From Phycisphaera sp. (GTDB lineage Bacteria > Planctomycetota > Phycisphaerae > Phycisphaerales > UBA1924), in contig CP098402.1 in assembly GCA_025916675.1 (NCBI GenBank), forward strand, positions 119,205-183,204: DNA of 64,000 nt, written 5' to 3'. A program made the position numbers and the translations under genes. This document shows, in pieces, positions 1-64,000 of this stretch. The notes beneath the pieces were generated by a model, which did not search any database, was not told where the DNA came from, and was given only the letters and a program-made list of their open reading frames with translations. How positions within the stretch are numbered: position 1 is the stretch's first letter; each line of letters begins with the position of its first letter.

Positions 1-641
1 GTGGCATCAACACCGGCTGGACCAACGGCCTGGGTACCGACATCACCAGCGGCTTCGGTGGCTTCTCGCCGATCGGCACGCCCTTCGGCGGTGTCTATGG
101 CCAGCCCATCAGCGGCGGTTTCACGCCCTGGAACTCGCAGTTCGTCCAGCCCGGCCTGACCGGATTTGGCGGCGGCATCCCCAGCGGCTTTGTTGGCTCG
201 CCGATCAGCGGCAGCACGGGCTCGTTCAACGGCTTCGGCACCCCGAGCTACAACGGCCAGGGCGTCGGCGGCTACTCGCCGGTGAGCGGCGGCAGCCCCG
301 TGAACCCGATCACCGGGAACACCACCAACAGCACCACCGGCGTCGGCACCGGCGTGAACACCGGTACCCTGAACCAGTCGCAGCCGGGCTTCGTGCCCGT
401 CGGCGTGACCGGCTATAGCACCCTGCCCACGCAGCTCGTGGCCGGACAATTCGGAAACCAGGGCTGGAACACGCCCGTCGGCCAGCCCTTCAACACGACC
501 GGCCAGGTGTTCAACGGCTTCGGCCAGCCCGGCTTCCCGGTCGGCTTCCAGGGCCCGGGCTTCACCGCCCACGGCAACCCCAGCGAGCTGCGCAACGCCG
601 CTGGCACCACGATCAACGTGGGCCAGCGCGACGCCGCGTAA
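1..641 (+). CDS. Gly/Asn/Thr/Pro-rich low-complexity protein, 3' part only
   Basis: The frame is open from the first full codon at position 3 to the TAA at 639-641, so the gene begins before the window. The visible 212 residues are dominated by Gly, Asn, Thr, Ser, Pro and Phe, with recurring NTG, GFG and QPG turns and no charged core until the terminal GQRDAA. There is no recognisable catalytic motif. Such composition fits a surface or structural protein, but no family is recognised. A strong hairpin follows directly. Confidence 0.6.
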   Translation, partial: GINTGWTNGLGTDITSGFGGFSPIGTPFGGVYGQPISGGFTPWNSQFVQPGLTGFGGGIPSGFVGSPISGSTGSFNGFGTPSYNGQGVGGYSPVSGGSPVNPITGNTTNSTTGVGTGVNTGTLNQSQPGFVPVGVTGYSTLPTQLVAGQFGNQGWNTPVGQPFNTTGQVFNGFGQPGFPVGFQGPGFTAHGNPSELRNAAGTTINVGQRDAA

Positions 642-666
642 GCACGACTCAAGCTTTCTCCTTCGG

Positions 667-701
667 CAGGCCCGCGTCCCCAAGGCGCGGGCCTGTTTTT
701 T
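667..701. terminator. Bidirectional rho-independent terminator
   Basis: A perfect 10-bp stem (CAGGCCCGCG / CGCGGGCCTG, 667-676 and 686-695) is followed by a run of T on the + strand. It lies between convergent genes and touches the guaA stop codon at 700-702. Confidence 0.8.
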
Positions 702-2262
702 ATTCCCACTCGATCGTGGCGGGCGGCTTGCTCGAGATGTCGTAGACCACGCGGTTGACGCCGCGGACCTCGTTGATGACGCGGTTGCTGATGCGCGCGA
801 GCACGTCGTACGGAAGGCGGGCCCAGTCGGCGGTCATGAAGTCCTCGCTCTCGACGGCGCGGACGGCGATGGCGTTCTCGTAGGTCCGCCCGTCGCCCAT
901 CACGCCCACGCTCTGCACGGGCAGCAGCACGGCGAACACCTGGCTGGTCTGGCGGTAGAGCTGGGCCGAGATGATCTCTTCGAGCACGATCTCGTCGCAC
1001 TCGCGCAGCACGGCCAGTTTCTCGCGGGTGATGTCCCCCAGCACCCGAACCGCCAGGCCCGGACCCGGGAAAGGGTGGCGCCAGACCATCTGGCTGGGAA
1101 GGCCCAGGACCTCTCCGAGCGTGCGGACCTCGTCCTTGAACAGGTCGCGCAGGGGCTCGACGAGCGCGAAGCCCAGTTCGGCGGGCAGGCCGCCCACGTT
1201 GTGGTGCAGCTTGATGGTGGCCGAGACGCCGCCGTGGCCCTGCCCGCTCTCGATGACGTCGGGATAGAGCGTGCCCTGGGCCAGCACGTTGGCGTTTGGG
1301 ATGTCCTTGGCGGTGTCCTTGAAGACTTCGATGAAGCGGTGGCCGATGAGGCGGCGTTTTTCTTGTGGGTCGGTGATGCCGGCGAGGTCTCCAAGGAAGT
1401 CGTCGGCCGCGTCGACCACGCGTAGGTCGGCATCGAAGTGGTCCTTGAAGGTCGATTCGACGAGCTGGCGTTCGTTCTTGCGGAGCAGGCCCGTGTCGAC
1501 GAACACGCAGGTGAGCTGGTCGCCGATAGCCTTGTGCAGCAGGGCCGCGCACACGGCCGAGTCGACGCCGCCCGAGAGCCCGCAGATGACGCGCTGGTCG
1601 CCCACGGCCTCGGCGATGCGCTCCTGCTGGGTCTGGGCGAAATCGGCCATGCGCCACGTGCCCTTGCAGCCGGAAATCTCGAAGAGGAAGTTACGGAGGA
1701 TGTCGATGCCGTGGGGCGTGTGGGTGACTTCGGGGTGGAACTGCACGCCGTAGAAGCGGACGCCGTCTTGCACGTGCGCGACGGCGGCGGCGGGGCAGGT
1801 GGGCGTGCGGGCGAGGATCTTGAACCCGTGGCTCTTGAGCTCGCTGATCTGGTCGCCGTGGGACATCCACACGGTGGTCTTGCCGGGGATGGCGCTCAGC
1901 AGGCCGTCGTTCTCCGCGACGTCAAGGGCCGCGCGGCCGAACTCGCGGTGGTCGGCCTTCTCGACGTGGGCGCCCAGCTTGTGGCAGGCGATCTGCATGC
2001 CGTAGCAGATGCCCAGAACGGGCAGGCCCATGTCGAGCAGCCCGTCGGTGAGGGCGGGGGCGCCGGCGTCCTCGATGCTGGCCGGGCCGCCCGAGAGGAT
2101 GATGGCCTTGGGGTTGGCCTTGGCCAGCTCCGCGGCGGTGCTCTTGGGCGACACCATCATCGCGCAGACGCCGAGCTCTCGGCAGCGGCGGGCGATGAGC
2201 TGGGCCGTCTGCGAGCCGAAGTCGACGATAAGGACGACTTCGTCTGTGGGGGTGGGGATCAT
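700..2262 (-). CDS. guaA: GMP synthase (glutamine-hydrolysing)
   Basis: Converts XMP to GMP using glutamine and ATP in purine synthesis in the cytoplasm. The 520-residue protein has the normal two-part layout. The N-terminal class I glutamine amidotransferase has the nucleophile in GICYG (Cys86) and the His176/Glu178 pair in QFHPEV. An ATP-pyrophosphatase P-loop LSGGVDS follows at about 229-235, and the C-terminal dimerisation domain ends PPATIEWE. The frame extends further upstream, but the ATG at 2262 gives the family-typical N-terminus and has GGAGG about 9 bases before it. The gene is divergent from a small lipoprotein gene. Confidence 0.97.
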
Positions 2263-2341
2263 TCGGGGGATGCCTCCGCATTTTGGGGAAGCGCGAAGCA
2301 TATGCCAGCGGCTGTGGCCGACGCGCAGTCTATCGTGTCTC

Positions 2342-2692
2342 ATGCGGTGGATGGGTTTGGTCTGTGCGATGGTCGGTCTGGCCCTGGCGGGTTGCCGGGC
2401 GTCGCTGCCGGCCGATTTCCAGGCCCCCGACGCCGGCTCGCGCATCCGGGCGGTTGTCGCCAGCGCCCGAGAGCCCACGCATGAGGACCTGCAGGGCATG
2501 GTCGATAGCCTGCGCTCGGACGACCCGGCCTTGCGGACCCTGGCCATCGCGGCGCTGGAGAGAACGGCCCGGGACCGCTTCGGCTACGATCCCTGGGCCT
2601 CAGAGGGCGAGCGCCGCGAGGCAATCGACCGATGGAGACAGTGGCTGGACGCCACCTATGGCCCCCAGCCGGCGCTGACCGAAGCCCAGTAG
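2342..2692 (+). CDS. Small lipoprotein with a HEAT-like helical segment
   Basis: A 116-residue protein. It starts with a short signal peptide ending in the lipobox LALAGC, so the mature N-terminus would be a lipidated Cys. The rest is helical and charged; the segment [18 protein letters not shown] resembles one HEAT-type repeat. The ATG at 2342 is chosen because it places the lipobox correctly. It lies about 80 bp from divergent guaA and 40 bp before the anti-sigma kinase gene, so it may be first in that operon. Function unknown. Confidence 0.65.
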
Positions 2693-2732
2693 CGGCCGCT
2701 CTCGAGACGACCCAGGGAAACCCGCCCACCCG

Positions 2733-3317
2733 ATGACCGACAGCCTGCCCAGCAAAGTGCAAGAGTTTCCGCCCGACATCGTGCTGCGGGTGGTCAGCGA
2801 TGTTCGCTACCTCGCCGGTGCTCGCGAGATGGTGGCCGGCGTGGCCAAGCGGCTCGGATTCTCGCACGATTCCAGCTCGCACCTCGCGCTCGCGGTCGAC
2901 GAGGCCTTGTGCAACGTGATCCGCCATGGGTACGAGCAGGAACTGGGGCGGCCGATCTGGATGAAGATCTGGCCGCTCGACGACGACGGCGAGCAGGGGC
3001 CGGGCGTGTGCATCGTGATCGAGGACGAGGCCCAGCAGGTCGACCCGGACCAGATCCAGGGCCGCGACCTCGACGACATCCGCCCCGGCGGGCTGGGCGT
3101 CCACATCATCCGCCAGGTCGTGGATTGCGCCGAATATGCCCCGCGGGAACACGCTGGCATGAGGCTCACGCTCGTAAAGCGGCTCGACGGGCCCAGCGCC
3201 CAGCGAACGCGAGCGTTGACCGAAGGATGCGACGATTCGCGGTGTGCTAGCGGAACATGTTCCCAACCGGCTGGGGAGCGAACGAGCAAGGATGGGCCGG
3301 CGGGAGGTGGAGCGTGA
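2733..3317 (+). CDS. RsbW-like anti-sigma / serine-protein kinase (HATPase_c_2)
   Basis: A single GHKL-type ATPase domain as in RsbW and SpoIIAB. The N-box is in LALAVDEALCNVIRHGY (about residues 52-68), a glycine-lid-like GGLGVHIIRQVVD lies near 121, and RLTLVKRL closes the domain at about 150. The last 40 residues are a poorly conserved tail. In the family such kinases hold a sigma factor or phosphorylate a STAS antagonist. The next gene, translationally coupled (GTGA overlap), is exactly such a STAS protein. No sigma factor is adjacent, so the target may be something else. Confidence 0.85.
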   Translation: MTDSLPSKVQEFPPDIVLRVVSDVRYLAGAREMVAGVAKRLGFSHDSSSHLALAVDEALCNVIRHGYEQELGRPIWMKIWPLDDDGEQGPGVCIVIEDEAQQVDPDQIQGRDLDDIRPGGLGVHIIRQVVDCAEYAPREHAGMRLTLVKRLDGPSAQRTRALTEGCDDSRCASGTCSQPAGERTSKDGPAGGGA

Positions 3318-3694
3318 GCAGCGAGCAAAACGATGCCCAGGCTAGCGGGATCGACATCCGCGAACAGCAGCCGGGCATGATGGTCGTGAGCCTGACCGGC
3401 GAGGTCGACATCATGCGCTCGCCCGACCTGCAGACCGCGCTCCAGGACGCGATCGGCCGTATCAAGGGCAAGGGCGCGGTGGTCGTTGATCTCTCGGGCG
3501 TGACGTACATGGACAGCTCGGGCGTGGCCACGCTCGTGCGCGGCCTGCAACTCAGCCGCAAGAAGGATGTGGGGCTGGTGCTGTGCGCGTTGCAAGACCG
3601 GGTCCGTTCGATCTTCGAGATCGCGCGCCTGGACACGGTGTTCCCGATGGCCGCGACGATCGATGAGGCGATCGACGCCGCGTCGGCGGTGTAG
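3314..3694 (+). CDS. STAS-domain anti-sigma factor antagonist
   Basis: A 126-residue single STAS domain. The phosphorylatable loop VTYMDSSGVATLVRG contains the DSSG signature of SpoIIAA/RsbV proteins, preceded by VVVDLSG. The GTG start at 3314 overlaps the TGA of the upstream kinase gene (GTGA) and has GGGAGGTGG just before it, so coupling to the kinase is likely. It ends 2 bp before an MlaE permease gene. It could act as an RsbV-like antagonist, or as an MlaB-like STAS subunit of the transporter. Confidence 0.88.
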   Translation: MSSEQNDAQASGIDIREQQPGMMVVSLTGEVDIMRSPDLQTALQDAIGRIKGKGAVVVDLSGVTYMDSSGVATLVRGLQLSRKKDVGLVLCALQDRVRSIFEIARLDTVFPMAATIDEAIDAASAV

Positions 3695-3696
3695 GC

Positions 3697-4500
3697 ATGG
3701 TGCGCTTGTTCGGGGCCGTGGGTGCGGTGGTGGTGCAGACGCTCGATCACGTGGGTGACATGCTCACCCTGCTCAAGCAGGCGTTCGTCTGGTTGGCCCG
3801 ATCGGTGTTCGACCCGCGCATCCGCATGGGGTCGTCGGCGATCAACACCCAGATCATCCGCGTGGGCGTGCGATCCATCGCGATTATTTGTCTCGTGTCG
3901 GCGGCGGTCGGGCTCATCCTGAGCCTGCAGATGGCCCCGCCGCTGGGCGAGCTCGGGCAGAAGGACAAGCTGGCCAACATCATCGGCGTGGCCGTGCTCC
4001 GCGAGCTGGGGCCGCTGATCAGCGCGATCGTGCTGACGGGCTACGCCGGAGCGGCTATCACCGCCGAACTCGGCACGATGGTGGTGGGTGAGGAGATCGA
4101 GGCCCTCGAAGCGCACGCGTTGAATCCGGTGCGGTTCCTCGTCGTGCCGCGTGTGTTCGCGACGTGCACGTGCATGGGTGCGCTGGGCGTGTTCGCAAGT
4201 TTAGTGTCGATCGCCGCATCGATCGGGGTGTCGATCCTGGTGATCGACCTGCCGTTCGTGGTGTACTGGGAGAACCTGCTCTTCCAGGTGAAGTTGGTCG
4301 ACTTCTTCACGGGCGTGGCCAAGAGCCTGGTGTTCGGCTTGCTCATCGGCGTGATCGCGTGCTCCAACGGCCTCCGCGTCACCGGCGGAGCGGCGGGCGT
4401 GGGTGCGGCGACGACGCGGACGGTGGTCGAGAGCGTGGTGGCGGTGGTGATCGCCGACCTTGTGTTCACGGCCATCTTCTACGCGTTAGGCTTGTTCTAA
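3697..4500 (+). CDS. mlaE: MlaE-family ABC transporter permease (lipid transport)
   Basis: A 267-residue polytopic inner-membrane protein of the MlaE/YrbE family, which moves phospholipids between inner and outer membranes. Family features seen are the coupling-helix region ELGTMVVGEEIEALEAHALN with PVRFLVVPR after it, the early segment LRELGPLISAIVLTGYAGAA, and five or so hydrophobic helices. The start is 2 bp after the STAS gene stop. The ATPase (MlaF) and MCE protein (MlaD) genes are not adjacent, so partners must be elsewhere. Confidence 0.88.
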   Translation: MVRLFGAVGAVVVQTLDHVGDMLTLLKQAFVWLARSVFDPRIRMGSSAINTQIIRVGVRSIAIICLVSAAVGLILSLQMAPPLGELGQKDKLANIIGVAVLRELGPLISAIVLTGYAGAAITAELGTMVVGEEIEALEAHALNPVRFLVVPRVFATCTCMGALGVFASLVSIAASIGVSILVIDLPFVVYWENLLFQVKLVDFFTGVAKSLVFGLLIGVIACSNGLRVTGGAAGVGAATTRTVVESVVAVVIADLVFTAIFYALGLF

Positions 4501-4542
4501 ATCGCGGTATCCGACCTCGACGTGGGTTCGGTATCATGCTTC

Positions 4543-5411
4543 ATGTCCCGCTGGATCCGACGAGCACTCCTGTGCATCGCCCTTGGTTTCGCTACCGCGT
4601 GGCTGGTGGCGTGGGGGCTCACTGTCGGCATGTGGGCCGGTTGGTATCAACCTTGGTGGGCACGGCATGCCAAAGGTGTTGGTGTCGTTGAGCCGTGGCT
4701 CCTCGAGAAGGAGGTGAATCGATACCCGGGTTGGGAAACCGAATCGTGGAACGGGGATCGGCTCGACGGCGCAAATCAGGTGTCGGAGCACCATCGGCGC
4801 CGTGCCGATCGGGTGCTGGAGATTGGTGGGGCGGACTTTGCCGAAGAGCGAGAGCGTGAAATGCTGGCGTTCCTGCCCCAACTCGAGGAAATGGTCAACG
4901 AGCCGGCGGGCAGCATGACCGAACAGTACCTCGACGCGACGGCGAACTCGCCACCTAGCCAACGCATCGACGATCAGATCGCGTCGTTTCCGCCGGCTTA
5001 CCTTACAGGGCGGATGGCTGCGATGGAAGCGGACAACTTTTTCCTCTATGCGACGCGTGTCGGATGGCCGATGCCGATGCTCGAGAGCATAGTGGGCCAC
5101 GAACACACGTTCGCCGCTTCCGGCCTGCAGAAGACCGATGTCGAAGAAGGACAGATCAAGATCGACGCGCTCAAACGCGCTCCGGTTCCCGGGTGGCCAC
5201 CCCAGGCCCTCTCAATGCCGTTCGGCGTCATCGCACAAGCAGCGGTGACCAACACCCTCTTCTTTGCGGCCTCGTGGTTCGCCTCTTCACGGGTTTCGAG
5301 CTTCTGCGCTCTCTCCGCCGCCGCATGGCTGGCCGGTGCGTGCGATGCGACTACGACCTCCGGCGGGTCGTTGGCAAGACCTGCCCCGAGTGTGGTCGAA
5401 CGAAGAAGTAG
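4543..5411 (+). pseudogene. Membrane protein with C-terminal zinc ribbon, apparent frameshift
   Basis: The N-terminal frame starts at ATG 4543 (MSRWIRRALL..., a membrane segment near residues 8-28) and runs well to about 5290, through a second hydrophobic segment NTLFFAASWF. The expected C-terminus lies in another frame: LLRSLRRRMAGRCVRCDYDL, then CPECGRTKK, ending TAG at 5409-5411. That CxxC...CPECG tail after a hydrophobic helix is a common planctomycete membrane-protein ending. The change of frame falls around 5265-5300. It could be a true mutation, a sequencing error or recoding. Without it, the first frame reads on to 5571 as basic junk overlapping the next gene. Confidence 0.6.
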
Positions 5412-5446
5412 TTCGACAAGAAAATACGCACGTCACCCGCTCCGAA

Positions 5447-6439
5447 TCATCGCCGGTAGCCCAGTGGCTGGTGTGCGAGGTGGTACGCCTCGCGGGCGAC
5501 GGTCATCACGATCAGGCCCACGGTGCCCAGGCCGGCCAGGATGCCCGCGGCCATCCAGTAGCCCTCGGTGACAACCCACACCACGCCGTAGAGCACGAGC
5601 CAGATGGCGCCGTACCGACGGAGCTTCTCGGCGGCGCGTGGGCCGGGGCCGGTCTTGCGGACCTTATGGGTCATGTAGATGACGAAGGTGACCGCCAGGC
5701 CGGCGATGAGCAGGGCGCTCAGGCGGTTGGGCCAGTCGGGCCAGGTCGCCATGCCGCTGGTGTTGTACGAGCCGATCAGCAGGATGACGCACGCCCAGAA
5801 GAGCCAGCCCAGCGTGATGGCGGCGACGGCGCGGCGGCTCATGGCCGGGCTGCGGCGGCCGACGACCCAGGCCGCCCACTCGACCGCCAGCGCATGGGTC
5901 ATCACCACGACGACGGGCCACACGAAGTGGAGCTGGATGTTGGGGATCACCATGTGCCCGGCGAAGATCAGGCCCAGCAGCAAGGGCCCGGCCCCGGGCA
6001 CGAACTTGCCCACGACGTTGAAGGCCAGGGCCGCGGCGGCGACGACCACGGTGAGGCGAACCGCGGCGGTGCCGAAGAACGAGGCCCCCAGCACGGCGGC
6101 GAAGACCGAGCCGGCCACCACGATGGTGGCCAGGTCGAGGCCGATGCGGCCGGTGGGGATGGGGCGGTCGGCCCCCAGGGCCCGATCGCGGCGGCGGTCG
6201 ACGATGTCGTTGAGCCCCAGGGTGAAGGCGTAGAGCCCGATGGCGGCGACGGCCCCGCCCAGCAGCAGCAGGGCCAGCGGGGCGGTCCGCATGGGGGCGT
6301 TGATGGGCAGGGCGGTCAGCTCGTCGGGGTTGGCCCGGGTCCACAAGATGACCAGCCACACGTTGCCCACCGCGGCGAAGGCCGTGGCAAAGCGGGTGAG
6401 CTGGAGGACGTCGGTGAGTTTGACCAGGCGTTGCCGCAC
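5447..6439 (-). CDS. UbiA-family prenyltransferase
   Basis: Polytopic membrane enzyme of the UbiA superfamily, which prenylates aromatic or related acceptors. The first Asp-rich motif is LNDIVDRRRDRALGADRPIP (NDxxDxxxD), followed by PTGRI. About eight hydrophobic helices follow. The second Asp motif is not conserved in its usual form. The frame can be extended to a TTG at 6469; the GTG at 6439 (MRQRLVKLTDVLQLTRF) gives a 330-residue protein with a more typical start. It is divergent from ribH. The acceptor cannot be told from sequence alone. Confidence 0.8.
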   Translation of the reverse strand: MRQRLVKLTDVLQLTRFATAFAAVGNVWLVILWTRANPDELTALPINAPMRTAPLALLLLGGAVAAIGLYAFTLGLNDIVDRRRDRALGADRPIPTGRIGLDLATIVVAGSVFAAVLGASFFGTAAVRLTVVVAAAALAFNVVGKFVPGAGPLLLGLIFAGHMVIPNIQLHFVWPVVVVMTHALAVEWAAWVVGRRSPAMSRRAVAAITLGWLFWACVILLIGSYNTSGMATWPDWPNRLSALLIAGLAVTFVIYMTHKVRKTGPGPRAAEKLRRYGAIWLVLYGVVWVVTEGYWMAAGILAGLGTVGLIVMTVAREAYHLAHQPLGYRR

Positions 6440-6501
6440 GGGGCGATGGTACTGCCGACATGAGACCAAAGCGGAGCCCGGGCGGCCCCTACGATGGTCC
6501 G

Positions 6502-7071
6502 ATGCCGAACCCTGAGCCCAATCCCCAGCACGCCCCGCCGGTGGCCATCGTCGTGAGCCGGTACAACCACTCCATCACGGGACCCATGCTGAACGGGGCC
6601 ATCGAGGCCCTAGCGAAGCGGTGGCCGGGGGCCAAGCCCGCCGTCCTGCGGGCCCCGGGGGCCTTCGAGCTGGTCGCGATGAGCTCGGCCGCCCTGCGGA
6701 CCGGGGCCTTCGAGGCGGTGGTGGCCCTGGGCTGTGTCATCCGCGGCGAGACCAGCCACGATCGGCACATCAACGACGCGGTGGCCCAGGGGCTGGCGCG
6801 GTTGGCCGCCGAGACGGGCGTGCCGGTGTGCTTCGGCGTCATCACGGCCAACACCGACAAGCAGGCAAAGGACCGAGCCGGCGGGGCCAAGGGCAACAAG
6901 GGGACCGAGGCGATGGGTGCGGCGCTCGAGGCCATCGACGAGCTGCGCCGGCTGCGCGTGGCGGCCATGCAGAACCGGCCCGAGATGCTCTCGCCACAGG
7001 CCATGCCGCCCCTGGCGGGTGGGGCCGACAAGGCAGCGGTCGCGAGCGCGAACGGCAAGGGGTCGGCATGA
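6502..7071 (+). CDS. ribH: 6,7-dimethyl-8-ribityllumazine synthase
   Basis: Penultimate riboflavin step: condenses the ribityl-aminouracil with dihydroxybutanone phosphate. Core motifs are VVSRYNHSITG at the N-terminus, APGAFEL, the catalytic-His loop GCVIRGETSHDRHI, and GVITANTDKQAKDRAG followed by GNKG. The 189-residue protein is longer than the usual 155 because of an Ala/Pro-rich C-terminal tail. The ATG at 6502 is preferred over an in-frame ATG at 6460. The stop overlaps nusB by 4 bp (ATGA), the ribH-nusB order common in bacteria. Confidence 0.96.
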   Translation: MPNPEPNPQHAPPVAIVVSRYNHSITGPMLNGAIEALAKRWPGAKPAVLRAPGAFELVAMSSAALRTGAFEAVVALGCVIRGETSHDRHINDAVAQGLARLAAETGVPVCFGVITANTDKQAKDRAGGAKGNKGTEAMGAALEAIDELRRLRVAAMQNRPEMLSPQAMPPLAGGADKAAVASANGKGSA

Positions 7072-7550
7072 TCTCGGCCCAGCGTGTACGCATCGCGGCG
7101 TTCCAGATCCTCTACGGGCTCGACGCGAACAAGGCGCAGGATGCGCCGGGCGAGCGATTGCTCGAGTCCTTGCGCGAGTCGGTAATGAACGAGAGCGAGG
7201 ACCTCGAAGCCCGCGAGCTTCGGCAGGCCGAGAAGCTGGCGATCGAGGCGTACGCGGGCCGGCGTGACGCCGACCAATTGTTCGAGCAGCTGAGCCCGGC
7301 GTGGCCCGTGTCTCGGCAGCCGGCGGTCGATCGCGCGATCTTGCGGTTGGCGTACCACGAGATGGCCTCTGCCAAGGCACCGCCCAAGGTGGCCATCGAC
7401 GAGGCGATCGACATGGCCCGCATGTTCAGCACCGAGAAGAGCCCGAGCTTCGTGAACGCGCTGCTCGACGCGGCCATGCGCAGGCTCGCCGGGGCCGAAA
7501 CTGTGGAGACCGTCGAGCCTGTTGACTCCGTGGAGCCCAAGGCGTGCTGA
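7068..7550 (+). CDS. nusB: Transcription antitermination factor NusB
   Basis: A 160-residue all-helical NusB, which with NusE (S10) binds boxA RNA in rRNA antitermination. The family signature runs from RIAAFQILYGLD through DRAILRLAYHEM and VAIDEAIDMARMFSTEKSPSFVNALLDA. A short Val/Glu/Thr tail follows. It is coupled by an ATGA overlap to ribH upstream, and its end overlaps the GTG start of ftsY by 7 bp, so ribH, nusB and ftsY look like one operon. Confidence 0.95.
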   Translation: MISAQRVRIAAFQILYGLDANKAQDAPGERLLESLRESVMNESEDLEARELRQAEKLAIEAYAGRRDADQLFEQLSPAWPVSRQPAVDRAILRLAYHEMASAKAPPKVAIDEAIDMARMFSTEKSPSFVNALLDAAMRRLAGAETVETVEPVDSVEPKAC

Positions 7551-8476
7551 AGTCTCTGGGTCGCAAGATCAAGGACTCGCTCAAGCGCACGCGGTCGGTG
7601 CTGATCGACCCGCTGCGCGACTTGGTGACCGGCCGGCGGCTTGACGAGACACTCATCAAGGAGATCGAGGCCGTGCTGCTGCGGGCCGACGTGGGCGTGC
7701 AGGCCACGCGGCGGCTGATCGACGGCCTGCGCGCCGACGTGAAGGCGGGCAAGCTCGAGAAGGGCGAGGACGCGATCGGCTACCTCAAGCGGTCGGTCTC
7801 GGCGATGTGGCCGCCCGAGGACCTGAGCCTGAAGTACGCTGGCGATGGTCCGACCGTGTTGCTGGTGACTGGTGTGAATGGCGTAGGCAAGACGACGACG
7901 ATTGCCAAGCTGTGCCACGCGCTCCGCGAGGATGGCAAGACCGTGCTGCTCGGCGCGTGCGACACCTTCCGCGCGGGCGCGGTTCGCCAACTCGAGGTGT
8001 GGGCCGAGCGCATGGGTGTGGACGTCGTGCGCGGGCAGCAGGGTGGTGATCCGGCGGCCGTGGCGTTCGACGCGTGCGCTGCCGGCGCGTCGCGCGGCGT
8101 TGATGTCGTGATCCTCGACACGGCCGGTCGGTTGCAGACACAAGAGTCGCTCATGCGCCAGCTCGAGAAGATCGCGAAGGTTGCCGGCAAGTCCATCGAG
8201 GGCGCGCCGCACGAGACCTTGCTGGTGCTCGATTCGACCAGCGGCCAGAACGCGGTGGCCCAGGCCGAGCACTTCGCCAGGGCGGTGCCGTTATCGGGGC
8301 TAGTCATCACCAAGCTCGACGGTACGGCCAAGGGCGGCGTGGTGATCGCCGTGCGCGAGGCGTGCGGCGTGCCGGTGAAGTTTATCGGAGTTGGCGAGAC
8401 GGCCGAGGATCTGCAGCCCTTCGACCCCGAGGCGTTCGTCGAGGGGTTGTTTGGCCCCGCCGCCGAACCGGCCTGA
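7544..8476 (+). CDS. ftsY: Signal recognition particle receptor FtsY
   Basis: The SRP receptor GTPase that brings ribosomes with nascent membrane proteins to the translocon. At 310 residues it has the NG domain without a long acidic A domain. Motifs: P-loop GVNGVGKTTTIAKL (about 109-122), the DTFRAGAVRQLEVWA insertion-box segment, DTAGRLQTQESLM, TKLDGTAKGG, and the end GVGETAEDLQPFDPEAFVEGLFG. The start is GTG at 7544, inside the end of nusB. Confidence 0.96.
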   Translation: MLKSLGRKIKDSLKRTRSVLIDPLRDLVTGRRLDETLIKEIEAVLLRADVGVQATRRLIDGLRADVKAGKLEKGEDAIGYLKRSVSAMWPPEDLSLKYAGDGPTVLLVTGVNGVGKTTTIAKLCHALREDGKTVLLGACDTFRAGAVRQLEVWAERMGVDVVRGQQGGDPAAVAFDACAAGASRGVDVVILDTAGRLQTQESLMRQLEKIAKVAGKSIEGAPHETLLVLDSTSGQNAVAQAEHFARAVPLSGLVITKLDGTAKGGVVIAVREACGVPVKFIGVGETAEDLQPFDPEAFVEGLFGPAAEPA

Positions 8477-8670
8477 AGTTGGCACCCATCTAGCCCGATA
8501 GCGCAGGGAGGAAAGCCGATCGTTCCGATCGGACCGATGGTGCCGGCGCGAATTCGCGTCGGTGTGTTGGTTCGCTGTGGGTTTCTGCCCGTGTGGATGC
8601 GATTGGTTTGGTGTGGGCGTTCGTCGTGTGGCGTGTCGTCCGCATCCACGTGCCATGGGAGGGCACCGCC

Positions 8671-9561
8671 ATGCAGCCGATCGGATTTGGCTCTTCAGCG
8701 GTCAACACGGGCCTGCGCATCCTGGGCATCAACCAGGCCGATCGCAACACCGCCCTCGAGCGATTGTCTACGGGCTTGCGGATCAACCGTGCGTCGGATG
8801 ATCCCGCGGGGCTGATCTCGAGCGAACAAATTAGTGCTGCCCTGGCGTCGCTGGAGGCCGAGGGCCGCGCGCTCGATCGGAGCCAGGCGGTGGTCAACAC
8901 GGCCGACGGCGCGATCTCCGAGATCTCGGGCTTGCTCATCGAGGCCGAGGGCTTGGCCGTCGCCGCGGCGAACACCGCCGGCACGTCCGAGGCCGAGCGT
9001 GAGGCGATGCAACTCGAGCTCGACTCGATCATGCAGACCATCGATCGCTTGGCCGGCGGCGCCGAGTTCAACGATCAGAAGCTGCTGGATGGCTCGTTCT
9101 CGGTGCCCTTGGGCGATGGCACCTCTGAGACCATCGCCAGCCTCGACCCGACCAAGCTGGGTGACGTGTACGACATCGAGCCCACAGAAACCGAGACCGG
9201 CGACATCATCGTCGACCCCGACGCGGTGAAGGTGCAGCTGACCGACGTGGCATCGGGTGGTGTTGGCTCGCTGCTGGAGAACCCCGAACTGGCGCAGCGC
9301 ATCCTGGCTCGTGCCCGCGAGCAGGTGAACACGCAGCGTGGTGCGCTCGGCGCGCTCAGTAAGAACGTCATCTCGCCCAGGCTCGCGATGATCGGCACGC
9401 AGATCGAGTCGCTCTCGGCCGCCCGGTCGTCCATCCGTGACGCCGATTTCGCCGAGGAGAGCGCCCGGCTGATTCGCGGGAACATCCGCACCGAGGCCAC
9501 GCTGGCGGCGATCAGCGCGGGTCTGGATAACCAGGCGCGCGTGCTCGATCTCCTGGGCTGA
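8671..9561 (+). CDS. Flagellin
   Basis: A 296-residue flagellin with both conserved filament-core ends. The N-terminal region has ERLSTGLRINRASDDPAGL, and the C-terminal region has the segment SSIRDADFAEESARLIRGNI ending ARVLDLLG. The variable middle domain is short (about 60-70 residues, acidic, ETETGDIIVDPDAVKVQLTD), so the filament surface would be minimal. The ATG at 8671 is chosen because the protein then begins MQPIGFGSSAVN, with GGGAGGGC before it. No other flagellar genes lie in the window. Confidence 0.93.
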   Translation: MQPIGFGSSAVNTGLRILGINQADRNTALERLSTGLRINRASDDPAGLISSEQISAALASLEAEGRALDRSQAVVNTADGAISEISGLLIEAEGLAVAAANTAGTSEAEREAMQLELDSIMQTIDRLAGGAEFNDQKLLDGSFSVPLGDGTSETIASLDPTKLGDVYDIEPTETETGDIIVDPDAVKVQLTDVASGGVGSLLENPELAQRILARAREQVNTQRGALGALSKNVISPRLAMIGTQIESLSAARSSIRDADFAEESARLIRGNIRTEATLAAISAGLDNQARVLDLLG

Positions 9562-9646
9562 TTTACCGCTCAAAGTAGCTTCGCGGTCGGGCTGCTGAGT
9601 ACCCTTGGGGGTGCCGCCACCCTCCCCGACACGAACGGCGGGCTCG

Positions 9647-10903
9647 ATGGACTTCGTCGAGCTCATGCGCGAGGCCAGCGAGGCCACGTCATTGGCCGAG
9701 CATGGCTTCCGCCTGCTGCGCCGCATGCGCGCGATGTTCGGGGCCGAGTTGTTCGTGGGCTTCCGCTGGGAGGACGAGCGCCCAGGCTGGTACACGATCA
9801 CCAACATCATCGAGCTGCCCGAGGAGGGGCTCGATCCGCGCATCCTGACGCCCGAGGGCGCGTGGAAGCCGGGCGCGACAGCGAGCTCGAACGGAGGGCT
9901 GCTGGCCCAATTGGCGGCGATCGACCGACCAACAAAGATGGAGATCGAGACGCGGCCCGCCGATGCGGTGTTGTTCGATGGGCAGGATCTGCCTTCGCAC
10001 GCGGTCGTGCTGCCCATCTATCGGCGGGGCGAGGCGCGCGAGTGGGCGGTGTTCTTCCGATCCACCCCGTGGAGCATTGGCGAGGCCGAGCTGCTGCTCC
10101 TCGCGCAGATGGCCAACCTGATGTCGATGGCCGGCGAGCGAGAGGACCTGGTGAATCGTGTCTCGGGTCTCAACGATCGCCTGTCGTCTTCGCTCGCGTC
10201 GATCCTCGATGCGCAGCGGTCGATCATGCCCCCCGCGCCGCCGACGGTCGAGGGGCTGCGCTTCGCCGTGTGGTACGAGCCCAGCGAGGAAGTGGGCGGC
10301 GACTACTACGACTTCCGCGACTTTGGCGACGGGCAGATCGGCGCGGTCGTGGCCGACGTCTCGGGACACGGCCCGCCCGCGTCGGTGGCGATGGGCATGC
10401 TGCGCAGCGTGCTGATGGCCTATCGCGCGTTCGGCCGGCCCGCCAACACGGTGGTGACCGATGTGAACCGCGTGCTGTTCGAGTCTTTGGGTGGCGAGCG
10501 GTTCGTGACGGCCATCTTCGTGGGCTTCTACCCGCAAGACGGCCGATTCGCCTACGCCAACGCCGGCCACCATGTGCCGCGCCTCCGCCGGACGGATGGC
10601 TCGGTCGAGGCCATCGAGGGCGACGCCAGCCCGCCGCTTGGCATCTTGGAGCACCTCGACACCGTGGGCGCCGCGGGCGTGCTCGGGCCAGGCGAGTGCA
10701 TGGTGCTCTACACCGACGGCGTGATCGAGGCCTTCGACGAGCACCGCGAGCAGTTCGGCCTCGAGCGACTGGACGAGGCGATCTCGCAATCCGACGCCGA
10801 CCCGGATGCCATCGCCGAGTCGATCCGCGTGGCGGTGGGGGCGTTCAGCGAAGAAGAGGTGGTGGACGATCGGTGCGTGCTGGTGGTAAAGCGGGAGGGC
10901 TAA
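9647..10903 (+). CDS. SpoIIE/RsbU-type PP2C phosphatase with GAF-like sensor
   Basis: A 418-residue soluble protein. Residues 1 to about 165 form a GAF-like sensory region (EHGFRLLRRMRAMFGAELFV ... HAVVLPIYRRGEAREWAVFF). A helical linker ending AQRSIMPPAPP follows, then a PP2C-like domain with metal-site residues in EVGGDYYDF, VADVSGHGPPASVAM, YANAGHHVPRL, LYTDGVIEAF and VDDRCVLVV. Such enzymes dephosphorylate STAS antagonists in partner switching, so it may serve the STAS protein at 3.3 kb. The upstream in-frame TTG/GTG starts lack better ribosome binding sites. Confidence 0.87.
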   Translation: MDFVELMREASEATSLAEHGFRLLRRMRAMFGAELFVGFRWEDERPGWYTITNIIELPEEGLDPRILTPEGAWKPGATASSNGGLLAQLAAIDRPTKMEIETRPADAVLFDGQDLPSHAVVLPIYRRGEAREWAVFFRSTPWSIGEAELLLLAQMANLMSMAGEREDLVNRVSGLNDRLSSSLASILDAQRSIMPPAPPTVEGLRFAVWYEPSEEVGGDYYDFRDFGDGQIGAVVADVSGHGPPASVAMGMLRSVLMAYRAFGRPANTVVTDVNRVLFESLGGERFVTAIFVGFYPQDGRFAYANAGHHVPRLRRTDGSVEAIEGDASPPLGILEHLDTVGAAGVLGPGECMVLYTDGVIEAFDEHREQFGLERLDEAISQSDADPDAIAESIRVAVGAFSEEEVVDDRCVLVVKREG

Positions 10904-11931
10904 CTGAGCAGCCCGAGTTCCTGGATCGCCTTGATCACCCGCGTGTGCACGCCCGCGGGCGCGCACACGATGCCGCGGTTGCGTTCCAGGCCCTTACCGT
11001 GGGTGAAGTCCAGCGGCAGGCCCGTTGCGTCGCTGACGACGCAGCCCGCCTCGGTGGCGACGAGGGCGCCGGCGGCGTGGTCCCAGATGCGCTCGACGTA
11101 GCCCTTCTTCGTGGGCAGGCGAAGGTATACGTCGGCCTGGCCTCTCGCCACGACGGCGTACTTGCACTGGCTGTCGAGGCGCGCCGGTTCACGCGAGGGG
11201 CCGACGCGCTCCATCACGCGGGCGGTGTCGTCGGTGCTGCTGTGGGCCTTTTCGACGGACATGCAGGCGCTCACGGCGTCGCCATCGGGCACGTCACTGC
11301 GCAGGATGCGCGTGGCGTCGGCGGTCGGGTCGCTCAGTGGCGCCTCGAGCGTGCCCTCGCCGGCGACGCTGAGGTAGATGCTGCCGTGGGCGTCGACCTT
11401 GTCCAGTGGCGCGTCGTGGGCGATTGGCAGGTTCGGGCAGGCCATCGCGCCCACACTGGGCACGCCGTGGTCGAGCCACGCCAGTGCGACGGCGTACTGC
11501 TGGCCACGCAGGAAGCCCTTGGTGCCGTCGATGGGGTCGAGCGTCCAGTAGCAATGGTCGTCGGTGGGTTCGGCATCACCGAGGTCGATGGCGTCGAGGA
11601 TGTCGGCCTCCGTCGCATCGGGCCAGACGAGGTGCGTGGCCTCGAGGGCGGCCTGCAGGTGCGCGGCGTGCTGGGGCTCGCGGAGGTAGGCGCTGCCCTC
11701 TTCTCCGACGAGCACAAGGGAATCGCCCACGTGCTCGCGGAGGACACGGGCGACGACCGCCTGGCTGGCGAAGTCGGCGATGGTCACCGGGCTCTTGTCG
11801 TCCTTGGTGATGGCCCGAAGGTCGTCCAGGCGGGCCTGCACGGCCCGGCAGACGATGGCGGCCTTGGCGACGGCCTCGCGGGCTGCCCGGGCGTACGCGG
11901 CGGTGTCGATCGTGTCGGGGTTGGTTGGCAT
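10900..11931 (-). CDS. Inositol monophosphatase-superfamily phosphatase (CysQ/Hal2-like)
   Basis: A 343-residue Li-sensitive phosphatase-fold protein. Metal-binding motifs are LVGEEGS (about residue 75), LDPIDGTKGFLRGQQYAVAL (about 128) and WDHAAGALVATEAGCVVSD near the C-terminus. The length and the GTKGFLRG segment resemble 3'(2'),5'-bisphosphate nucleotidases, which remove PAP formed in sulfate assimilation. Substrate assignment is inference. Its end overlaps the convergent phosphatase gene by 4 bp. Confidence 0.85.
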   Translation of the reverse strand: MPTNPDTIDTAAYARAAREAVAKAAIVCRAVQARLDDLRAITKDDKSPVTIADFASQAVVARVLREHVGDSLVLVGEEGSAYLREPQHAAHLQAALEATHLVWPDATEADILDAIDLGDAEPTDDHCYWTLDPIDGTKGFLRGQQYAVALAWLDHGVPSVGAMACPNLPIAHDAPLDKVDAHGSIYLSVAGEGTLEAPLSDPTADATRILRSDVPDGDAVSACMSVEKAHSSTDDTARVMERVGPSREPARLDSQCKYAVVARGQADVYLRLPTKKGYVERIWDHAAGALVATEAGCVVSDATGLPLDFTHGKGLERNRGIVCAPAGVHTRVIKAIQELGLLS

Positions 11932-11961
11932 CACCCAGCGTAGCCCCGGCGTGCTACTACG

Positions 11962-13812
11962 ATGCCCGGCATGCCTCCCGTCCCCCATGACAAGCTGCCC
12001 GAGATCCGCGCCCTCGACCCGCTGGTCGTCAACCAGATCGCCGCGGGCGAGGTCGTCGAGCGGCCGGCCTCGGTGGTCAAGGAACTGGTCGAGAACGCGC
12101 TCGACGCCGGGGCGACGAGCGTGCGCGTCGAGCTGGAGGCCGGTGGTATCGAGCTGGTCCGCGTGGCCGACGACGGCTGCGGCATGTCGCCCGAGCAGCT
12201 GCCCGTGGCCGTCGCCCCGCACGCGACGAGCAAGATTACCTCGCCCGATGACCTCGACGCCGTCTCGACGATGGGCTTCCGGGGCGAGGCGCTGGCGAGC
12301 ATTGCCAGTGTGAGCCGGCTGCGGATCCGATCGCGCACGCGTGGCGCGAGCGAGGCGACCGAGCTGGTCGTCGAGGGAGCGAGCGTGCAAGGGCCATCGC
12401 CCGCCAGCGGAGCGCCCGGCACGGTCATCGAGGTGCGGAATCTCTTCTTCAACACGCCCGCTCGGCGGAAGTTCCTCAGAACGGCCCAGACCGAGAAGCA
12501 GCGCTGCGTTGCGGCGGTCAAGGGCCTCGCACTCGCGCGACCGGCGATCGGCTTCACGCTGGTGTGCGATGGCCACACCACGCTCGACCTGCCCGCCGAC
12601 CAGAGCGCGCCGCAGCGCGTGCGTTCCATTCTGGGCGAGGACCTCGCCGACGCGATGATCGAGGCCAAGGGAACCGCAGCCGAGACGTACAACGTGAACC
12701 TCTGGGGCCTGGTCGGCCGGCCCCACGCGGCGCGCGGGAACGCCAAGGGCCAGTGGATCGTGCTGAACGGCCGCGTCATCCGCGACGCGAGCATCGCCCA
12801 CGCGCTGCGCGAGGCGTATCGCGGCCTGATCGAGCCGGGCAAGCACCCCGTCGCCGTGCTGCTGATCGACGTCGACCCCAGCATGGTCGACGTGAACGTG
12901 CATCCCGCGAAAGCAGAAGTCCGCTTTCGGGACTCGTCGGCCATCCACGCCGCGGTGCACGGCTCGGTGCGCGATGCGCTCGCGGGCGAGGATTTGACTG
13001 CTTCCCTTGAAGAGGTCAATCCGCGCAGCGTTCGCCCCTGGCAGCCGTTCGTACCCGCCGATGGGGCGATCTTTAAGGGCCCGCAAGCCACCGAGATGAC
13101 GCAGGCCGCGCGCGAGGCGGCGGATCGGTTCACCGAGGCCGAGGCGCACGCCGTCCTGAATCGCCCCGAACCGCAACCCACGACGCAGATCGAACATAAG
13201 AATCCCGAGCCCACCGGGATCGACCGCGTGCCCGACGGCCCGTGGATGCGAAGGGCGATGCAGATCCGCGACAGCTATCTCGTCGCCCACGACGACGACG
13301 GCGTGGTCATCATCGACCAGCACGCCCTGCACGAGCGGGTCATGTTCGAGGCGTTGCGGTCTCGCGTGGCCAGCCAGGGAACGTTAGAAAGCCAGCGCCT
13401 GCTCACGTCCGCGATGGTGGGCGTGGCCGACGCGCCCGAGAAGCTCGAAGCGCTGGCTTCGATCTTACAAACGCTTGGCATCGACGCCACCGCCGCCGGC
13501 CCCACGCGCGTGGCGGTGCACTCGTTCCCCAGCCTGCTGTTCAGCCGCGGCGTCGACCCGGCCGACTTCATGGGCGATTTGTTGGAGAAGGACGACCTCC
13601 CGAAAGACCAGGAAGACGCGCTGCGCGAGGTCCTGGACATGATGGCCTGCAAGGCCGCCGTCAAGGCCGGCGACGCCCTGAGCGACCAGGAATTGTCGGC
13701 GCTCTTAGAACTCCGCGAGAAGGTCGAGCGCAGCGCGAGCTGCCCGCACGGCCGGCCCACGTCGGTGCGGCTGACGATGCGGGATCTCGAGAAGATGTTC
13801 GGACGCCGCTGA
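11962..13812 (+). CDS. mutL: DNA mismatch repair protein MutL (endonuclease-type)
   Basis: A 616-residue MutL. The N-terminal GHKL ATPase has the N-box KELVENALDAG (Asn45), DDGCGM (about 70-75), TMGFRGEALASI, and NVHPAKAEVRF at the end of the transducer domain. The C-terminal domain carries the metal-dependent nicking endonuclease signature DQHALHERVMFE (from Asp452), ACKAAVKAGD and CPHGRPT, as in organisms without MutH. A Pro/Glu-rich linker joins the halves. The ATG at 11962 is about 30 bp from the divergent phosphatase gene. Confidence 0.97.
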   Translation: MPGMPPVPHDKLPEIRALDPLVVNQIAAGEVVERPASVVKELVENALDAGATSVRVELEAGGIELVRVADDGCGMSPEQLPVAVAPHATSKITSPDDLDAVSTMGFRGEALASIASVSRLRIRSRTRGASEATELVVEGASVQGPSPASGAPGTVIEVRNLFFNTPARRKFLRTAQTEKQRCVAAVKGLALARPAIGFTLVCDGHTTLDLPADQSAPQRVRSILGEDLADAMIEAKGTAAETYNVNLWGLVGRPHAARGNAKGQWIVLNGRVIRDASIAHALREAYRGLIEPGKHPVAVLLIDVDPSMVDVNVHPAKAEVRFRDSSAIHAAVHGSVRDALAGEDLTASLEEVNPRSVRPWQPFVPADGAIFKGPQATEMTQAAREAADRFTEAEAHAVLNRPEPQPTTQIEHKNPEPTGIDRVPDGPWMRRAMQIRDSYLVAHDDDGVVIIDQHALHERVMFEALRSRVASQGTLESQRLLTSAMVGVADAPEKLEALASILQTLGIDATAAGPTRVAVHSFPSLLFSRGVDPADFMGDLLEKDDLPKDQEDALREVLDMMACKAAVKAGDALSDQELSALLELREKVERSASCPHGRPTSVRLTMRDLEKMFGRR

Positions 13813-13846
13813 CGAGGCCCTGGCGCGAGCCTGGGCTTTCTATCTT
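13813..13846 (+). terminator. Imperfect hairpin after mutL
   Basis: GCCCTGGC-GCGA-GCCTGGGC followed by TTTCTAT directly after the mutL stop. One mismatch lies in the stem. A very similar hairpin (GCCCCGGC / GCCCGGGC then TCTTCTC) follows the lipoprotein gene ending at 38621. Confidence 0.45.
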
Positions 13847-14410
13847 GAACACAGAGGTCCCAGAGGGCGCAGAGTGAGGAACTGGCGCGTTGGGGGGACC
13901 GCTCCTACCGAGCCGGTTGCGTGAGCAGCCGGACCTTCTTTCTTGAACGCGAAGGTCGCGAAGGCCGCGAAGGTCGCGAAGGGCTCGAAGCGGAGGGAAG
14001 GGCCGGAGGGGATCACCACAGAGGCGCGGCCGCTCCCGCGGCCCGGCCGTCAGGCGGCAAGCGAGCAACGCGAGCGCTCAAGCACACCACAACGCCGCAG
14101 CATCCGCCGAGCGAGCCTTCGAGCGAGAGCGCATGCGGGAGGCGCGGCCGCTGAGCGGCCCGGGCGGTAGCCCGCAAGCGAGCCACGCGAGCGCTCAAGA
14201 ACACCCCCGTTGGTCGAGCGCTGGCGCGGCCGTCTTCGGCCCCGCCGAGCGGCGAAGAGCCAAGAACGCCCGAATCCCACAACGTCCAAGCACCCGTCGC
14301 CCATGAAAGACTTATCTGGACCCGGGCCACAAACTTATCTGGACCATCGCCGCGCCCAACCCGCCCCCACGGCCTGGCAACGGGGTTTTTCGGGCCCGCC
14401 GGCGGCATCA

Positions 14411-14620
14411 TCGAGTTTTTCGCACCGGTGCGATGGGGCATCGCAAGCCTTCGGCGGGGCATCGCACGCGTTCGATCGGGCATCGCCCGGGCTCGATGGC
14501 CCGTCGCACGCGTCCGATGGCCCATTGCATGCGTCCGATGGGGCACCGCACTGGCTCGATGGGCGATGGCACGGCGTCGGTGGCCCATCGCGGGCCTTGG
14601 GCCGGCCGTCGCACGCGTGG
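14411..14620. repeat. Degenerate 21-bp tandem repeat array, about 9-10 units
   Basis: Units begin GATGG(G/C)(G/C)CA and keep TCGCA at the same offset, with exact 21-bp spacing (unit starts 14432, 14453, 14474, 14495, 14516, 14537, 14558, 14579, 14600). An older weak unit is at 14411. Read on the + strand they give heptapeptides such as DGASQAF, GGASHAF, DGPSHAS. Differences between units include CCG/CCA, CAC/CAT and GCC/GCG, synonymous in that frame. Confidence 0.8.
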
Positions 14621-14688
14621 TTGGGGAGGGCGAGGGCCGGCGGCGGGGCTTATTCCCGCTCCCAGCGGGCCACTCCGTGGGGGGTTGG

Positions 14689-14718
14689 GTCGAGGTCTTC
14701 CGAGACTGAGGGGGTCTT
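14689..14718. repeat. Left arm of a perfect 30-bp inverted repeat
   Basis: The 30 bases starting GTCGAGGTCTTCCGAGACTG are found exactly, reverse-complemented, at 19065-19094. A second shared block, CCCGCTCCCAGCGGG, lies outside this arm at 14655-14669 and matches 19101-19115 in inverted orientation. The two copies bracket the ATPase-methyltransferase locus. Confidence 0.85.
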
Positions 14719-14850
14719 GGTTTCCTCCCCCGCCCCCGGCGGGGGAGGTGGCCGACGCGAAGCGAGGCCGGAGGGGGGCTTGCCTCCCTCTCCCCGTCCC
14801 CGGGGAGAGGGCTGGGGTGAGGGGGTCCTGCTTTTCCACTACCCTCCCCC

Positions 14851-14985
14851 ATGCAACTCCACCGCAAACCCGACCCCAACGACAAGATCGGCTGCTCGGG
14901 CTGCATTCAAATGATGCTGCTGGCCGCCGTGGTGATGGGCGTGGGAAGCGTGGTGGTGTTCGTGCTGGCGGCTGCGGTCTTCTGA
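14851..14985 (+). CDS. Possible 44-residue single-span membrane protein
   Basis: ATG at 14851 to TGA at 14983-14985. The peptide has a polar N-terminus MQLHRKPDPNDKIGCSGCIQ and a hydrophobic span MMLLAAVVMGVGSVVVFVL, with a CSGC pair before the membrane. The upstream CCTCCCCC is not a good ribosome binding site. It sits about 200 bp before the GHKL ATPase, inside the inverted-repeat bracket. The clean topology argues for a gene; its size and weak start argue for caution. Confidence 0.4.
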   Translation: MQLHRKPDPNDKIGCSGCIQMMLLAAVVMGVGSVVVFVLAAAVF

Positions 14986-15183
14986 ATTGGATTCCGCTTC
15001 GCGGGCTCCGACGAACCCCCGCGGTGACGCGGGGGGGCAGGGCAATGCTACAGGGCGAGGAGTATTTCTCGATCCCACCCGCATACGCTGGCGATGGTCG
15101 GAGCCCGCCATACGTCCTCCAACCCCTGTGTCGACCACGAACGGACCACTGCCAAACTCTCCCGAGAACGGACTGACACACCT

Positions 15184-17739
15184 ATGGCGCAAGAACCAGC
15201 CTTTGCCACCGCCGGGACGAAGACGTCAGACATTGACGTACGGTTAAGCTACAAGATCGTTTCGCTGTTCTCCGAGGGCTTGTACGCCAGCCCGAATAAA
15301 GCGGTGGAAGAACTAGTCGCCAACTCCTTTGACGCTGGTGCGCTACGGGTCGCCGTTTTTATGCCTGCGGACCTCCATGAGCAGGGTGCCACGATCGGCG
15401 TTCTCGACGATGGGGAGGGGATGGACGACGAAGGCCTCAAACGACATTGGCTCATTGGCATTAGCGACAAACGAGACCTCTCCAAGCTACCTCAGGGTCG
15501 CCAGCAAATCGGCAAATTTGGTATCGGAAAGCTCGCCACATACGTCCTAGCTTCCCGCTATTCACACATCAGCAAGAAGGACGGTAAGTACTACTCAACT
15601 TCACTGGATTACAGCAAGATCGACAAGCGCGTTGAAGATGGTGTTGAACCTAAAACGCCGGTAAGGATAGCCCTACGAGAGCTGTCAGTTGCTGAAGCAC
15701 AGGCCGCGCTCAAGCCGTGGACAAATACGGCGTCGTTCAAGAAGACCGGTCTGAAGCTGTTTGGAAAGGCGTCGTCAAAATCTTGGACCTTCGCGATTCT
15801 CTCGGATCTGAAGGACAAGGTCCACGAGATTCGCCCAGGCGTGCTTGAGTGGGTGTTGCGAACCGCTTTGCCGCTCCGTGATGATTTTAGCATCTACTTG
15901 AATGGCAACAAACTGACTGCGAGCAAGGCAGGTAAAGGGAGGATTAAGCGATGGGTACTGGGGAAAGACATCACCAAGTTGCCAAAGCCTGCGCCTGACA
16001 CCGTGGAGGCCGAGTTCGATGAAGACAAGCCCGCAGGTGCCATTGATCGCTATGCCCTCGTGTATGGGCCGTTGGGTCGGATATGGGGATATGCGGAAGC
16101 GTACAAAGACATACTCGGTGGCAAATCAGACGACTTAGGGCGAAGTAACGGCTTCTTCGTCTACGTCCTCGGCCGGCTAATAAATGTCACCGATGGCCAC
16201 TTTGGCATCAAACCAGACGAACTGCGACATGGCACCTTTGGTCGCATGCGTGTGGTCGTGCATATGGATGGCTTGGATGCATTCCTGCAGTCTGATCGGG
16301 AAAAAATTCGAGAAGGACCAGTTCTTGAAGACGCTCGAAACATACTTCGAGCAATCTTCAATCATGTCCGCAAGGCAGTGGATTCTCATGACGAGAAGGA
16401 AGACCCCAGCACCAAGCTATCCCGTAAACTAGCTGGCAGCCCGGCGAGCATATTACGCCGGCCCATTGTTGAGATCGTACGAGCGGCTCTCGAAGGCAAT
16501 ATAATGTCGCGGTACGTAGCTGTGCCTGCGGCAACTACTGAGGCTGAGCGAAACACGCTAGTCGAGCGATTGGAAGAGCGGGCTAGTTCCAGCGATGGGT
16601 TTGTCGCAGGCATCGATTTTTCGTATGACGCAACGACCGATGATGGGATAGCCGTGTATGACGCTGTCACGGGACGGCTGAGAATCAATGGCCTGCATCC
16701 ATTTGTAGGGGCGTACTTCGACGAGTTTACAAGTAAGACCAGCGGGCTTCCGCTTGAGGTCTTTGCTTTGTCGGAGGTATTGCTGGAGGCTCAGCTATAT
16801 CAAACAGGCTTTGATCAGTATCAAATTGACGACGTTATGTCCGCCCGAGACCAACTCCTCCGGTTCGTAGCCCAAGATTCCGGCCGACGCACAGCTTTGA
16901 CCGTCGCGAATAGTCTCCGCAATGCTAAAAACGACGTTAACAGGCTTGAAATTGAGGTAGTCGAAGCGTTTCGCAGTCTCGGGTTCGAGGCAACGCGAGT
17001 TGGGGGCAATGGTAAGCCCGACGGGGTGGCTAAGGCGCCGCTTGCGGCGGATGGCAGCAATCAACCAAGGCGATACGCCGTGACGCTGGAGGCCAAGAGC
17101 AAGCAAAAGGAAGGTGCCCGACTAAAGACGAGAGCGTTCAGTCCCTCCGCAATCGCGAGGCATCGTGACGAGGCCCAGTGCGAACATGCGATGGTCGTAG
17201 CTCCTGCGTTTAGTCACACTCCTGGCAACGAAAGTGCCCTGGCCAAGGAAATCAAGGCCGACAGGGAGAACTCTGCAGCGAAGGGTGAGCCACGGACTAT
17301 AACGGCGATTCACATCGAAGATCTTGCGCGCTTGGTCCAACTTCGCCCAGTTAAACGCCTCGGCTTGGCGCGTATCCGTGAGATGCTCCAGACGTGCAGC
17401 CTACCCGAGGAGTGCAAAGCGTGGGTCGATAGCGTGGAGGAGGAACCCGTGGAGATACCGCCGTATGCCCAGGTTGTCAACGCGATCCACGGGTTACAGA
17501 AGGACTACGAGATGGCGGCAGTTGAGTACGGCGCTCTACGAGTTGCGCTGGGAAAGGACAAGCCGTCGTACAAGGTGCGTACCAACGATGAGCTTATTGA
17601 ACTTTGCAAGGGAATGGCAACGATGACAGGCGGAGAGATAAGCGCTAACCAGCGGACCGTCGAGCTCAATCAGAGCCCGGAAAATGTTTTGGCTGCCATT
17701 GAGTCGGCTACGAAGGCTCATATTGTCGATAAAGACTGA
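15184..17739 (+). CDS. GHKL ATPase with PD-(D/E)XK-like segment, predicted defence nuclease
   Basis: An 851-residue protein. Residues about 20-130 form a GHKL (Hsp90/MutL/MORC-like) ATPase: N-box EELVANSFDAGA (Asn47), DDGEGM at 75-80, and KFGIGKLATYV from 111. A long middle region follows, including the conserved-looking segment FGIKPDELRHGTFGRM. Near residues 585-645 comes a restriction-nuclease-like stretch: GKPDGVA with Asp613, then YAVTLEAKSK with Glu636 and Lys638, matching a D...ExK core. About 210 further residues are unassigned. GC content is visibly lower than in neighbours, with TTA, ATA and AGA codons. A methyltransferase gene starts 44 bp downstream. GHL ATPases fused to nuclease domains and paired with methylases are known from restriction-modification loci. 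Target and activity here are inference. The ATG at 15184 is preferred over the frame's earlier ATG at 15094. Confidence 0.8.
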   Translation: MAQEPAFATAGTKTSDIDVRLSYKIVSLFSEGLYASPNKAVEELVANSFDAGALRVAVFMPADLHEQGATIGVLDDGEGMDDEGLKRHWLIGISDKRDLSKLPQGRQQIGKFGIGKLATYVLASRYSHISKKDGKYYSTSLDYSKIDKRVEDGVEPKTPVRIALRELSVAEAQAALKPWTNTASFKKTGLKLFGKASSKSWTFAILSDLKDKVHEIRPGVLEWVLRTALPLRDDFSIYLNGNKLTASKAGKGRIKRWVLGKDITKLPKPAPDTVEAEFDEDKPAGAIDRYALVYGPLGRIWGYAEAYKDILGGKSDDLGRSNGFFVYVLGRLINVTDGHFGIKPDELRHGTFGRMRVVVHMDGLDAFLQSDREKIREGPVLEDARNILRAIFNHVRKAVDSHDEKEDPSTKLSRKLAGSPASILRRPIVEIVRAALEGNIMSRYVAVPAATTEAERNTLVERLEERASSSDGFVAGIDFSYDATTDDGIAVYDAVTGRLRINGLHPFVGAYFDEFTSKTSGLPLEVFALSEVLLEAQLYQTGFDQYQIDDVMSARDQLLRFVAQDSGRRTALTVANSLRNAKNDVNRLEIEVVEAFRSLGFEATRVGGNGKPDGVAKAPLAADGSNQPRRYAVTLEAKSKQKEGARLKTRAFSPSAIARHRDEAQCEHAMVVAPAFSHTPGNESALAKEIKADRENSAAKGEPRTITAIHIEDLARLVQLRPVKRLGLARIREMLQTCSLPEECKAWVDSVEEEPVEIPPYAQVVNAIHGLQKDYEMAAVEYGALRVALGKDKPSYKVRTNDELIELCKGMATMTGGEISANQRTVELNQSPENVLAAIESATKAHIVDKD

Positions 17740-17783
17740 TCTTAGAGCCAAGCATCACGTACGCTTAATGAGCCAATTATTGT

Positions 17784-19022
17784 ATGTTGAAGTCACACAA
17801 TCAGACCATCTTCGAGACACTTGGGCGAAACCCAATCCATCCCTTTCCCGCGCGAATGGCTCCGGGTATCGCCCTTGATGCGCTGGGCGAGAGCCAAACT
17901 CCGCTCCGGGTGCTTGATCCTATGGCGGGGTCGGGCACGGTTCTGGCCGTCGCGCGATCGAAGGGGCATAGGGCAATCGGTATGGACCTTGACCCCCTTG
18001 CCGTCTTGCTATCTGGGGTTTGGACTCGAACGGTTGATCCGCACCGCGTGAACCAGAAGGCGACGGAGGTCTTGGCTCGCGCGAAGCACGCCTGTCGCAC
18101 GCTATCCTCCGGTTCGGCCTACCCAACAGGCAGCGATAGCGAGACCCGCAAGTTTATCCGCTATTGGTTCGACGACTACGCGCGCGTCCAGCTAGCGGCC
18201 CTCTCTATTGCAATCAGTCGTGTCCGTGATGAGACGACTCGTGACGTCCTCTGGTGCGGCTTCTCGCGCCTCATCATTACCAAGAGTGCGGGCGCTTCGC
18301 TGGCGATGGATCTGTCGCATAGTCGGCCTCACAAAAAGTTTGCGACAGCACCGGTCAAACCCTTCAACCGGTTCATCGCAGCAGTCGACGCCGTAATCTC
18401 AAACTGCCCGAAGTCTGGTTCTGGCCGAATTGGACCGAGGGCCGTTGTCAAGCACGGCGACGCACGGAAATTACAGATTGAGTCAAAGTCGATCGATCTG
18501 GTATTGACATCGCCGCCGTATCTCAACGCCATTGACTACATGCGATGCAGCAAGTTCTCACTTGTATGGATGGGCTACAACGTTGACGAGTTGCGAATGA
18601 TTCGCGGTGATAGTGTTGGCGCTGAAGCATCATCCCAGGTAGCTATGGCATCGCCGTGGGTTCAGTCGCTCATCATGCAGTTGGGACTAAAGTCAAAGCT
18701 CTCAAGCCGCGATTCGGGACTGCTGTCACGCTACGTCCTCGACATGGGCGGCGCTTTGTCCGAGGTATCTCGCGTATTAAGAGCGGACGGGCGCGCGGTG
18801 TATGTGGTCGGCGACTCGACCGTGCGGGGGACATTCGTACGCAACTCGGCCATCGTGGAAGCCGTGGCGCAAATGCACGGGCTCGTCCTTGACGACAAGA
18901 AGTCTCGGGCCTTGCCTGCCAACCGCCGGTATCTGCCACCACCTAAGAAGGGCGCGGATTCCGCGATCGAGGGGCGGATGCGGCGCGAAGTGGTCTTGGC
19001 ATTCTCGAAGCCCATCGCGTGA
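17784..19022 (+). CDS. SAM-dependent DNA methyltransferase (SPPY type)
   Basis: A 412-residue amino-group DNA methylase. The order is a motif X-like IHPFPARMAP, motif I LDPMAGSGTVLAVARSKG (about 43-60), an acidic motif II in GMDLDP, and the catalytic motif IV LVLTSPPYLNAIDY (about residue 242). A conserved segment KFSLVWMGY follows. The SPPY form and motif order fit N6-adenine or N4-cytosine enzymes. No separate specificity subunit gene is nearby. It follows the GHKL ATPase gene on the same strand, shares its lower GC, and would protect host DNA if that protein is the restriction partner. Confidence 0.87.
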   Translation: MLKSHNQTIFETLGRNPIHPFPARMAPGIALDALGESQTPLRVLDPMAGSGTVLAVARSKGHRAIGMDLDPLAVLLSGVWTRTVDPHRVNQKATEVLARAKHACRTLSSGSAYPTGSDSETRKFIRYWFDDYARVQLAALSIAISRVRDETTRDVLWCGFSRLIITKSAGASLAMDLSHSRPHKKFATAPVKPFNRFIAAVDAVISNCPKSGSGRIGPRAVVKHGDARKLQIESKSIDLVLTSPPYLNAIDYMRCSKFSLVWMGYNVDELRMIRGDSVGAEASSQVAMASPWVQSLIMQLGLKSKLSSRDSGLLSRYVLDMGGALSEVSRVLRADGRAVYVVGDSTVRGTFVRNSAIVEAVAQMHGLVLDDKKSRALPANRRYLPPPKKGADSAIEGRMRREVVLAFSKPIA

Positions 19023-19361
19023 TGCATTGCGTCCAACCCCCGCGACCGCTCCCTGACTAATCTGAAGACCCCCTCAGTCTCGGAAGACCTCGACAGCTCC
19101 CCCGCTGGGAGCGGGGGAGCGGGTCAGACGCCCCCGCCCTCACCCATCCTCCTCCGCCTCCTCCGGCGGAATCGCCCGCACATCCGAACCCGCCGCAAAG
19201 TTTCTTTTTCAAAAAAATCTTGCCTCCGACTGAAGTCGCCCCCCGATCCCCCCGATGCAATCCTCGACAGCCGCCGCTTGCCCGCCGGAAGGTCCCGCGG
19301 GCGCGGCGGGCACCGAGGGCGTCGCGATTCGTGCTGGCGTCCACCGATCAGGGACGATCCA
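19023..19361. other. Intergenic region after the defence-like locus
   Basis: Holds the right arm of the 30-bp inverted repeat, a GC-rich palindromic block (19101-19135 and around 19150-19170), and an A/T-rich TTTCTTTTTCAAAAAAATCTT stretch near 19200-19220. No gene is supported; open frames here are compositional. Confidence 0.6.
19065..19094. repeat. Right arm of the perfect 30-bp inverted repeat
   Basis: Exact reverse complement of 14689-14718. It begins 42 bp after the methyltransferase stop. The second shared 15-bp block lies outward at 19101-19115. Confidence 0.85.
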
Positions 19362-20057
19362 ATGCCCAGAAAACCGATCAAGGACGCCGAACTCCTCCAG
19401 TACGCCGCCAACCTCTTCGCCGTGTGGAGCGGCGGGCAGGGCACGCCGCCCGACATCGGCCTGAGCGCCGAGCAGGTTGCCAGCCTGGGCACGAGCCTCA
19501 CGAGTGCTCAGGACGCCAAGACCAGCCAGACGACCAGCGCCAGCGCCGCGAAAGCGGCGAGCACCGGCAAGCGCAACGCCTTCGCCGGCCTGCGCACCAA
19601 GCTGGGCGGGCTCATCGACATCGTCGAGGGCTACGCCAAGGAGAGCGGCGACCCGGACGTGTACCAGCGGGCCCACATCGACCCGCCCGCCCCGCCGACG
19701 CCGCGCAGCGACGCGCCCCAGCCCGAGGACGTGAGCACCCGCGTGCGCACCGACGGCACCATCGAGGTCGCCTTCACCGTCACCACCGGCGGCGGCGCGA
19801 CCTTCGACGTGCAGCGGCAGACCGTGCTGCTGAGCGGCGAGTTCGGCTCGTGGACGCCGTTGGCCACCATCGGCAAGAAGAGCTTCATCGACGAGGCCGT
19901 GCCGGTGGGCCTGCGGCAGGTCCTCTACCGCGTGCGCACGACGCTGAGCAACGGTGTGGCCAGCGAGTGGAGCGAGCCCTCGGTGACCAACTTCGGCAAC
20001 CAGGGCAGCGCGGGCGGGCCCATGGCCGCCGGGGCGATCGAGACCGAGGCCGCCTGA
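19362..20057 (+). CDS. Hypothetical protein with a C-terminal beta-sandwich-like region
   Basis: 231 residues with no signal peptide. The N-terminal half is helical and Ala/Ser/Thr/Lys-rich (MPRKPIKDAELLQYAANLFA ... SQTTSASAAKAA). After a Pro-rich linker, residues about 125-220 look like a fibronectin-III-type fold (VSTRVRTDGTIEVAFTV ... QVLYRVRTTLSNGVASEWSE). The ATG at 19362 gives the coherent N-terminus; an earlier in-frame start would add a basic, repeat-like stretch. Followed by a strong hairpin. Function unknown. Confidence 0.65.
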   Translation: MPRKPIKDAELLQYAANLFAVWSGGQGTPPDIGLSAEQVASLGTSLTSAQDAKTSQTTSASAAKAASTGKRNAFAGLRTKLGGLIDIVEGYAKESGDPDVYQRAHIDPPAPPTPRSDAPQPEDVSTRVRTDGTIEVAFTVTTGGGATFDVQRQTVLLSGEFGSWTPLATIGKKSFIDEAVPVGLRQVLYRVRTTLSNGVASEWSEPSVTNFGNQGSAGGPMAAGAIETEAA

Positions 20058-20080
20058 GCCCCCAACACGATTGGTGTGCC

Positions 20081-20118
20081 GAACGCCCGCGCGGGGCCCG
20101 ATGCCCGCGCGGGCGTTC
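20081..20118. terminator. Perfect 15-bp stem hairpin
   Basis: GAACGCCCGCGCGGG and its exact complement, with an 8-base loop, after the gene ending at 20057. There is no T-run on either side, so termination would depend on other factors or the hairpin only protects the mRNA end. Confidence 0.55.
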
Positions 20119-20234
20119 TCGCGCGCTCGCGAGAAACTCATTGGGATGAACGACGCTTCACGCGGCAAAGCCGGGAAACCGTCGGAGCTATCATGCGTGT
20201 TCGTCCGGAACGCACCCACCCCCAGTGAGCCACC

Positions 20235-21038
20235 ATGAAACTCTCGATCGCCCTCGTGCAACTGAACGTCATCCCCAACGACCCGCCGGCGAATCTTGCC
20301 AATATGGCCGAGTTCGTCGCGAAGGCGGCCAAGGCCGGCGCCCAATTGGTTGTCTTCCCCGAAGACGCCGTCACCGGGCCGCTCGAGGGCCAGACGCTGT
20401 ACGTGCAGCACGCTCCGGAGTATCTCGCGTATTTCCAGGCGTTGGCGGTCAAGCACCAGATCGACATCGTGCCCGGCTCGTGGTCGGTCACCGAGGCGGG
20501 CGCGGTCGGGCCGGTGCTCTGCAACGCGGCGCACTACATCAACGCCGATGGCTCGGTCGCGGGGGTGTACAGGAAGGTGAACCTGTGGGAAACCGAGAAG
20601 GCGACGCTCGCCCCGGGGCTGGCCGTCTCGGTGTTCCCGACGGCCCACGGCATGGTGGGCCTGACGATCTGCTGGGACATCGCGTTCCCCGAGATGTTCA
20701 CCGAGATGTCGCGGTTGGGGGCCGAGCTCGTCGTGTCGCCAACATACTGGTCGCTGTCTCGGCGGGCGGAACAGAGCCGGGGCGTGGCAAAAGATGAAAT
20801 CGAACTCATAGATTCGCTGTGTGTGGCGAGGTCGTTCGAGAACGACATAGTCTTCGCGTACTGCAACGCGGCCGGCTTGGTCGGAGACGAAAAGGCCGAC
20901 GGCGTGCTGAGCGGTCGGAGCCAGGTCACGCACCCGCACGAGAAGGTGCTGTGCAAGGCCAAGGGGAACACCGAAGAGATGCTCACGGCGTCCTTCACCC
21001 ATACCCGGGCCACCGCCGCGATGCCGCAGGGCGGGTGA
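20235..21038 (+). CDS. Carbon-nitrogen hydrolase (nitrilase superfamily)
   Basis: A 267-residue amidase-type enzyme with the complete nitrilase catalytic set: Glu43 in VVFPEDAV, Lys114 in VYRKVNLW, and Cys146 in LTICWDIAFPE. The reaction would be hydrolysis of an amide or related C-N bond, but the substrate cannot be predicted. The ATG is at 20235. It is followed after 42 bp by a DUF892 gene on the same strand. Confidence 0.88.
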   Translation: MKLSIALVQLNVIPNDPPANLANMAEFVAKAAKAGAQLVVFPEDAVTGPLEGQTLYVQHAPEYLAYFQALAVKHQIDIVPGSWSVTEAGAVGPVLCNAAHYINADGSVAGVYRKVNLWETEKATLAPGLAVSVFPTAHGMVGLTICWDIAFPEMFTEMSRLGAELVVSPTYWSLSRRAEQSRGVAKDEIELIDSLCVARSFENDIVFAYCNAAGLVGDEKADGVLSGRSQVTHPHEKVLCKAKGNTEEMLTASFTHTRATAAMPQGG

Positions 21039-21080
21039 ACGCACGCGCCCCACGAATTTCTTACCAAGGGAGATACAGCT

Positions 21081-21575
21081 ATGAAGATCGACAGCCTCGA
21101 GAAGCTCTACGTCCACGAGCTCAAGGACCTGCACAGCGCCGAGAGCCAGATCCTCGACGCCTTGCCCAAGATGATCAGCGCCGCCAGCGATGATGAGCTC
21201 AAGAAGGCGCTCGAGAGCCACCGCAAGGAGACGCAGGAGCACCTGGCGCGCATCGAGCGGTTGTTCCAGAACCTCGACTTCGAGCCCGGCGGCCACAAGT
21301 GCAAGGGCATCGAGGGCCTGATCAAGGAAGGCGAGGACGTGCTGGCCGAGACCGAGGACGACGCCGTGCGCAACGCCGCGATCGTCGCCGCCTGCCAGCG
21401 CGTGGAGCACTACGAGATGGCCGCCTACGGCGTGGCCCGCGCGTTCGCCAGCAAGCTCGGCCGGCACGACGACGCCGAGGTGCTGACGACGACACTGGAA
21501 GAGGAAGGCCACGCCGACCGCACGCTGACCCAGATCGCCGAGCAACGCCTCAACTTCGCGGTCCGCACCGCGTAG
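21081..21575 (+). CDS. DUF892 / YciF-like ferritin-fold protein
   Basis: 164 residues, all helical, of the YciE/YciF (DUF892) family, a four-helix bundle related to ferritins and often stress-induced. Typical segments are LEKLYVHELKDLHSAESQIL, HRKETQEHLARIERLF, CQRVEHYEMAAYGVARAFA and TLEEEGHADRTLTQIA. These carry the Glu/His pairs expected of a di-metal centre. It is preceded by AAGGGAG, a good ribosome binding site. The 4-bp gap to convergent tatD leaves little room for a terminator. Confidence 0.9.
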   Translation: MKIDSLEKLYVHELKDLHSAESQILDALPKMISAASDDELKKALESHRKETQEHLARIERLFQNLDFEPGGHKCKGIEGLIKEGEDVLAETEDDAVRNAAIVAACQRVEHYEMAAYGVARAFASKLGRHDDAEVLTTTLEEEGHADRTLTQIAEQRLNFAVRTA

Positions 21576-21578
21576 CGC

Positions 21579-22394
21579 TCAGGTATTGCTCGGGATGCGA
21601 ATCCCGAAGAACCGCTCCGCGTTCGCGTCGGTTGCTCGCTCGAAATCCTCGTACGACTCACCCCGCGCCCCGGCGATGATCTTGGCGGTCAGCGAGACCA
21701 TCCAAGGCCGGCACGGCCGCTGCCCACGCACGCGCTGGGGGCTCAGGTAGGGAGCGTCGGTCTCGACCATGAGGCGGTCCGCCGGCGTCAGCACGGCGGC
21801 CTCGAGCACCTCCTTCGCGTTGTTGTACGTCGCCACGCCGGTATAGCTGATCATGGCACCGAAGTCGAGGACTTGTTTGGCCTCGGCCGGGCCGGCCGTG
21901 AAGCAGTGGAACACGAAGCGTTCGCCGGGTATGCCGCTGTCTTTCAGGATCGGGATGAGGTCGTCGAACGCCTCGCGGCAGTGGACGACGATGGGCTTGT
22001 TCGCGCCGGGCCTGGCCGTGCCCTTCTTCGGGGTGTCGATCTCGCGGATGAGGGCGAGTTGGTCGCGGAGCACGGGCTCCTGCTGGGCTCGCGTCGGCTC
22101 GTTGTAGTGGTTGTCAAGCCCGAGCTCGCCCCAGGCCACGCACCGCTCGTGGGCGATGCAGGTCCGCAGCGGCGTGGCGTCGAACGGTCCCTGGTCGGCG
22201 TACAGCGGGTGGATGCCCGCGCTGCTCCAGACGTTGGGGTAGGTCGTGGCGAGCCGGAGGCAGTCCAGCGCGTTGATTGGCGTGGTGCTGATGGTGATGC
22301 AGCCGGATACGCCGTGGCGGGCGGCCTCGGCCAGTTCCTCGGGCACGCGGCTCTCGAAGTCGGGGAACGTCAGGTGGCAGTGGGTGTCGATCAC
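21579..22394 (-). CDS. tatD: TatD-family metal-dependent DNase
   Basis: A 271-residue TIM-barrel hydrolase. The N-terminal HxH is in VIDTHCHLTFPD, followed by the ISTTP loop, SAGIHPLYAD, WGELGLDNHYNEPTRAQQEP, PIVVHCREAFDDLI, FHCFTAG and a C-terminal VETDAPYLSPQ, all family metal-site segments. The GTG at 22394 is taken as start because the open frame upstream runs through a tandem GAGCGCCAGCGT duplication and has no family homology. The family acts as a 3'-5' nuclease or deacylase; the substrate is not known here. Confidence 0.9.
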   Translation of the reverse strand: MIDTHCHLTFPDFESRVPEELAEAARHGVSGCITISTTPINALDCLRLATTYPNVWSSAGIHPLYADQGPFDATPLRTCIAHERCVAWGELGLDNHYNEPTRAQQEPVLRDQLALIREIDTPKKGTARPGANKPIVVHCREAFDDLIPILKDSGIPGERFVFHCFTAGPAEAKQVLDFGAMISYTGVATYNNAKEVLEAAVLTPADRLMVETDAPYLSPQRVRGQRPCRPWMVSLTAKIIAGARGESYEDFERATDANAERFFGIRIPSNT

Positions 22395-22402
22395 GGGCAA
22401 CC

Positions 22403-22444
22403 GTAGAGCGCCAGCGTTCCCGACAGAGCGCCAGCGTGCCCGAC
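22403..22444. repeat. 20-bp imperfect tandem duplication
   Basis: AGAGCGCCAGCGTTCCCGAC is immediately followed by AGAGCGCCAGCGTGCCCGAC, one base different. It occupies most of the spacer between divergent tatD and the transglutaminase gene. Confidence 0.75.
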
Positions 22445-22475
22445 AACCCACGCCGGGTGCCACTACGATTGGGCG

Positions 22476-23903
22476 ATGCGACGCTTTGTTGCCATCCTGG
22501 GCGTGCTGCTGTGCGTGGCGACCGTGCTGGCGGACACCCGCTGGTACGTCGTCGAGCTCCAGGGCCAGCCCGCCGGCTGGATGACCATCGAGCGGCGCGA
22601 GGCGGGCGAGACCGTGACTACCATCACCGCGATGCGCGTGGCGGTGGGGCGGCAGGGCTCGGTCGTCGTGACGGCCTTCACCAGCGAGGTCGTCGAGCGC
22701 CGGGGCGGCAACGTGCTGTCGATGCGCCGCTCGATCGAGGGCGTCGAAGACGACGAGGCGGCATGGCGATTTGATGGCAAGGACGTCACGCTCGAACGCG
22801 ACGGCCAGAACCAGACACTGCCATCACCCCAGGGTGTCTATGTCGGCCCCGACGCCGAGCGGGCGTACCTGGCCCGGCACATCGCCGAGGGCGACAAGAG
22901 CATCAGCACGCGTGTGCTGGACCCGCTCAGCGGCCTCGACCCCGTGCCCACCCTGCGCAAGCGCATCGGCGAAGAAGCCGTCGACGGGCTCGAGACGGTC
23001 CGCTTCGAGACCCGCCGCGGCGACGAGCAGCGCGTGGTCGACGAGTGGATCGACGCCCACGGCGACCTGGTGCGTGCCCGGACCTCGATCGGCGCGGTGG
23101 TGCAGGAGATCCGCCTGAGCGATGAGGCGGCCGCACGCCGGGCGCTGGCCAAGCCACCCGACCTGATCGACGCGACCCGCGTCTCGGCTTCTCGTGCGAT
23201 CCGGGGCTACCAGCGGCTGCGTTCGGCGGCATTCGTTCTTCGAGGCAATGCCGATACGCCCTCGCTCACGACCGGGCCGCAGACCGCCGAGCGGATCGAT
23301 GATGACGCGGTGCGGGTCACCGTCGAATTGGGCGAGACCGGCCACACCGTGGAACTGACCGATGAGGAGCACGAGGCGCTGCTCGCCGCCACCGATCTGT
23401 TGGAAGTCGGGGACGAGCTCGTGATACAACTGGCCGAGCGTGCCACGAGGAGCCTGCCGCCGGCCGCGACACCCGGGGCAAAGGCCGAAACCTTGCGGGC
23501 CTTCGTGCATCGGTACATCAACCGAAAGAACCTGGACATTGCGTTGGCCAGCGCCGCGACCGTCGCTCGCGATCGTGAGGGCGATTGCACCGAGCATGCC
23601 ACATTGCTGGCGGCGTTGCTGCGTGTTGAACGGATCCCATCAAAGCTCGTCGCGGGCCTGAGCTATGAGGCCGGCAGTCGGAACGCCCCGCCAGCGTTCG
23701 TGTACCACGTGTGGACGCAGGCGTTGATCGAGGGAGAGGAAGGCTCGCACTGGGTCGACCTCGACGCCACGCATCGCCTCCGCCCGCGACACGTAACGCA
23801 GATCGCGCTCTCGATCTCCGATGGCTCGAACGCCAACGACCTGTGGCAGGGCCTGGCTCCAACCCTCGGCACGATCTCGATCGAGGTGGAGGCGACCCGT
23901 TGA
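22476..23903 (+). CDS. Exported transglutaminase-like domain protein
   Basis: A 475-residue protein with an N-terminal signal peptide (MRRFVAILGVLLCVATVLAD). Most of it is beta-rich and unassigned. The C-terminal part (about 335-450) has a transglutaminase-like core with the triad: Cys in DREGDCTEHATLLAALL, His in FVYHVWTQ and Asp in WVDLDATHR. Such domains act as periplasmic peptidases or cross-linkers. Its stop overlaps the TTG start of the following gene (TTGA), so the two are coupled. Confidence 0.82.
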   Translation: MRRFVAILGVLLCVATVLADTRWYVVELQGQPAGWMTIERREAGETVTTITAMRVAVGRQGSVVVTAFTSEVVERRGGNVLSMRRSIEGVEDDEAAWRFDGKDVTLERDGQNQTLPSPQGVYVGPDAERAYLARHIAEGDKSISTRVLDPLSGLDPVPTLRKRIGEEAVDGLETVRFETRRGDEQRVVDEWIDAHGDLVRARTSIGAVVQEIRLSDEAAARRALAKPPDLIDATRVSASRAIRGYQRLRSAAFVLRGNADTPSLTTGPQTAERIDDDAVRVTVELGETGHTVELTDEEHEALLAATDLLEVGDELVIQLAERATRSLPPAATPGAKAETLRAFVHRYINRKNLDIALASAATVARDREGDCTEHATLLAALLRVERIPSKLVAGLSYEAGSRNAPPAFVYHVWTQALIEGEEGSHWVDLDATHRLRPRHVTQIALSISDGSNANDLWQGLAPTLGTISIEVEATR

Positions 23904-24865
23904 GTGAGAGCCTCCCCGCGCCGCGCTTGCCCGCCCGCAAGGACACCGGGCACAAGGGCGTTTTCGGCCGCGTCGCCGTCGTGGGCGGCTGCGCGCTGGC
24001 CGAGAGCCGGATGATCGGTGCCCCCGCGCTCACGGCGCGAGCCGCCGGTCGTGCCGGGGCCGGCCTCGTGCGGCTGCTGTGCCCCGAGGGTGTGCTCAAC
24101 GAGGCGTTGACGCTGGCCGACCACTGCACGGGAAAGGCACTCCCGACGAACACCGATGGCTCGATCATCGCCAGCGACGCCGTCGCCGTGCTCGACGAAG
24201 AACTCGAGGACGCCGGCGTTGTGGTGATCGGCCCGGGTCTTGGTCGCGGGCCGGGTCCAGCGGCCCTGGCGCTCCGCGCCGTCCAGCAACAGCTCACGCC
24301 CGTGGTCGTGGACGCCGACGCGCTCAACGAGCTGAGCGAGACGACGCAGCTCGCCCTCGATTTCCACGCCCCGGCCGTCGTCACGCCCCACCCCGGTGAA
24401 TTCGCGCGACTGGCAAAGGCGTTGGGCATGAAAACCGACGCGACCGACGACGCCAAGCGCCCCCGGGCCGCCGAGCAACTTGCCCAGCGATTGGGGTGCG
24501 TGGTCGTGCTCAAGGGTGCCCGCACCGTCGTGAGCGACGGCATCCAGACCTGGGGCGATGGCACCGCCGACTCTGCCCTTGCAACCGGCGGCACGGGCGA
24601 TGTGCTGGCCGGCCTCATCGGCGGCTTCATCGCCCAGCACGCCCGTCCCGTCACGCACGAACTCGCCCGCTCGAAGCTGGGTGATCGCGCGAGGCTGATG
24701 CCCGAAGACGGCCACCTCACGCTCTTCGAGATCTCCCGCTGCGCCGTGGTCGCCCATGCCCACGCCGCCAGGCTCTGGCGCGAGAAGCACCACGCAGACG
24801 CGGGGCTCACGCCCGGCGAGCTGGCCGACGAGTTGCCCGAGGCGGTTACGGCGTTGCGGGGATAG
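23900..24865 (+). CDS. nnrD: ADP-dependent NAD(P)H-hydrate dehydratase
   Basis: A 321-residue YjeF C-terminal-type enzyme that dehydrates the damaged cofactor NAD(P)HX using ADP or ATP. Ribokinase-fold motifs are FGRVAVVGG, VVIGPGLGRGPG, VVDADALN, VTPHPGEFARL, VVLKGARTVV and the nucleotide motif TGGTGDVLAGLIGGF. The N-terminal epimerase domain is absent, so it is the stand-alone dehydratase. The TTG start at 23900 overlaps the upstream stop and has GGAGGCG 6-7 bases before it; no ATG fits the family start. Confidence 0.9.
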   Translation: MSESLPAPRLPARKDTGHKGVFGRVAVVGGCALAESRMIGAPALTARAAGRAGAGLVRLLCPEGVLNEALTLADHCTGKALPTNTDGSIIASDAVAVLDEELEDAGVVVIGPGLGRGPGPAALALRAVQQQLTPVVVDADALNELSETTQLALDFHAPAVVTPHPGEFARLAKALGMKTDATDDAKRPRAAEQLAQRLGCVVVLKGARTVVSDGIQTWGDGTADSALATGGTGDVLAGLIGGFIAQHARPVTHELARSKLGDRARLMPEDGHLTLFEISRCAVVAHAHAARLWREKHHADAGLTPGELADELPEAVTALRG

Positions 24866-25004
24866 GGGCTTGCTGCTGTTGCTGCGGCGGAAAGCGCGGG
24901 TTCGCCTGCGCGTGCTTCCAGCGGGCGTACACGATGAAGCCAACCAGGATCAGCCCGATCCCGAAGCCCGTGAAGTAGGTCTTGAACTTCTCTTTGGTCT
25001 TCAT
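24846..25004 (-). CDS. 52-residue membrane protein coupled to uvrB
   Basis: Starts MKTKEKFKTYFTGFGIGL, followed by a single hydrophobic span (about residues 11-27) and a Pro/Gln-rich tail with five consecutive Gln. Its ATG overlaps the uvrB TGA by 4 bp (ATGA, at 25001-25004), so it would be translated by coupling after UvrB. Its end overlaps the convergent nnrD by 20 bp. No family is recognised. The coherent topology and coupling support a real gene. Confidence 0.6.
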   Translation of the reverse strand: MKTKEKFKTYFTGFGIGLILVGFIVYARWKHAQANPRFPPQQQQQAPIPATP

Positions 25005-27220
25005 CCGCTCGTCCGCTTCTTTCGCTTCGTCGGCTTGCTGCCCGGCGTGCCCGGCTTGCCGGCCTTGCTCCGGCGCTGCCGCTTGTTCTGCTTGCCCTCG
25101 TCGAGCTCGCTCCGCCGCACCTTAGCCGTATCGCCCTGGGCCAGCCGCTCCTTGAGCTTGCGGGCCTGGTCGCGCAATCGCGCCGCCTTCTCGAACTCCA
25201 GCGACTGGGCCGCCTCGAGCATCTCGGCCTCCAGCTCACGCTGCAACTCGGCGATGTCGAACGCCTCTTCGGCTGATCCCGCCGCCTCGCGTGCCGTCTT
25301 GCGGGCCCGCAGTTGCATCTCGATGCCCCGGCGGATCTCCTTCTTGATCGTCGCCGGCGTGATGCCCATCTGCTCGTTGTAGGCCGTCTGCTTCTCGCGG
25401 CGGCGGTCGGTCTCGTCCAGCGCGTGCTGCATGCCGGGCGTGACCTTGTCGGCGTACATGACCACCCGGCCATTAACGTTCCGCGCCGCACGTCCCATGA
25501 GCTGGATCAGGCTCGTCGGGCTGCGCAGGAAGCCCTCCTTGTCGGCGTCCAGGATCGCCACGAGCGCCACCTCGGGCAGGTCGAGGCCCTCGCGCAGCAG
25601 GTTGACGCCCACCAGCACGTCGAACGTGCCCTCGCGCAGGTCGGTGATGATCTCCAGCCGCTCGAGCGTCTCGATGTCGCTGTGCAGGTACCGCGTCCGC
25701 AGGCCGTTCTGGTCGAGGTAGCTGGCCAGGTCCTCGCACAGCCGCTTGGTGAGCGCCGTCACCAGCACCCGCTCGCCGCGCGCGACTGTGGCCTTGCATT
25801 CTTCCAGCAAGTCGGGCACCTGCCCGTCGGCGGGCTTGACCTCCACGCCGGGGTCGAGCAGGCCCGTCGGCCGGATCACCTGCTCGGCGATCTCCCCGCC
25901 CGTGCGCTCGAGCTCGTACGGCCCGGGCGTCGCGCTCACGAACATGAGCTGGGGCGCCATCCGCTCGAATTCCTCGAAGCGCATCGGCCGGTTGTCCAGG
26001 GCGCTGCTCAGCCGGAAGCCGTGGTCCACCAGCGTCTCCTTGCGCATGCGATCGCCGTTGAACATCGCCCGCACCTGCGGCAGCGTCACGTGGCTCTCGT
26101 CGACGATCACGAGCCAATCATCGATGTTGGGGCGTTTGGCCCGCCGCTCGTCGTCACGCCGGACAAGCTGGTCGTCACTCTTGGCTCGCGGCATCATCTT
26201 CGCGCCTTCTTCGCCCGGCCGCGGCGCGTAATCGAAGTAGTCCATCAGCGTGAACGGCCGTTCGCCGGGCATGCGCCCATCGAAGAACCGGCTGTAGTTT
26301 TCCACGCCCGGGCAGCTCCCGGTCTCCTTGAGCAGGTCCAGGTCGTACTTCGTGCGGGCCAGCAGCCGCTGGGCTTCCAGCAGCTTGCCCTCGGCTCGCA
26401 GTTCCAGCACCCGCGAGTCCAGCTCCCTGGAGATATCGTCGCAGATGCTCCCGAGCTGCTCCTCGGGCAGCACGTAGTGGACGGCCGGGAACAGGTGGAA
26501 CGTCTCCTCATCCGCGAGCACTTCGCCAGAAGTCGGATTGATCAGCTCCAGCCGGTCCAGCTCATCACCAAACAAATCCAGCCGGACGGCGAACCGCTCG
26601 GACGCCGGCCACACCTCGATCACGTCACCACGGGCCCGGAAGCGGCCGCGAGAAAACTCGTAATCGCTCCGCTTGTACTGCATCGCCGTCAGCGACGCGA
26701 ACAACTGCCGCCGATCGACACGCCCGCCCTTGCTGAACGTAAGCACCTTGTCGCCGTACGCCTCGGGCGAGCCCAAGCCAAAGATGCACGACACGCTGGC
26801 GACGACAACCGTGTCGCGCCGGCTCAGGATGTTGCTGGTCGCCGCCAGGCGCAGCTGGTCGAGGTCGTCGTTTCGGCTGGCGTCCTTCTCGATGTAGATG
26901 TCGCGTTGGGGGATGTACGCCTCGGGCTGGTAATAGTCGTAGTAGCTCACGAAGTAGTTCACGCTGTTGTGCGGCAGGAACTCCTTGAGCTCCTCGTAGA
27001 GCTGGGCGGCCAGCGTCTTGTTGTGGCTGATGATCAGCGTGGGCTTGCCCAGCCGCTCGATGACGTTGGCCATCGTGAACGTCTTGCCCGTGCCCGTCGC
27101 CCCCAGGAGCGTGGCCGAATCCGCGCCCGTGTTGAGGCGCTTGACGAGCGATTCGATCGCCGAGGGCTGGTCGCCCATGGGCTGGAACGGGCTGACGATC
27201 TCGAAGGGGCGAGGGGGCAT
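25001..27220 (-). CDS. uvrB: Excinuclease ABC subunit B
   Basis: A 739-residue UvrB, the damage-verifying helicase-like subunit of nucleotide excision repair. It has Walker A GATGTGKT (40-47), the DNA-clamping beta-hairpin YYDYYQPEAYIP, helicase motifs through LMGRAARNVNGRVV, and a C-terminal UVR domain for UvrC binding (ELQRELEAEMLEAAQSLEFE). A basic Lys/Arg tail follows. The start MPPRPFEIVSPFQPMGDQPS at 27220 matches the family; the open frame upstream enters the 21-bp repeat array. Confidence 0.96.
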   Translation of the reverse strand: MPPRPFEIVSPFQPMGDQPSAIESLVKRLNTGADSATLLGATGTGKTFTMANVIERLGKPTLIISHNKTLAAQLYEELKEFLPHNSVNYFVSYYDYYQPEAYIPQRDIYIEKDASRNDDLDQLRLAATSNILSRRDTVVVASVSCIFGLGSPEAYGDKVLTFSKGGRVDRRQLFASLTAMQYKRSDYEFSRGRFRARGDVIEVWPASERFAVRLDLFGDELDRLELINPTSGEVLADEETFHLFPAVHYVLPEEQLGSICDDISRELDSRVLELRAEGKLLEAQRLLARTKYDLDLLKETGSCPGVENYSRFFDGRMPGERPFTLMDYFDYAPRPGEEGAKMMPRAKSDDQLVRRDDERRAKRPNIDDWLVIVDESHVTLPQVRAMFNGDRMRKETLVDHGFRLSSALDNRPMRFEEFERMAPQLMFVSATPGPYELERTGGEIAEQVIRPTGLLDPGVEVKPADGQVPDLLEECKATVARGERVLVTALTKRLCEDLASYLDQNGLRTRYLHSDIETLERLEIITDLREGTFDVLVGVNLLREGLDLPEVALVAILDADKEGFLRSPTSLIQLMGRAARNVNGRVVMYADKVTPGMQHALDETDRRREKQTAYNEQMGITPATIKKEIRRGIEMQLRARKTAREAAGSAEEAFDIAELQRELEAEMLEAAQSLEFEKAARLRDQARKLKERLAQGDTAKVRRSELDEGKQNKRQRRSKAGKPGTPGSKPTKRKKRTSG

Positions 27221-27760
27221 GTTGGATGGTAGGAAGTCGACCGGGAAGCCCGAGAACCGTCCGGGCGTTCCGGGAACCCGCGTTCTCGTCCTCGAACCGG
27301 CGGTTCTGGTTCGTGAAGTTGCGATCCTGGTCCGCGAACCCACGCCGGCCATCACCAAAACCTATGGGTTGGCCACCAAGACCTGCCCGGCGGTCACGAA
27401 GGCGTGGGCCGAGGTCGTGTTCCCTTGAGCTCTTGCCATGTTCCTTCACGCCTTCGTCGTGTTCCCTCACGCCATTGCCATGTCCCTTCACGCTTTGGCC
27501 ATGTTCCTTCACGGCTTGGTTGTGATCCTTCACGCTCTCGCCGTGTTGCCTCGAGCGATCACGGCCGTGGTGCACGCCCTTCTCGCCCCCGGCCGGGCTG
27601 CCGCGGCCTCCGGTTGGTGGAGTGGAGGGGGTCGTGGGGGGGCGGGGGGTCGTGGGGGTGATCCCCGGGCGTCGCCCGCGGATCCGTGATAAGCTTCTCC
27701 CGGCCATCCGTGGGGGGCCGCCCCGAGCACCACCGGCCGGGCCAAGAAAAGGGGATCGGT
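27221..27760. other. Repeat-filled spacer between divergent uvrB and a secreted-protein gene
   Basis: 540 bp with two blocks of 21-bp periodic repeats (see 27258-27568). A G-rich stretch (27618-27665) and a GC-rich segment follow, up to the ribosome binding site AAAAGGGG before 27761. Open frames on both strands pass through, but none has a convincing start or family match. Confidence 0.6.
27258..27568. repeat. Two 21-bp periodic repeat blocks upstream of uvrB
   Basis: Block A (27258-27362) has about five degenerate units, e.g. 27279-27299, 27300-27320, 27321-27341. Block B (27422-27547, decaying to 27568) has six clear units of form CCTTCACGC..TTG.C.TGTT. On the minus strand block B reads VKEHGQS, VKGHGNG, VREHDEG, and block A reads GFADQDR, NFTNQNR, RFEDENA. 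The unit length equals that of the array at 14.4 kb. Confidence 0.82.
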
Positions 27761-28963
27761 ATGACACGATCGAGGATTCGCATGGCACGATCGAGGATCG
27801 GGGCCGGCGGCCGTTCGATGGCCGCGGCGGCGTGCATCGCAACGCTGGCGCTCGTGCCGTCGGTCGCGTACGGCCAATGGGAGTACACCAACTTGCAGGT
27901 GCCCGGCGAGCCCTTCGCGTCCGCGCATGGGATCGACGGCGGCGTTCCCGTGGGCAGCAACGGCGAGGCCGGGTTCTGGAGCGAGTACACGCCCGATTCT
28001 TTCGTAAGCCTCCAGCCCCCGTCGCTGCAGCACGGCTCGCAGTGCCTGGGTGCGCACGAGGGACAGCAGGTCGGGTCAGTGAACTACTTGCGATCTTTCT
28101 ATGGGATCTATGAGAATCGTGCGAGCCTGTGGAGCGGGTCGGCGGACACGTGGGTCAGCCTGCACACCCAGGATCGCCACGGGATCTCGCACTCCACGGC
28201 GGTTGCCACCCACGGCGGGCAGCAGGTCGGCTGGACCTGGACCGAGCCGGTCACCGAGCGCGCCGCGCTGTGGACCGGCACGGCGGCCTCGGTGGTCGAT
28301 CTCATGCCCGCGGGCGCTCGGGTGTCGCTGGCCCTGGGCGTTCACGACGGCGTGCAGGTCGGTAGCGCGTTGTTCGACGAGACGCGGCGCGCGGGGCTCT
28401 GGCGGGGCACCGCCGATTCCTGGGTCGACCTCCACCCCGCCGGCGCCTCGCGGTCCTCCGCCAATGCCGCCGACGCGGGCATCCAGGGGGGCGAAGTGTG
28501 GATCGATGGCGTGTCGCACGCGGCCCTGTGGCGCGGCACGGCCGAGTCGTGGGAGAACCTGGGCCCGGGCGTCATCTACGCGATGCACGATGGGTGGCAG
28601 GTGGGCGTGGAGGTCAACCAGCCGCTCGTCTGGAACGGCACCGCCGCCTCGCGTGAACCGCTGCCGATCCCCGATGGGTTCGATCGCGTGGTCACCACGG
28701 ATATCTGGCACGACGGCCAGACGCTCTACGTCGTGGGCCAGGCGCGAGGAACGTTTACCCAAGCGGCGCATGTGTGGACCAGGCCGATGGCGGCGTGCCG
28801 CGCCGACTTGGACGGCGACGGATCGCTGACCATCTTCGACTTCCTGGCGTTCCAGAACCTCTTCGACACGGGCGACCCTATCGCCGACTTCGACGGCGAC
28901 GGCGAGTTGACGATCTTCGACTTCCTGGCCTTCCAGAACGCCTTCGACGCCGGCTGCCCGTAA
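27761..28963 (+). CDS. Secreted protein with C-terminal GC-type dockerin-like module
   Basis: 400 residues with a signal peptide (cleavage after SVAYG). The body has about seven spaced repeats of the form ...LWxGTAxSWVDLxPxG... with HDGxQVG motifs, suggesting a beta-propeller. The C-terminus has two Ca-loop repeats, DLDGDGSLTIFDFLAFQN and DFDGDGELTIFDFLAFQN, ending FDAGCP. The same ending is on proteins at 40.5 and 46.3 kb. The ATG at 27761 follows AAAAGGGGATCGGT. Likely surface-attached or secreted; ligand unknown. Confidence 0.8.
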   Translation: MTRSRIRMARSRIGAGGRSMAAAACIATLALVPSVAYGQWEYTNLQVPGEPFASAHGIDGGVPVGSNGEAGFWSEYTPDSFVSLQPPSLQHGSQCLGAHEGQQVGSVNYLRSFYGIYENRASLWSGSADTWVSLHTQDRHGISHSTAVATHGGQQVGWTWTEPVTERAALWTGTAASVVDLMPAGARVSLALGVHDGVQVGSALFDETRRAGLWRGTADSWVDLHPAGASRSSANAADAGIQGGEVWIDGVSHAALWRGTAESWENLGPGVIYAMHDGWQVGVEVNQPLVWNGTAASREPLPIPDGFDRVVTTDIWHDGQTLYVVGQARGTFTQAAHVWTRPMAACRADLDGDGSLTIFDFLAFQNLFDTGDPIADFDGDGELTIFDFLAFQNAFDAGCP

Positions 28964-28971
28964 ACACGAAA

Positions 28972-29002
28972 GGCGGGCCCGACCCGAAAGCCAGAGCCCG
29001 CC
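28972..29002. terminator. Hairpin between convergent genes
   Basis: GGCGGGC and GCCCGCC separated by 17 bases, between the dockerin-protein stop and the catalase stop. There is no T-run, so the terminator role is tentative. Confidence 0.45.
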
Positions 29003-29035
29003 CGAGAGAGCAAGGGTTGAGTCGTGTGTGGGGGG

Positions 29036-30574
29036 TCAGGCGTGGGTGGCCTGGCCGTTCCCAGCAGCCTGCATGATCTCGTCGAGGTTCACGCCCAGCT
29101 TGTCGGCCACACGCTTGCCGTAATCCTCATCGGCGCGGAAGAAGTGGCAGAGCTGCCGCATCTGCACTTCCTTCCTGGCCTGCCCCAACACACCGGCGAT
29201 GCGCGTCGCCAGACGGTCCTTGTGGGCGTCGTCGAACATCCGGTACAGGTTGCCCGGCTGGGTGTAGTCGTCATGATCGACGGTGCTGTCGAAGCGGTCG
29301 ACGGTCGTCTGCCCCAGGTCCCAAGCCGGGTCCTTGTACTGCGGCTCGGTGTCGGGCATGCCCTGCCGGCTGCTCGGCCAGTAGTTCGGCCGGCTGCCGT
29401 AGCTCTCGGCGGTGGCCATCTGCCCGTCGCGCTGGCTGTTGAAGACCGGGCACCTGGGCTTGTTGACCGGCAACTGGTGGTAGTTGTTACCCACGCGGTA
29501 GCGGTGGGCGTCGGCGTAGCTCATGAGCCGCGCTTGCAGCATCTTGTCGGGGCTCGGGCCGATGCCCGGCACCAGAGCGCTGGGGCTGTAGCTGGCCTGC
29601 TCGATCTCGGCGTGATAGTTCTCGGCGTTGCGGTTGAGTTCCAGCACGCCCACCTCGTGCAGCGGGAAGTCGTCGTGCGGCCAGACCTTGGTCAGGTCGA
29701 AGGGGTTCCAGCCGGTCTTCTTCTCCCAGGCGTCGGCCTCGCCCTGGGTCATGGCCTGGACCTTCATGGTCCACTTGGGGTAGTCGCCCTTCTTGATGGC
29801 CTCGAAGAGATCCTTCTGGGAGCTCTCGCGATCCTGGCCGATGAGCTCGTCGCCCTCCTCGTCCATCAGGTTCTCGCAGCCCTGCTGGCTCTTGAAGTGG
29901 AACTTGCACCACACCCTCTCGCCGTCCTTGTTGATGAAGCTGTACGTGTGGCTGCCGAAGCCGTGCATGTGGCGGTAGCCCACCGGCCGGCCGCGATCGC
30001 TGAACAGGATGGTCACCTGGTGCAGGCTCTCGGGGCACAGGCTCCAGAAGTCCCACTGCATGTCCATGTCGCGCAGGTTCGTCTTGGGGTCGCGCTTCTG
30101 GGTGTGGATGAAGTTCTGGAACTTGTACGGGTCGCGCACGAAGAACACGGGCGTGTTGTTGCCCACCATGTCCCAGTTGCCCTCGTCGGTGTAGAACTTC
30201 AGCGCGAACCCACGCACGTCACGTTCGGCGTCGGCCGCCCCGCGCTCGCCCGCCACTGTGCTGAACCGCGAGATGACCTCGGTGGTCTTGCCCACCTTGC
30301 TCAGGAAGTCGGCCTTGGTCCACTTGCTGATGTCGTGGGTGACGGTGAACGTGCCATACGCCCCGCTGCCCTTGGCATGCACCGAACGCTCGGGGATGCG
30401 CTCGCGGTTGAAGTGCTGCATCTGCTCGAGCAACTGCACGTCCTGCATCAGCAGCGGGCCCCTTGAGCCGGCGGTCATCGCCTGCTGCATGCCGATGGGG
30501 TTGCCGTCCGCGGTGGTCATCACCGGGCACTTGCCCTGGCCGTGCTTGCCGTCGGTGCTCTTGGGGGTCGTCAT
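29036..30574 (-). CDS. katA: Monofunctional heme catalase
   Basis: A 512-residue small-subunit catalase that breaks down hydrogen peroxide. The distal His is in RSVHAKGSGAYG (His66), the Asn region is in FFVRDPYKFQNFIHTQK, and the proximal Tyr is in RLMSYADAHRYRVG. NADPH-type residues around RHMHGFGSHTYSF are also present. The C-terminal helical domain is short, as in clade 3 enzymes. A PerR/Fur-like palindrome lies about 55 bp upstream, suggesting peroxide-responsive control. Confidence 0.96.
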   Translation of the reverse strand: MTTPKSTDGKHGQGKCPVMTTADGNPIGMQQAMTAGSRGPLLMQDVQLLEQMQHFNRERIPERSVHAKGSGAYGTFTVTHDISKWTKADFLSKVGKTTEVISRFSTVAGERGAADAERDVRGFALKFYTDEGNWDMVGNNTPVFFVRDPYKFQNFIHTQKRDPKTNLRDMDMQWDFWSLCPESLHQVTILFSDRGRPVGYRHMHGFGSHTYSFINKDGERVWCKFHFKSQQGCENLMDEEGDELIGQDRESSQKDLFEAIKKGDYPKWTMKVQAMTQGEADAWEKKTGWNPFDLTKVWPHDDFPLHEVGVLELNRNAENYHAEIEQASYSPSALVPGIGPSPDKMLQARLMSYADAHRYRVGNNYHQLPVNKPRCPVFNSQRDGQMATAESYGSRPNYWPSSRQGMPDTEPQYKDPAWDLGQTTVDRFDSTVDHDDYTQPGNLYRMFDDAHKDRLATRIAGVLGQARKEVQMRQLCHFFRADEDYGKRVADKLGVNLDEIMQAAGNGQATHA

Positions 30575-30629
30575 GGGTTGGGGCCTCCTCTTTACAGAGC
30601 TTTTTACCGAGAGTGGTCATGGCCGTAGA

Positions 30630-30644
30630 TTAGAATCATTCTAA
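30630..30644. promoter_or_regulatory. PerR/Fur-type operator upstream of katA
   Basis: TTAGAATCATTCTAA is a perfect 7-1-7 palindrome, differing from the PerR consensus TTATAATNATTATAA only at one symmetric pair. It lies 56 bp before the catalase start in an unusually A/T-rich stretch. No perR gene is in the window. Confidence 0.75.
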
Positions 30645-30700
30645 TACAAAGCTGGAATGGTTCTCAAAGAGCATGCGGCCGTCCGGGCAAACAATTACTT

Positions 30701-31942
30701 TCAGGCATCCGCGTCGAAGCACGCCCACGCCTCTTTTTGAGAGATAGCCTGCCCCGGCGCGATGCCTTCCTCCCGGGGCATGCCCGCCCGCCCCCGGTGT
30801 GTCGCCGCCAGGATCGAATCCTCCGGGTCGGGCCGCACGATGGGAGTGTCACTGCCGAACATGATGTCGCGGCCCGGCGTCATGCCACTGTCGATCAGTT
30901 CGCGCAGTGGCAGCACGCGCTCCAGCCGATCGGGGCACGCACGCCGCAACGCTTCGATGTCATACAGCAAGTGGCACGGCTGCACGCTGGCGATGACCCC
31001 AAGCTCGGCAAACCGTGGCACGTCCGCCTCGTCGATCACCTCGGCGTGCTCGATGCGCACCGTGCCACGCGGCACCCTCGCCCGCTGCGTCGCGTCCAAC
31101 ACCGCCCGCACCGCCGCATCGCCGATGGCGTGGGCCGCCAGCTGCACGCCCTCGCTCGCGCACAGCCGGATGGCGTCCTCGATCGCCTTGTCGCTCATCA
31201 GTTGCATGCCGCTCGGGTGCTCGCTCCGCCCGTCGGCGAAGGGGTGGAGCATCCAGGCCGTACGCGAGTTGAGCGTGCCGTCGACGAAGATCTTGCCGCC
31301 GCCAAGGCGGATCTGGTCGGATTGCCAGTCGTGGCGAGTCTTGAGGGTCTCGGGGAGGTCTTGGACGAGGGGATACAGCACAAACTCCACTGGGCTGTTG
31401 CCCAAAACCCCGGCCAGTGCCCTGCCGAGCCCGACTTGGGCTTTCATGTCATGGATACGGACGAAGCCATGCTCGGCCAAGTCCCAGATCGCACTCTCGA
31501 GCACGGCCGTATCGATGCCCTGGGGTTCCAGATGATTCCAGGCCATGCCGGCCGCCGCTTCGTATAGAACGCCCGAGAGCCTGCCATCGGCCAGCCGACC
31601 GATCTGGCCACCCTCGGGATCGGCACTGCTGGCGTCGATACCCACGGCCTGCATGGCGTGCGAGTTCACCATCATCGCGTGGTAGTCGAAGCACCACACT
31701 GCGACCGCTGCTTTGGGGCTGGCTTGGTCGAGCAATTCGAGCGTCGGCCAGCCCGGCTCGATCCACGCCTCGGGCCGCGCACCGTGAGCAAGCACGAGCG
31801 ACGAACCTACCGCCGCGTCCGCGATCGCGTCGAGCATTTCCTGGGCGGTCGTGCACCGTTCCAGTTGGACCATCTCGAGCGAACGACCGTGCGCGAACAC
31901 ATGGCCATGTGCTTCTCGCAATTTCGTGGGCCGCTCACCCAT
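30701..31942 (-). CDS. Amidohydrolase (YtcJ-like), short N-terminus
   Basis: A 413-residue metal-dependent hydrolase of the Amidohydro_3 group. It keeps the first HxH in REAHGHVFAHG, KIFVDGTLNSRTAWM, QLAAHAIGDAAVRAVLDA, VRIEHAEVIDEADVPRF, IASVQPCHLLYD and the final Asp in IMFGSDTPIVRPDPE. Usual YtcJ proteins have about 60-100 residues of beta domain before HxH. Here the protein begins directly at it, so the N-terminal beta sandwich is missing or supplied otherwise. The start overlaps the upstream gene's stop by 8 bp. Substrate unknown. Confidence 0.8.
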   Translation of the reverse strand: MGERPTKLREAHGHVFAHGRSLEMVQLERCTTAQEMLDAIADAAVGSSLVLAHGARPEAWIEPGWPTLELLDQASPKAAVAVWCFDYHAMMVNSHAMQAVGIDASSADPEGGQIGRLADGRLSGVLYEAAAGMAWNHLEPQGIDTAVLESAIWDLAEHGFVRIHDMKAQVGLGRALAGVLGNSPVEFVLYPLVQDLPETLKTRHDWQSDQIRLGGGKIFVDGTLNSRTAWMLHPFADGRSEHPSGMQLMSDKAIEDAIRLCASEGVQLAAHAIGDAAVRAVLDATQRARVPRGTVRIEHAEVIDEADVPRFAELGVIASVQPCHLLYDIEALRRACPDRLERVLPLRELIDSGMTPGRDIMFGSDTPIVRPDPEDSILAATHRGRAGMPREEGIAPGQAISQKEAWACFDADA

Positions 31943-32576
31943 CCAGCACCTCCCCGATCGCCGCCCGGGCCGCGGCCTCGTCCATCGCCGGTTCATCGAA
32001 CCCAAGCCGGAGTACGTCGAACGCCGCCTTGACATGCACGCCCGAGTCGTCCACCCCGACCGCGACGGGCGACTCGGGCCGCACGCCGGTCAGCCGAGCG
32101 CACGCCTCGGCCAGCCTCGCCTTGTCACTATTCAGCAGCTTGCACAGCGCGGGCACCGCCGACCGCAGCGGATTCGGTGTCAGCACCTCCTCGGCCACGC
32201 GCGTCCGACCATCGCCGCCGGCGTACCGAGCGAACGAGATCGCAAGCGACACTAACCGACACTTTGGCGGCGTCGAGCCGTGGTACGCCAGCCAGCGGTC
32301 GGCCTCGATCTCGTCGGGCTCGGGCAGGTCGCCCTGAGAGCCATCAACCGGTTCGAGGCACAGCTCAATCGCTGGGTCCAGTTCCTGCGGAGCGGCGAAT
32401 GACCATTGGCCCGCCTCGTCCAGATCGCGGTGCATCGGCAGTGTCACCGAGCCGCCCCGCTCGGCCGCGACCAGCCGGCACGGCTCGGCCCCGGCCTCGC
32501 ACACCAGCACGCCCGCGAGGTTGGCCAGCATCCGGCTGCGGGCTTGCCGGCATTCATCAACGTTCGCCTGTGACAT
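31935..32576 (-). CDS. Unrecognised protein cotranscribed with the amidohydrolase
   Basis: 213 residues, soluble, no signal peptide. It begins MSQANVDECRQARSRMLANL. The centre mixes short strands and acidic loops (SVTLPMHRDLDEAG ... EPVDGSQGDLPEPDEIEADR) and the C-terminal half is helical. No family is recognised. The last 8 bp overlap the start of the amidohydrolase gene, suggesting joint translation and a shared pathway. The ATG at 32576 is preferred; upstream codons run into the H1-gene terminator. Confidence 0.6.
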   Translation of the reverse strand: MSQANVDECRQARSRMLANLAGVLVCEAGAEPCRLVAAERGGSVTLPMHRDLDEAGQWSFAAPQELDPAIELCLEPVDGSQGDLPEPDEIEADRWLAYHGSTPPKCRLVSLAISFARYAGGDGRTRVAEEVLTPNPLRSAVPALCKLLNSDKARLAEACARLTGVRPESPVAVGVDDSGVHVKAAFDVLRLGFDEPAMDEAAARAAIGEVLDG

Positions 32577-32617
32577 GGGCGATTGTTGCCCGACGCGAGC
32601 CACGGCGCGTGCGCCAA

Positions 32618-32653
32618 CAAAAAGCGACGATCCGGCGTGAACCGGACCGTCGC
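32618..32653 (-). terminator. Rho-independent terminator of the H1-like gene
   Basis: On the minus strand a 12-bp stem with one G-T type mismatch (GCGACGGTCCGG / CCGGATCGTCGC) is followed by TTTTTG. It is placed about 65 bp after the H1-like gene stop. Confidence 0.8.
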
Positions 32654-32716
32654 AAAGCATCACTGGGATGTACGTCTCGATGACTCCGCCGGAGCGGACT
32701 CAAGACGCTCCTGAAC

Positions 32717-33118
32717 TCACCGGCGGACGGTGGAGCGGCGTGTGGCCTTCTTCCGGGTCGCCTTCTTGCGTGTGGCCTTCTTCCGGGTACCAGCCTTGCG
32801 TGCGGCCTTCTTCCGGGTTGCCTTCTTCCGGGTGGTCTTCTTAGCGGCCTTCTTGCGGGTCGCCTTCTTGCGTGTGGCCTTCTTCCGGGTGGTCTTCTTG
32901 GCGGCCTTCTTGCGAGTCGCCTTCTTCCGGGTGGTCTTCTTGGCCGCCTTCTTGCGTGTGGCCTTCTTCCGGGTGGTCTTCTTGGCGGCCTTCTTACGGG
33001 CACCAGTCTTCCGGGCGGCGGTCTTGCGAGTGGCCTTCTTGCGGGTCGATTTCTTACGCGTGGTCTTCTTGGCCGCCTTCTTGCGGGTGGCCTTCTTCCT
33101 TGCGGCTTTCTTCGCCAT
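32717..33118 (-). CDS. Lys/Arg/Ala-rich histone H1-like protein
   Basis: 133 residues made almost wholly of Lys, Arg, Ala and Thr in repeats such as AAKKTTRKKATRK, beginning MAKKAARKKATRKKAAKK. There is no folded domain. This resembles eukaryotic H1 tails and bacterial H1-like proteins that bind and compact DNA. The gene itself is a set of imperfect tandem repeats, so length may vary between strains. AGGAG lies 7 bases before the ATG. A clean terminator follows. Confidence 0.82.
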   Translation of the reverse strand: MAKKAARKKATRKKAAKKTTRKKSTRKKATRKTAARKTGARKKAAKKTTRKKATRKKAAKKTTRKKATRKKAAKKTTRKKATRKKATRKKAAKKTTRKKATRKKAARKAGTRKKATRKKATRKKATRRSTVRR

Positions 33119-34063
33119 GAGCAAACTCCTGCTCTGATGCCCGGCTTCGCCTTGTCACTACACGCGCCGAAAATTGCGGGCCGGGCATCTCCGCGGACAA
33201 AGGGCGCGCGCAGCGTGTATCGGGTCTGTTACCCATACGGCTTGAGTAGTCTACAAGAACTTTCCGATTCGTCCACATTTTTTTCGAGTCCCGCTCACGC
33301 CCGAACGACCAACGACGCCCCGCGCAACACGCGCCCATCGTCGTGGTCGTGGGCGCGTCGGGCACCGTTGGCGATCGTGTTGTCACGCTGTCTTCGCTCG
33401 ACGATCAGTTCGCTGCCACGGCACGCATCAATCGCGATCATCCGCGCGCGCAAGCGCTCGATGCCGATCAAAAAATCACGAATTCCTCGTAAATTTCTCG
33501 AATTTCCACGCTGTGCATGACTCGAGCCAGCACGCTCGCACACACCCGGCACCATCGTTTGCGGGCACGACCACGCTCGGGCGCGAACACCTGGAGGCGC
33601 TCGCGAGACCGGCTGCCGACGCATCGGTTCTGGTTGTGCCCAACACGTCCGCGGGGTGCGTCATACGCATCCAGATGGTCCGAAAAATTTCTTGCACGAA
33701 ATGCAAAAATTTTTGTTCGTCAATCACTGAATGGCACCGTTCCGGTAAGGTTGAGACCCCATACGGTACCGTCGGCGCGCTGCGCGAGCAGATCGAAAAC
33801 ACGCAATATGGGGCGCGCACTTCGGTCCACACGCCGTCGCATCGGTTCGCGCAGCGGGTGCCGTTACCAAGTATCTCGCCCGTTTCGACGGCGCCGATGA
33901 GACGATCGAGCCAACACACAAGCCCCAATCACCGGGCCACTGTTGCGCGCGGCGTCCACCGCGCCGCGGAGTGGCTCGTCGACCGGAAACCGGGCGTTGG
34001 ACGACACGACGCACAACGCTGGCATTGACCCCAAATGGCCCCCCAGGGGCCCTGAGAGCACGC
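33119..34063. other. Long spacer upstream of the H1-like gene, no gene supported
   Basis: About 945 bp with more A/T tracts than the surroundings, for example CACATTTTTTTCGAG near 33275, TCAAAAAATCACGAATTCCTC near 33467 and AAATGCAAAAATTTTTGTTCG near 33700. Open frames (such as 33513-34028 on +) have no sensible start, composition or motif. A long regulatory region for the H1-like gene or a decayed gene are both possible. Confidence 0.5.
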
Positions 34064-34849
34064 CTAGAGCGGTTTTTGGGGCTCCTGCGCGGGATCGGCG
34101 GGGGTCTTTGATGGGTCATCGGTTGTTTCGGACACCGGCTGCTCTGCAACCGGATCGGGCTCGCTCTGGTGCCGGGTTTCGGGTTCGGGCATAGCGGGGG
34201 CTTCGCTCTCTGGATCGACGCGACGCACCTTCACCACGTTGTCTGGCGCGGCGACGGCACCCGTCGACTCGGCCATCTGCCGCACACGCTCGGAGATCTC
34301 GCGCAGCCGCTCCGCTTCGTCGTGTTCCTGTTCGGCGTTGCGCAGGCCGCCCTCGGGGGCCAGCGTCGCCAGGAACACGCCGTTCACGCGATTGTACAAC
34401 GCGAGCGTTTCATCCTCGTTGATCTGGGGCGCAACTCTTGCGCGTACCACGCCCCGATACGGGTTGTACCAGAAGCTCGCGGCCTTCTGGCCGCCCATGT
34501 CGAACGCGACGGGATCGGCTGGATGGTCGCGGTCGGCGTCTTCGGCGGGCGCGAGTTCCACCCAGGGGCGATCGCCGGTCAGCAGGTGGTTGCGGGGCGG
34601 GTCGTCTTCAAACCAGTGGCCCTCGATCGTGTTGGGCCACCCGCGGCCGTTGACAGCCACGCCACTGGTTGTCGCTTGGACCTTCAGGACCTCGTGAAAG
34701 TGCGCAAGCGACAGCTCGGTGCGTACCACTACGCTCTCGACCGACTCGCTGCGGGTCTGCTGGATCACCACGAGCGTGACCACCACCAGGCACAGGCCCA
34801 GGGCGACCACGTCCACAATCCGGCGCAGGTTGGAGCGTTCCTTCGACAT
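34064..34849 (-). CDS. Membrane-anchored protein with acidic Pro-rich tail
   Basis: 261 residues. One N-terminal membrane anchor (VVALGLCLVVVTLVVIQQ, about 14-31) precedes an exported domain containing GWPNTIEGHWFEDDPP, SFWYNPYRGVVRARV and ETLALYNRVNG. The anchor-plus-domain layout resembles pseudopilin-like proteins, but the cleavage site with Phe+1/Glu+5 is absent. The last 60 residues are Pro/Glu-rich and probably disordered. The ATG is at 34849, 158 bp from the divergent M16-like gene. Function unknown. Confidence 0.6.
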   Translation of the reverse strand: MSKERSNLRRIVDVVALGLCLVVVTLVVIQQTRSESVESVVVRTELSLAHFHEVLKVQATTSGVAVNGRGWPNTIEGHWFEDDPPRNHLLTGDRPWVELAPAEDADRDHPADPVAFDMGGQKAASFWYNPYRGVVRARVAPQINEDETLALYNRVNGVFLATLAPEGGLRNAEQEHDEAERLREISERVRQMAESTGAVAAPDNVVKVRRVDPESEAPAMPEPETRHQSEPDPVAEQPVSETTDDPSKTPADPAQEPQKPL

Positions 34850-35007
34850 CGCGACCCTCTTCTAGATAAGTAAGAGATCGGCCCTGGCCCCGCCTCTCTT
34901 GTGGCTCGCTGGCCCGCGTCCGCGAGGATTGGGTAATTTCGCGATGATCGTGCCGGTCCTGCCGCGTCCGGCCCGCCCCGTCAGCGTCCGCTAAACTGCG
35001 CCCACCT

Positions 35008-36258
35008 ATGGCTATCGAGATCCGAGAACTGGAATGCGGGGCGGTGCTGCTGGTCGAGCCCATGGCCGGCGTGAAGAGCTGCGCCCTGAATTGGACCCTA
35101 CCCGCCGGTGCCGCCGCCGAGCCCGAGGGCAAGCTGGGGCTGGCCGGCATCGTCGCCGAGATGGTCCAGAGGGGCGCGGGCGGGCTCAACTCCCGCCAGC
35201 ACGCCGACGCGCTCGACGCGGCCGGGGTCAGCCGGAGCCTGGACACCGGCGTGCGCACCAGCCGCCTGGCCGCCACCTTCGTGGGCCAGGACCTGGACAA
35301 GGCGGTCCCATTGCTGGCCGACATGATCGTGCGCCCGTCCATGGACAAGGACGCCTTCGATCCCGCGAAGAGCCTCGCACTGCAGGAACTCGACGCGCTC
35401 GCCGACGATCCGCAGGAATGGGCCGGCGTTGAGGCGATGGCGCGCCACTTGCCTGCACCGCTCAACCGCTCGACCTACGGCACGCGCGAGGGCCTCGAGG
35501 CCTGCACCCACGCCGCCGCCCAAGCGTTCCTGAACACAGGGTTCGTGCCGGGTGGCAGCCTCATCGCGCTCGCGGGCGATGTCGATCCGCTACTCGCCCA
35601 GGAGACATTAAATAAGGCCCTCGACGGCTGGACGGGCACCGCCAGCGAGCCCATGGCCACCGGCACGCCGCAGCGCGGCCGGGCCCATGTCGACGACGAT
35701 GGTGCCCAGGTCCAGGTCATGGTGATCCGCGAAGCCCCACGCGATGGCACGCCCGAGGCCGCGTGCGAGCGCCTAGCCACGGCGGTGCTCAGCGGCGGCA
35801 TGTCGGGCCGGCTGTTTACCGAAGTGCGCGAGAAGCGGGGGCTGTGCTACGCCGTCCACGCCGGCTACACGGCCGAACGCGAGACCGGCTGGCTGACGGC
35901 GTACGTGGGCACCACGCCCGAGCGGGCCGCCGAATCGCTCGAGGTGCTCCAGGCCGAACTCGACCGTCTGGCGACGCCGGATGGCGGGCCCACCGAGGAA
36001 GAGTTCGAGCGGGCCCGCGTGGGCCTGAAGTCCCGCATCGTCTTCGGCGGCGAATCGACGGGTGCCCGCGCGGGCGCAATGGCCAGCGACTACCGCAAGC
36101 TGGCTCGCTGCCGAACGCTCGAGGAGCGTGTCGCCGAGATCGACGCCGTGACGCTGCCCGCCCTGCGCGAGCACCTGGCCAGCTTCGATCGCGGCAACGC
36201 CACCGTGCTCACGCTGGGCCAGTCGCTGAATAACCAGCCCGTCAAGGCGGAGGCCTGA
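35008..36258 (+). CDS. M16-family peptidase-like protein lacking the zinc motif
   Basis: A 416-residue two-domain M16 (insulinase/processing-peptidase) fold. The C-terminal half is typical: LSGGMSGRLFTEVREKRGLCYAVHAGY carries the Arg/Tyr substrate-binding pair. In the N-terminal half the place of HxxEH reads GLAGIVAEMVQRGAGG, with no His, so zinc cannot be bound in the usual way. M16 proteins of this type normally pair with an active partner; none is adjacent. The stop is 4 bp before the ABC permease start, so the two are coupled. Confidence 0.83.
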   Translation: MAIEIRELECGAVLLVEPMAGVKSCALNWTLPAGAAAEPEGKLGLAGIVAEMVQRGAGGLNSRQHADALDAAGVSRSLDTGVRTSRLAATFVGQDLDKAVPLLADMIVRPSMDKDAFDPAKSLALQELDALADDPQEWAGVEAMARHLPAPLNRSTYGTREGLEACTHAAAQAFLNTGFVPGGSLIALAGDVDPLLAQETLNKALDGWTGTASEPMATGTPQRGRAHVDDDGAQVQVMVIREAPRDGTPEAACERLATAVLSGGMSGRLFTEVREKRGLCYAVHAGYTAERETGWLTAYVGTTPERAAESLEVLQAELDRLATPDGGPTEEEFERARVGLKSRIVFGGESTGARAGAMASDYRKLARCRTLEERVAEIDAVTLPALREHLASFDRGNATVLTLGQSLNNQPVKAEA

Positions 36259-36262
36259 GCCC

Positions 36263-38017
36263 ATGCACGCCCTGGCCCTGCGCCGGCTCATCGAGCAGAC
36301 GCTGGTCGTGCTGCTCATCGCGTTCCTGGGCCTGGCGCTCATCTACCCGATCATCCTGACCATCCGCGGCGGGTTCGCGATCGATCCCAGCGGCGACGGC
36401 GGATGGACTCTGACCCACGTCCTGCGCGTGTTCCGAGACCCCGTCACGCGCGAGGGGCTGTTCAACGCGTCGTGGATCGCCACCGGAACGACCCTTCTAA
36501 GCGCCGCCATCGCCGTGCCCCTGGCGTTGCTGGCCGCCCGCCACCGCTTCCCGCTCAAGGGCGCCTTCAGCGCCATGATCCTGGTGCCTCTGATTCTCCC
36601 GCCGTTCGTCGGCGCCATCGGCTTCCGCGCCATCATGGGCCGTGAGGGCATGATCAACACCCTTCTGGGCACCGACTGGGACGTGATGGGCGAGGCCAAG
36701 GGCCTGGGCGTCATCATCGTGCAGGCCTTGCACCTGTATCCAATCCTGTACCTCAACGCCACCGCGGCCCTGGCCAATCTCGACCCGGCAATGAACGAGG
36801 CCGCCGAGAACCTGGGTGCGGGCCCGTGGCGCCGTTTCACTAGAATCACGCTGCCGCTCATCCGCCCGGGCCTGTTCGCCGGCGGCACGATCGTTTTCAT
36901 CTGGGCGTTCACCGAGCTGGGCACGCCGCTCATGTTCGACTACGACCGCGTGACGTCCGTCCAGATCTTCTACGGGCTCAGCGAGGTCGAGGGCTCGGCC
37001 CGGCCCTACGCGCTCACGTTCGTGCTGCTGGCCGCTTCCCTCCTCGCGTACGCCGCGGGCAAGCTGGCCTTCGGCCGGCGGGGATACGCCATGAGTACCC
37101 GCGCCACGCGCGCCAGTAGCGAGGTGACACTCAAGGGTGCCAAGGGCTGGCTGGCGGCGGCGGCGTTCCTAGTGGTCACGATCCTGGCTGTCGCCCCGCA
37201 CGTCGGCGTCATCCTCATGAGCTTCAGCGGCGTGGGCCAGTGGTACCAGAGCCTGCTGCCCAAGAGCTTCACGATGGCCCACTTCGGCGTGGCCCTGGGC
37301 AGCGACGCCGCCTTCCGCTCGATCGCCAACAGCCTGTTCTACTCGGCCCTGGCCGTGCTGCTGAACGTCTCCATCGGTGTGACGGTGGGCTACCTCATCG
37401 TGCGCACGCGGGCGGTCGGGCGAAGCGTGCTCGACACGCTATGCATGCTGCCGCTAGCCGTGCCGGGGCTGGTGCTGGCCTTCGGCTTCGTCGCCGTCAG
37501 CCTGGCGTGGCCCTTCCGCGGCACGCTCGATCTGGGATTCACCGAGCTCGGTGCGCCGCTCGATGGCGTGGTGTCGGTCGTGGGCGTGAATCCCAACCCC
37601 ATCCCCCTGCTCGTGCTGGCCTACGCGGTGCGGCGGCTGCCCTACATCGTGCGCGCCGTGGTGGCGGGGCTCGAGCAGACCAGCGGCGAGATGGAAGAGG
37701 CCGCCCTGAACCTGGGTGCCTCGCGGATGCGGGCGATCCGAAGCGTGGTGCTGCCGCTCATCGTGGCCAACATCATCGCCGGGGCGCTGCTCGTGTTCGC
37801 CTTCAGCATGCTGGAGGTCTCCGACAGCCTGCTTCTCGCCCAGAAGCAGGACGACTGGCCGATCACCCGGGCGATCTATGCCTTCAGCAACCGCCAGGGC
37901 GATGGCCCCTACATCGCCAGCGCCATGGGCGTCTGGGGCATGGCCCTGCTGACCGTGACCCTGGTGGGCGCGAGCGCCCTGCTGGGCAAGAAGATGGGGG
38001 CGATCTTCAGGGTCTGA
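36263..38017 (+). CDS. Fused two-domain ABC permease, ferric-iron/spermidine type
   Basis: 584 residues with about twelve membrane helices and two binding-protein-dependent permease domains in tandem. Each has an EAA loop for the ATPase: NEAAENLGAGPWRRFTRITL (about 175) and EEAALNLGASRMRAIRSVVL (about 480). This duplicated layout is that of FbpB/SfuB iron(III) permeases. ATPase and binding-protein genes are not next to it. It follows the M16-like gene by 4 bp. Substrate is inference from architecture. Confidence 0.85.
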   Translation: MHALALRRLIEQTLVVLLIAFLGLALIYPIILTIRGGFAIDPSGDGGWTLTHVLRVFRDPVTREGLFNASWIATGTTLLSAAIAVPLALLAARHRFPLKGAFSAMILVPLILPPFVGAIGFRAIMGREGMINTLLGTDWDVMGEAKGLGVIIVQALHLYPILYLNATAALANLDPAMNEAAENLGAGPWRRFTRITLPLIRPGLFAGGTIVFIWAFTELGTPLMFDYDRVTSVQIFYGLSEVEGSARPYALTFVLLAASLLAYAAGKLAFGRRGYAMSTRATRASSEVTLKGAKGWLAAAAFLVVTILAVAPHVGVILMSFSGVGQWYQSLLPKSFTMAHFGVALGSDAAFRSIANSLFYSALAVLLNVSIGVTVGYLIVRTRAVGRSVLDTLCMLPLAVPGLVLAFGFVAVSLAWPFRGTLDLGFTELGAPLDGVVSVVGVNPNPIPLLVLAYAVRRLPYIVRAVVAGLEQTSGEMEEAALNLGASRMRAIRSVVLPLIVANIIAGALLVFAFSMLEVSDSLLLAQKQDDWPITRAIYAFSNRQGDGPYIASAMGVWGMALLTVTLVGASALLGKKMGAIFRV

Positions 38018-38114
38018 GCAGATTCGATAAGTTTGCTGAAACTAACCTGAGCGACTTCCCATATACCAGTGGACGACGAACTCGTGACCTCCCCAACGGA
38101 AAAGGAAGATAGTG

Positions 38115-38621
38115 ATGCGACCGAACACCATGCGAACCCGCCTGCTCATCGGCACCTGCCTTGCGAGCGCAATGCTCCTCGCCCAGGGCTGCGTCTTCTC
38201 GATCGGAGGCGGCAAGAAGGAGTACATCGTCGAGGACAAAGCGCCGCTCACCTCGGCCCAGCAGGACCGCGCCCCGGTGGTGCGTTCCAAGGCTGACGTG
38301 CCCAGCTTCAGCCAGGCCGAGAACGCGCGACTTGGCAAGCTCGGGCCGGACACGACCGTGGAGGCGTTCCGCAAGATCTTCCCCGAGGCCGTCTTCCGCA
38401 GCTCACGCAAGCACGACTCGGGCGACGTGCTCATCTACGAGGTCCGCGACCGTCGCGTGTACCGCTTCGAGAGCTCCAACTTTGGCCACATCCACGACGA
38501 GCCGGTGTTCTTCCGCTTCGTCCGCGGCACGCTCGAGGGCTGGCACCACTCGCCCAGCGGCGACGACATCCCCCAGCGCTGGCTCGAGATCAACCTGATC
38601 GAGACGGGCGACGACGGCTGA
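38115..38621 (+). CDS. Hypothetical lipoprotein
   Basis: 168 residues with a lipoprotein signal ending LLAQGC. The mature part has a disordered start and a compact C-terminal domain (DTTVEAFRKIFPEAVF ... LIYEVRDRRVYRFE). That could be a small BamE/SmpA-like or similar fold, but no family is secure. The ATG at 38115 has AAAGGAAG about 7 bases upstream; a GTG one codon earlier is also possible. A hairpin resembling the one after mutL follows. Confidence 0.62.
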   Translation: MRPNTMRTRLLIGTCLASAMLLAQGCVFSIGGGKKEYIVEDKAPLTSAQQDRAPVVRSKADVPSFSQAENARLGKLGPDTTVEAFRKIFPEAVFRSSRKHDSGDVLIYEVRDRRVYRFESSNFGHIHDEPVFFRFVRGTLEGWHHSPSGDDIPQRWLEINLIETGDDG

Positions 38622-38631
38622 GTTCTCGTCC

Positions 38632-38664
38632 GAACGAGGCCCCGGCGCAAGCCCGGGCTCTTCT
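38632..38664 (+). terminator. Imperfect hairpin after the lipoprotein gene
   Basis: GCCCCGGC-GCAA-GCCCGGGC then TCTTCTC, one mismatch in the stem. Same design as the hairpin after mutL. It lies between convergent genes. Confidence 0.4.
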
Positions 38665-38667
38665 CAA

Positions 38668-40182
38668 TTAGTCCGCCATCACGCATCGCCCCTGCGCCCA
38701 CTGGCGTAGCTGGGCGACTTTTTCGGCCATCGTCACACTGAGCGGTGGGCTGGCCTTGAGCACGCCCAGCAGGCTCTCGGTCGAGACCTTCTCACGCCGC
38801 GAGAACGCCTCGTGCCTCGCGGCGATGATGCCCTGCTCGATCTCGGCGCCGCTGAAGCCATCTGTTGCCTTGACGAGCTTGTCCAGGTCGAAGTCGGCCG
38901 CGTCCAGCCGCCGCTTGCGCAGGTGGATCTCCAGGATCGCCCGGCGGCCGTCCTCGCCCGGCAGGTCGACGAAGAAGATCTCGTCGAAGCGGCCCTTGCG
39001 CATCAGCTCGGGCGGCAGGCTCTCGATGTCGTTGGCCGTCGCCACGATGAACACCGGCTCGCGGTGCTCCTGCATCCAGGTCAGCAGGCTGCCGAACATG
39101 CGTCGGCTGAGCCCGCCGTCGGTGCCGCCCGAGCCCATCGAGGCGAAGCCCTTCTCGATCTCGTCGATCCACAGGATGATCGGGGCCATGAGCTCGGCCT
39201 GGTGCAGCGCGGCGCGCAGGCGGCTCTCGCTCGAGCCCACGAAGCGGTCGTACAGGGCCGTGGGGTCGAGCCGGAGCAGCGGCCGCTTCCAGGCGGCGCT
39301 GATGGCCTTGGCGCACAGGCTCTTGCCCGCGCCCTGCACGCCCAGCATCAGCACGCCGCGGGGCGAGTCGAGCCCGTGCTCCTCGGCCTCGGCCTCGGTG
39401 GTCAGCAGCCGGCTGGAGAGCCAGCTCTTGAGCGTCTTGAGCCCGCCGATGTCTTCGAGGGTCGCGGGGGCCTCGATGAACTCGAGCAAGCCATCGGCCC
39501 GGACGTACTCGCGTTTGCGCGCGACGATGCGGGGCAAGTCGCCGCTGTCGAAGCGCTGGTCGTCGCGGACGACCTCGGCCACGATGTTCTTGATCTGCCG
39601 GCGAGTGAGCCCGCGCAAGTTGCGAATCATCGCGTCCCACTCGCTGCGCTTGACGTCGACTTCAATTGGAGTGTGGCGGTGGTGGGCGCGCAGCTGCGTG
39701 CGCACGAGCCGTTCGATCTCGTCGGTCTCGGGCGGCATGATCTCGAACTCGGCCGCGTACTGGCGGAGCACCGGCTCCTTGATGCGCTCGTGGTCGATGA
39801 GCACGATGAGCTGGGCCTGCTCGTTGGCGCGAAACAGAGCCTCGCGCAGCGCCCGAGCCACCTTCACCTCGTCGATGTGGTGGCCCAGGTCGAGCATCAC
39901 GTACACGCCCGGCTGGCGATTGCCTGCGATCTGCCGCAGGGCCTTCTCGGGAGCCGCGGTGTCGCTCGCCCGGCCGTCGTCCTCAACGGCCGCGTCCTGC
40001 AACCCGCCGGTGAGCGTCCAGCGGTGGCACACCATGCCCTGGTCGGCGGCGGTATCCCGCACGAGGTCGAGGGCGTAGACCTCCTCAGCGGTGGCGATGG
40101 TGATCGCCGGCTGGCTGGTAACACGCATCAGCCCCCGGAGCCGGTCTAGGTTGCTCTCGCCCATATCGCCCAGCATAAGCAT
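38668..40182 (-). CDS. Ycf46-like AAA+ ATPase
   Basis: 504 residues. The N-terminal part (RLRGLMRVTSQPAITIATAEEVYALDLVRD) resembles the degenerate first domain of cyanobacterial and plastid Ycf46. The C-terminal AAA module has Walker A GVQGAGKS, Walker B ILWIDEIEK, sensor-1 VATAND, an arginine finger in MRKGRFDEIFF and sensor-2 GFSGAEIEQG. In the family it is a cytoplasmic ATPase of uncertain role. The frame extends upstream; the ATG at 40182 (or 40164, MGESNLDRL) gives the best start. Confidence 0.82.
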   Translation of the reverse strand: MLMLGDMGESNLDRLRGLMRVTSQPAITIATAEEVYALDLVRDTAADQGMVCHRWTLTGGLQDAAVEDDGRASDTAAPEKALRQIAGNRQPGVYVMLDLGHHIDEVKVARALREALFRANEQAQLIVLIDHERIKEPVLRQYAAEFEIMPPETDEIERLVRTQLRAHHRHTPIEVDVKRSEWDAMIRNLRGLTRRQIKNIVAEVVRDDQRFDSGDLPRIVARKREYVRADGLLEFIEAPATLEDIGGLKTLKSWLSSRLLTTEAEAEEHGLDSPRGVLMLGVQGAGKSLCAKAISAAWKRPLLRLDPTALYDRFVGSSESRLRAALHQAELMAPIILWIDEIEKGFASMGSGGTDGGLSRRMFGSLLTWMQEHREPVFIVATANDIESLPPELMRKGRFDEIFFVDLPGEDGRRAILEIHLRKRRLDAADFDLDKLVKATDGFSGAEIEQGIIAARHEAFSRREKVSTESLLGVLKASPPLSVTMAEKVAQLRQWAQGRCVMAD

Positions 40183-40453
40183 GCCGGGTCGTCGTGTACG
40201 TATATGGCCCGATAAACCGTCAGACGTCAGAAACACGACATCACGGCGGGCTCGCGTTGGCCCGAAGCGAGCAATCGTGGTAGGTTGCACAAGTCGGGCG
40301 GGCTGTTGCCGTAACGCCTCGTGAGAGGGGGGGCTAACCCCCCGCGTACCCATGACCCGGAGCATGCCTGCCTGTGTGCTCATGTTCGGGTCTTGTCAAC
40401 CCGTCCCGCTCGAGACCAAGCTCGGCGGGGCACATCCGGGGAGGTTGATCTTC
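40183..40453. other. Spacer between divergent AAA ATPase and metalloprotease genes
   Basis: Contains a G-rich/C-rich palindrome (GGGGGG-CTAA-CCCCCC, about 40327-40343). It ends with GGGGAGG 9-10 bases before the ATG at 40454. No gene seen. Confidence 0.5.
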
Positions 40454-42298
40454 ATGATCGGACGTTCTTTGACTCGCGGGTCCGCCGCGAGCGTGTTGGC
40501 GTGTGCGGTGGCGTTTTTCGCCTCGGCCACGGTTTCGCTGGCCCAGGGCTCTTTGTCGCAAGAGGGCGCACCCGCCGCGAGCGGGCCGCAATCGCCGCTC
40601 GTCTTCGATGACCTGATCGAGTACTCGATCGAGCGGATGGGCTTCAACGTCGATGCCCAGGGCTCGATCAGCACGTCGGTCATGCTCGGCGAGCAGGCCG
40701 TGTCGATCGACCTGTGGCCGCACAGCCTGCGCTCGCCCGACTTCCAGGTGCTGGCGCAGCAGGCCGATGGCTCGCTGAAGCGCATCGTGCCGCCCGCCCC
40801 CACGACGTATCGCGGGGTTGTCGAGGGTGTGCCCGGCAGCAGCATCACCGCCGGCTTCTTCGAGGGCTCGCTCTCGGCCGTCATCTCGCTCGGCGAGGGC
40901 GCTGGGGGCACCTGGATCGTCCAGCCCCTGAGCGAGCGCGTGCCCGGGGCGGACGCTTCGTTGCATGTCGTCCACCTCAACGCAGACGACATCTCGGCCG
41001 TTGGCGGTGTCTGCGGTACGGTGGATAACCCACTTGGCGGCTTGTTCAACAACGAGAATCCCGACGGTCCCGGTGTGGATGAGACGCTGTTGCTCGAGTT
41101 GGCCATCGACGCCGACCACGAGTTCTACCTCCTCCGCGGTTCGTCCGAGGCGTCGGTCACTTCGGCCGTGGAGGCCCAGGTGAACGCGGTCTCGAACATC
41201 TACGAGCGTGACGTGGACACGGCCATCGAGATCACCACGATTATCATCCGGTCGGATCCCGACGATCCGTACACCACGTCCGATGGTGGTGGCCTGCTTA
41301 ACCAGATGACCAACTGGTGGCGCACGCGTCACTCGACCGTCCGTCGCGATACGGCTTCGTTGATCAGCGGGCGGAACTTCGCCGGTGGCACGCTGGGCGT
41401 GGCCTGGCTGTCGGGCACCTGCACGACCACCCGCGGATACAACGTAAACCAGTATGTTTCGCTCGGCACGGGGGCCCGCATCGCGGTCCATGCCCACGAG
41501 TTGGGGCACAACAACAACGCCCCGCACTGTTCCGGCGGCGACTGCCGCATCATGTGCGCAGGTATCGGCGGGTGCGCGGGCGACATCAGCCGCTTCGGCA
41601 ACTCGTCGAAGAACATCATCCGCAACTTCCTGGACGCGGTGCCGTGCGTGACCGAGCTCGTGACCGAGCCCGATCCGCAGCCGCTGCCGTTCATCGACAA
41701 CTTCGACGCGTCGCGTGACCTCGACCCGGACAAGTGGGCCGAGGCTTCATCGGTGCTCATCACCCCGTCGGTGCTCAACCCGTTCACCGCGCCCAACGCC
41801 CTGACCTTCCAGCCGGGCGGCACGTTGACCACGACCCGCCACGACGTGCCCGCCCCGGGCGTGAAGCCCTCCTTCGTCAGCATCTGGTCCCAGCACCGCT
41901 TCGTGGAGAGCGGCAAGTTCCTCCGCGTCGAGTACTTCTCGACCTTCAACGAGGTCTGGGAGCCGGTGGGTGCGATCCAGTCCGATGGCAGCGACCAGAA
42001 CCAGTTCGTGCTGAACCAGTGGAAGCTGCCCCTGGAGGCCAGCGGCACCGAGTTCCGGCTGCGCATCTCGGCCATCGGGTCGGACGCCGCCGACGCGTGG
42101 TTCATCGATAGCGTCAGCGTCGACGAGTTCTGCCGCATCGACCTGAACATGGACGGTGCAACCAATATCTTCGACTTCCTGGCGTTCCAGACCTTCTTCA
42201 GCAGCGGCGATCCTCGGGCCGACTTCAACAACGACACGGTGCTCAACGTGTTCGACTTCCTGGAGTTCCAGAACCAGTTCGGCGCGGGTTGCAACTGA
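40454..42298 (+). CDS. Secreted reprolysin-like zinc metalloprotease with GC-type dockerin-like tail
   Basis: A 614-residue exported protease. The signal peptide ends at about SLAQG. The zinc motif HELGHNNNAPH (His348, Glu349, His352, His358) matches the HExxHxxxxxH of metzincins (M12B-like). Upstream segments such as NAVSNIYERDVDTAIEITTI are also M12B-like. A Cys-rich loop follows the active site, then a jelly-roll-like domain and paired Ca-loop repeats (DLNMDGATNIFDFLAFQT, DFNNDTVLNVFDFLEFQN) ending GAGCN. An Asp in the second loop is replaced by Asn. A terminator follows. Confidence 0.88.
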   Translation: MIGRSLTRGSAASVLACAVAFFASATVSLAQGSLSQEGAPAASGPQSPLVFDDLIEYSIERMGFNVDAQGSISTSVMLGEQAVSIDLWPHSLRSPDFQVLAQQADGSLKRIVPPAPTTYRGVVEGVPGSSITAGFFEGSLSAVISLGEGAGGTWIVQPLSERVPGADASLHVVHLNADDISAVGGVCGTVDNPLGGLFNNENPDGPGVDETLLLELAIDADHEFYLLRGSSEASVTSAVEAQVNAVSNIYERDVDTAIEITTIIIRSDPDDPYTTSDGGGLLNQMTNWWRTRHSTVRRDTASLISGRNFAGGTLGVAWLSGTCTTTRGYNVNQYVSLGTGARIAVHAHELGHNNNAPHCSGGDCRIMCAGIGGCAGDISRFGNSSKNIIRNFLDAVPCVTELVTEPDPQPLPFIDNFDASRDLDPDKWAEASSVLITPSVLNPFTAPNALTFQPGGTLTTTRHDVPAPGVKPSFVSIWSQHRFVESGKFLRVEYFSTFNEVWEPVGAIQSDGSDQNQFVLNQWKLPLEASGTEFRLRISAIGSDAADAWFIDSVSVDEFCRIDLNMDGATNIFDFLAFQTFFSSGDPRADFNNDTVLNVFDFLEFQNQFGAGCN

Positions 42299-42330
42299 TC
42301 AACCTCCGGCGACTCGACTGAGCTTCCCTT

Positions 42331-42366
42331 CGCCCGGCCAGCACCATGCTGGTCGGGCGTTTTCTA
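42331..42366 (+). terminator. Rho-independent terminator after the metalloprotease gene
   Basis: CGCCCGGCCAGC-ACCAT-GCTGGTCGGGCG, a 12-bp stem with one mismatch, then TTTTCTATT. Confidence 0.85.
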
Positions 42367-42391
42367 TTCGGCCAGGGCGTACATTTGGGTG

Positions 42392-43324
42392 ATGACCCCA
42401 CACGCCCAGACCGTCCGCCCGGCCCAGGGTGCGATCGCGCTCATCGCCCGCGACATCAAGCTGGCGCACTCGGTGTTCGCGTTGCCGTTTGCGGTGCTTG
42501 GCGCGTTCATGGTGGCTCCGCGTGTCGGGTCCGGTGGTGTCGATTGGCCCCGCATGGCCGGGTTGCTGGCATTGGTGTTGGTGTGCATGGTGGCGGCCCG
42601 GACGTGGGCCATGGTGGTCAACCGCATGGCCGATCGGGCCATCGACGCGGCCAACCCCCGCACCAGGGGGCGCGTGTTCGCCTCGGGCACCTTGCCACCG
42701 GCGGCGGGCTGGACAACGCTGGCCGCGTGCGCCGGGCTGTTTTTAGCGGCGTGCGCGCTCTTCGGGGTGTTCTTCGGTAACTGGTGGCCGGCCATCTTGG
42801 GCGCGCCCGTGCTGGCGTGGATCGCGTTCTATTCATTCACCAAGCGGTTCACCTGGCTGTGCCACGTGTTCCTGGGCGGGGCGCTGGCGGCCAGCCCGCT
42901 GGCCGCGGCGATCGCGGTTGGTGGGATCGAGACACTCTCCAACCCGGCACTCTGGCTGCTGGCGGGCATGGTACTGCTGTGGGTCGCCGGCTTCGACGCG
43001 ATCTACGCGCTGCAGGACCTGGACTTCGACCGGGAGGCGGGCCTGCGGAGCATCCCAGCACGCTTTGGTTGGAAACGCGCGAACACACTCAGCCGAATCA
43101 TGCACGTTGGCGCGATTGCTTGCTTGATCGGAGTGTTGATCGCCGATCCAAAGTTCGGCGTGGTCTTCGGTATCGGTGTGGTCGCTGCCATCGCGCTACT
43201 GGTGTACGAGCACGTCGTGCTGGCCAAGCGTGGGGCCGCGGGCATCCCGATGGCGTTCTTCACGCTCAACGGCATGGTCAGCGTGCTGCTGGGTATCACC
43301 GGCCTCGTTGACGTGCTGGTCTAG
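42392..43324 (+). CDS. UbiA-type polyprenyltransferase (4-hydroxybenzoate or MqnP-like)
   Basis: A 310-residue integral membrane prenyltransferase. Both Asp-rich motifs are present: NRMADRAIDAANPRTRGR (about 75-92) and YALQDLDFDREAGLRSIPAR (about 208-227). The N-terminus IALIARDIKLAHSVFALPFA resembles UbiA and the MqnP enzymes of the futalosine menaquinone route. About nine hydrophobic helices. A GTG one codon earlier is an alternative start. With no other quinone genes nearby the acceptor is undecided. Confidence 0.85.
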   Translation: MTPHAQTVRPAQGAIALIARDIKLAHSVFALPFAVLGAFMVAPRVGSGGVDWPRMAGLLALVLVCMVAARTWAMVVNRMADRAIDAANPRTRGRVFASGTLPPAAGWTTLAACAGLFLAACALFGVFFGNWWPAILGAPVLAWIAFYSFTKRFTWLCHVFLGGALAASPLAAAIAVGGIETLSNPALWLLAGMVLLWVAGFDAIYALQDLDFDREAGLRSIPARFGWKRANTLSRIMHVGAIACLIGVLIADPKFGVVFGIGVVAAIALLVYEHVVLAKRGAAGIPMAFFTLNGMVSVLLGITGLVDVLV

Positions 43325-43329
43325 GCCGC

Positions 43330-44853
43330 TCAGCCGAACAGCACGTGGGCGAACGCGAACAGCAGGGTGAGCACGACGGCGTTGTTGAGCGCGTGAGCCA
43401 CGATGCAGCCGTAGAGCGAGCCGCGCCACGCACGGATCAACGCGAAGTTGAAGCCGATGACCGTGACTGGGATGAGCTGGACGCCCGCGTAGCCGTGCAT
43501 CATGCCGAACACCAGGGCGCTGAGGATGGCCGCGAGTGGTATGGCCATGCGTGATCGCAGGTGGCGGAACAGCGCGCCGCGGAAGATCAGCTCTTCGCAG
43601 AGCGGTGCCCAGATCGTGGCCAGCGCAAAGAGCAGTACCAGGATGAACGGGTCCAGGGAGCGGGCCATCTCCAGGATGGGATTGGAGGGGCCCGCGGCAT
43701 CGGGATCACTCGGGAAGATCAGCTCTTGGACCCCCAGCAGCACGAGCATGATGCCTACGCCGGCCATCAGGAGTGGCAGCAACGCGAGATAGCCCCCGAC
43801 GCCCGCGAGGATCTCGACCATCACGCCCTTCGGTGCCCGCAGCCCGAGGTCGTCGCGGAGCTGGCCCCACGAGACGCCGCGGAGCAGCGGCCACAACGGC
43901 ACGAGCAGCAGCAGCCATTGGGCGAGTGTGCCCAGGAGGCCCGCGACGAGCTCGGCGGTCTCGCCGAACTGTGCCGCGATCGTCTGGGTGGCCGAAATCA
44001 ACGCGAAGCCCACCACGAACAGCACCGCCGATTCGAGGTACACGCTCCCGCCACGCATGGGCCTGTCCATCGCGACTCGCACACGCTTGCCGGCGATCAG
44101 TATGATCGCCGTGATGCCCAGTCCCAGCCCGGCGAGGATGCACACGCCGATGAGCACCATCATGGCGGTCATGAGAACCAAGGGCGGCATCGCGCCGTCG
44201 AGCAGCTCCTCGCGGAGTTCGTGGTCTTCAGGCAGCTTGGCAATGCGGGCGAGCTCGCCAAAGTAGCCGTGCCGCTCGATGATGCCTTCGAGCACGTCAT
44301 CGTCGAGCGCCTCGGCGGCATCGCCCGATTCGGCAATGTCCCGGTAGTAGTCCCTGAGCGTTTGGGCATCGGTCAGCAACTGGGCTTTGCGCGCCTCGTC
44401 ATCGGGGTCGCCGGGGTAGTAGTACTTCTTTGCTCCACCTTCGAGATCGTTGATAACCCCGTCCAGCCGGTCGGCCGCTTCTTCGGGGCCAACGAGTTCC
44501 CCAGCCGCGACGGCGGCGCGGAATTCCTGGAGCGGGGTCATGACCGTCTCGTCGAGTTGCTGCTGGAGGGCCGATGCCGCTGGCGGGTAGCCGTACGCCA
44601 CACGCGTGCCCAGCCGGGCCGAGATCTCGACATCCTCGCCCTGCGGGGCGGCGATCTTGGACTTGTCGACCTCCGGGCCGCCATACGCCTGGAGTTGCTG
44701 CATGACCACCACCAGCGGCAGCACCACGAGCAACACCAGCCACGCCAGGCGGGCCGCCCCGCGAGAGCCCGCGTCGGGTGGGGGCCCGGGTGTCGGCGAC
44801 GGCGGCTCGGTGGGGGGGTGTAGCTCGCCGGGGGTCTGGTCATGCTCGTCCAT
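43330..44853 (-). CDS. CPBP-family intramembrane metalloprotease (Abi/Rce1-like)
   Basis: 507 residues. An N-terminal anchor (LAWLVLLVVLPLVVVMQQL, about 37-55) precedes an extracytoplasmic helical segment of about 170 residues. Several membrane helices follow, with the CPBP motifs CEELIFRGALFRHL (EExxxR), FGMMHGYAGV (His) and VAHALNNAVV (HxxxN). CPBP enzymes are glutamic-type intramembrane proteases used in protein processing or self-immunity. The ATG at 44853 is preferred over a longer frame through the rplM promoter region. Confidence 0.86.
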   Translation of the reverse strand: MDEHDQTPGELHPPTEPPSPTPGPPPDAGSRGAARLAWLVLLVVLPLVVVMQQLQAYGGPEVDKSKIAAPQGEDVEISARLGTRVAYGYPPAASALQQQLDETVMTPLQEFRAAVAAGELVGPEEAADRLDGVINDLEGGAKKYYYPGDPDDEARKAQLLTDAQTLRDYYRDIAESGDAAEALDDDVLEGIIERHGYFGELARIAKLPEDHELREELLDGAMPPLVLMTAMMVLIGVCILAGLGLGITAIILIAGKRVRVAMDRPMRGGSVYLESAVLFVVGFALISATQTIAAQFGETAELVAGLLGTLAQWLLLLVPLWPLLRGVSWGQLRDDLGLRAPKGVMVEILAGVGGYLALLPLLMAGVGIMLVLLGVQELIFPSDPDAAGPSNPILEMARSLDPFILVLLFALATIWAPLCEELIFRGALFRHLRSRMAIPLAAILSALVFGMMHGYAGVQLIPVTVIGFNFALIRAWRGSLYGCIVAHALNNAVVLTLLFAFAHVLFG

Positions 44854-44932
44854 CGCCCCAATCATCGGCCAGGGGAGGGGCCCGGGCCACCCCGGGTGGC
44901 CAGCCACCTCGCCGGTGGCGGGGGTGTGGGGC

Positions 44933-44960
44933 TTGACGGGCTGGAGAGCGGGTCTACGCT
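44933..44960 (+). promoter_or_regulatory. Possible sigma70-type promoter for rplM-rpsI
   Basis: TTGACG (44933-44938) and TACGCT (44955-44960) with a 16-bp spacer, about 170 bp upstream of rplM in the gap to the divergent CPBP gene. The -10 match is only partial. Confidence 0.3.
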
Positions 44961-45090
44961 TCCCCTCACGCCTGACGGTGGTGGCTGGTGGCCATTGCCC
45001 CGCCCGGCGGACCGAGATGGTCAATCTTGCACCCCGGCCCACCAGCCTGGGTGCCCGCCCCGCCCGGTAGGCGGCGTATGTGAAGTGCCC

Positions 45091-45116
45091 CCGGCGACGT
45101 TTTTTTGTGTCGCCGG
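45091..45116 (+). promoter_or_regulatory. Hairpin in the rplM leader
   Basis: CCGGCGAC and GTCGCCGG form a perfect 8-bp stem around a T-rich 10-base loop, ending 8 bases before the AGGAG of rplM. It could be an attenuator or an L13 autoregulatory leader; the sequence alone cannot tell. Confidence 0.45.
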
Positions 45117-45131
45117 CCGCAGGAGATTGCA

Positions 45132-45566
45132 ATGCGTCGGCAAACCTATATGGCCAAGGCCGGTGAGGTCGAGCAGAATTGGCACGTGGTAGACGCCACG
45201 GACCAGGTGCTCGGCCGCATGGCCACCGAGATCGCCCAGGTGCTCATGGGCAAGCATCGCCCCGAGTACACCCCTCACGTGGACACGGGTGACTACGTCG
45301 TCGTGACCAACGCCAAGGCCGTGAAGCTCACGGGCCGCAAGGACGCCCAGAGCGTGCGGACCCGCTACACGGGTTACCCCGGCGGCCTCAAGGTCGAGAC
45401 CTTCGGCTCGCTGCGTGAGCGCCGGCCCGAGATGCTGGTCGAGGACGCCGTCCGTCGCATGCTGCCCAAGAACCGGCTCGGCCGGGTCATGCTCAAGAAG
45501 CTCAAGGTGTACGCGGGCGGCGAGCACCCGCATCAGGCCCAGCAACCGGTGGAGATGAAGCTCTAA
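45132..45566 (+). CDS. rplM: 50S ribosomal protein L13
   Basis: 144 residues, near the usual 142. The family core is visible: WHVVDATDQVLGRMATEIAQ, LMGKHRPEYTPHVDTGDYVV, NAKAVKLTGRK, RTRYTGYPGGLK, the C-terminal region AVRRMLPKNRLGR and LKVYAGGEHPHQAQQP. The start at 45132 has AGGAG with 6 bases between. Its stop overlaps the rpsI start by one base (TAATG), the standard L13-S9 pair. Confidence 0.98.
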   Translation: MRRQTYMAKAGEVEQNWHVVDATDQVLGRMATEIAQVLMGKHRPEYTPHVDTGDYVVVTNAKAVKLTGRKDAQSVRTRYTGYPGGLKVETFGSLRERRPEMLVEDAVRRMLPKNRLGRVMLKKLKVYAGGEHPHQAQQPVEMKL

Positions 45567-46150
45567 TGGCTGACGAGAACACCCCGACTTCGACCGAAAC
45601 CACCCCCGGTGCCAGCCAGAGCGGCTCGAGCCTCCTGGGCGGCAGCGCTTTGGCCCAGGCCGTCGCCGCCGACGAGGGCACCGACCAGGGCGGGCCCATG
45701 ACCCGCAAGGTGCGCGAGGCCGTCCCGCCCGACCGCCACGGCTGGTGGTGGGGCACCGGCCGCCGCAAGAGCGCGGTGGCCCGCGTGCGCATGAAGCCCG
45801 CCGCCGACGAGGGCAAGGGCGACGTGCAGATCCAGTGCACCCGCAAGAAGCTCAAGCCCGTCACCGAGTACTTCACCGAGGATCGCGACCGCGCCGACGT
45901 GTACTCGCCGCTGGACGTCACCGGCACCAAGGGCCGCTTCGACGTGGTCGTCCGCTGCAACGGCGGCGGCTACATGGGTCAGGCCCAGGCCGTCCGCCTG
46001 GGCATCTCCCGCGCCCTGCGCGACTACGACCCGAGCCTCGAGGACGCCCTCCGCGATGCCGGCTTCCTGTCCCGCGACGCCCGCAAGGTCGAGCGCAAGA
46101 AGCCCGGCCAGCCCGGTGCCCGCCGCCGCTTCCAGTTCTCGAAGCGGTAA
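45566..46150 (+). CDS. rpsI: 30S ribosomal protein S9 with N-terminal extension
   Basis: 194 residues. The usual S9 domain (about 130) starts near WWWGTGRRKSAVARVRM and ends with the conserved GARRRFQFSKR, whose tip contacts P-site tRNA. The first 60 residues are an Ala/Ser/Thr/Glu-rich extension not needed for the family fold. An internal ATG (MTRKVREAV) could give a shorter form, but the ATG at 45566 couples with rplM. Confidence 0.96.
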   Translation: MADENTPTSTETTPGASQSGSSLLGGSALAQAVAADEGTDQGGPMTRKVREAVPPDRHGWWWGTGRRKSAVARVRMKPAADEGKGDVQIQCTRKKLKPVTEYFTEDRDRADVYSPLDVTGTKGRFDVVVRCNGGGYMGQAQAVRLGISRALRDYDPSLEDALRDAGFLSRDARKVERKKPGQPGARRRFQFSKR

Positions 46151-46175
46151 GCACCAATCCAGCAATGCTTTCTTC

Positions 46176-46203
46176 AACGCCCGGTCATCCGGGCGTTTTT
46201 CTT
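46176..46203 (+). terminator. Terminator of the rplM-rpsI operon
   Basis: AACGCCCGG-TCAT-CCGGGCGTT, a perfect 9-bp stem, then TTTCTTTG. Confidence 0.88.
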
Positions 46204-46288
46204 TGTGCGCATGGCTGATTGAGACGCTGAAAAGGTCTTGCATAGCCGGCCGGTTTCTTGTATGCTGGCTGTACGAAGGAGATACGCC

Positions 46289-47671
46289 ATGCCCCATCCC
46301 ACTCTCCAGTTGGCTCGTACTCTGTTCGCAGCCGTGTGCTGCTCGGCTGCTGTGGCGTCCGCCCAGTCGGTGTGTGGGGAGTGGGTGCCACTGATCGAAA
46401 CCATTCGTGGCGGGTTCCCCGAGGCTGGCGCCCGAATCTCCGAGATGATCGTGTTCGATGATGGCTCCGGCCCGATGCTCTATGCCGGTGGCAACTTCGA
46501 GGTCATCATCGATCCCGTGTTCGGCGAAGTGCGAGCGCCGGGTCTAGCGAGGTGGGACGGTACACGCTGGTCGGCGGTCCCCGGGCTTGTCGGCCCGGGG
46601 CTGGAGCTGGACGGCCGCGTCATCGCGCTAGAGGTGTGGGACAACGGCACCGGGCCGGCGCTCTATATGGGTGGCGCGTTTTCCACGGCTGCTGGGCTCG
46701 ACGCCAATCGCATCGTCCGCTGGGACGGTGCGACGTGGACCACGCTCGGTGATCGATCGTTGCCCGGCTTGCTCGGCCGCGTAATTGCTATCCAGCCGCA
46801 CGATTTCGGCGATGGCGAGCACTTGTATGTTGGTGGCGACTTCGTGTTTGGTCCAGCACAACCTGCCCCTGGCGTGCATCGATGGGACGGCATCGCTTGG
46901 TCGACGGCCGGAGAGAGCGGTCCGACCGATGGTGCGGTATACGAGATGACCAGCTTCGCCGGCGACCTCTACGCATCGGGGCGATTCATCAGGCTTGGAG
47001 ATGCCACTGGCGCAGGAATCGGGCGATTTGATGGCTCGGAGTGGTCGGTGCCCGCTGGGCCCGGGCAGGAAGTACTCAGCAACGAGTTCTGGCCATTGCT
47101 GCCACACACCATCGATGGCGCGGAGGTGCTGGTGGCTGGTGGACGCTTCGGGATCCGGGAAGGTGGTGACCATATCGCGACACGGCTGGCCAACTGGGAC
47201 GGCACGCGTTGGTCGCCGATGGATCCAGCCTTGCCGCTGCCCTTTCAGCCAATCGACATCGTGGCCTTCGATGATGGTTCGGGTGAAACGCTCTTCGTGA
47301 GCGGCAACGAGATCGCACAGCGATCGGGCATCGGCCGCCTACGAGATGGTGAAATACAGCCACTGCAACAGGGTGTCGATTCGGGCGGATTCGACATGTT
47401 TGTTCACGACGACGGGTCGGGGCCAGCACTGTACGTCGCCGGAAACTTCATTGACTTCAGCGGTGGCCCCAGCTTCCTCGCCCGCTGGCAGCCTGGGCCG
47501 CGCTGCCGTCTCGACCTCAGCGGCGATTGCCTCTTGGACGTGTACGACTTTCTTGCGTTCCAAGATCTTTTCATGTCTGGCGACCCAGCCGCCGACTTCG
47601 ATGGTGACGGCTCCCTGACCATCTTCGACTTCCTCGCCTTCCAGAACGCCTTCGATGCCGGGTGTCCCTAA
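46289..47671 (+). CDS. Secreted beta-propeller-like protein with GC-type dockerin-like tail
   Basis: 460 residues with a signal peptide ending ASAQS. The body has repeated blades with RWDGTRWS / HRWDGIAWS / NWDGTRWS and LYxGGxF motifs, about seven units, typical of delta-60-like or kelch-like propellers. The C-terminal pair DLSGDCLLDVYDFLAFQD and DFDGDGSLTIFDFLAFQN ends FDAGCP. Good AAGGAG before the ATG. Likely exported and surface-associated; the ligand is unknown. Confidence 0.8.
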   Translation: MPHPTLQLARTLFAAVCCSAAVASAQSVCGEWVPLIETIRGGFPEAGARISEMIVFDDGSGPMLYAGGNFEVIIDPVFGEVRAPGLARWDGTRWSAVPGLVGPGLELDGRVIALEVWDNGTGPALYMGGAFSTAAGLDANRIVRWDGATWTTLGDRSLPGLLGRVIAIQPHDFGDGEHLYVGGDFVFGPAQPAPGVHRWDGIAWSTAGESGPTDGAVYEMTSFAGDLYASGRFIRLGDATGAGIGRFDGSEWSVPAGPGQEVLSNEFWPLLPHTIDGAEVLVAGGRFGIREGGDHIATRLANWDGTRWSPMDPALPLPFQPIDIVAFDDGSGETLFVSGNEIAQRSGIGRLRDGEIQPLQQGVDSGGFDMFVHDDGSGPALYVAGNFIDFSGGPSFLARWQPGPRCRLDLSGDCLLDVYDFLAFQDLFMSGDPAADFDGDGSLTIFDFLAFQNAFDAGCP

Positions 47672-47719
47672 TGGGCGATCGCCCTCACGCCGGGGCCGTT
47701 GCCATCCGATAATTGGGGC

Positions 47720-48847
47720 ATGGATCAGCAAGCCCAGCCCCGCCCACTCGAAGACCTCCGCCGCCTCATCGACGACGCCGATGAGCGGCTCGTGGCGTTG
47801 CTCAACGAGCGGGCCAACCTGGTCGTCGAGGTCGGCCAGCGCAAGCAGAGCGACGGCACGCCCATCTACGCCCCCGATCGCGAGCGCATGGTGCTTGACA
47901 GGGCCAAGGCCCGCAACAAGGGCCCGCTCAGCGACACCACGATCGAGGCCATCTACCGCCAGCTCATGAGCGGCTCGTTCGCACTGGAGCGTCCCTTGCG
48001 CATCGGCTACCTCGGCCCCGCCGGCTCGTACTCGCACCTGGCCGCCCGGGCCCACTTCGGCGCCAGCGTCGAGTTCGCCAGCGTCACCAGCATCGGCGCG
48101 GTCTTCGACGAGGTCATCAAGGGCCACGTCGACTACGGCCTCGCCCCGATCGAGAACAGCACGGCAGGCGGCATCGTCGAGACGCTCGACGCCTTCATCG
48201 AGAACGCTGGCGAGGTGTCGATCTACGCCGAGGCCCAGGTCGCCGTGCGCCATGCCCTCATGGCCGGCTGTCCGGCCGAAGACGTGACGCGCATCCACAG
48301 CAAGCCCGAGGTGTTCGCCCAGTGCCAGAACTGGCTGACGGCCCGGTACCCCAAGGCCGAGCTCATCCCCGCGGCGTCGTCCAGCCGCGCAGCGATTACG
48401 GCTTCCGAAGAAACCGAGAAGGCCCGCGCGATCGGTGCCCGTCCCGGCAGCGCCGCCATCGGCACCACGCTCGCCGCCGAGTTGTACGGCCTGAACGTGC
48501 TCATCGAATCAATCCAGGACCAAGCCAACAACATCACCCGCTTTGTCATCCTCAGCCGCGAGCGCACCGGCCGCACCGGCCAGGACAAGACCAGCATGCT
48601 CTTCGAGACCAGCGACGAGCCGGGCGCGCTCGCCGACGTGCTGGCCGTCTTCCGCGCCCACGGCGTGAACCTGACGCACATCGAGAAGCGCCCCAGCGGC
48701 CGTGAGAACTGGACCTACATGTTCTTCATCGACGCCGCCGGCCACATGCAGGACGAGGCGGTGGTGGGGGCCATCGAGGATGCGAAGACCAAGTGCCGGC
48801 GGCTGACGGTGCTGGGGAGTTATCCGCGGGCGAAGGGGCTGCTGTAA
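47720..48847 (+). CDS. pheA: Bifunctional chorismate mutase / prephenate dehydratase (P-protein)
   Basis: 375 residues catalysing chorismate to prephenate to phenylpyruvate in phenylalanine synthesis. Residues about 8-92 are an AroQ chorismate mutase (LRRLIDDADERLVALLNERA ... DRERMVLDRA). The dehydratase follows with GPAGSYSHLAA, APIENSTAGGIVETLD and the TRF motif in NNITRFVIL. A regulatory ACT domain has SDEPGALADVLAVFRAHGVN and LTHIEKRPS, where Phe would bind. The ATG at 47720 gives the shortest complete N-terminus. Confidence 0.96.
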   Translation: MDQQAQPRPLEDLRRLIDDADERLVALLNERANLVVEVGQRKQSDGTPIYAPDRERMVLDRAKARNKGPLSDTTIEAIYRQLMSGSFALERPLRIGYLGPAGSYSHLAARAHFGASVEFASVTSIGAVFDEVIKGHVDYGLAPIENSTAGGIVETLDAFIENAGEVSIYAEAQVAVRHALMAGCPAEDVTRIHSKPEVFAQCQNWLTARYPKAELIPAASSSRAAITASEETEKARAIGARPGSAAIGTTLAAELYGLNVLIESIQDQANNITRFVILSRERTGRTGQDKTSMLFETSDEPGALADVLAVFRAHGVNLTHIEKRPSGRENWTYMFFIDAAGHMQDEAVVGAIEDAKTKCRRLTVLGSYPRAKGLL

Positions 48848-48851
48848 TGGC

Positions 48852-49220
48852 TCAGTCCGACAAGATCGCGGCCTCGATCGCCTTGCCCTGATCGTCGTAG
48901 TTCACGACCAGCCATTCGTGGTCGATCGACAACCAACCGCGTTCGGGGCCCAAGACGTAGACCTCGTCCCAATCACTGAAATAGTCGGTCTGCTCGGGCA
49001 CGCCCATGATCGCTTGGATTTCGTCGCGGCTCTTGCCTCTAAAAGTGCCCCAACTCAACAGGCCTTCCGCAAGCCGGAAGCGTTCGCGCTCCGACTCGGA
49101 GAGTTCGGGCCCATCCGAAGGCAAGAGCAGCACGGCCGGACCGATTCCAAAGCCGCCCATGAGCACGATGGCCACGATGATCGCGGTCCAAGTACGTTTC
49201 GAAGCCCATCGCCTTGTCAT
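48852..49220 (-). CDS. Small membrane-anchored protein with SmpA/BamE-like domain
   Basis: 122 residues. The N-terminal anchor (TAIIVAIVLMGGFGIGPAVLL) precedes a small exported domain with the pattern FRGKSRDEIQAIMGVPEQTD then WDEVYVLG and LVVNYDDQGKAIEAAI. That is the alpha-alpha-beta pattern of SmpA/BamE-like folds. It ends 4 bp from the convergent pheA. Function unknown. Confidence 0.62.
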   Translation of the reverse strand: MTRRWASKRTWTAIIVAIVLMGGFGIGPAVLLLPSDGPELSESERERFRLAEGLLSWGTFRGKSRDEIQAIMGVPEQTDYFSDWDEVYVLGPERGWLSIDHEWLVVNYDDQGKAIEAAILSD

Positions 49221-49289
49221 GCCTGATCATAGTGACGATCTCCGTCCTGGCACGCCGCGTTTCTCGGGCCGCCCGATCTAGCATCCCGC

Positions 49290-50240
49290 GTGGCCAATCC
49301 CAAACGCACCTTCCCAAGTCCACGACCCATTGCTCCAAAGCGTGTGTGCGGGCAGTGCGGGCGAGACCTCACGGGCCGATCGCTGAACGAGCCATGCGAG
49401 GGCTGCGGCTGGCTTTCGGCCATGCCGTGCATCAGCTGCGGGTACGAACTCAAGGGCCTCGACGCGGACGGTCCCTGCCCAGAGTGCGGCGCGCCAGTCG
49501 TCGAGTCGTTCTATGGCGAGGGTCTCGTGCACGCAAGCCCGGCCTACCTTGCCCGCCTCGAACGCGGGCTGTGGCTGGTGCGCGTCGCGATCGGGATGAT
49601 CGTCATCACCCTCGTCGGTGGAATTGTCGTGTCTATCGTGCTCGGCATGATCCTGCCATGGACGCTGCCCTCGTGGGCGTCCGAGGTCTTGGTCGTCGTC
49701 ACGGCGATGGTGTGTGTGGGCGCGTATGTCGCCGGGTGGTGGCTGGTTACCACGCCCGACCCGAGGTTCTCGCAGCACGCCGACACACGCAGTGCCACGT
49801 GCGCCCGATGGTCTGCGGTGGCGCTGATCGCGACGCTGGTGTTCTTTGTCGTGTTTAGCCTGGTCGTGCCCGCGGTCCTCGCGTTGTTTGGTCCCGCGGT
49901 CGCCATCCTCTTCATCGTGCAGCACAGTTGCGGCTCCGTATATCTGCGTGCCATCGCTCGCCGAGCAACGAACCGTCGGGCCATGTCGCTCGCGAAGAAG
50001 TCGCTCATCGCCGTGCTCGTCGTCTGTGCGGGTGCGGTCGTCCAGATCGGGTTCAACGGGTTCGGAGTCCAAGCACCCGGCGGAGGCTTGATGCGGGCCC
50101 TCTTGCGGTTCCTCATATCTACCGTGCCCATTGTCATACTGGTCGCCGCCCTCACCGCCATCGTCCAGCAATTCTCCGCCCTCGGCCTTCTCCGCGACGA
50201 CCTCCGCCGCCTCCTCTTCACAGCGAATCAGCGCGGATAG
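49290..50240 (+). CDS. Polytopic membrane protein with N-terminal double zinc ribbon
   Basis: 316 residues. The N-terminus has two treble-clef-like Cys clusters, CGQCGRDL...CEGCG and CISCGYEL...CPECGAP (about residues 20-67). About six hydrophobic segments follow. This is a common planctomycete architecture without assigned role. The start is GTG at 49290, just after the divergent small-protein gene. It ends 8 bp before the DUF900-type gene, so the two may be cotranscribed. Confidence 0.68.
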   Translation: MANPKRTFPSPRPIAPKRVCGQCGRDLTGRSLNEPCEGCGWLSAMPCISCGYELKGLDADGPCPECGAPVVESFYGEGLVHASPAYLARLERGLWLVRVAIGMIVITLVGGIVVSIVLGMILPWTLPSWASEVLVVVTAMVCVGAYVAGWWLVTTPDPRFSQHADTRSATCARWSAVALIATLVFFVVFSLVVPAVLALFGPAVAILFIVQHSCGSVYLRAIARRATNRRAMSLAKKSLIAVLVVCAGAVVQIGFNGFGVQAPGGGLMRALLRFLISTVPIVILVAALTAIVQQFSALGLLRDDLRRLLFTANQRG

Positions 50241-50248
50241 CCTTAGCC

Positions 50249-51547
50249 ATGGCCAAGTTCCTCGCTCTCGTGCTCAGCATCGTCTTGTTCACCACCGGTG
50301 CCTGCGCCCGCAAGCCCCAACGCCTCATGCCCACGCCAGAGTCGATCGTACTTGGCATCGTCGATCCGTTCGCCGAGGTTCCAGAGTCTCGCCAGGGATC
50401 GGTTCCGGTATTCATCGCCAGCGTGCGCCGGCCGGCGGTCCCCGAGGACGCGACCCACCCCTTCGACGACGAGCGCAGCCCGCTCACCCGCCTGGGCATC
50501 GCTCGTGTCGAGATCGGTGCGGAGCGAGCCTGGGACGAACTCGTTGCGGCTTCGAGCACCGACAAGCGAACGGGCCAATCGCCCAAGGTCGAGCTCGCGG
50601 GCTACGAGCACCACGGCGTGATGCCAGGCACACTGCCGATCCCCGCGATTGCCGAAGCGATCGACGAGACGCACAAGGCCATCGACCCGGCGGGCGTCGA
50701 CTCCTGGCTCGGCGCATTCAACGGCCTGCTGGAAGACACCCACCGCCCCGACATCATCATCTACGTCCACGGCTACAACACGACCTTCCCTGATAACACC
50801 GGACTGGCCGCCGAGTTCTGGCACTTCGCCGGCCGCAAGGGCGTGGTGCTCAGCTTCGCCTGGCCCAGTCGCCACGCCATCCTGGGCTACAACGCCGACA
50901 AGGCCAACGCCGCCAACGCCGCCTACGCCACGCGGCAGTTCCGCCAGCTCATCGAGTTCCTGGCCGACAATACCAACGCGCGGAATATCCACATCATCGC
51001 CCACAGCGCGGGCTCGCCCATCGCCATCCATGGCCTGCGCGAGCTGCGCTTGATGAACCACGACCTATCACGCGAGCAACTGCTCGAACGCTTCCGCATC
51101 GGCCGCTTCGTGCTGGCCGCGCCCGACATGGACCTCATGGGCTTCTTCGCCGCCCGCGAAGACGGCTTCCACGAGATGGCCGAGCGCGTCGTGTTCTACG
51201 CGAATCGCAGCGACCGCGCCCTCTCGCTCAGCCGCTGGCTGAGCCACCAGGACCGCCTGGGCGACTCGGTCGGCCACCTGCACGACTGGGAGCTCGAGGC
51301 CATCCACCATTTCGACCACACCGAGGCCATCGACGTGTCCCGGGCCGAGAAGAAGTTCGGCGACCTGCTGGGCCACAGCTATTACCAACGCGACCCCTGG
51401 GTCAGCGGCGACGTGGGCCTGCTGCTGATCTACGGACTTTCGCCCGAGCAACGGGGGCTCGTGAAGAACGACGACACCGGTTTTTGGGAGTTTCCTAAGG
51501 ATTACCTCGAACGCCTCGCCGATGTGCGCGTCGACGAAGGCCAATAG
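50249..51547 (+). CDS. Alpha/beta hydrolase of the DUF900 type, probably exported
   Basis: 432 residues. The N-terminal hydrophobic signal (FLALVLSIVLFTTGAC) ends in a possible lipobox with a weak -3 residue. The hydrolase fold shows the oxyanion region IIIYVHGYNTTF, the nucleophile in IIAHSAGSPIA (HSxGS) and VLAAPDMDLMGF. These features match DUF900 (YPO0702-like) proteins. The ATG at 50249 sets the signal at the N-terminus; the frame is open much further upstream through the previous gene. Hairpin follows. Confidence 0.8.
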   Translation: MAKFLALVLSIVLFTTGACARKPQRLMPTPESIVLGIVDPFAEVPESRQGSVPVFIASVRRPAVPEDATHPFDDERSPLTRLGIARVEIGAERAWDELVAASSTDKRTGQSPKVELAGYEHHGVMPGTLPIPAIAEAIDETHKAIDPAGVDSWLGAFNGLLEDTHRPDIIIYVHGYNTTFPDNTGLAAEFWHFAGRKGVVLSFAWPSRHAILGYNADKANAANAAYATRQFRQLIEFLADNTNARNIHIIAHSAGSPIAIHGLRELRLMNHDLSREQLLERFRIGRFVLAAPDMDLMGFFAAREDGFHEMAERVVFYANRSDRALSLSRWLSHQDRLGDSVGHLHDWELEAIHHFDHTEAIDVSRAEKKFGDLLGHSYYQRDPWVSGDVGLLLIYGLSPEQRGLVKNDDTGFWEFPKDYLERLADVRVDEGQ

Positions 51548-51549
51548 AA

Positions 51550-51570
51550 AAGCGGCCAAGTTGGCCGCTT
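51550..51570. terminator. Hairpin after the DUF900-type gene
   Basis: AAGCGGCCAA-G-TTGGCCGCTT, a perfect 10-bp palindrome between convergent genes. No long T-run. Confidence 0.6.
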
Positions 51571-51594
51571 CATTCGTCGGTGTTCTAGGTCTTC

Positions 51595-51756
51595 TCAGCC
51601 ATCGGCCGCATCTTGCACGGCCTCACCGGCATCCTCAACGTCTTCACCGGCACCTTCCATCGTGTTGCACGCGGCGGCGGCCACGGCCATCGCGACGAGC
51701 ACTCCAGTCAGGGCGGTGCGAACCAAGCTTGTCTTCGTTTCGGTGTTGCGGTCCAT
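51595..51756 (-). CDS. Entericidin-like small lipoprotein
   Basis: 53 residues: a charged start MDRNTETKTS, a hydrophobic signal TALTGVLVAMAVAAAAC giving a lipidated Cys, then the acidic tail NTMEGAGEDVEDAGEAVQDA. The C-N-T-x-x-G-A-G-x-D-V layout is that of the EcnA/EcnB (entericidin) family of tiny outer-membrane-attached lipoproteins, associated with stress or a bacteriolytic pair. The ATG at 51756 has GGAGAAG about 6 bases upstream. Confidence 0.72.
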   Translation of the reverse strand: MDRNTETKTSLVRTALTGVLVAMAVAAAACNTMEGAGEDVEDAGEAVQDAADG

Positions 51757-51874
51757 GCTGCTTCTCCATGTTTGCCCCGGCGGCATGCCGGTGTTACGAA
51801 CTGGAATATATGCCCCAACGGCCCGCCCTGCCCGGGGGTGAACCCGAATTCACCCATCGCCCCGCGGGGACCGC

Positions 51875-52789
51875 CTACATCGCCCCGCCCTCGAAGATCA
51901 CCCGCTCCTTCACCCGCCTCGGGTCGGGTTCGGGCACGGCGCTCAGCAGGCTCTTGGTGTACAGGTGCTGGGGATTCTTCAGGATGTCGTCGCGCGAGCC
52001 GGTCTCGACGATCTGCCCCTTGTACATCACCGCGATGCGCTTGCACACGTGCTGGATGACCGCCATGTCGTGACTAATGAAGAGATAACTCAGCCCAAAC
52101 TCTTCCTGGAGGTCGGTTAGCAGGTTGATGATCTGGGCTTGGATGCTCACGTCGAGCGCGCTCGTCGGCTCGTCGCACACGATGAACTTGGGCTCGAGCG
52201 CGAGCGCCCGGGCGATGCCGATGCGCTGGCGCTGTCCGCCGCTGAACTCGTGCGGGTACCGATCCGCCGCCGCCGCGGGCATGCCGCAGCGCACGAGCAG
52301 TTCCTCGACCTGCTTGCGGAGCTGGCGGCGGTCTTTCACCATGCCGTGGACGATCAGTGGCTCGCCCACGATGCTGGCGATCCGCATGCGCGGGTTCAGG
52401 CTGCCGGCGGGGTCCTGGAAGATGATCTGCATGTCCCGCCGCAGGGCCTTCATCTCGGCGCCCTGGGCCCTCATGACATCCTTGCCCTCGAAAGTCACCG
52501 TGCCGCCCGAGCCGGGGATGAGCTTCAGCAGCGTCCGGCCGACCGTGGTCTTGCCGCAGCCACTCTCTCCTACGAGCCCCAGCGTTTCGCCCCGGCCCAG
52601 GTCGAAGCTAACGCCATCGACGGCCTTCACATACCCTGTCACCCGCTGCAGCAGGCCGCTGCGGACGGGGAAGTGGGTCTTGAGGTTCTTTACAGACAGC
52701 AGCGGCGGCTCGCCGTCGCCGGGAAGGCTTGGCTTGGTGGCGGGATCGGTGGGAGCGACTGGGGCGGCTGGTGGGGTCATGGCGGCCAT
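51875..52789 (-). CDS. Oligopeptide/dipeptide ABC transporter ATP-binding protein
   Basis: 304 residues, the OppF/DppF class. Walker [16 protein letters not shown]-loop [16 protein letters not shown], signature [18 protein letters not shown], Walker [14 protein letters not shown]-loop [10 protein letters not shown], and the C-terminal oligopeptide extension [16 protein letters not shown]. No permease or binding-protein gene follows within the window, so it is either the last gene of an operon read from elsewhere or an orphan. The ATG at 52789 or 52780 could be used. Confidence 0.9.
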
Positions 52790-52827
52790 CCTATGGGGCT
52801 CGATGGGGCCGGGCAGGCCTCGCTTGA

Positions 52828-53067
52828 TCAGGCGATCATTCGTTGCCGAAGCCACAAGATGGTGCCGGGCGCACCCAACGCGACCACCCCCCGCCACGCC
52901 CGTACGTACCCCACGCCGCACTCCGGGCACGCTGTAATCCGATCGGGCTGCACCGCCTCGGCCCGCAGGCCAGCGTGCCACACGGCACCGCAGCATCTTC
53001 CGCGGTCGATCAAGACCCGCCGCCAACGCCAGCAGCCACAACGCCACCAATCCACTGGCGGCGGCAT
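52828..53067 (-). CDS. Possible 79-residue zinc-ribbon protein
   Basis: The frame gives a Trp/Cys/Arg-rich N-terminus, then [10 protein letters not shown] and [15 protein letters not shown], a two-pair Cys arrangement like other planctomycete zinc ribbons, ending in a hydrophobic stretch. It lies upstream of, and on the same strand as, the ABC ATPase. The start is unclear and GC-rich composition alone could produce such a frame, so this is tentative. Confidence 0.3.
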
Positions 53068-53153
53068 CCCTGGCCCCCCATTCCCACGAGATTAGTGGAG
53101 ACTATCCTTGCTGCCCCGCCCGGTCTTGCCACGGTCCGGCCCAGGAGCCCCAC

Positions 53154-54122
53154 ATGCGAATTGCCATCGCCGTCTGCTTCATATTCGCCGCGCCCGTGGC
53201 CATGGCCCAATCCGAGGAAGCTCCTCCCGAGCAGCCCGCGCAGGCATCGGCTGCGCCCGAAGCTGGCCCCGAGGACGCCCAGCCCCAGCAGCCGTCCCGG
53301 CCTCGATTTCTCTACAAGGTCGGCGCGTCCATCGACGCCCAGAGCGTGCCGCACATTGGCGGCGGGGGCGACGCCACGACCGTCAGCACGCGCACCGACT
53401 TCTCCATCACCTGGCTCGCCTCGCAGCGCACCCAGATGATCCTCGACGTCAGCAACGAGTTCGCCCACTACGACTTCGACGGGGCGTTCGGCCTCGACCC
53501 CGTCGACGGCGCGCCATTCAGCAGTTTCACCCGCCAGAACTTCGATCTGCTCGTCGCCCACGCCATTGACCGGCGATGGAGCGTGCTGGCCGTGGGCGGT
53601 GTCGGGGTCGCCCGCGAGCGCACCGCTGACGTGGGCGACTCCATCGTCTGGCGTGCTGGCGTGGGCGCCACCTACCGCGTTGCGCCAACCGTCACGCTGG
53701 GCGTGACCGTGTTCGCCCAGAGCCAGCTCGAGAACGACACCGAGATCTTCCCGATCCCCCAGGTCGACGCCGAGTTCCAGCTCGCCGAGCAATGGACCCT
53801 GAAGCTGGCCACCATCGGTGGCGCCGTCCTCTCGTACCAAGCCACCGAAGAGCTCGCCTTCAACCTCAAGGCCGGCTACGACGAGCGCCAATTCCGCCTG
53901 GACGACACCGATTTTGCGCCCGATGGCGTGTTCCAGGACAAGGCCATCGACCTCATGCTGGGCGTGAACTGGACGCCCGCGCCGGGGGTCGAGGTCACCG
54001 CCGGCGTGGGCTCGCAGCTCTGGCGGCGTTTTAAGGTCAAGGACAGCGACGGCAACCGCCTCAGCCGCGTCGAGACCGACCCCACGCTCATGCTCCACGC
54101 GGGCCTGTCGTACAGCTTCTGA
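53154..54122 (+). CDS. Predicted outer-membrane beta-barrel protein
   Basis: 322 residues. The signal peptide (IAVCFIFAAPVAMAQS) is followed by a 30-residue Pro/Glu/Gln-rich linker and then alternating amphipathic strands (FSITWLASQRTQMILDVSNE, WRAGVGATYRVAPTVTLGVT, LMLHAGLSYSF). The final aromatic Phe and strand periodicity are typical of outer-membrane barrels. No enzymatic motif. Function unknown; possibly a transporter-like or structural barrel. Confidence 0.65.
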   Translation: MRIAIAVCFIFAAPVAMAQSEEAPPEQPAQASAAPEAGPEDAQPQQPSRPRFLYKVGASIDAQSVPHIGGGGDATTVSTRTDFSITWLASQRTQMILDVSNEFAHYDFDGAFGLDPVDGAPFSSFTRQNFDLLVAHAIDRRWSVLAVGGVGVARERTADVGDSIVWRAGVGATYRVAPTVTLGVTVFAQSQLENDTEIFPIPQVDAEFQLAEQWTLKLATIGGAVLSYQATEELAFNLKAGYDERQFRLDDTDFAPDGVFQDKAIDLMLGVNWTPAPGVEVTAGVGSQLWRRFKVKDSDGNRLSRVETDPTLMLHAGLSYSF

Positions 54123-54137
54123 TCCGAGCCTCGCCGG

Positions 54138-55184
54138 CTATCGCTCGCCGGCGCCGGGATTGACCGGCCGCGTCACGGGCTCGGGCCCGGTGCCAAAGGG
54201 CGGCGCGTCGACCAGCTCGGCCGTCGTGATGCGGGGCGGCTCGACCGGCTTGCCCTTCCGGGCGTCGGCCAGGGGCGTGCGCTCGATGGCCACGATCGCC
54301 TCCGCTCCCTCGACGGCTTCGCCAAAGGCCGTGTACACCCCGTTGAGGTGGACCGTCGCCTCGCGGCTGAGCGCGACGAAGAATTGCGAGCCGTTGGAAT
54401 CGGGGTCCGGGGTCCGGGCCATCGACAGCACGCCGAAATCGTGCTCGAGCGTGCTGGGTTCGAGATCGATGAACACACCCGGCCCGCCGTTGCCCGTCGC
54501 GATCGGGTCGCCCACCTGGATGACGAACGGCTTGCCCGAGGGGTGCGTCGGGAGCACACGATGGAAGGCGATGTCGGTGTAGAAGCCGCCGGCCGCCAAC
54601 TCGCGGATATGCCACACGGTATTGGGCGCCTCGTCGGGACGGAGCCGGAACACCATCGTGCCCTCCGTGGTGTTCAGCTTCAGCAACTTGTCGACATAAA
54701 TACGAAGGCCCGAGAAGATCCGAGGTGCGTTGTCCCACTCGATCTGGCCGCTGGCCGTTGAAGCGCGCCTCGGCGTGACCATCGGCTGCACAACCAGCGG
54801 GGCACCGACGGGCGTTCCATTGGCCTGATCGCCCTCGCCGCCCTCACCACCCTCGGCTCCTACGAAGAGCTGCGCGTACAGCACGATGGGCGTTGTCTGG
54901 TCCCAAAGGATCGGGAAGAAGCTCGCAAGGTCGACCCGGCCGGGGAGCACCTCGGCCCGCGCAACCCGGTCGCCCCTGGCGTTGAACAGCACGATGCTGG
55001 TCTCGCCCTCTTGTCCCTCGGGCATGGCCACCGTGACTGGGACTTCACGATCGAATCCGTAGTACGTGCGATCGGGAGAGAGTTGGGCATGCGTCGTTGC
55101 TGGCAGCAAGGCCAGCAGCACGACGATGGCCACAACAACTCGCAGGCCGGTGAGCGTGCCCGCCAGGGCTCGATGGGTACCCAT
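54138..55184 (-). CDS. Exported cyclophilin-type peptidyl-prolyl isomerase
   Basis: 348 residues with an N-terminal signal (VVVAIVVLLALLPATTHAQ). An N-terminal beta domain of about 130 residues is followed by a cyclophilin core: TVWHIRELAAGGFYTDIAFH and RVLP, VIQVGDPIATGNGGPG, and GVLSMARTPDPDSNGSQFFV carrying the catalytic and proline-pocket residues. FGEAVEGAEAIVAIERTP completes it. It likely catalyses prolyl isomerisation in exported proteins. The ATG at 55184 overlies GGAGGATC. Confidence 0.87.
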   Translation of the reverse strand: MGTHRALAGTLTGLRVVVAIVVLLALLPATTHAQLSPDRTYYGFDREVPVTVAMPEGQEGETSIVLFNARGDRVARAEVLPGRVDLASFFPILWDQTTPIVLYAQLFVGAEGGEGGEGDQANGTPVGAPLVVQPMVTPRRASTASGQIEWDNAPRIFSGLRIYVDKLLKLNTTEGTMVFRLRPDEAPNTVWHIRELAAGGFYTDIAFHRVLPTHPSGKPFVIQVGDPIATGNGGPGVFIDLEPSTLEHDFGVLSMARTPDPDSNGSQFFVALSREATVHLNGVYTAFGEAVEGAEAIVAIERTPLADARKGKPVEPPRITTAELVDAPPFGTGPEPVTRPVNPGAGER

Positions 55185-55317
55185 GATCGATCCTCCTCGG
55201 TGACTCGTGTTTCAGGTGTGTGCCCGCTCGTTCCATCCGTCGGGCGAAACCCGCAGAACACAACGGTACGGTGGTTGGTCCCGCAGGGTCGAAGAATCTA
55301 CTTCACGCGATAAATCC

Positions 55318-55351
55318 AAACAAAAACGGAGTGGGGCAATGCCCAACTCCG
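55318..55351 (-). terminator. Terminator of the pseudopilin-like gene
   Basis: Read on the minus strand: CGGAGTTGGGCA-TT-based loop-TGCCCCACTCCG followed by TTTTTGTTTG, one mismatch in the stem. It lies 28 bp after the gene's stop. Confidence 0.8.
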
Positions 55352-55378
55352 CATCCAACACGACTTGGAGTCGCCGTC

Positions 55379-56197
55379 TCAGTTGACTCTGGGTGAACCC
55401 GAATCGCCCCGGTCTGATCCTCCGCCATCCAACTGGCGGTCGATGAGATCCCAGGCTTCCATAACAATCGACGACCGGGCACTGGCCTCATCGAGGGGCA
55501 AGCGGGACAAGATCCTGCCACCGTAATCACGGAACCATGTCACCGAGAGATCGGCGCGCATGACGTTGGATCCGTCGTTGTGGTTGTAGTCGCTGCGGAG
55601 ACGCATGCCATCAGCGATGAGGGCCGTGCGGCGGGGTTCGATCTTGCCCAAGTGGCGTTGGCCATCGGGACCCGCTCCGCGGTATTGGTAGTTGCCAACA
55701 ACGATCGCCGGAATGTCACCAAAGCTATCCGAATACTCCGAAATCGGGTGCGCGCCATCGTGCGAGGGGCAATAGAAGCACGCGGCGTTGTCAAGATACT
55801 CGCCATGGTAGAGCAGGCCCAGCCCGTCCCAGCCTCCGGTTTCGGGACTGAAATCGGTTGGGGCCGACGACACGCCCGAAAGCCGCAAGATGAGCATTTG
55901 CTCGGCCCGATTCTCCGAGGGGTCATAAAACGTGGTGGGGGGGATGTAGTCCTGATTCGAGTCGGCGTACATCAGCATACCAATGCCGATCTGCCGAACG
56001 TTGGACGAGCACACGACGCGGTGGGCGGTCTCGGTGGCCTTCCAGATCGCGGGCATCATCAACGAAATAAGCACCGTAATAACCGCGATCGAGACCATGA
56101 CGTCCACCAATGAAAACGCCCCTCGGTGACCCCGAGGTCCGCGAGTCGCATGCCGAATCTGGCTCATTGGACGTAATTTCACGGTCACCCCACTCAT
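55379..56197 (-). CDS. Type II secretion / pilin-like protein with prepilin N-terminus
   Basis: 272 residues. A prepilin-like leader HRGAFSLVDVMVSIAVITVL is followed by the hydrophobic helix; position +5 is Asp instead of the usual Glu, counting from Phe. An Ala lies between Gly and Phe, so the cleavage site is unusual. Then VVCSSNVRQIGIGMLMYADS and a globular domain with YCPSHDGAHP are typical of the planctomycete DUF1559-like pseudopilins. The start is 56197 or 56167. Confidence 0.75.
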   Translation of the reverse strand: MSGVTVKLRPMSQIRHATRGPRGHRGAFSLVDVMVSIAVITVLISLMMPAIWKATETAHRVVCSSNVRQIGIGMLMYADSNQDYIPPTTFYDPSENRAEQMLILRLSGVSSAPTDFSPETGGWDGLGLLYHGEYLDNAACFYCPSHDGAHPISEYSDSFGDIPAIVVGNYQYRGAGPDGQRHLGKIEPRRTALIADGMRLRSDYNHNDGSNVMRADLSVTWFRDYGGRILSRLPLDEASARSSIVMEAWDLIDRQLDGGGSDRGDSGSPRVN

Positions 56198-56458
56198 CCG
56201 CGTTCCCCAAGCGGCTGGTCGTGTGCGTCAAGTATACACGAAAGCAATAGGTGAAAACAAGGCTTTTATTTGCTCTTCGTCAAGATCCGAACAGTAATTA
56301 TCCAAACATATACCAATCAAATTGCTCGAGTTGGGCACTTGGTCGTATCGATCGGAAATTTTCGCACGGATCCTGATCGGTTGCGTAACGAATAGAAACA
56401 TTGGGCCATCGGCTGGCATATCCGTGCTGCCGGTATAGCCCGGCTCGGCAGGTGGGAT
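56198..56458. other. A/T-richer spacer between pseudopilin-like gene and sigma factor gene
   Basis: 260 bp of clearly lower GC between divergent genes, so it should hold both promoters. No clear -10/-35 pair can be assigned. A minus-strand open frame across it has no supporting features. Confidence 0.4.
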
Positions 56459-57034
56459 ATGACCAGGCATCCAAGGGACCCAAAAGCTGATCTCGAATTG
56501 ATGAGCCGAGTCGCGACCGGTGAGGAGGCCGCCTTAGGCGATCTTTACGACCGCTTCGGCTCGCTCGTGTATCGGATGGCCTACCAGACCATGCCCACGC
56601 GGGCCGACGCTGAGGATGCCGTCCAAGAGATCTTCGTCCGCCTCTGGAAGACCGCCGACCGCTACGACCCCAAGCGGGCCGCCCTGGTGACCTGGGTCAT
56701 GCTGCTCAGCCGGCGGCACCTCGTCGACCGGCTCCGTCGGAGCCAGGCGAGGCTGAAGACGACCGCATTAGGGGATTCCAGCGGCAACATGCCCGGCGAT
56801 GGATCGGGCGAAATGAAGCATCTGGAGCAAGACGAGCGTTATCGAGACGTTCTCGAACTCGTAAAGACCTTGCCCGAACTGCAACAGCGCGTGGTGGTTC
56901 GTGCGTATCTAGGGGGGCAGACGCTCCGGCAGATTGGCGAGGAATTGGACACGCCCATCGGCACGGTCAAGTCCGCTCTGAGCAGAGCGCTGGTACGTCT
57001 CCGAGAGAGAGCTGTCGAGGAATCCGCCACATGA
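56459..57034 (+). CDS. ECF-family RNA polymerase sigma factor
   Basis: 191 residues. Region 2 runs from ALGDLYDRFGSLVYRMAYQT through DAEDAVQEIFVRLWKTADRY; region 4 is LPELQQRVVVRAYLGGQTLR and IGEELDTPIGTVKSALSRAL, the helix-turn-helix. The family recognises specific stress promoters. The gene overlaps the anti-sigma-like gene by 4 bp (ATGA), so both proteins are probably made in step. Ribosome binding site AGGTGGG. Confidence 0.93.
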   Translation: MTRHPRDPKADLELMSRVATGEEAALGDLYDRFGSLVYRMAYQTMPTRADAEDAVQEIFVRLWKTADRYDPKRAALVTWVMLLSRRHLVDRLRRSQARLKTTALGDSSGNMPGDGSGEMKHLEQDERYRDVLELVKTLPELQQRVVVRAYLGGQTLRQIGEELDTPIGTVKSALSRALVRLRERAVEESAT

Positions 57035-57837
57035 ACCTTATCGATCTCATTGAACTCGCTGTCCTTGACGCGCTCGGTATGCTCGAGGAGGATGAATCCG
57101 CCGAGTTCGACGCGGCCTTCGACGCCGCTCCGCCCGCGACGCAACTGCGCGTGCGCGACGAGCAGGCCCGTTTAGCCAACTTGGAGGGCGTGTTGCCCGC
57201 AGTATCCCCATCACCTGAAATGCGCAGCCGGGTCATTTCCGCCGTGCGTGAAGCCATGCTGGCCGACGCGGTCGCCAAGGCTTCGGAAGCCGACGACGAC
57301 GCCCCCCTGAGCATCCGCAAGAGTGGGGGGGTTTCTCGCGGCTGGCGCATCGGGACCATCGCCGCCGCTGCCGCTGCGGTCGCGTTCGGCGTGGCGTTTG
57401 GCCACTCGACGCTCCGGTACCAGGATCTCAACGATCGCTTCGAGGGCAAGGTGGCCCTCGATAGCGCGGTCGGTGCGTATGGCGCCGAAGCGAGAGACCT
57501 CCTGCTCAGGCCACACCTGGCGAAGAACTTTTACTTCACGCCGGTTGATCCCACATCCAACGTGGCGGTTACGCTGCAACACCTCGACGAGAAGCAACTC
57601 GCCTACCTGAATTGTGAGTTCCTTCCGACCGAAGAGAATGTCGAATACGCACTGGTCACGCTCGACGCCAACGGCCGTATCGGCCGCACGATCCGCCAGT
57701 TCGCTTCGGAGGGTCCCCTGACCCGCCAGCGGATCGAAGATATCACGCTCGACAACGGCATGCGTCTTGCTTTGGTGAGCGTCAACGTGGCCACCGGTAT
57801 GCGTCAGGTTATGCTCGACGCGACCATCGCGATCTAA
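57031..57837 (+). CDS. Anti-sigma factor (RskA-like), membrane anchored
   Basis: 268 residues. The cytoplasmic N-terminal helical part (LIELAVLDALGMLEEDESAE) is followed by a membrane span (RIGTIAAAAAAVAFGVAFGH, about 107-126) and an outside domain ending TGMRQVMLDATIAI. The layout and coupling to the ECF sigma gene fit RskA-type anti-sigma factors. The zinc-binding HxxxCxxC motif found in many such proteins is absent. The signal sensed is unknown. Confidence 0.82.
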   Translation: MNLIDLIELAVLDALGMLEEDESAEFDAAFDAAPPATQLRVRDEQARLANLEGVLPAVSPSPEMRSRVISAVREAMLADAVAKASEADDDAPLSIRKSGGVSRGWRIGTIAAAAAAVAFGVAFGHSTLRYQDLNDRFEGKVALDSAVGAYGAEARDLLLRPHLAKNFYFTPVDPTSNVAVTLQHLDEKQLAYLNCEFLPTEENVEYALVTLDANGRIGRTIRQFASEGPLTRQRIEDITLDNGMRLALVSVNVATGMRQVMLDATIAI

Positions 57838-57871
57838 CACCGGCGTCAAACAAAAATGCACACCACGAGGA

Positions 57872-57904
57872 GGCCGCGGTCAACCGATGTTGATGCGGCC
57901 TTCG
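57872..57904. terminator. Hairpin between convergent anti-sigma and coiled-coil genes
   Basis: AGGCCGCGGTCAAC-CGAT-GTTGATGCGGCCT, imperfect 13-14 bp stem. It overlaps the last codons of the coiled-coil gene. Confidence 0.5.
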
Positions 57905-59730
57905 TGCTGTTCGCCCATGTCGTTCATGTCGGTGTGGCCCTCGGCGGCGACCTCATCGCGCACCCGCTTCACGCGGCGTGACACAAGCCCGCCCAGGGCC
58001 GCGCTCACCAGCGCGAGCCCCACCAACACCCCGCCAGCAAGCATCGGTTGCTCGTTGGTCAGCGGGCGATCGTCCGGGGTGGCTTCTTTGGAGATCACGC
58101 TGGGGAGCCCATCGGGGCGGCGTTCGCGGGCGGTGTTGGCCTGGCCCACCAGCGCGATCGCCAGCGTCTCGGCGACACGCCGGGCCCGGCCCGCGCCTTG
58201 CTCGCGGACTTCGATCATCAGCTCGCCGTCTCGTCCAGAGACCCAACTGACCGAGCCCTCGACGAACGCCTTGACCGACACCGCGTCGCCCAACTCCAGC
58301 AGGCCGCGCTGCCGCATGCGATCGGCGGCGAACTCGTAGAACCGCGGGTCGTCCATCAGCGATTCGTGGAAGGCCTGCCATCCGGCCAGATCTTCGGCTA
58401 GCACCTCGCGGCCCCGAGCATCGTGGGCCACGGTGACGCTGGCGGCGTACGTCGGTGCCGCGATCTCGCCCGCGGCGATCCAGCTCACCCCCGCGAGCAC
58501 GGCGAGGGCCACCGCGACGCCGGCCATGCCCATGCCCATCCGTGCGATAGCAGCCATGGGGCCGGTCGCGGCGGGCTTGGTCTTGGCGTGGGTTGCCACA
58601 CCGCCCGCGCCCTGCTGGACGAACGCGGCGGATCGCTGTCGCATCAACTCGCTGGCCTTGGCGATCTTGGCGTGCTCCTGCTGGAGCGTCTGGCGAACGA
58701 AGCGAAGCCTCCGCTGGCGACGGCGGATGTGCTCGCCGTCGGGGCTCGCGGGCTGGGCATCGCCGCCCGATCCTGCCCGGTCGGCCTGCTCGCGGAGCTT
58801 GGCGATGATCCCGGCCGCGTCGCGCAGCTTGCCGCGAGTCAGTTCGAGTTCCTCGGCGACCGTTTCATCGATCTCGGCCGACGCGACCTGCGTCTGCGAG
58901 GCTTCTGCGAGCTGCTCTCTGGCCGCTTCGAGTTCGTCTTCGAGCTTCTTCACGCGGGCGCGGAGCACGTCGGCCTGCTTGGTCTGCTCGGCCAGCCACT
59001 GCTTCTGCTGCTCCAGGTCGGAGCTATCGCCCGAGAGCTTCTCGCGCTGCTCGGCGGCCTCGCGGCTCAGGTTGGCCAGCTTCTGGTCCTGCTGTTTGAG
59101 CTGCTCGGCCCGGGCGTCAAGGGCCTGGCGTTGCTGCTCGATCTCGCGCACGCGCTCGGCCAGCGTCGAGGCCTGGTCGTCCAGATCCTTCTGCCGTTCG
59201 TCGATCTCGCGGGCGGTTGCTTCGAGCGCTGCCCGATCGTCTTCGACGTCCTTCACCTGCTGGGCGGCTTCCTCTGCCAGTTCGTGCGTGCGAGCCCGTT
59301 CGGCCTCGAAGCCTTCGCGTTCGGTGCCGAATGCTTCGCGATCGCGTTCGAGTTGCTCGCTCTGCCGGGCCAGCTCGTTGCGCACGGCGTCGTGCTCGGA
59401 CTTCGCCTTCTCGAACGCCTCGCGGGCCTGGACCTCGCGCTGATCGAGCTCGACGAACCGGGCCTCGGCGGCAGCAACGGCCCGCTCGTGCTCCTGCTGG
59501 CGTTCGGCGAGTTCCGTTGCCGCGGCATCGAGCTCCCGCGCCTTGTGCTCAACAGCCGCGCTGCGTGATTCGAGCTCTTCTCGCTCGCGTTCGCGGTCGG
59601 CGTGGGCTACACGCAGGCGGTCGAGCCGGCGTTCGATGTCGGACATCACGCCTCGGATATCCTCGGTCAGGCCGGCGGAGGTGAGGCGTTGCTGTTCGTT
59701 GGTGCTCTGGTCCATGTTCGTCTCGTTCAT
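57880..59730 (-). CDS. Long coiled-coil protein with two membrane spans
   Basis: 616 residues. About 25-330 is one continuous charged coiled coil rich in Glu, Gln, Arg and Ala (EREREELESRSAAVEHKARE ...). A first membrane span follows (MAGVAVALAVLAGVSWIAAG, about 400-420). An outside domain of about 130 residues comes next, then a second span (LAGGVLVGLALVSAALGGLV) and a short basic/acidic tail. Two spans around a periplasmic domain recall Wzz-type proteins, but the long cytoplasmic coil is unlike them. It is 12 bp downstream of a second coiled-coil gene. Confidence 0.72.
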   Translation of the reverse strand: MNETNMDQSTNEQQRLTSAGLTEDIRGVMSDIERRLDRLRVAHADREREREELESRSAAVEHKARELDAAATELAERQQEHERAVAAAEARFVELDQREVQAREAFEKAKSEHDAVRNELARQSEQLERDREAFGTEREGFEAERARTHELAEEAAQQVKDVEDDRAALEATAREIDERQKDLDDQASTLAERVREIEQQRQALDARAEQLKQQDQKLANLSREAAEQREKLSGDSSDLEQQKQWLAEQTKQADVLRARVKKLEDELEAAREQLAEASQTQVASAEIDETVAEELELTRGKLRDAAGIIAKLREQADRAGSGGDAQPASPDGEHIRRRQRRLRFVRQTLQQEHAKIAKASELMRQRSAAFVQQGAGGVATHAKTKPAATGPMAAIARMGMGMAGVAVALAVLAGVSWIAAGEIAAPTYAASVTVAHDARGREVLAEDLAGWQAFHESLMDDPRFYEFAADRMRQRGLLELGDAVSVKAFVEGSVSWVSGRDGELMIEVREQGAGRARRVAETLAIALVGQANTARERRPDGLPSVISKEATPDDRPLTNEQPMLAGGVLVGLALVSAALGGLVSRRVKRVRDEVAAEGHTDMNDMGEQHEGRINIG

Positions 59731-59742
59731 AGCTCTTTGGGC

Positions 59743-60882
59743 CTAGTTCACCAGCCGTAGCTCGGGGCGGCGGCGCACGCTCACGGGCAGTGGCATCGAG
59801 GTGATTGCCAGCGGCGTGCGGGGGTCGAGCCGACGCGAACGCTCGCGTCGCTCGCTCTCGGAAAGCTTGTCGCCAAGCTCGCGCAGCTTGGAGTCGCATG
59901 CGGCCTGGTCGTCGGCCAGGCGCAGGGCCTCCTTCTGCACGCGCTGCTCGCGCTGGGTCAAGTGGCTCTCTCGGGTTGCGAGGTCTGCTTCCAAACGCAA
60001 AGAACGTTGTTCCATCAGCAGCTTCTCTCGGCTTAGGCCCTCGACGCGAGACTCGAGCTGCGCGATCCGCGCTCGTGCAGCATCAAGGGCAGAGCGAGCC
60101 TCCGCGGCCTCGTGCCCGGCTTCCTCTGCCCGTTCGGCGCTCTCGCGCACTTCCAAGCGACCCTCGCGCACCTGGTCGCTCAGGTCGCGCACGCGGTTCG
60201 CGAGGCCGCAAGCATCGCTCAGGCGTTCGATCAGTTCGAGCGACGCCTGCTCGCGCTTGTGCAGCAGGGATTCCATGCTCTGGGCATGCTCGGCGGTCAG
60301 GCCCGCCTGCTCCTCGACGAGTTGCCTGACTTCCTTGAGCCGGGCCGCTTCTTGCTCGACCGCCTCGGCGTCTGCTTTGATCGCATCCGAATCCACCGCG
60401 AGGCTCGCCTCGCGCTTGGCCAGTTCCTGGGCCCGCGCTTCCAACTCCTCGGCCGCCTCACGGGCGTGGTCGTCCACCGCCCTGGTCGTGAGCGCCGACA
60501 TCCGCTCTCGGCGGCGGCGCAGCCGGGCGGCCAGGCGACGCTTGCGTTCGGCTAGTTGGGCCTCGGAACGCACGACCTCGTCCGCAAGACCACGCAACTC
60601 GGCGGTCTGGCGGTCGATCTCGACCTGCCGCTTCATGGCGATCTGGATGGTGCGATCGATCTCGGCCTGGCGCTGGGTGAGTTCCTTGGAATGCTGGGCG
60701 GCCGTCTGCTCGCACCGCTCGACCAGGGCGCTCAACTCCTGTTCGATCGACGCCAGCACGTTGTCGACGTCGGCGTCGTGCGGGTCGTGGGCCTCGTTGG
60801 CATCTCCGTCGTGCTCGTAGCCCTCGCGCTCCCCGATATCGGGGCCGCCTTCGACATGGTGCTGGTCTTCGTGTGGTGCCAT
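59743..60882 (-). CDS. Cytoplasmic coiled-coil protein
   Basis: 379 residues, without membrane segments. After an acidic, His/Asp-rich N-terminus (about 40 residues), residues 40-345 form continuous heptad-patterned coiled coil (AEIDRTIQIAMKRQVEIDRQ, REAAEELEARAQELAKREAS, LESRVEGLSREKLLMEQRS). The C-terminal 35 residues are basic with LPLSV-type strands. First gene of a pair with the membrane coiled-coil protein. Likely structural or scaffolding; no family assigned. Confidence 0.7.
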   Translation of the reverse strand: MAPHEDQHHVEGGPDIGEREGYEHDGDANEAHDPHDADVDNVLASIEQELSALVERCEQTAAQHSKELTQRQAEIDRTIQIAMKRQVEIDRQTAELRGLADEVVRSEAQLAERKRRLAARLRRRRERMSALTTRAVDDHAREAAEELEARAQELAKREASLAVDSDAIKADAEAVEQEAARLKEVRQLVEEQAGLTAEHAQSMESLLHKREQASLELIERLSDACGLANRVRDLSDQVREGRLEVRESAERAEEAGHEAAEARSALDAARARIAQLESRVEGLSREKLLMEQRSLRLEADLATRESHLTQREQRVQKEALRLADDQAACDSKLRELGDKLSESERRERSRRLDPRTPLAITSMPLPVSVRRRPELRLVN

Positions 60883-61219
60883 TGGCCGACCTGTTTTCGG
60901 GCGTGCGTACCTGGATCCGAGTCCCAGGACGTCATCGGCCAGTGCGCAGCCGGCCTGAACGTCCGGCGTGGGTTGTGCGGGTGAATCCGGGCGGATCCGC
61001 CGTTATCGGCCGGACACTCACCTTCTAGGAGATATCCCTATAAGGGACAAACCTTTCTGAGATCGGGAACAAATCGGGCCGAATCAGGTATCTTGTGTAT
61101 GCGAAGCCGCTGGCAGCGTGCCGTGCGGTGGATACGCTTGGGGGACTCAAGCACCAATTGACGCTCGCCTGCCTTCCGAATTCGGCCCGGCGAGACACGA
61201 CCTTTTCAGGAGGCAGCAG
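60883..61219. other. Divergent spacer between coiled-coil and Cys-rich protein genes
   Basis: 337 bp. It includes a TCCCT-ATA-AGGGA palindrome (61035-61047) and ends with CAGGAGG before the ATG at 61220. An in-frame ATG at 61118 exists, but its extra residues are basic and without a signal. Confidence 0.45.
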
Positions 61220-61771
61220 ATGAAGCGCAAGGGTTCGACCACCAGCATCGTGATCGCGACGATCGCCGGCCTTTCCGTACTGGGTGTTGCGGGCTACCGC
61301 ATGATGTCGGGCGACTGCTCGACCTGCCCGATCAGCGGCACCGAGATGAACGCCCAGGCCGTTTCCACAGAGAGCACGGGTGACTCCTGCTGCGCCCTGA
61401 AGGCCGGCAGCGAGAGCACCGCCACCCTGGTCGCGACCGACGCGGCCGGCGAGTCGTGCGGCAGCGAGAGCGCCTGCGGCATGGAGACCGCCTGCACCGA
61501 CAAGGCCGCCGAGGTCGAGATGATCTCCACGACCACCGAGAGCTGCGAGAGCTCGTGCTCGGAGAAGACCTCCTGCTCGAGCGAGGCCGCCGAGGTCGAG
61601 ATGATCTCGACCACCACCGAAGCCGCCGAGTGCGGCTCGGCTTGCGCGGGCGACGCCTGCGGCGAGGATGCCGACGCCTGCGGCGAGGATGCCGACGCCT
61701 GCGGCGAGGATGCCGACGCCTGCTGCGGCAAGTGCGAGGCCGGTAAGGAACTGGCCAAGGCCCCCCAGTAA
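61220..61771 (+). CDS. Exported Cys-rich acidic repeat protein
   Basis: 183 residues. An N-terminal signal anchor (SIVIATIAGLSVLGVAGYRM) comes first. The rest has about 25 Cys in CC, CxxC and CxxxC settings (GDCSTCPISG, SCCALKAG, SCGSESACG), two copies of AAEVEMISTTTE, and three perfect DACGEDA heptads encoded by 21-bp DNA repeats (about 61651-61720). It could bind metals or form disulfide networks outside the membrane; no family recognised. Followed by a strong terminator. Confidence 0.68.
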   Translation: MKRKGSTTSIVIATIAGLSVLGVAGYRMMSGDCSTCPISGTEMNAQAVSTESTGDSCCALKAGSESTATLVATDAAGESCGSESACGMETACTDKAAEVEMISTTTESCESSCSEKTSCSSEAAEVEMISTTTEAAECGSACAGDACGEDADACGEDADACGEDADACCGKCEAGKELAKAPQ

Positions 61772-61800
61772 ACTCCGAACTTCCATGCCAAATTCTGAGC

Positions 61801-61834
61801 AACCGCGTGCCCAGCACGCGGTTGTTTGTTTTTG
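61801..61834 (+). terminator. Terminator of the Cys-rich protein gene
   Basis: AACCGCGTG-CCCAG-CACGCGGTT, a perfect 9-bp stem, then GTTTGTTTTTGG. It precedes the EVE-domain gene. Confidence 0.88.
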
Positions 61835-61847
61835 GCTATCCTGGTGC

Positions 61848-62273
61848 ATGGCGATGTGGCTGATCAAGACCGAGCCTGGCGATTACTCGTGGGACGACAT
61901 GGTGAAGGACAAACGCACCGCGTGGACGGGCGTGGCCAACAACGCTGCCCGCATGCACATGCGCGCCACGCGCAAGGGCGATGAGGCGTTCTTCTACCAC
62001 ACGGGCGACGACAAGGCCATCATGGGCGTGGTCAAGATCGTCACAAATCCCTACGAGGATCCGTCCGACCCGGGCCTCAACGGCAAAGGCGAGATGAAGG
62101 CGCCGCTGTTCGACGTGTCGGCCGGCAAGAAGGCCAAGACGCCCGTGACGCTCAAGGAGATCAAGGCCGACGATCGCTTCCAGGACTTCGAGCTCGTGCG
62201 ACAGGCGAGGCTCAGCGTGCTGCCGGTGCCGGCCAAGCTCGAGAAGATCATCCGGCAGATGGCGGGCCTGTAG
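61848..62273 (+). CDS. EVE-domain protein (THYN1-like)
   Basis: 141 residues, one EVE (PUA-like) domain. It begins AMWLIKTEPGDYSWDDMVKD and has WTGVANNAARMHMRATRKGD, EAFFYHTGDDKAIMGVVKI and the C-terminal LVRQARLSVLPVPAKL. In the family EVE domains read modified bases in nucleic acids and appear in some modification-dependent defence systems. The start could be 61848 or 61854 (MWLIKTEP). Its end overlaps the convergent ExbB-like gene by 26 bp. Confidence 0.9.
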   Translation: MAMWLIKTEPGDYSWDDMVKDKRTAWTGVANNAARMHMRATRKGDEAFFYHTGDDKAIMGVVKIVTNPYEDPSDPGLNGKGEMKAPLFDVSAGKKAKTPVTLKEIKADDRFQDFELVRQARLSVLPVPAKLEKIIRQMAGL

Positions 62274-62895
62274 GCTTCGTTTTGGCGGACCCTTCCATCG
62301 CCGACGCGGCTAGGAGTTCCAGCCGAGTCAGCGCCCGATCGGCCAGCCCCTTGAAGATCGCGTAGGGGAAGAGCGCCGCGACGGCGATCGCCAGGCCGAA
62401 GGCCGTGGTGTACAGCGCCTGAGCGATGCCGCCGGCCACCAGTCTCGGGTCGCTGTCGCCCGCCTCGCCGATGGCCGCGAAGCTCGTGATGATGCCCGTG
62501 ACCGTTCCCAAGATGCCCAGCATCGGGGCCGCGGTGATGATGATGCTCAGCGTCCCCTGGAACCGTTCGACGGCGTACCGCTGGGCCTCAATCGCCTCGC
62601 GGGACTGGGCCTCGCCGATGGGTTCGGTGACGTCCCCAGAGAGATCTCGCGCGAGCCGGGAGTACGGGTCTCGCCGCTCTGCTGTCGATTTGATGACGCC
62701 GGCGAATTCACCCTGCCGCAGCTTGGCCGCCAGCTTGGAGGTGCGCGTGCGGACCGCCGGCCCGGTAAGCCTGGCCCAGAACAGCGATCGCTCGAACACC
62801 ACCGTGAGCCCCAGCAGGCTGACCAGGGCCAGCGGCAGCATGACCCAGCCGCCGACGTCGAACCAATGCCTGATGGCGGTGAGAAGGGCTTCCAC
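62248..62895 (-). CDS. MotA/TolQ/ExbB-family proton channel protein
   Basis: 215 residues with three membrane helices: one near the N-terminus (WVMLPLALVSLLGLTVVFER) and two close together (LSIIITAAPMLGILGTVTGI, IAQALYTTAFGLAIAVAALF). TAAPMLGILGTVTGI and ALYTTAFGLAIAVAAL are the family signature. It would convert proton flow into force on a TonB/TolA-like partner. GTG at 62895 is chosen because upstream codons overlap the divergent ispA start; an ExbD/TolR gene is not beside it. Confidence 0.87.
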   Translation of the reverse strand: MEALLTAIRHWFDVGGWVMLPLALVSLLGLTVVFERSLFWARLTGPAVRTRTSKLAAKLRQGEFAGVIKSTAERRDPYSRLARDLSGDVTEPIGEAQSREAIEAQRYAVERFQGTLSIIITAAPMLGILGTVTGIITSFAAIGEAGDSDPRLVAGGIAQALYTTAFGLAIAVAALFPYAIFKGLADRALTRLELLAASAMEGSAKTKPTGPPSAG

Positions 62896-62941
62896 GCTGT
62901 CGCTCCGGTGCCGAAGGGGTCGGGATCGTACCGTATGCCCC

Positions 62942-63859
62942 ATGACCGGCCAGCCCGCGCCCCAACTCGATGCCCTGGAAGCCCGCATGCAGTCGCGCGT
63001 GGCTGAGTTGGCGTCGCTGGTGGATGGTGAGTTGAGCGAGGTCATCGACGCCGTCTGCCAATCGGCACCCATGCACGAGGCGGCCCGCTACGCCGTCCTG
63101 GTCGGTGGCAAGCGGTTGCGCCCGGCCCTTACCCTCATGTCCGCCAGGGCCTGCGGCGGAGACACCAAGGCCGCCCTGCCCGCCGCCGTTGCGGTCGAAC
63201 TCGTCCACGCCTTCAGCCTCGTCCACGACGACATGCCCTGCATGGACGACGACGATCTGCGGCGGGGCAAGCCCACCCTGCACGTGCACGCGGACGAGGC
63301 CACCGCCCTGCTCGCCGGCGATTCCATGCTCAACGCGGCCTATTGGACGTTGGCGCATCGCGTGAGCGACCCCGCCCTCTCGGGCGTGCTCATCGGCGAA
63401 TTGGCCGACGCCAGCGCCCGGATGATCGACGGCCAGACCCTCGACTCGCTGGGCGGGTTCGATCAGAGCGTGTCGGATGATGAGGAGCGGTTGCGGCTGA
63501 TCCACCGCTGGAAAACGGGCGCGTTGCTCCGGGCAGCCTGCCGGATGGGCGCGATCAGCACGAAGGCCAGCGAGGCCAACCTCGATGCCATCACCCGATA
63601 CGCCGAGGCGGTGGGGTTGATGTTCCAGGTGGTCGACGACCTGATCGATGTCGAGCAATCGACCGAACAGGCGGGCAAGCGCACGGGTAAGGATGCCGAG
63701 GCCGGCAAGCTGACTTTTCCCGGCGTGCTGGGGGTCGAGGCATCGCGAGCCGAAGTCGCCAAATTGCTGAACGAGTGCCTGTCGGTGATCGAGCCGATGG
63801 GCGAGGGTGGTGGAGATCTGGCCGATCTGGCACGTGTGCTGGCCAGCCGAACGCGATGA
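62942..63859 (+). CDS. ispA: Polyprenyl diphosphate synthase (farnesyl/geranylgeranyl type)
   Basis: A 305-residue head-to-tail prenyl diphosphate synthase that builds C15 or C20 chains for quinones, membranes or carotenoids. First Asp motif LVHDDMPCMDDDDLRRGKPT (about 92-111), Lys/Arg patch VGGKRLRPAL, second Asp motif VVDDLIDVEQSTEQAGKRTG and KDAEAGKLTFPGVLG near the C-terminus. The chain length depends on residues before the first motif (AFSLVHDD), which fit the short-chain class. ATG at 62942. Confidence 0.92.
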   Translation: MTGQPAPQLDALEARMQSRVAELASLVDGELSEVIDAVCQSAPMHEAARYAVLVGGKRLRPALTLMSARACGGDTKAALPAAVAVELVHAFSLVHDDMPCMDDDDLRRGKPTLHVHADEATALLAGDSMLNAAYWTLAHRVSDPALSGVLIGELADASARMIDGQTLDSLGGFDQSVSDDEERLRLIHRWKTGALLRAACRMGAISTKASEANLDAITRYAEAVGLMFQVVDDLIDVEQSTEQAGKRTGKDAEAGKLTFPGVLGVEASRAEVAKLLNECLSVIEPMGEGGGDLADLARVLASRTR

Positions 63860-63903
63860 GGCCGATGGGGTCGGGGTTCTCGGGCGGAGGGATCATCCTG
63901 ATA

Positions 63904-63923
63904 TTTTCAAGAATCATTGAAAA
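63904..63923. promoter_or_regulatory. Inverted repeat upstream of the window-edge gene
   Basis: TTTTCAA-N6-TTGAAAA in an A/T-rich patch, about 75 bp before the ATG at 63998. It could be an operator or the terminator stem of ispA. Confidence 0.4.
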
Positions 63924-63997
63924 CAATTGGGATTCCGCCTAAGAAATAGGGTTGGGGGCCGCCTTTTGTCGGCCGGCACGGGATTTGGAGGATTCGC

Positions 63998-64000
63998 ATG
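63998..64000 (+). CDS. Start codon of a gene running off the window
   Basis: ATG at the last three bases, with GGAGG 7 bases upstream and a GC-rich hairpin (GGCCGCC...GGCCGGC) before it. Nothing of the product can be seen. Confidence 0.5.

What the first reader, a model, noticed from the sequence alone, without database searches (positions are those of the whole stretch)
15184..19022. ATPase-nuclease-like protein paired with a DNA methyltransferase: candidate defence module
One 851-residue protein carries a GHKL ATPase (Asn47, DDGEGM 75-80, GIGK 113-116) and, 500 residues later, a D613...E636-x-K638 nuclease-like core. It is followed after 44 bp by an SPPY DNA methylase. GHL/MORC-like ATPases in restriction-modification loci are described, but this layout with a large middle domain, a 210-residue tail and no specificity subunit or helicase is not one I can match to a named system. 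Visibly lower GC and different codon use support recent transfer.
Basis: partly seen in the sequence, partly recalled or inferred. Interest (0 to 1): 0.85.

Follow-up and report, generated by a model that had tools for sequence, protein, structure and literature searches.

The report
ATP-clamp restriction enzyme with DNA methylase
Two neighbouring bacterial genes appear to form an antivirus restriction system whose cutting enzyme joins a MORC/Hsp90-like ATP-driven clamp to a FokI-like DNA-cutting domain, with a companion methylase that probably marks the cell's own DNA as safe.

Summary
Window 15184-17739 encodes an 851-aa GHKL ATPase; 44 bp downstream, 17784-19022 encodes a 412-aa SPPY DNA methyltransferase (MT). 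Both have foreign composition. Predicted structures put residues 570-748 on the FokI cleavage domain (Z 15.1-15.7) and, more weakly, 758-841 on a winged helix; the ATPase half resembles MORC2/MORC3 and Hsp90. In 12 aligned sequences only four of 427 C-terminal columns are always acidic; three are the nuclease core E589, D613, E636 (K638 invariant). I found 18 homologous places in planctomycetes, an alphaproteobacterial bin, actinobacteria, archaea and predicted viral contigs. Of 15 intact ones, 12 have an MT as immediate neighbour, one a Vsr gene plus C5 MT, one an MT four genes away, one none found; of three cut by contig ends, one has Vsr plus C5 MT and two show no MT on the side left. The MTs are of different classes, and one MT has been exchanged (AU p = 0.0006). 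Best reading: a restriction-modification system whose FokI-like nuclease is gated by a GHKL clamp, a new variant of a known kind (paraMORC3, BbrUII/HgiDII, VcSduA), sharing their ATPase type but apparently not their nuclease. ATP gating, cleavage and the source of specificity are inferred.

The parts
15184..17739 (+). 851-aa GHKL ATPase / FokI-like nuclease / winged-helix protein, the predicted restriction subunit
   Evidence: ORF; start supported by L011, L012, L013; GC3 0.60
15232..15753 (+). GHKL ATP-binding domain, about residues 17-190 (N47; DDGEGM 75-80; glycine-rich motif G110-K116)
   Evidence: Pfam HATPase_c_3 E 1.5e-21 at 36-161; invariant motif residues; Hsp90 N-domain 3k60 Z 15.6 over 170 residues
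15766..16308 (+). S5/transducer-like part, about residues 195-375
   Evidence: MORC3 5ix2 Z 15.2 over 290 residues (model 20-405), MORC2 5ofa Z 14.9 over 300 residues (model 21-412); domain edges approximate
16318..16923 (+). middle region, residues 379-580, with invariant N502 and H505 and nearly invariant R555-D556; function unknown
   Evidence: secondary structure; conservation
16891..17427 (+). PD-(D/E)XK nuclease of FokI type, residues 570-748
   Evidence: FokI 2fok Z 15.1 and 15.7; Pfam only weak and below cut-off
16948..16950 (+). E589, invariant acidic residue of the E-D-(D/E)xK core
   Evidence: 12 of 12
17020..17022 (+). D613 of the nuclease core
   Evidence: D in 11 and E in 1 of 12
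17089..17097 (+). E636-A637-K638 of the nuclease core
   Evidence: E in 10 and D in 2 of 12; A and K in 12 of 12
17161..17163 (+). H660, invariant histidine after the core
   Evidence: 12 of 12
17455..17706 (+). C-terminal winged helix, residues 758-841 (possible DNA-binding part)
   Evidence: ORC, YceH and Cdt1 winged helices, best Z 8.0 over 82 residues; middling score, common fold
17784..19022 (+). 412-aa DNA methyltransferase, motif order X (IHPFPAR) - I - IV (alpha-like)
   Evidence: Pfam N6_N4_Mtase 1.6e-8; PADLOC MTase_II 1.7e-29
17916..17939 (+). MT motif I DPMAGSGT, residues 45-52
18510..18521 (+). MT motif IV SPPY, residues 243-246

Best explanation
It is a compact two-gene restriction-modification system. 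The MT marks host DNA. The 851-aa protein is the restriction enzyme. ATP binding is expected to close its GHKL/S5 halves into a dimeric clamp around DNA, as in MORC2, MutL and Hsp90-type proteins. The closed clamp then brings two C-terminal FokI-like nuclease domains together to cut DNA that lacks the mark; the winged helix helps hold DNA. Shown here: the domains (by profile and predicted structure), the conserved catalytic residues, the repeated pairing with methylases of different classes, exchange of one methylase, and a patchy spread across phyla and on a plasmid and predicted viral contigs. Inferred: ATP-gated dimerisation, double-strand cleavage, protection by methylation, and antiviral function. 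Open: whether the ATPase-nuclease reads the site itself (type II-like) or borrows the MT for it (type III-like).
For: GHKL motif residues are invariant in nine sequences, and the ATPase half matches MORC and Hsp90 structures. FokI cleavage domain: Z 15.1-15.7, rmsd 2.5-2.7 over 153-154 residues from two models; after the related N.BspD6I, HindIII and R.BspD6I2 (13.8-14.7) the next row is 9.3. Catalytic E-(D/E)-(E/D)AK in 12 of 12 sequences, the only always-acidic columns apart from D556. MT as immediate neighbour in 12 of 15 intact places (window, L011-L014, L032-L034, L036, L038, L039, L072); in L040 (intact) and L073 (cut by a contig end) a Vsr gene and a C5 MT stand beside the gene. The MT is downstream in 11 of the 12 and upstream, with overlapping stop and start, in L036. 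MT class varies: alpha-like in most, beta-like N6_N4_Mtase in L038, C5 in L040 and L073. L012's MT has been replaced. Only 7 PF01555 matches occur in the 3.6-Mb host genome, so chance neighbours would be rare. Composition is foreign. Relatives lie on a haloarchaeal plasmid and on IMG/VR viral contigs, some with phage-type neighbour genes.
Against: One intact homologue (L074, 27% identity) has no MT detectable with nine MT queries within 7.2 kb upstream or 6.4 kb downstream, and in L027 the MT is four genes away. L035 and L041, cut by contig ends, show no MT on the side that remains. The models rest on 7-8 sequences (pLDDT 73.3 and 78.6; pTM 0.49 and 0.65). No significant sequence match to FokI or Mrr was found: in nine C-terminal halves Mrr_cat appears in four and FokI_cleav_dom in two, all below Pfam's cut-off and beside unrelated families of similar E-value, and two halves have no match; one more Mrr_cat match is in L074, also below cut-off. 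A profile search of PDB sequences found no nuclease. No dimer was modelled, no ATPase or cleavage measured, and no target site is known.
Confidence: 0.75

Rival explanations
1. GHKL-Shedu type effector: the ATPase-nuclease is a stand-alone antiphage nuclease that senses infection (DNA ends or structure) rather than missing methylation, and the MT is of secondary importance, as in VcSduA, where ATPase and nuclease residues are both needed and no methylase is mentioned in the passages read.
For: VcSduA has the same overall order, GHKL then PD-(D/E)xK, and is antiphage by experiment (PMC12137116 passages). L074 lacks a detectable MT in the fetched flanks.
Against: An MT is the immediate neighbour in 12 of 15 intact places, and a Vsr plus C5 MT pair is beside two more of the 18. 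The nuclease is FokI-like by structure, with no DUF4263 match listed at E up to 10 in nine C-terminal halves (HMMER's filters hide most matches above 0.1).
Confidence: 0.12
2. Type III-like division of labour, a sub-case of the best explanation: the MT recognises the site for both activities, and the GHKL-FokI protein is a nonspecific clamp-nuclease that docks on the MT, in place of the usual helicase-nuclease.
For: In L012 the MT has been replaced: 42-46% identity to the MTs of five core members compared, against 67% (window) and 74% (L011) for its ATPase-nuclease; AU test p = 0.0006. The ATPase-nuclease shows no matching hypervariable stretch except its last residues. The same kind of ATPase-nuclease goes with alpha-like, beta-like and C5 MTs.
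Against: The replaced MT may read the same site: the HSRPH segment is identical in nine of nine alpha-like MTs aligned, L012 included. The MT tree has long branches (L014, L039) that the AU test shares. C5 MTs rarely act as specificity subunits (general knowledge). One exchange event only.
Confidence: 0.3
3. DNA repair or housekeeping role linked to the upstream mutL gene.
For: mutL lies 1.4 kb upstream on the same strand.
Against: mutL was found in six of six same-genus genomes read, while the homologue search matched none of those six. The interval after mutL, read in three of them, differs in size and ORFs. The paired MT in homologues points elsewhere.
Confidence: 0.03

Closest known systems
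paraMORC3 GHKL proteins (Iyer, Abhiman and Aravind 2008, PMC2292703; parts 1-3 of 4 read)
   Same: GHKL + S5 module followed by a C-terminal restriction-endonuclease-fold domain with E-D-ExK; patchy, laterally mobile distribution; restriction-modification context for the wider group
   Different: The paper reports RecB-family hits for that nuclease and a subset of stand-alone genes; here the nuclease is FokI-like by structure, a winged helix follows, and an MT is usually adjacent
VcSduA, GHKL-Shedu of Vibrio cholerae (PMC12137116; passages)
   Same: N-terminal GHKL ATPase, C-terminal PD-(D/E)xK nuclease, proposed clamp-like dimer; experimentally antiphage
   Different: Nuclease is DUF4263 (Shedu); no methylase partner in the passages read
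BbrUII/HgiDII family restriction enzymes (NCBIfam NF050001)
   Same: GHKL part is homologous: hmmscan 1.3e-17 for the window, reaching profile position 370 in L038; hhalign 98.4% over residues 17-247
   Different: C-terminal halves do not align (hhalign probability 0.2%, against a profile of only two sequences); M.HgiDII is a C5 methylase (PMC5867850 passages)
FokI and related type IIS enzymes (N.BspD6I, R.BspD6I2), HindIII
   Same: Cleavage-domain fold: Z 15.7, 14.7, 13.8 and 14.1
   Different: FokI has no ATPase and its recognition domain precedes the cleavage domain (general knowledge)
Type III restriction-modification
   Same: Two genes, an MT and an ATPase-nuclease (general knowledge)
   Different: No Helicase_C match in or beside the pair; the ATPase is GHKL

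Membership tests
paraMORC3 | GHKL + S5 ATPase module | tested here: met
   Pfam HATPase_c_3 1.5e-21; MORC3/MORC2 matches spanning model residues 20-412
paraMORC3 | C-terminal RE-fold domain with E-D-ExK | tested here: met
   E589, D613, E636-x-K638; FokI fold
paraMORC3 | nuclease related in sequence to the RecB/DUF4263 members | tested here: inconclusive
   No such match listed at E up to 10 in nine C-terminal halves; no paraMORC3 reference sequence was compared directly
BbrUII/HgiDII (NF050001) | score above the curated cut-off of 550 bits | tested here: not met
   63.6 bits, residues 32-155 only
BbrUII/HgiDII (NF050001) | homologous C-terminal half | tested here: not met
   hhalign probability 0.2% against two members, a shallow profile; best NF050001 stretches in five relatives end by profile position 370 of 659
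Shedu | DUF4263 nuclease domain (Pfam) | tested here: not met
   No DUF4263 match listed at E up to 1 for the whole protein or up to 10 for nine C-terminal halves; filters hide most matches above 0.1, and no Shedu structure was compared on purpose
MORC family proper | GhXhhpXXRhl motif in S5 (PMC2292703) | tested here: not met
   GFFVYVLGRLI in the window; the polar position is V or I in 9 of 9 rows of A1
PD-(D/E)XK nuclease, FokI type | fold plus catalytic acids and lysine | tested here: met
   Z 15.1-15.7; conserved residues; the exact residue pairing with FokI was not printed
Restriction-modification system | nuclease gene paired with a DNA MT gene | tested here: met
   Immediate neighbour in 12 of 15 intact places; Vsr plus C5 MT beside 2 more of all 18
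Restriction-modification system | MT protects the same site that the nuclease cuts | not testable with these tools
   needs biochemistry or methylome data

The most novel reading that the evidence does not exclude
A helicase-free analogue of type III restriction: a MORC-like ATP clamp carrying FokI-type nuclease domains takes its target from whichever methylase it is paired with, so that the methylase can be exchanged (alpha-like, beta-like, C5) and the clamp-nuclease re-aimed without changing itself.
Probability: 0.25. Interest if true: 0.85.

Novelty: new variant of a known kind. Interest (0 to 1): 0.62.

Why it matters
Eukaryotic MORC proteins have been proposed to descend from GHKL ATPases of bacterial restriction systems (PMC2292703), yet how the bacterial ones use ATP on DNA is little tested. 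Here the ATPase would have a built-in readout, DNA cutting, so clamp closing, DNA entrapment and methylation sensing could be measured directly. FokI domains cut only as dimers (general knowledge), so an ATP-dimerised clamp would be a natural switch for a FokI-type cutter. If the methylase supplies the target, the pair could be re-aimed by exchanging one gene.

Tried and rejected
Tried without result. Phage records and a single-sequence scan of viral contigs gave no homologue; a C-terminal profile scan of viral contigs gave only two places already known. Rfam found nothing over its gathering scores in 13000-21000. A PDB sequence search with the C-terminal profile found only weak unrelated matches. 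The viral fold library gave low-coverage matches, three of its first ten rows named restriction endonuclease. Literature searches for a FokI-like GHKL enzyme or a described GHKL-nuclease-methylase pair of this kind listed none that I recognised beyond those cited; I read titles and abstract starts of the listings, parts 1-3 of one paper and passages of five more. The library holds open-licence papers only, and the Shedu classification paper was not held. Passages of PMC8011034, PMC13092281 and PMC7824862 described no such pair.

Considered and rejected. (1) Link to mutL. (2) Membership of BbrUII/HgiDII, Shedu or MORC proper: see Membership tests. (3) A mobile unit bounded by the 30-bp inverted repeat at 14689-14718 / 19065-19094: a third near-copy lies at 2175018, and a 261-bp stretch around the left copy has 15 matches in the genome, so I do not claim it. 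(4) Deriving the target site from the methylase class: no tool offers it.

Rows and the pairing count. 18 distinct places: 15 intact and 3 cut by a contig end (L035, L041, L073). L035 and L041 show none on the side left. Copies of one contig under several locus ids were counted once. Shorter or weaker GHKL matches (L004-L010, L015-L026, L049-L053) were taken as other GHKL families and not counted. The group tested was chosen from the identity table, before the trees were built.

Caution on distribution: the Rhodospirillales record (L011) is a metagenome bin and may be mis-binned.
Full report
What is there. The two ORFs are real and as described. The start at 15184 is supported by close relatives. 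Third-position GC is 0.60 and 0.68 against 0.88-0.96 in four neighbouring genes, so the pair is compositionally foreign. The neighbours are mutL upstream and, downstream, a gene without a Pfam match, a carbon-nitrogen hydrolase, DUF892, TatD and a transglutaminase. mutL was found in six of six same-genus genomes; the interval after it was read in three of them and varies. The homologue search matched none of the six.

The ATPase half. HATPase_c_3 matches at 1.5e-21. Foldseek ranks MORC2 with DNA first for the full-length model, with TRAP1 and MORC3 close behind. VIA-align gives MORC3 Z 15.2 over 290 residues and MORC2 Z 14.9 over 300, spanning model residues 20-412; Hsp90 N-domains score the same over fewer residues. 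The defining MORC motif is nearly but not fully present, so I call this MORC-like, not MORC.

The nuclease half. A second model, of residues 425-851 from eight sequences, reached pLDDT 78.6 and pTM 0.65. Its best structural matches are FokI (Z 15.7, 154 residues, 2.7 A), N.BspD6I, HindIII and R.BspD6I2, then a drop to 9.3. The full-length model gives FokI at residues 570-748 on its own (Z 15.1). Sequence evidence alone is weak: below-cut-off Mrr_cat matches in four and FokI_cleav_dom in two of nine C-terminal halves, beside unrelated families of similar E-value, and none in two; Mrr_cat again in L074. Across 12 sequences down to 20% identity, four of 427 columns are always acidic (D556, E589, D613, E636); three of them and the invariant K638 are the expected catalytic set. 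D613 is E in L039, and E636 is D in L038 and L039, exchanges that a PD-(D/E)XK site allows. Residues 758-841 match winged helices at Z up to 8.0, a middling score for a common fold. N502 and H505 are also invariant and unexplained.

The pairing. Strong homologues were found in 18 distinct places, the window included. Three are cut by a contig end. Of the 15 intact ones, an MT is the immediate neighbour in 12: window, L011, L012, L013, L014, L032, L033, L034, L036, L038, L039, L072. In L040 a Vsr endonuclease gene and a C5-cytosine MT stand beside the gene. In L027, a haloarchaeal plasmid, a DNA MT lies four genes away. In L074 none was detected within 7.2 kb upstream and 6.4 kb downstream. Of the three cut ones, L073 has Vsr and a C5 MT on the side left, L035 and L041 have no MT detected there. 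The 12 immediate neighbours are not one narrow family: alpha-like MTs in most, distant ones in L014 and L036, a beta-like one in L038. That repeated pairing with different methylases is the best evidence that methylation is functionally tied to the nuclease.

Exchange. In the ATPase-nuclease tree the window, L011, L012 and L013 form a supported clade (99/100). L012's MT does not join the MTs of the other three (AU p = 0.0006) and is 42-46% identical to the MTs of five core members compared. The MT tree has long branches, which the test shares. No stretch of the ATPase-nuclease is correspondingly divergent apart from its last residues. Either the new MT reads the same site (the HSRPH segment is shared), or the MT decides the site.

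Distribution. Strong matches: 5 of 392 genomes of the window's phylum, its own included (E up to 1e-15); 3 of 101 close relatives, again including its own (G000, G076, G091; eight more matched weakly over one part); 1 of 398 in the phylum of L011, the seed itself; 3 of 296 in the phylum of a Streptomyces genome. Also a Micrarchaeota bin and other metagenome bins, one of 72,556 plasmids and four viral contigs; none of 50,697 phage records. It is rare and patchy.

Mechanism. By analogy with GHKL clamps, ATP binding should dimerise the N-terminal domains around DNA; FokI domains need dimerisation to cut (general knowledge). The simplest joint reading is an ATP-gated clamp that cuts unmethylated DNA. 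The ATPase-to-nuclease coupling, the cut, and protection by methylation are inference.

Place among known systems. Iyer and colleagues predicted in 2008 that GHKL ATPases work in restriction systems, including a family with a C-terminal RE-fold domain. VcSduA shows such a protein, with a Shedu nuclease, to be antiphage. BbrUII/HgiDII share our ATPase module but the C-terminal halves do not align (shallow profile). No listed Pfam, PADLOC, NCBIfam or PHROGs match covers the whole protein. Hence: a new variant of a known kind.

Noticed in passing
window 14689-14718 and 19065-19094: A perfect 30-bp inverted repeat (39 bp at 90%) flanks the module; one further near-copy in the genome, while a 261-bp stretch around the left copy has 15 matches in the genome.
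   Followed up: partly
interval downstream of mutL in G001, G004, G005 (L055, L058, L059): The interval between mutL and the conserved downstream genes differs in size and ORFs within the genus (2.6, 6.9, 2.7 kb); G001 carries a lower-GC ORF whose start looks by eye like a HTH regulator.
   Followed up: partly
window 16687-16698 (residues N502, H505): Invariant N-x-x-H in 12 of 12 sequences within the middle region, far in sequence from the ATPase and nuclease motifs; no function known.
   Followed up: no
L013 9308-9362: The Phycisphaeraceae copy is split by an apparent frameshift near residue 436; decay or assembly error.
   Followed up: no
L008 / L053 (G021): A different GHKL protein with a weakly similar MT immediately upstream (overlapping start), so GHKL-methylase pairing may extend to other GHKL families.
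   Followed up: no
L049 (G070): A BbrUII/HgiDII family member above the curated cut-off (702.6 bits) in the same taxonomic order, a useful comparator.
   Followed up: partly
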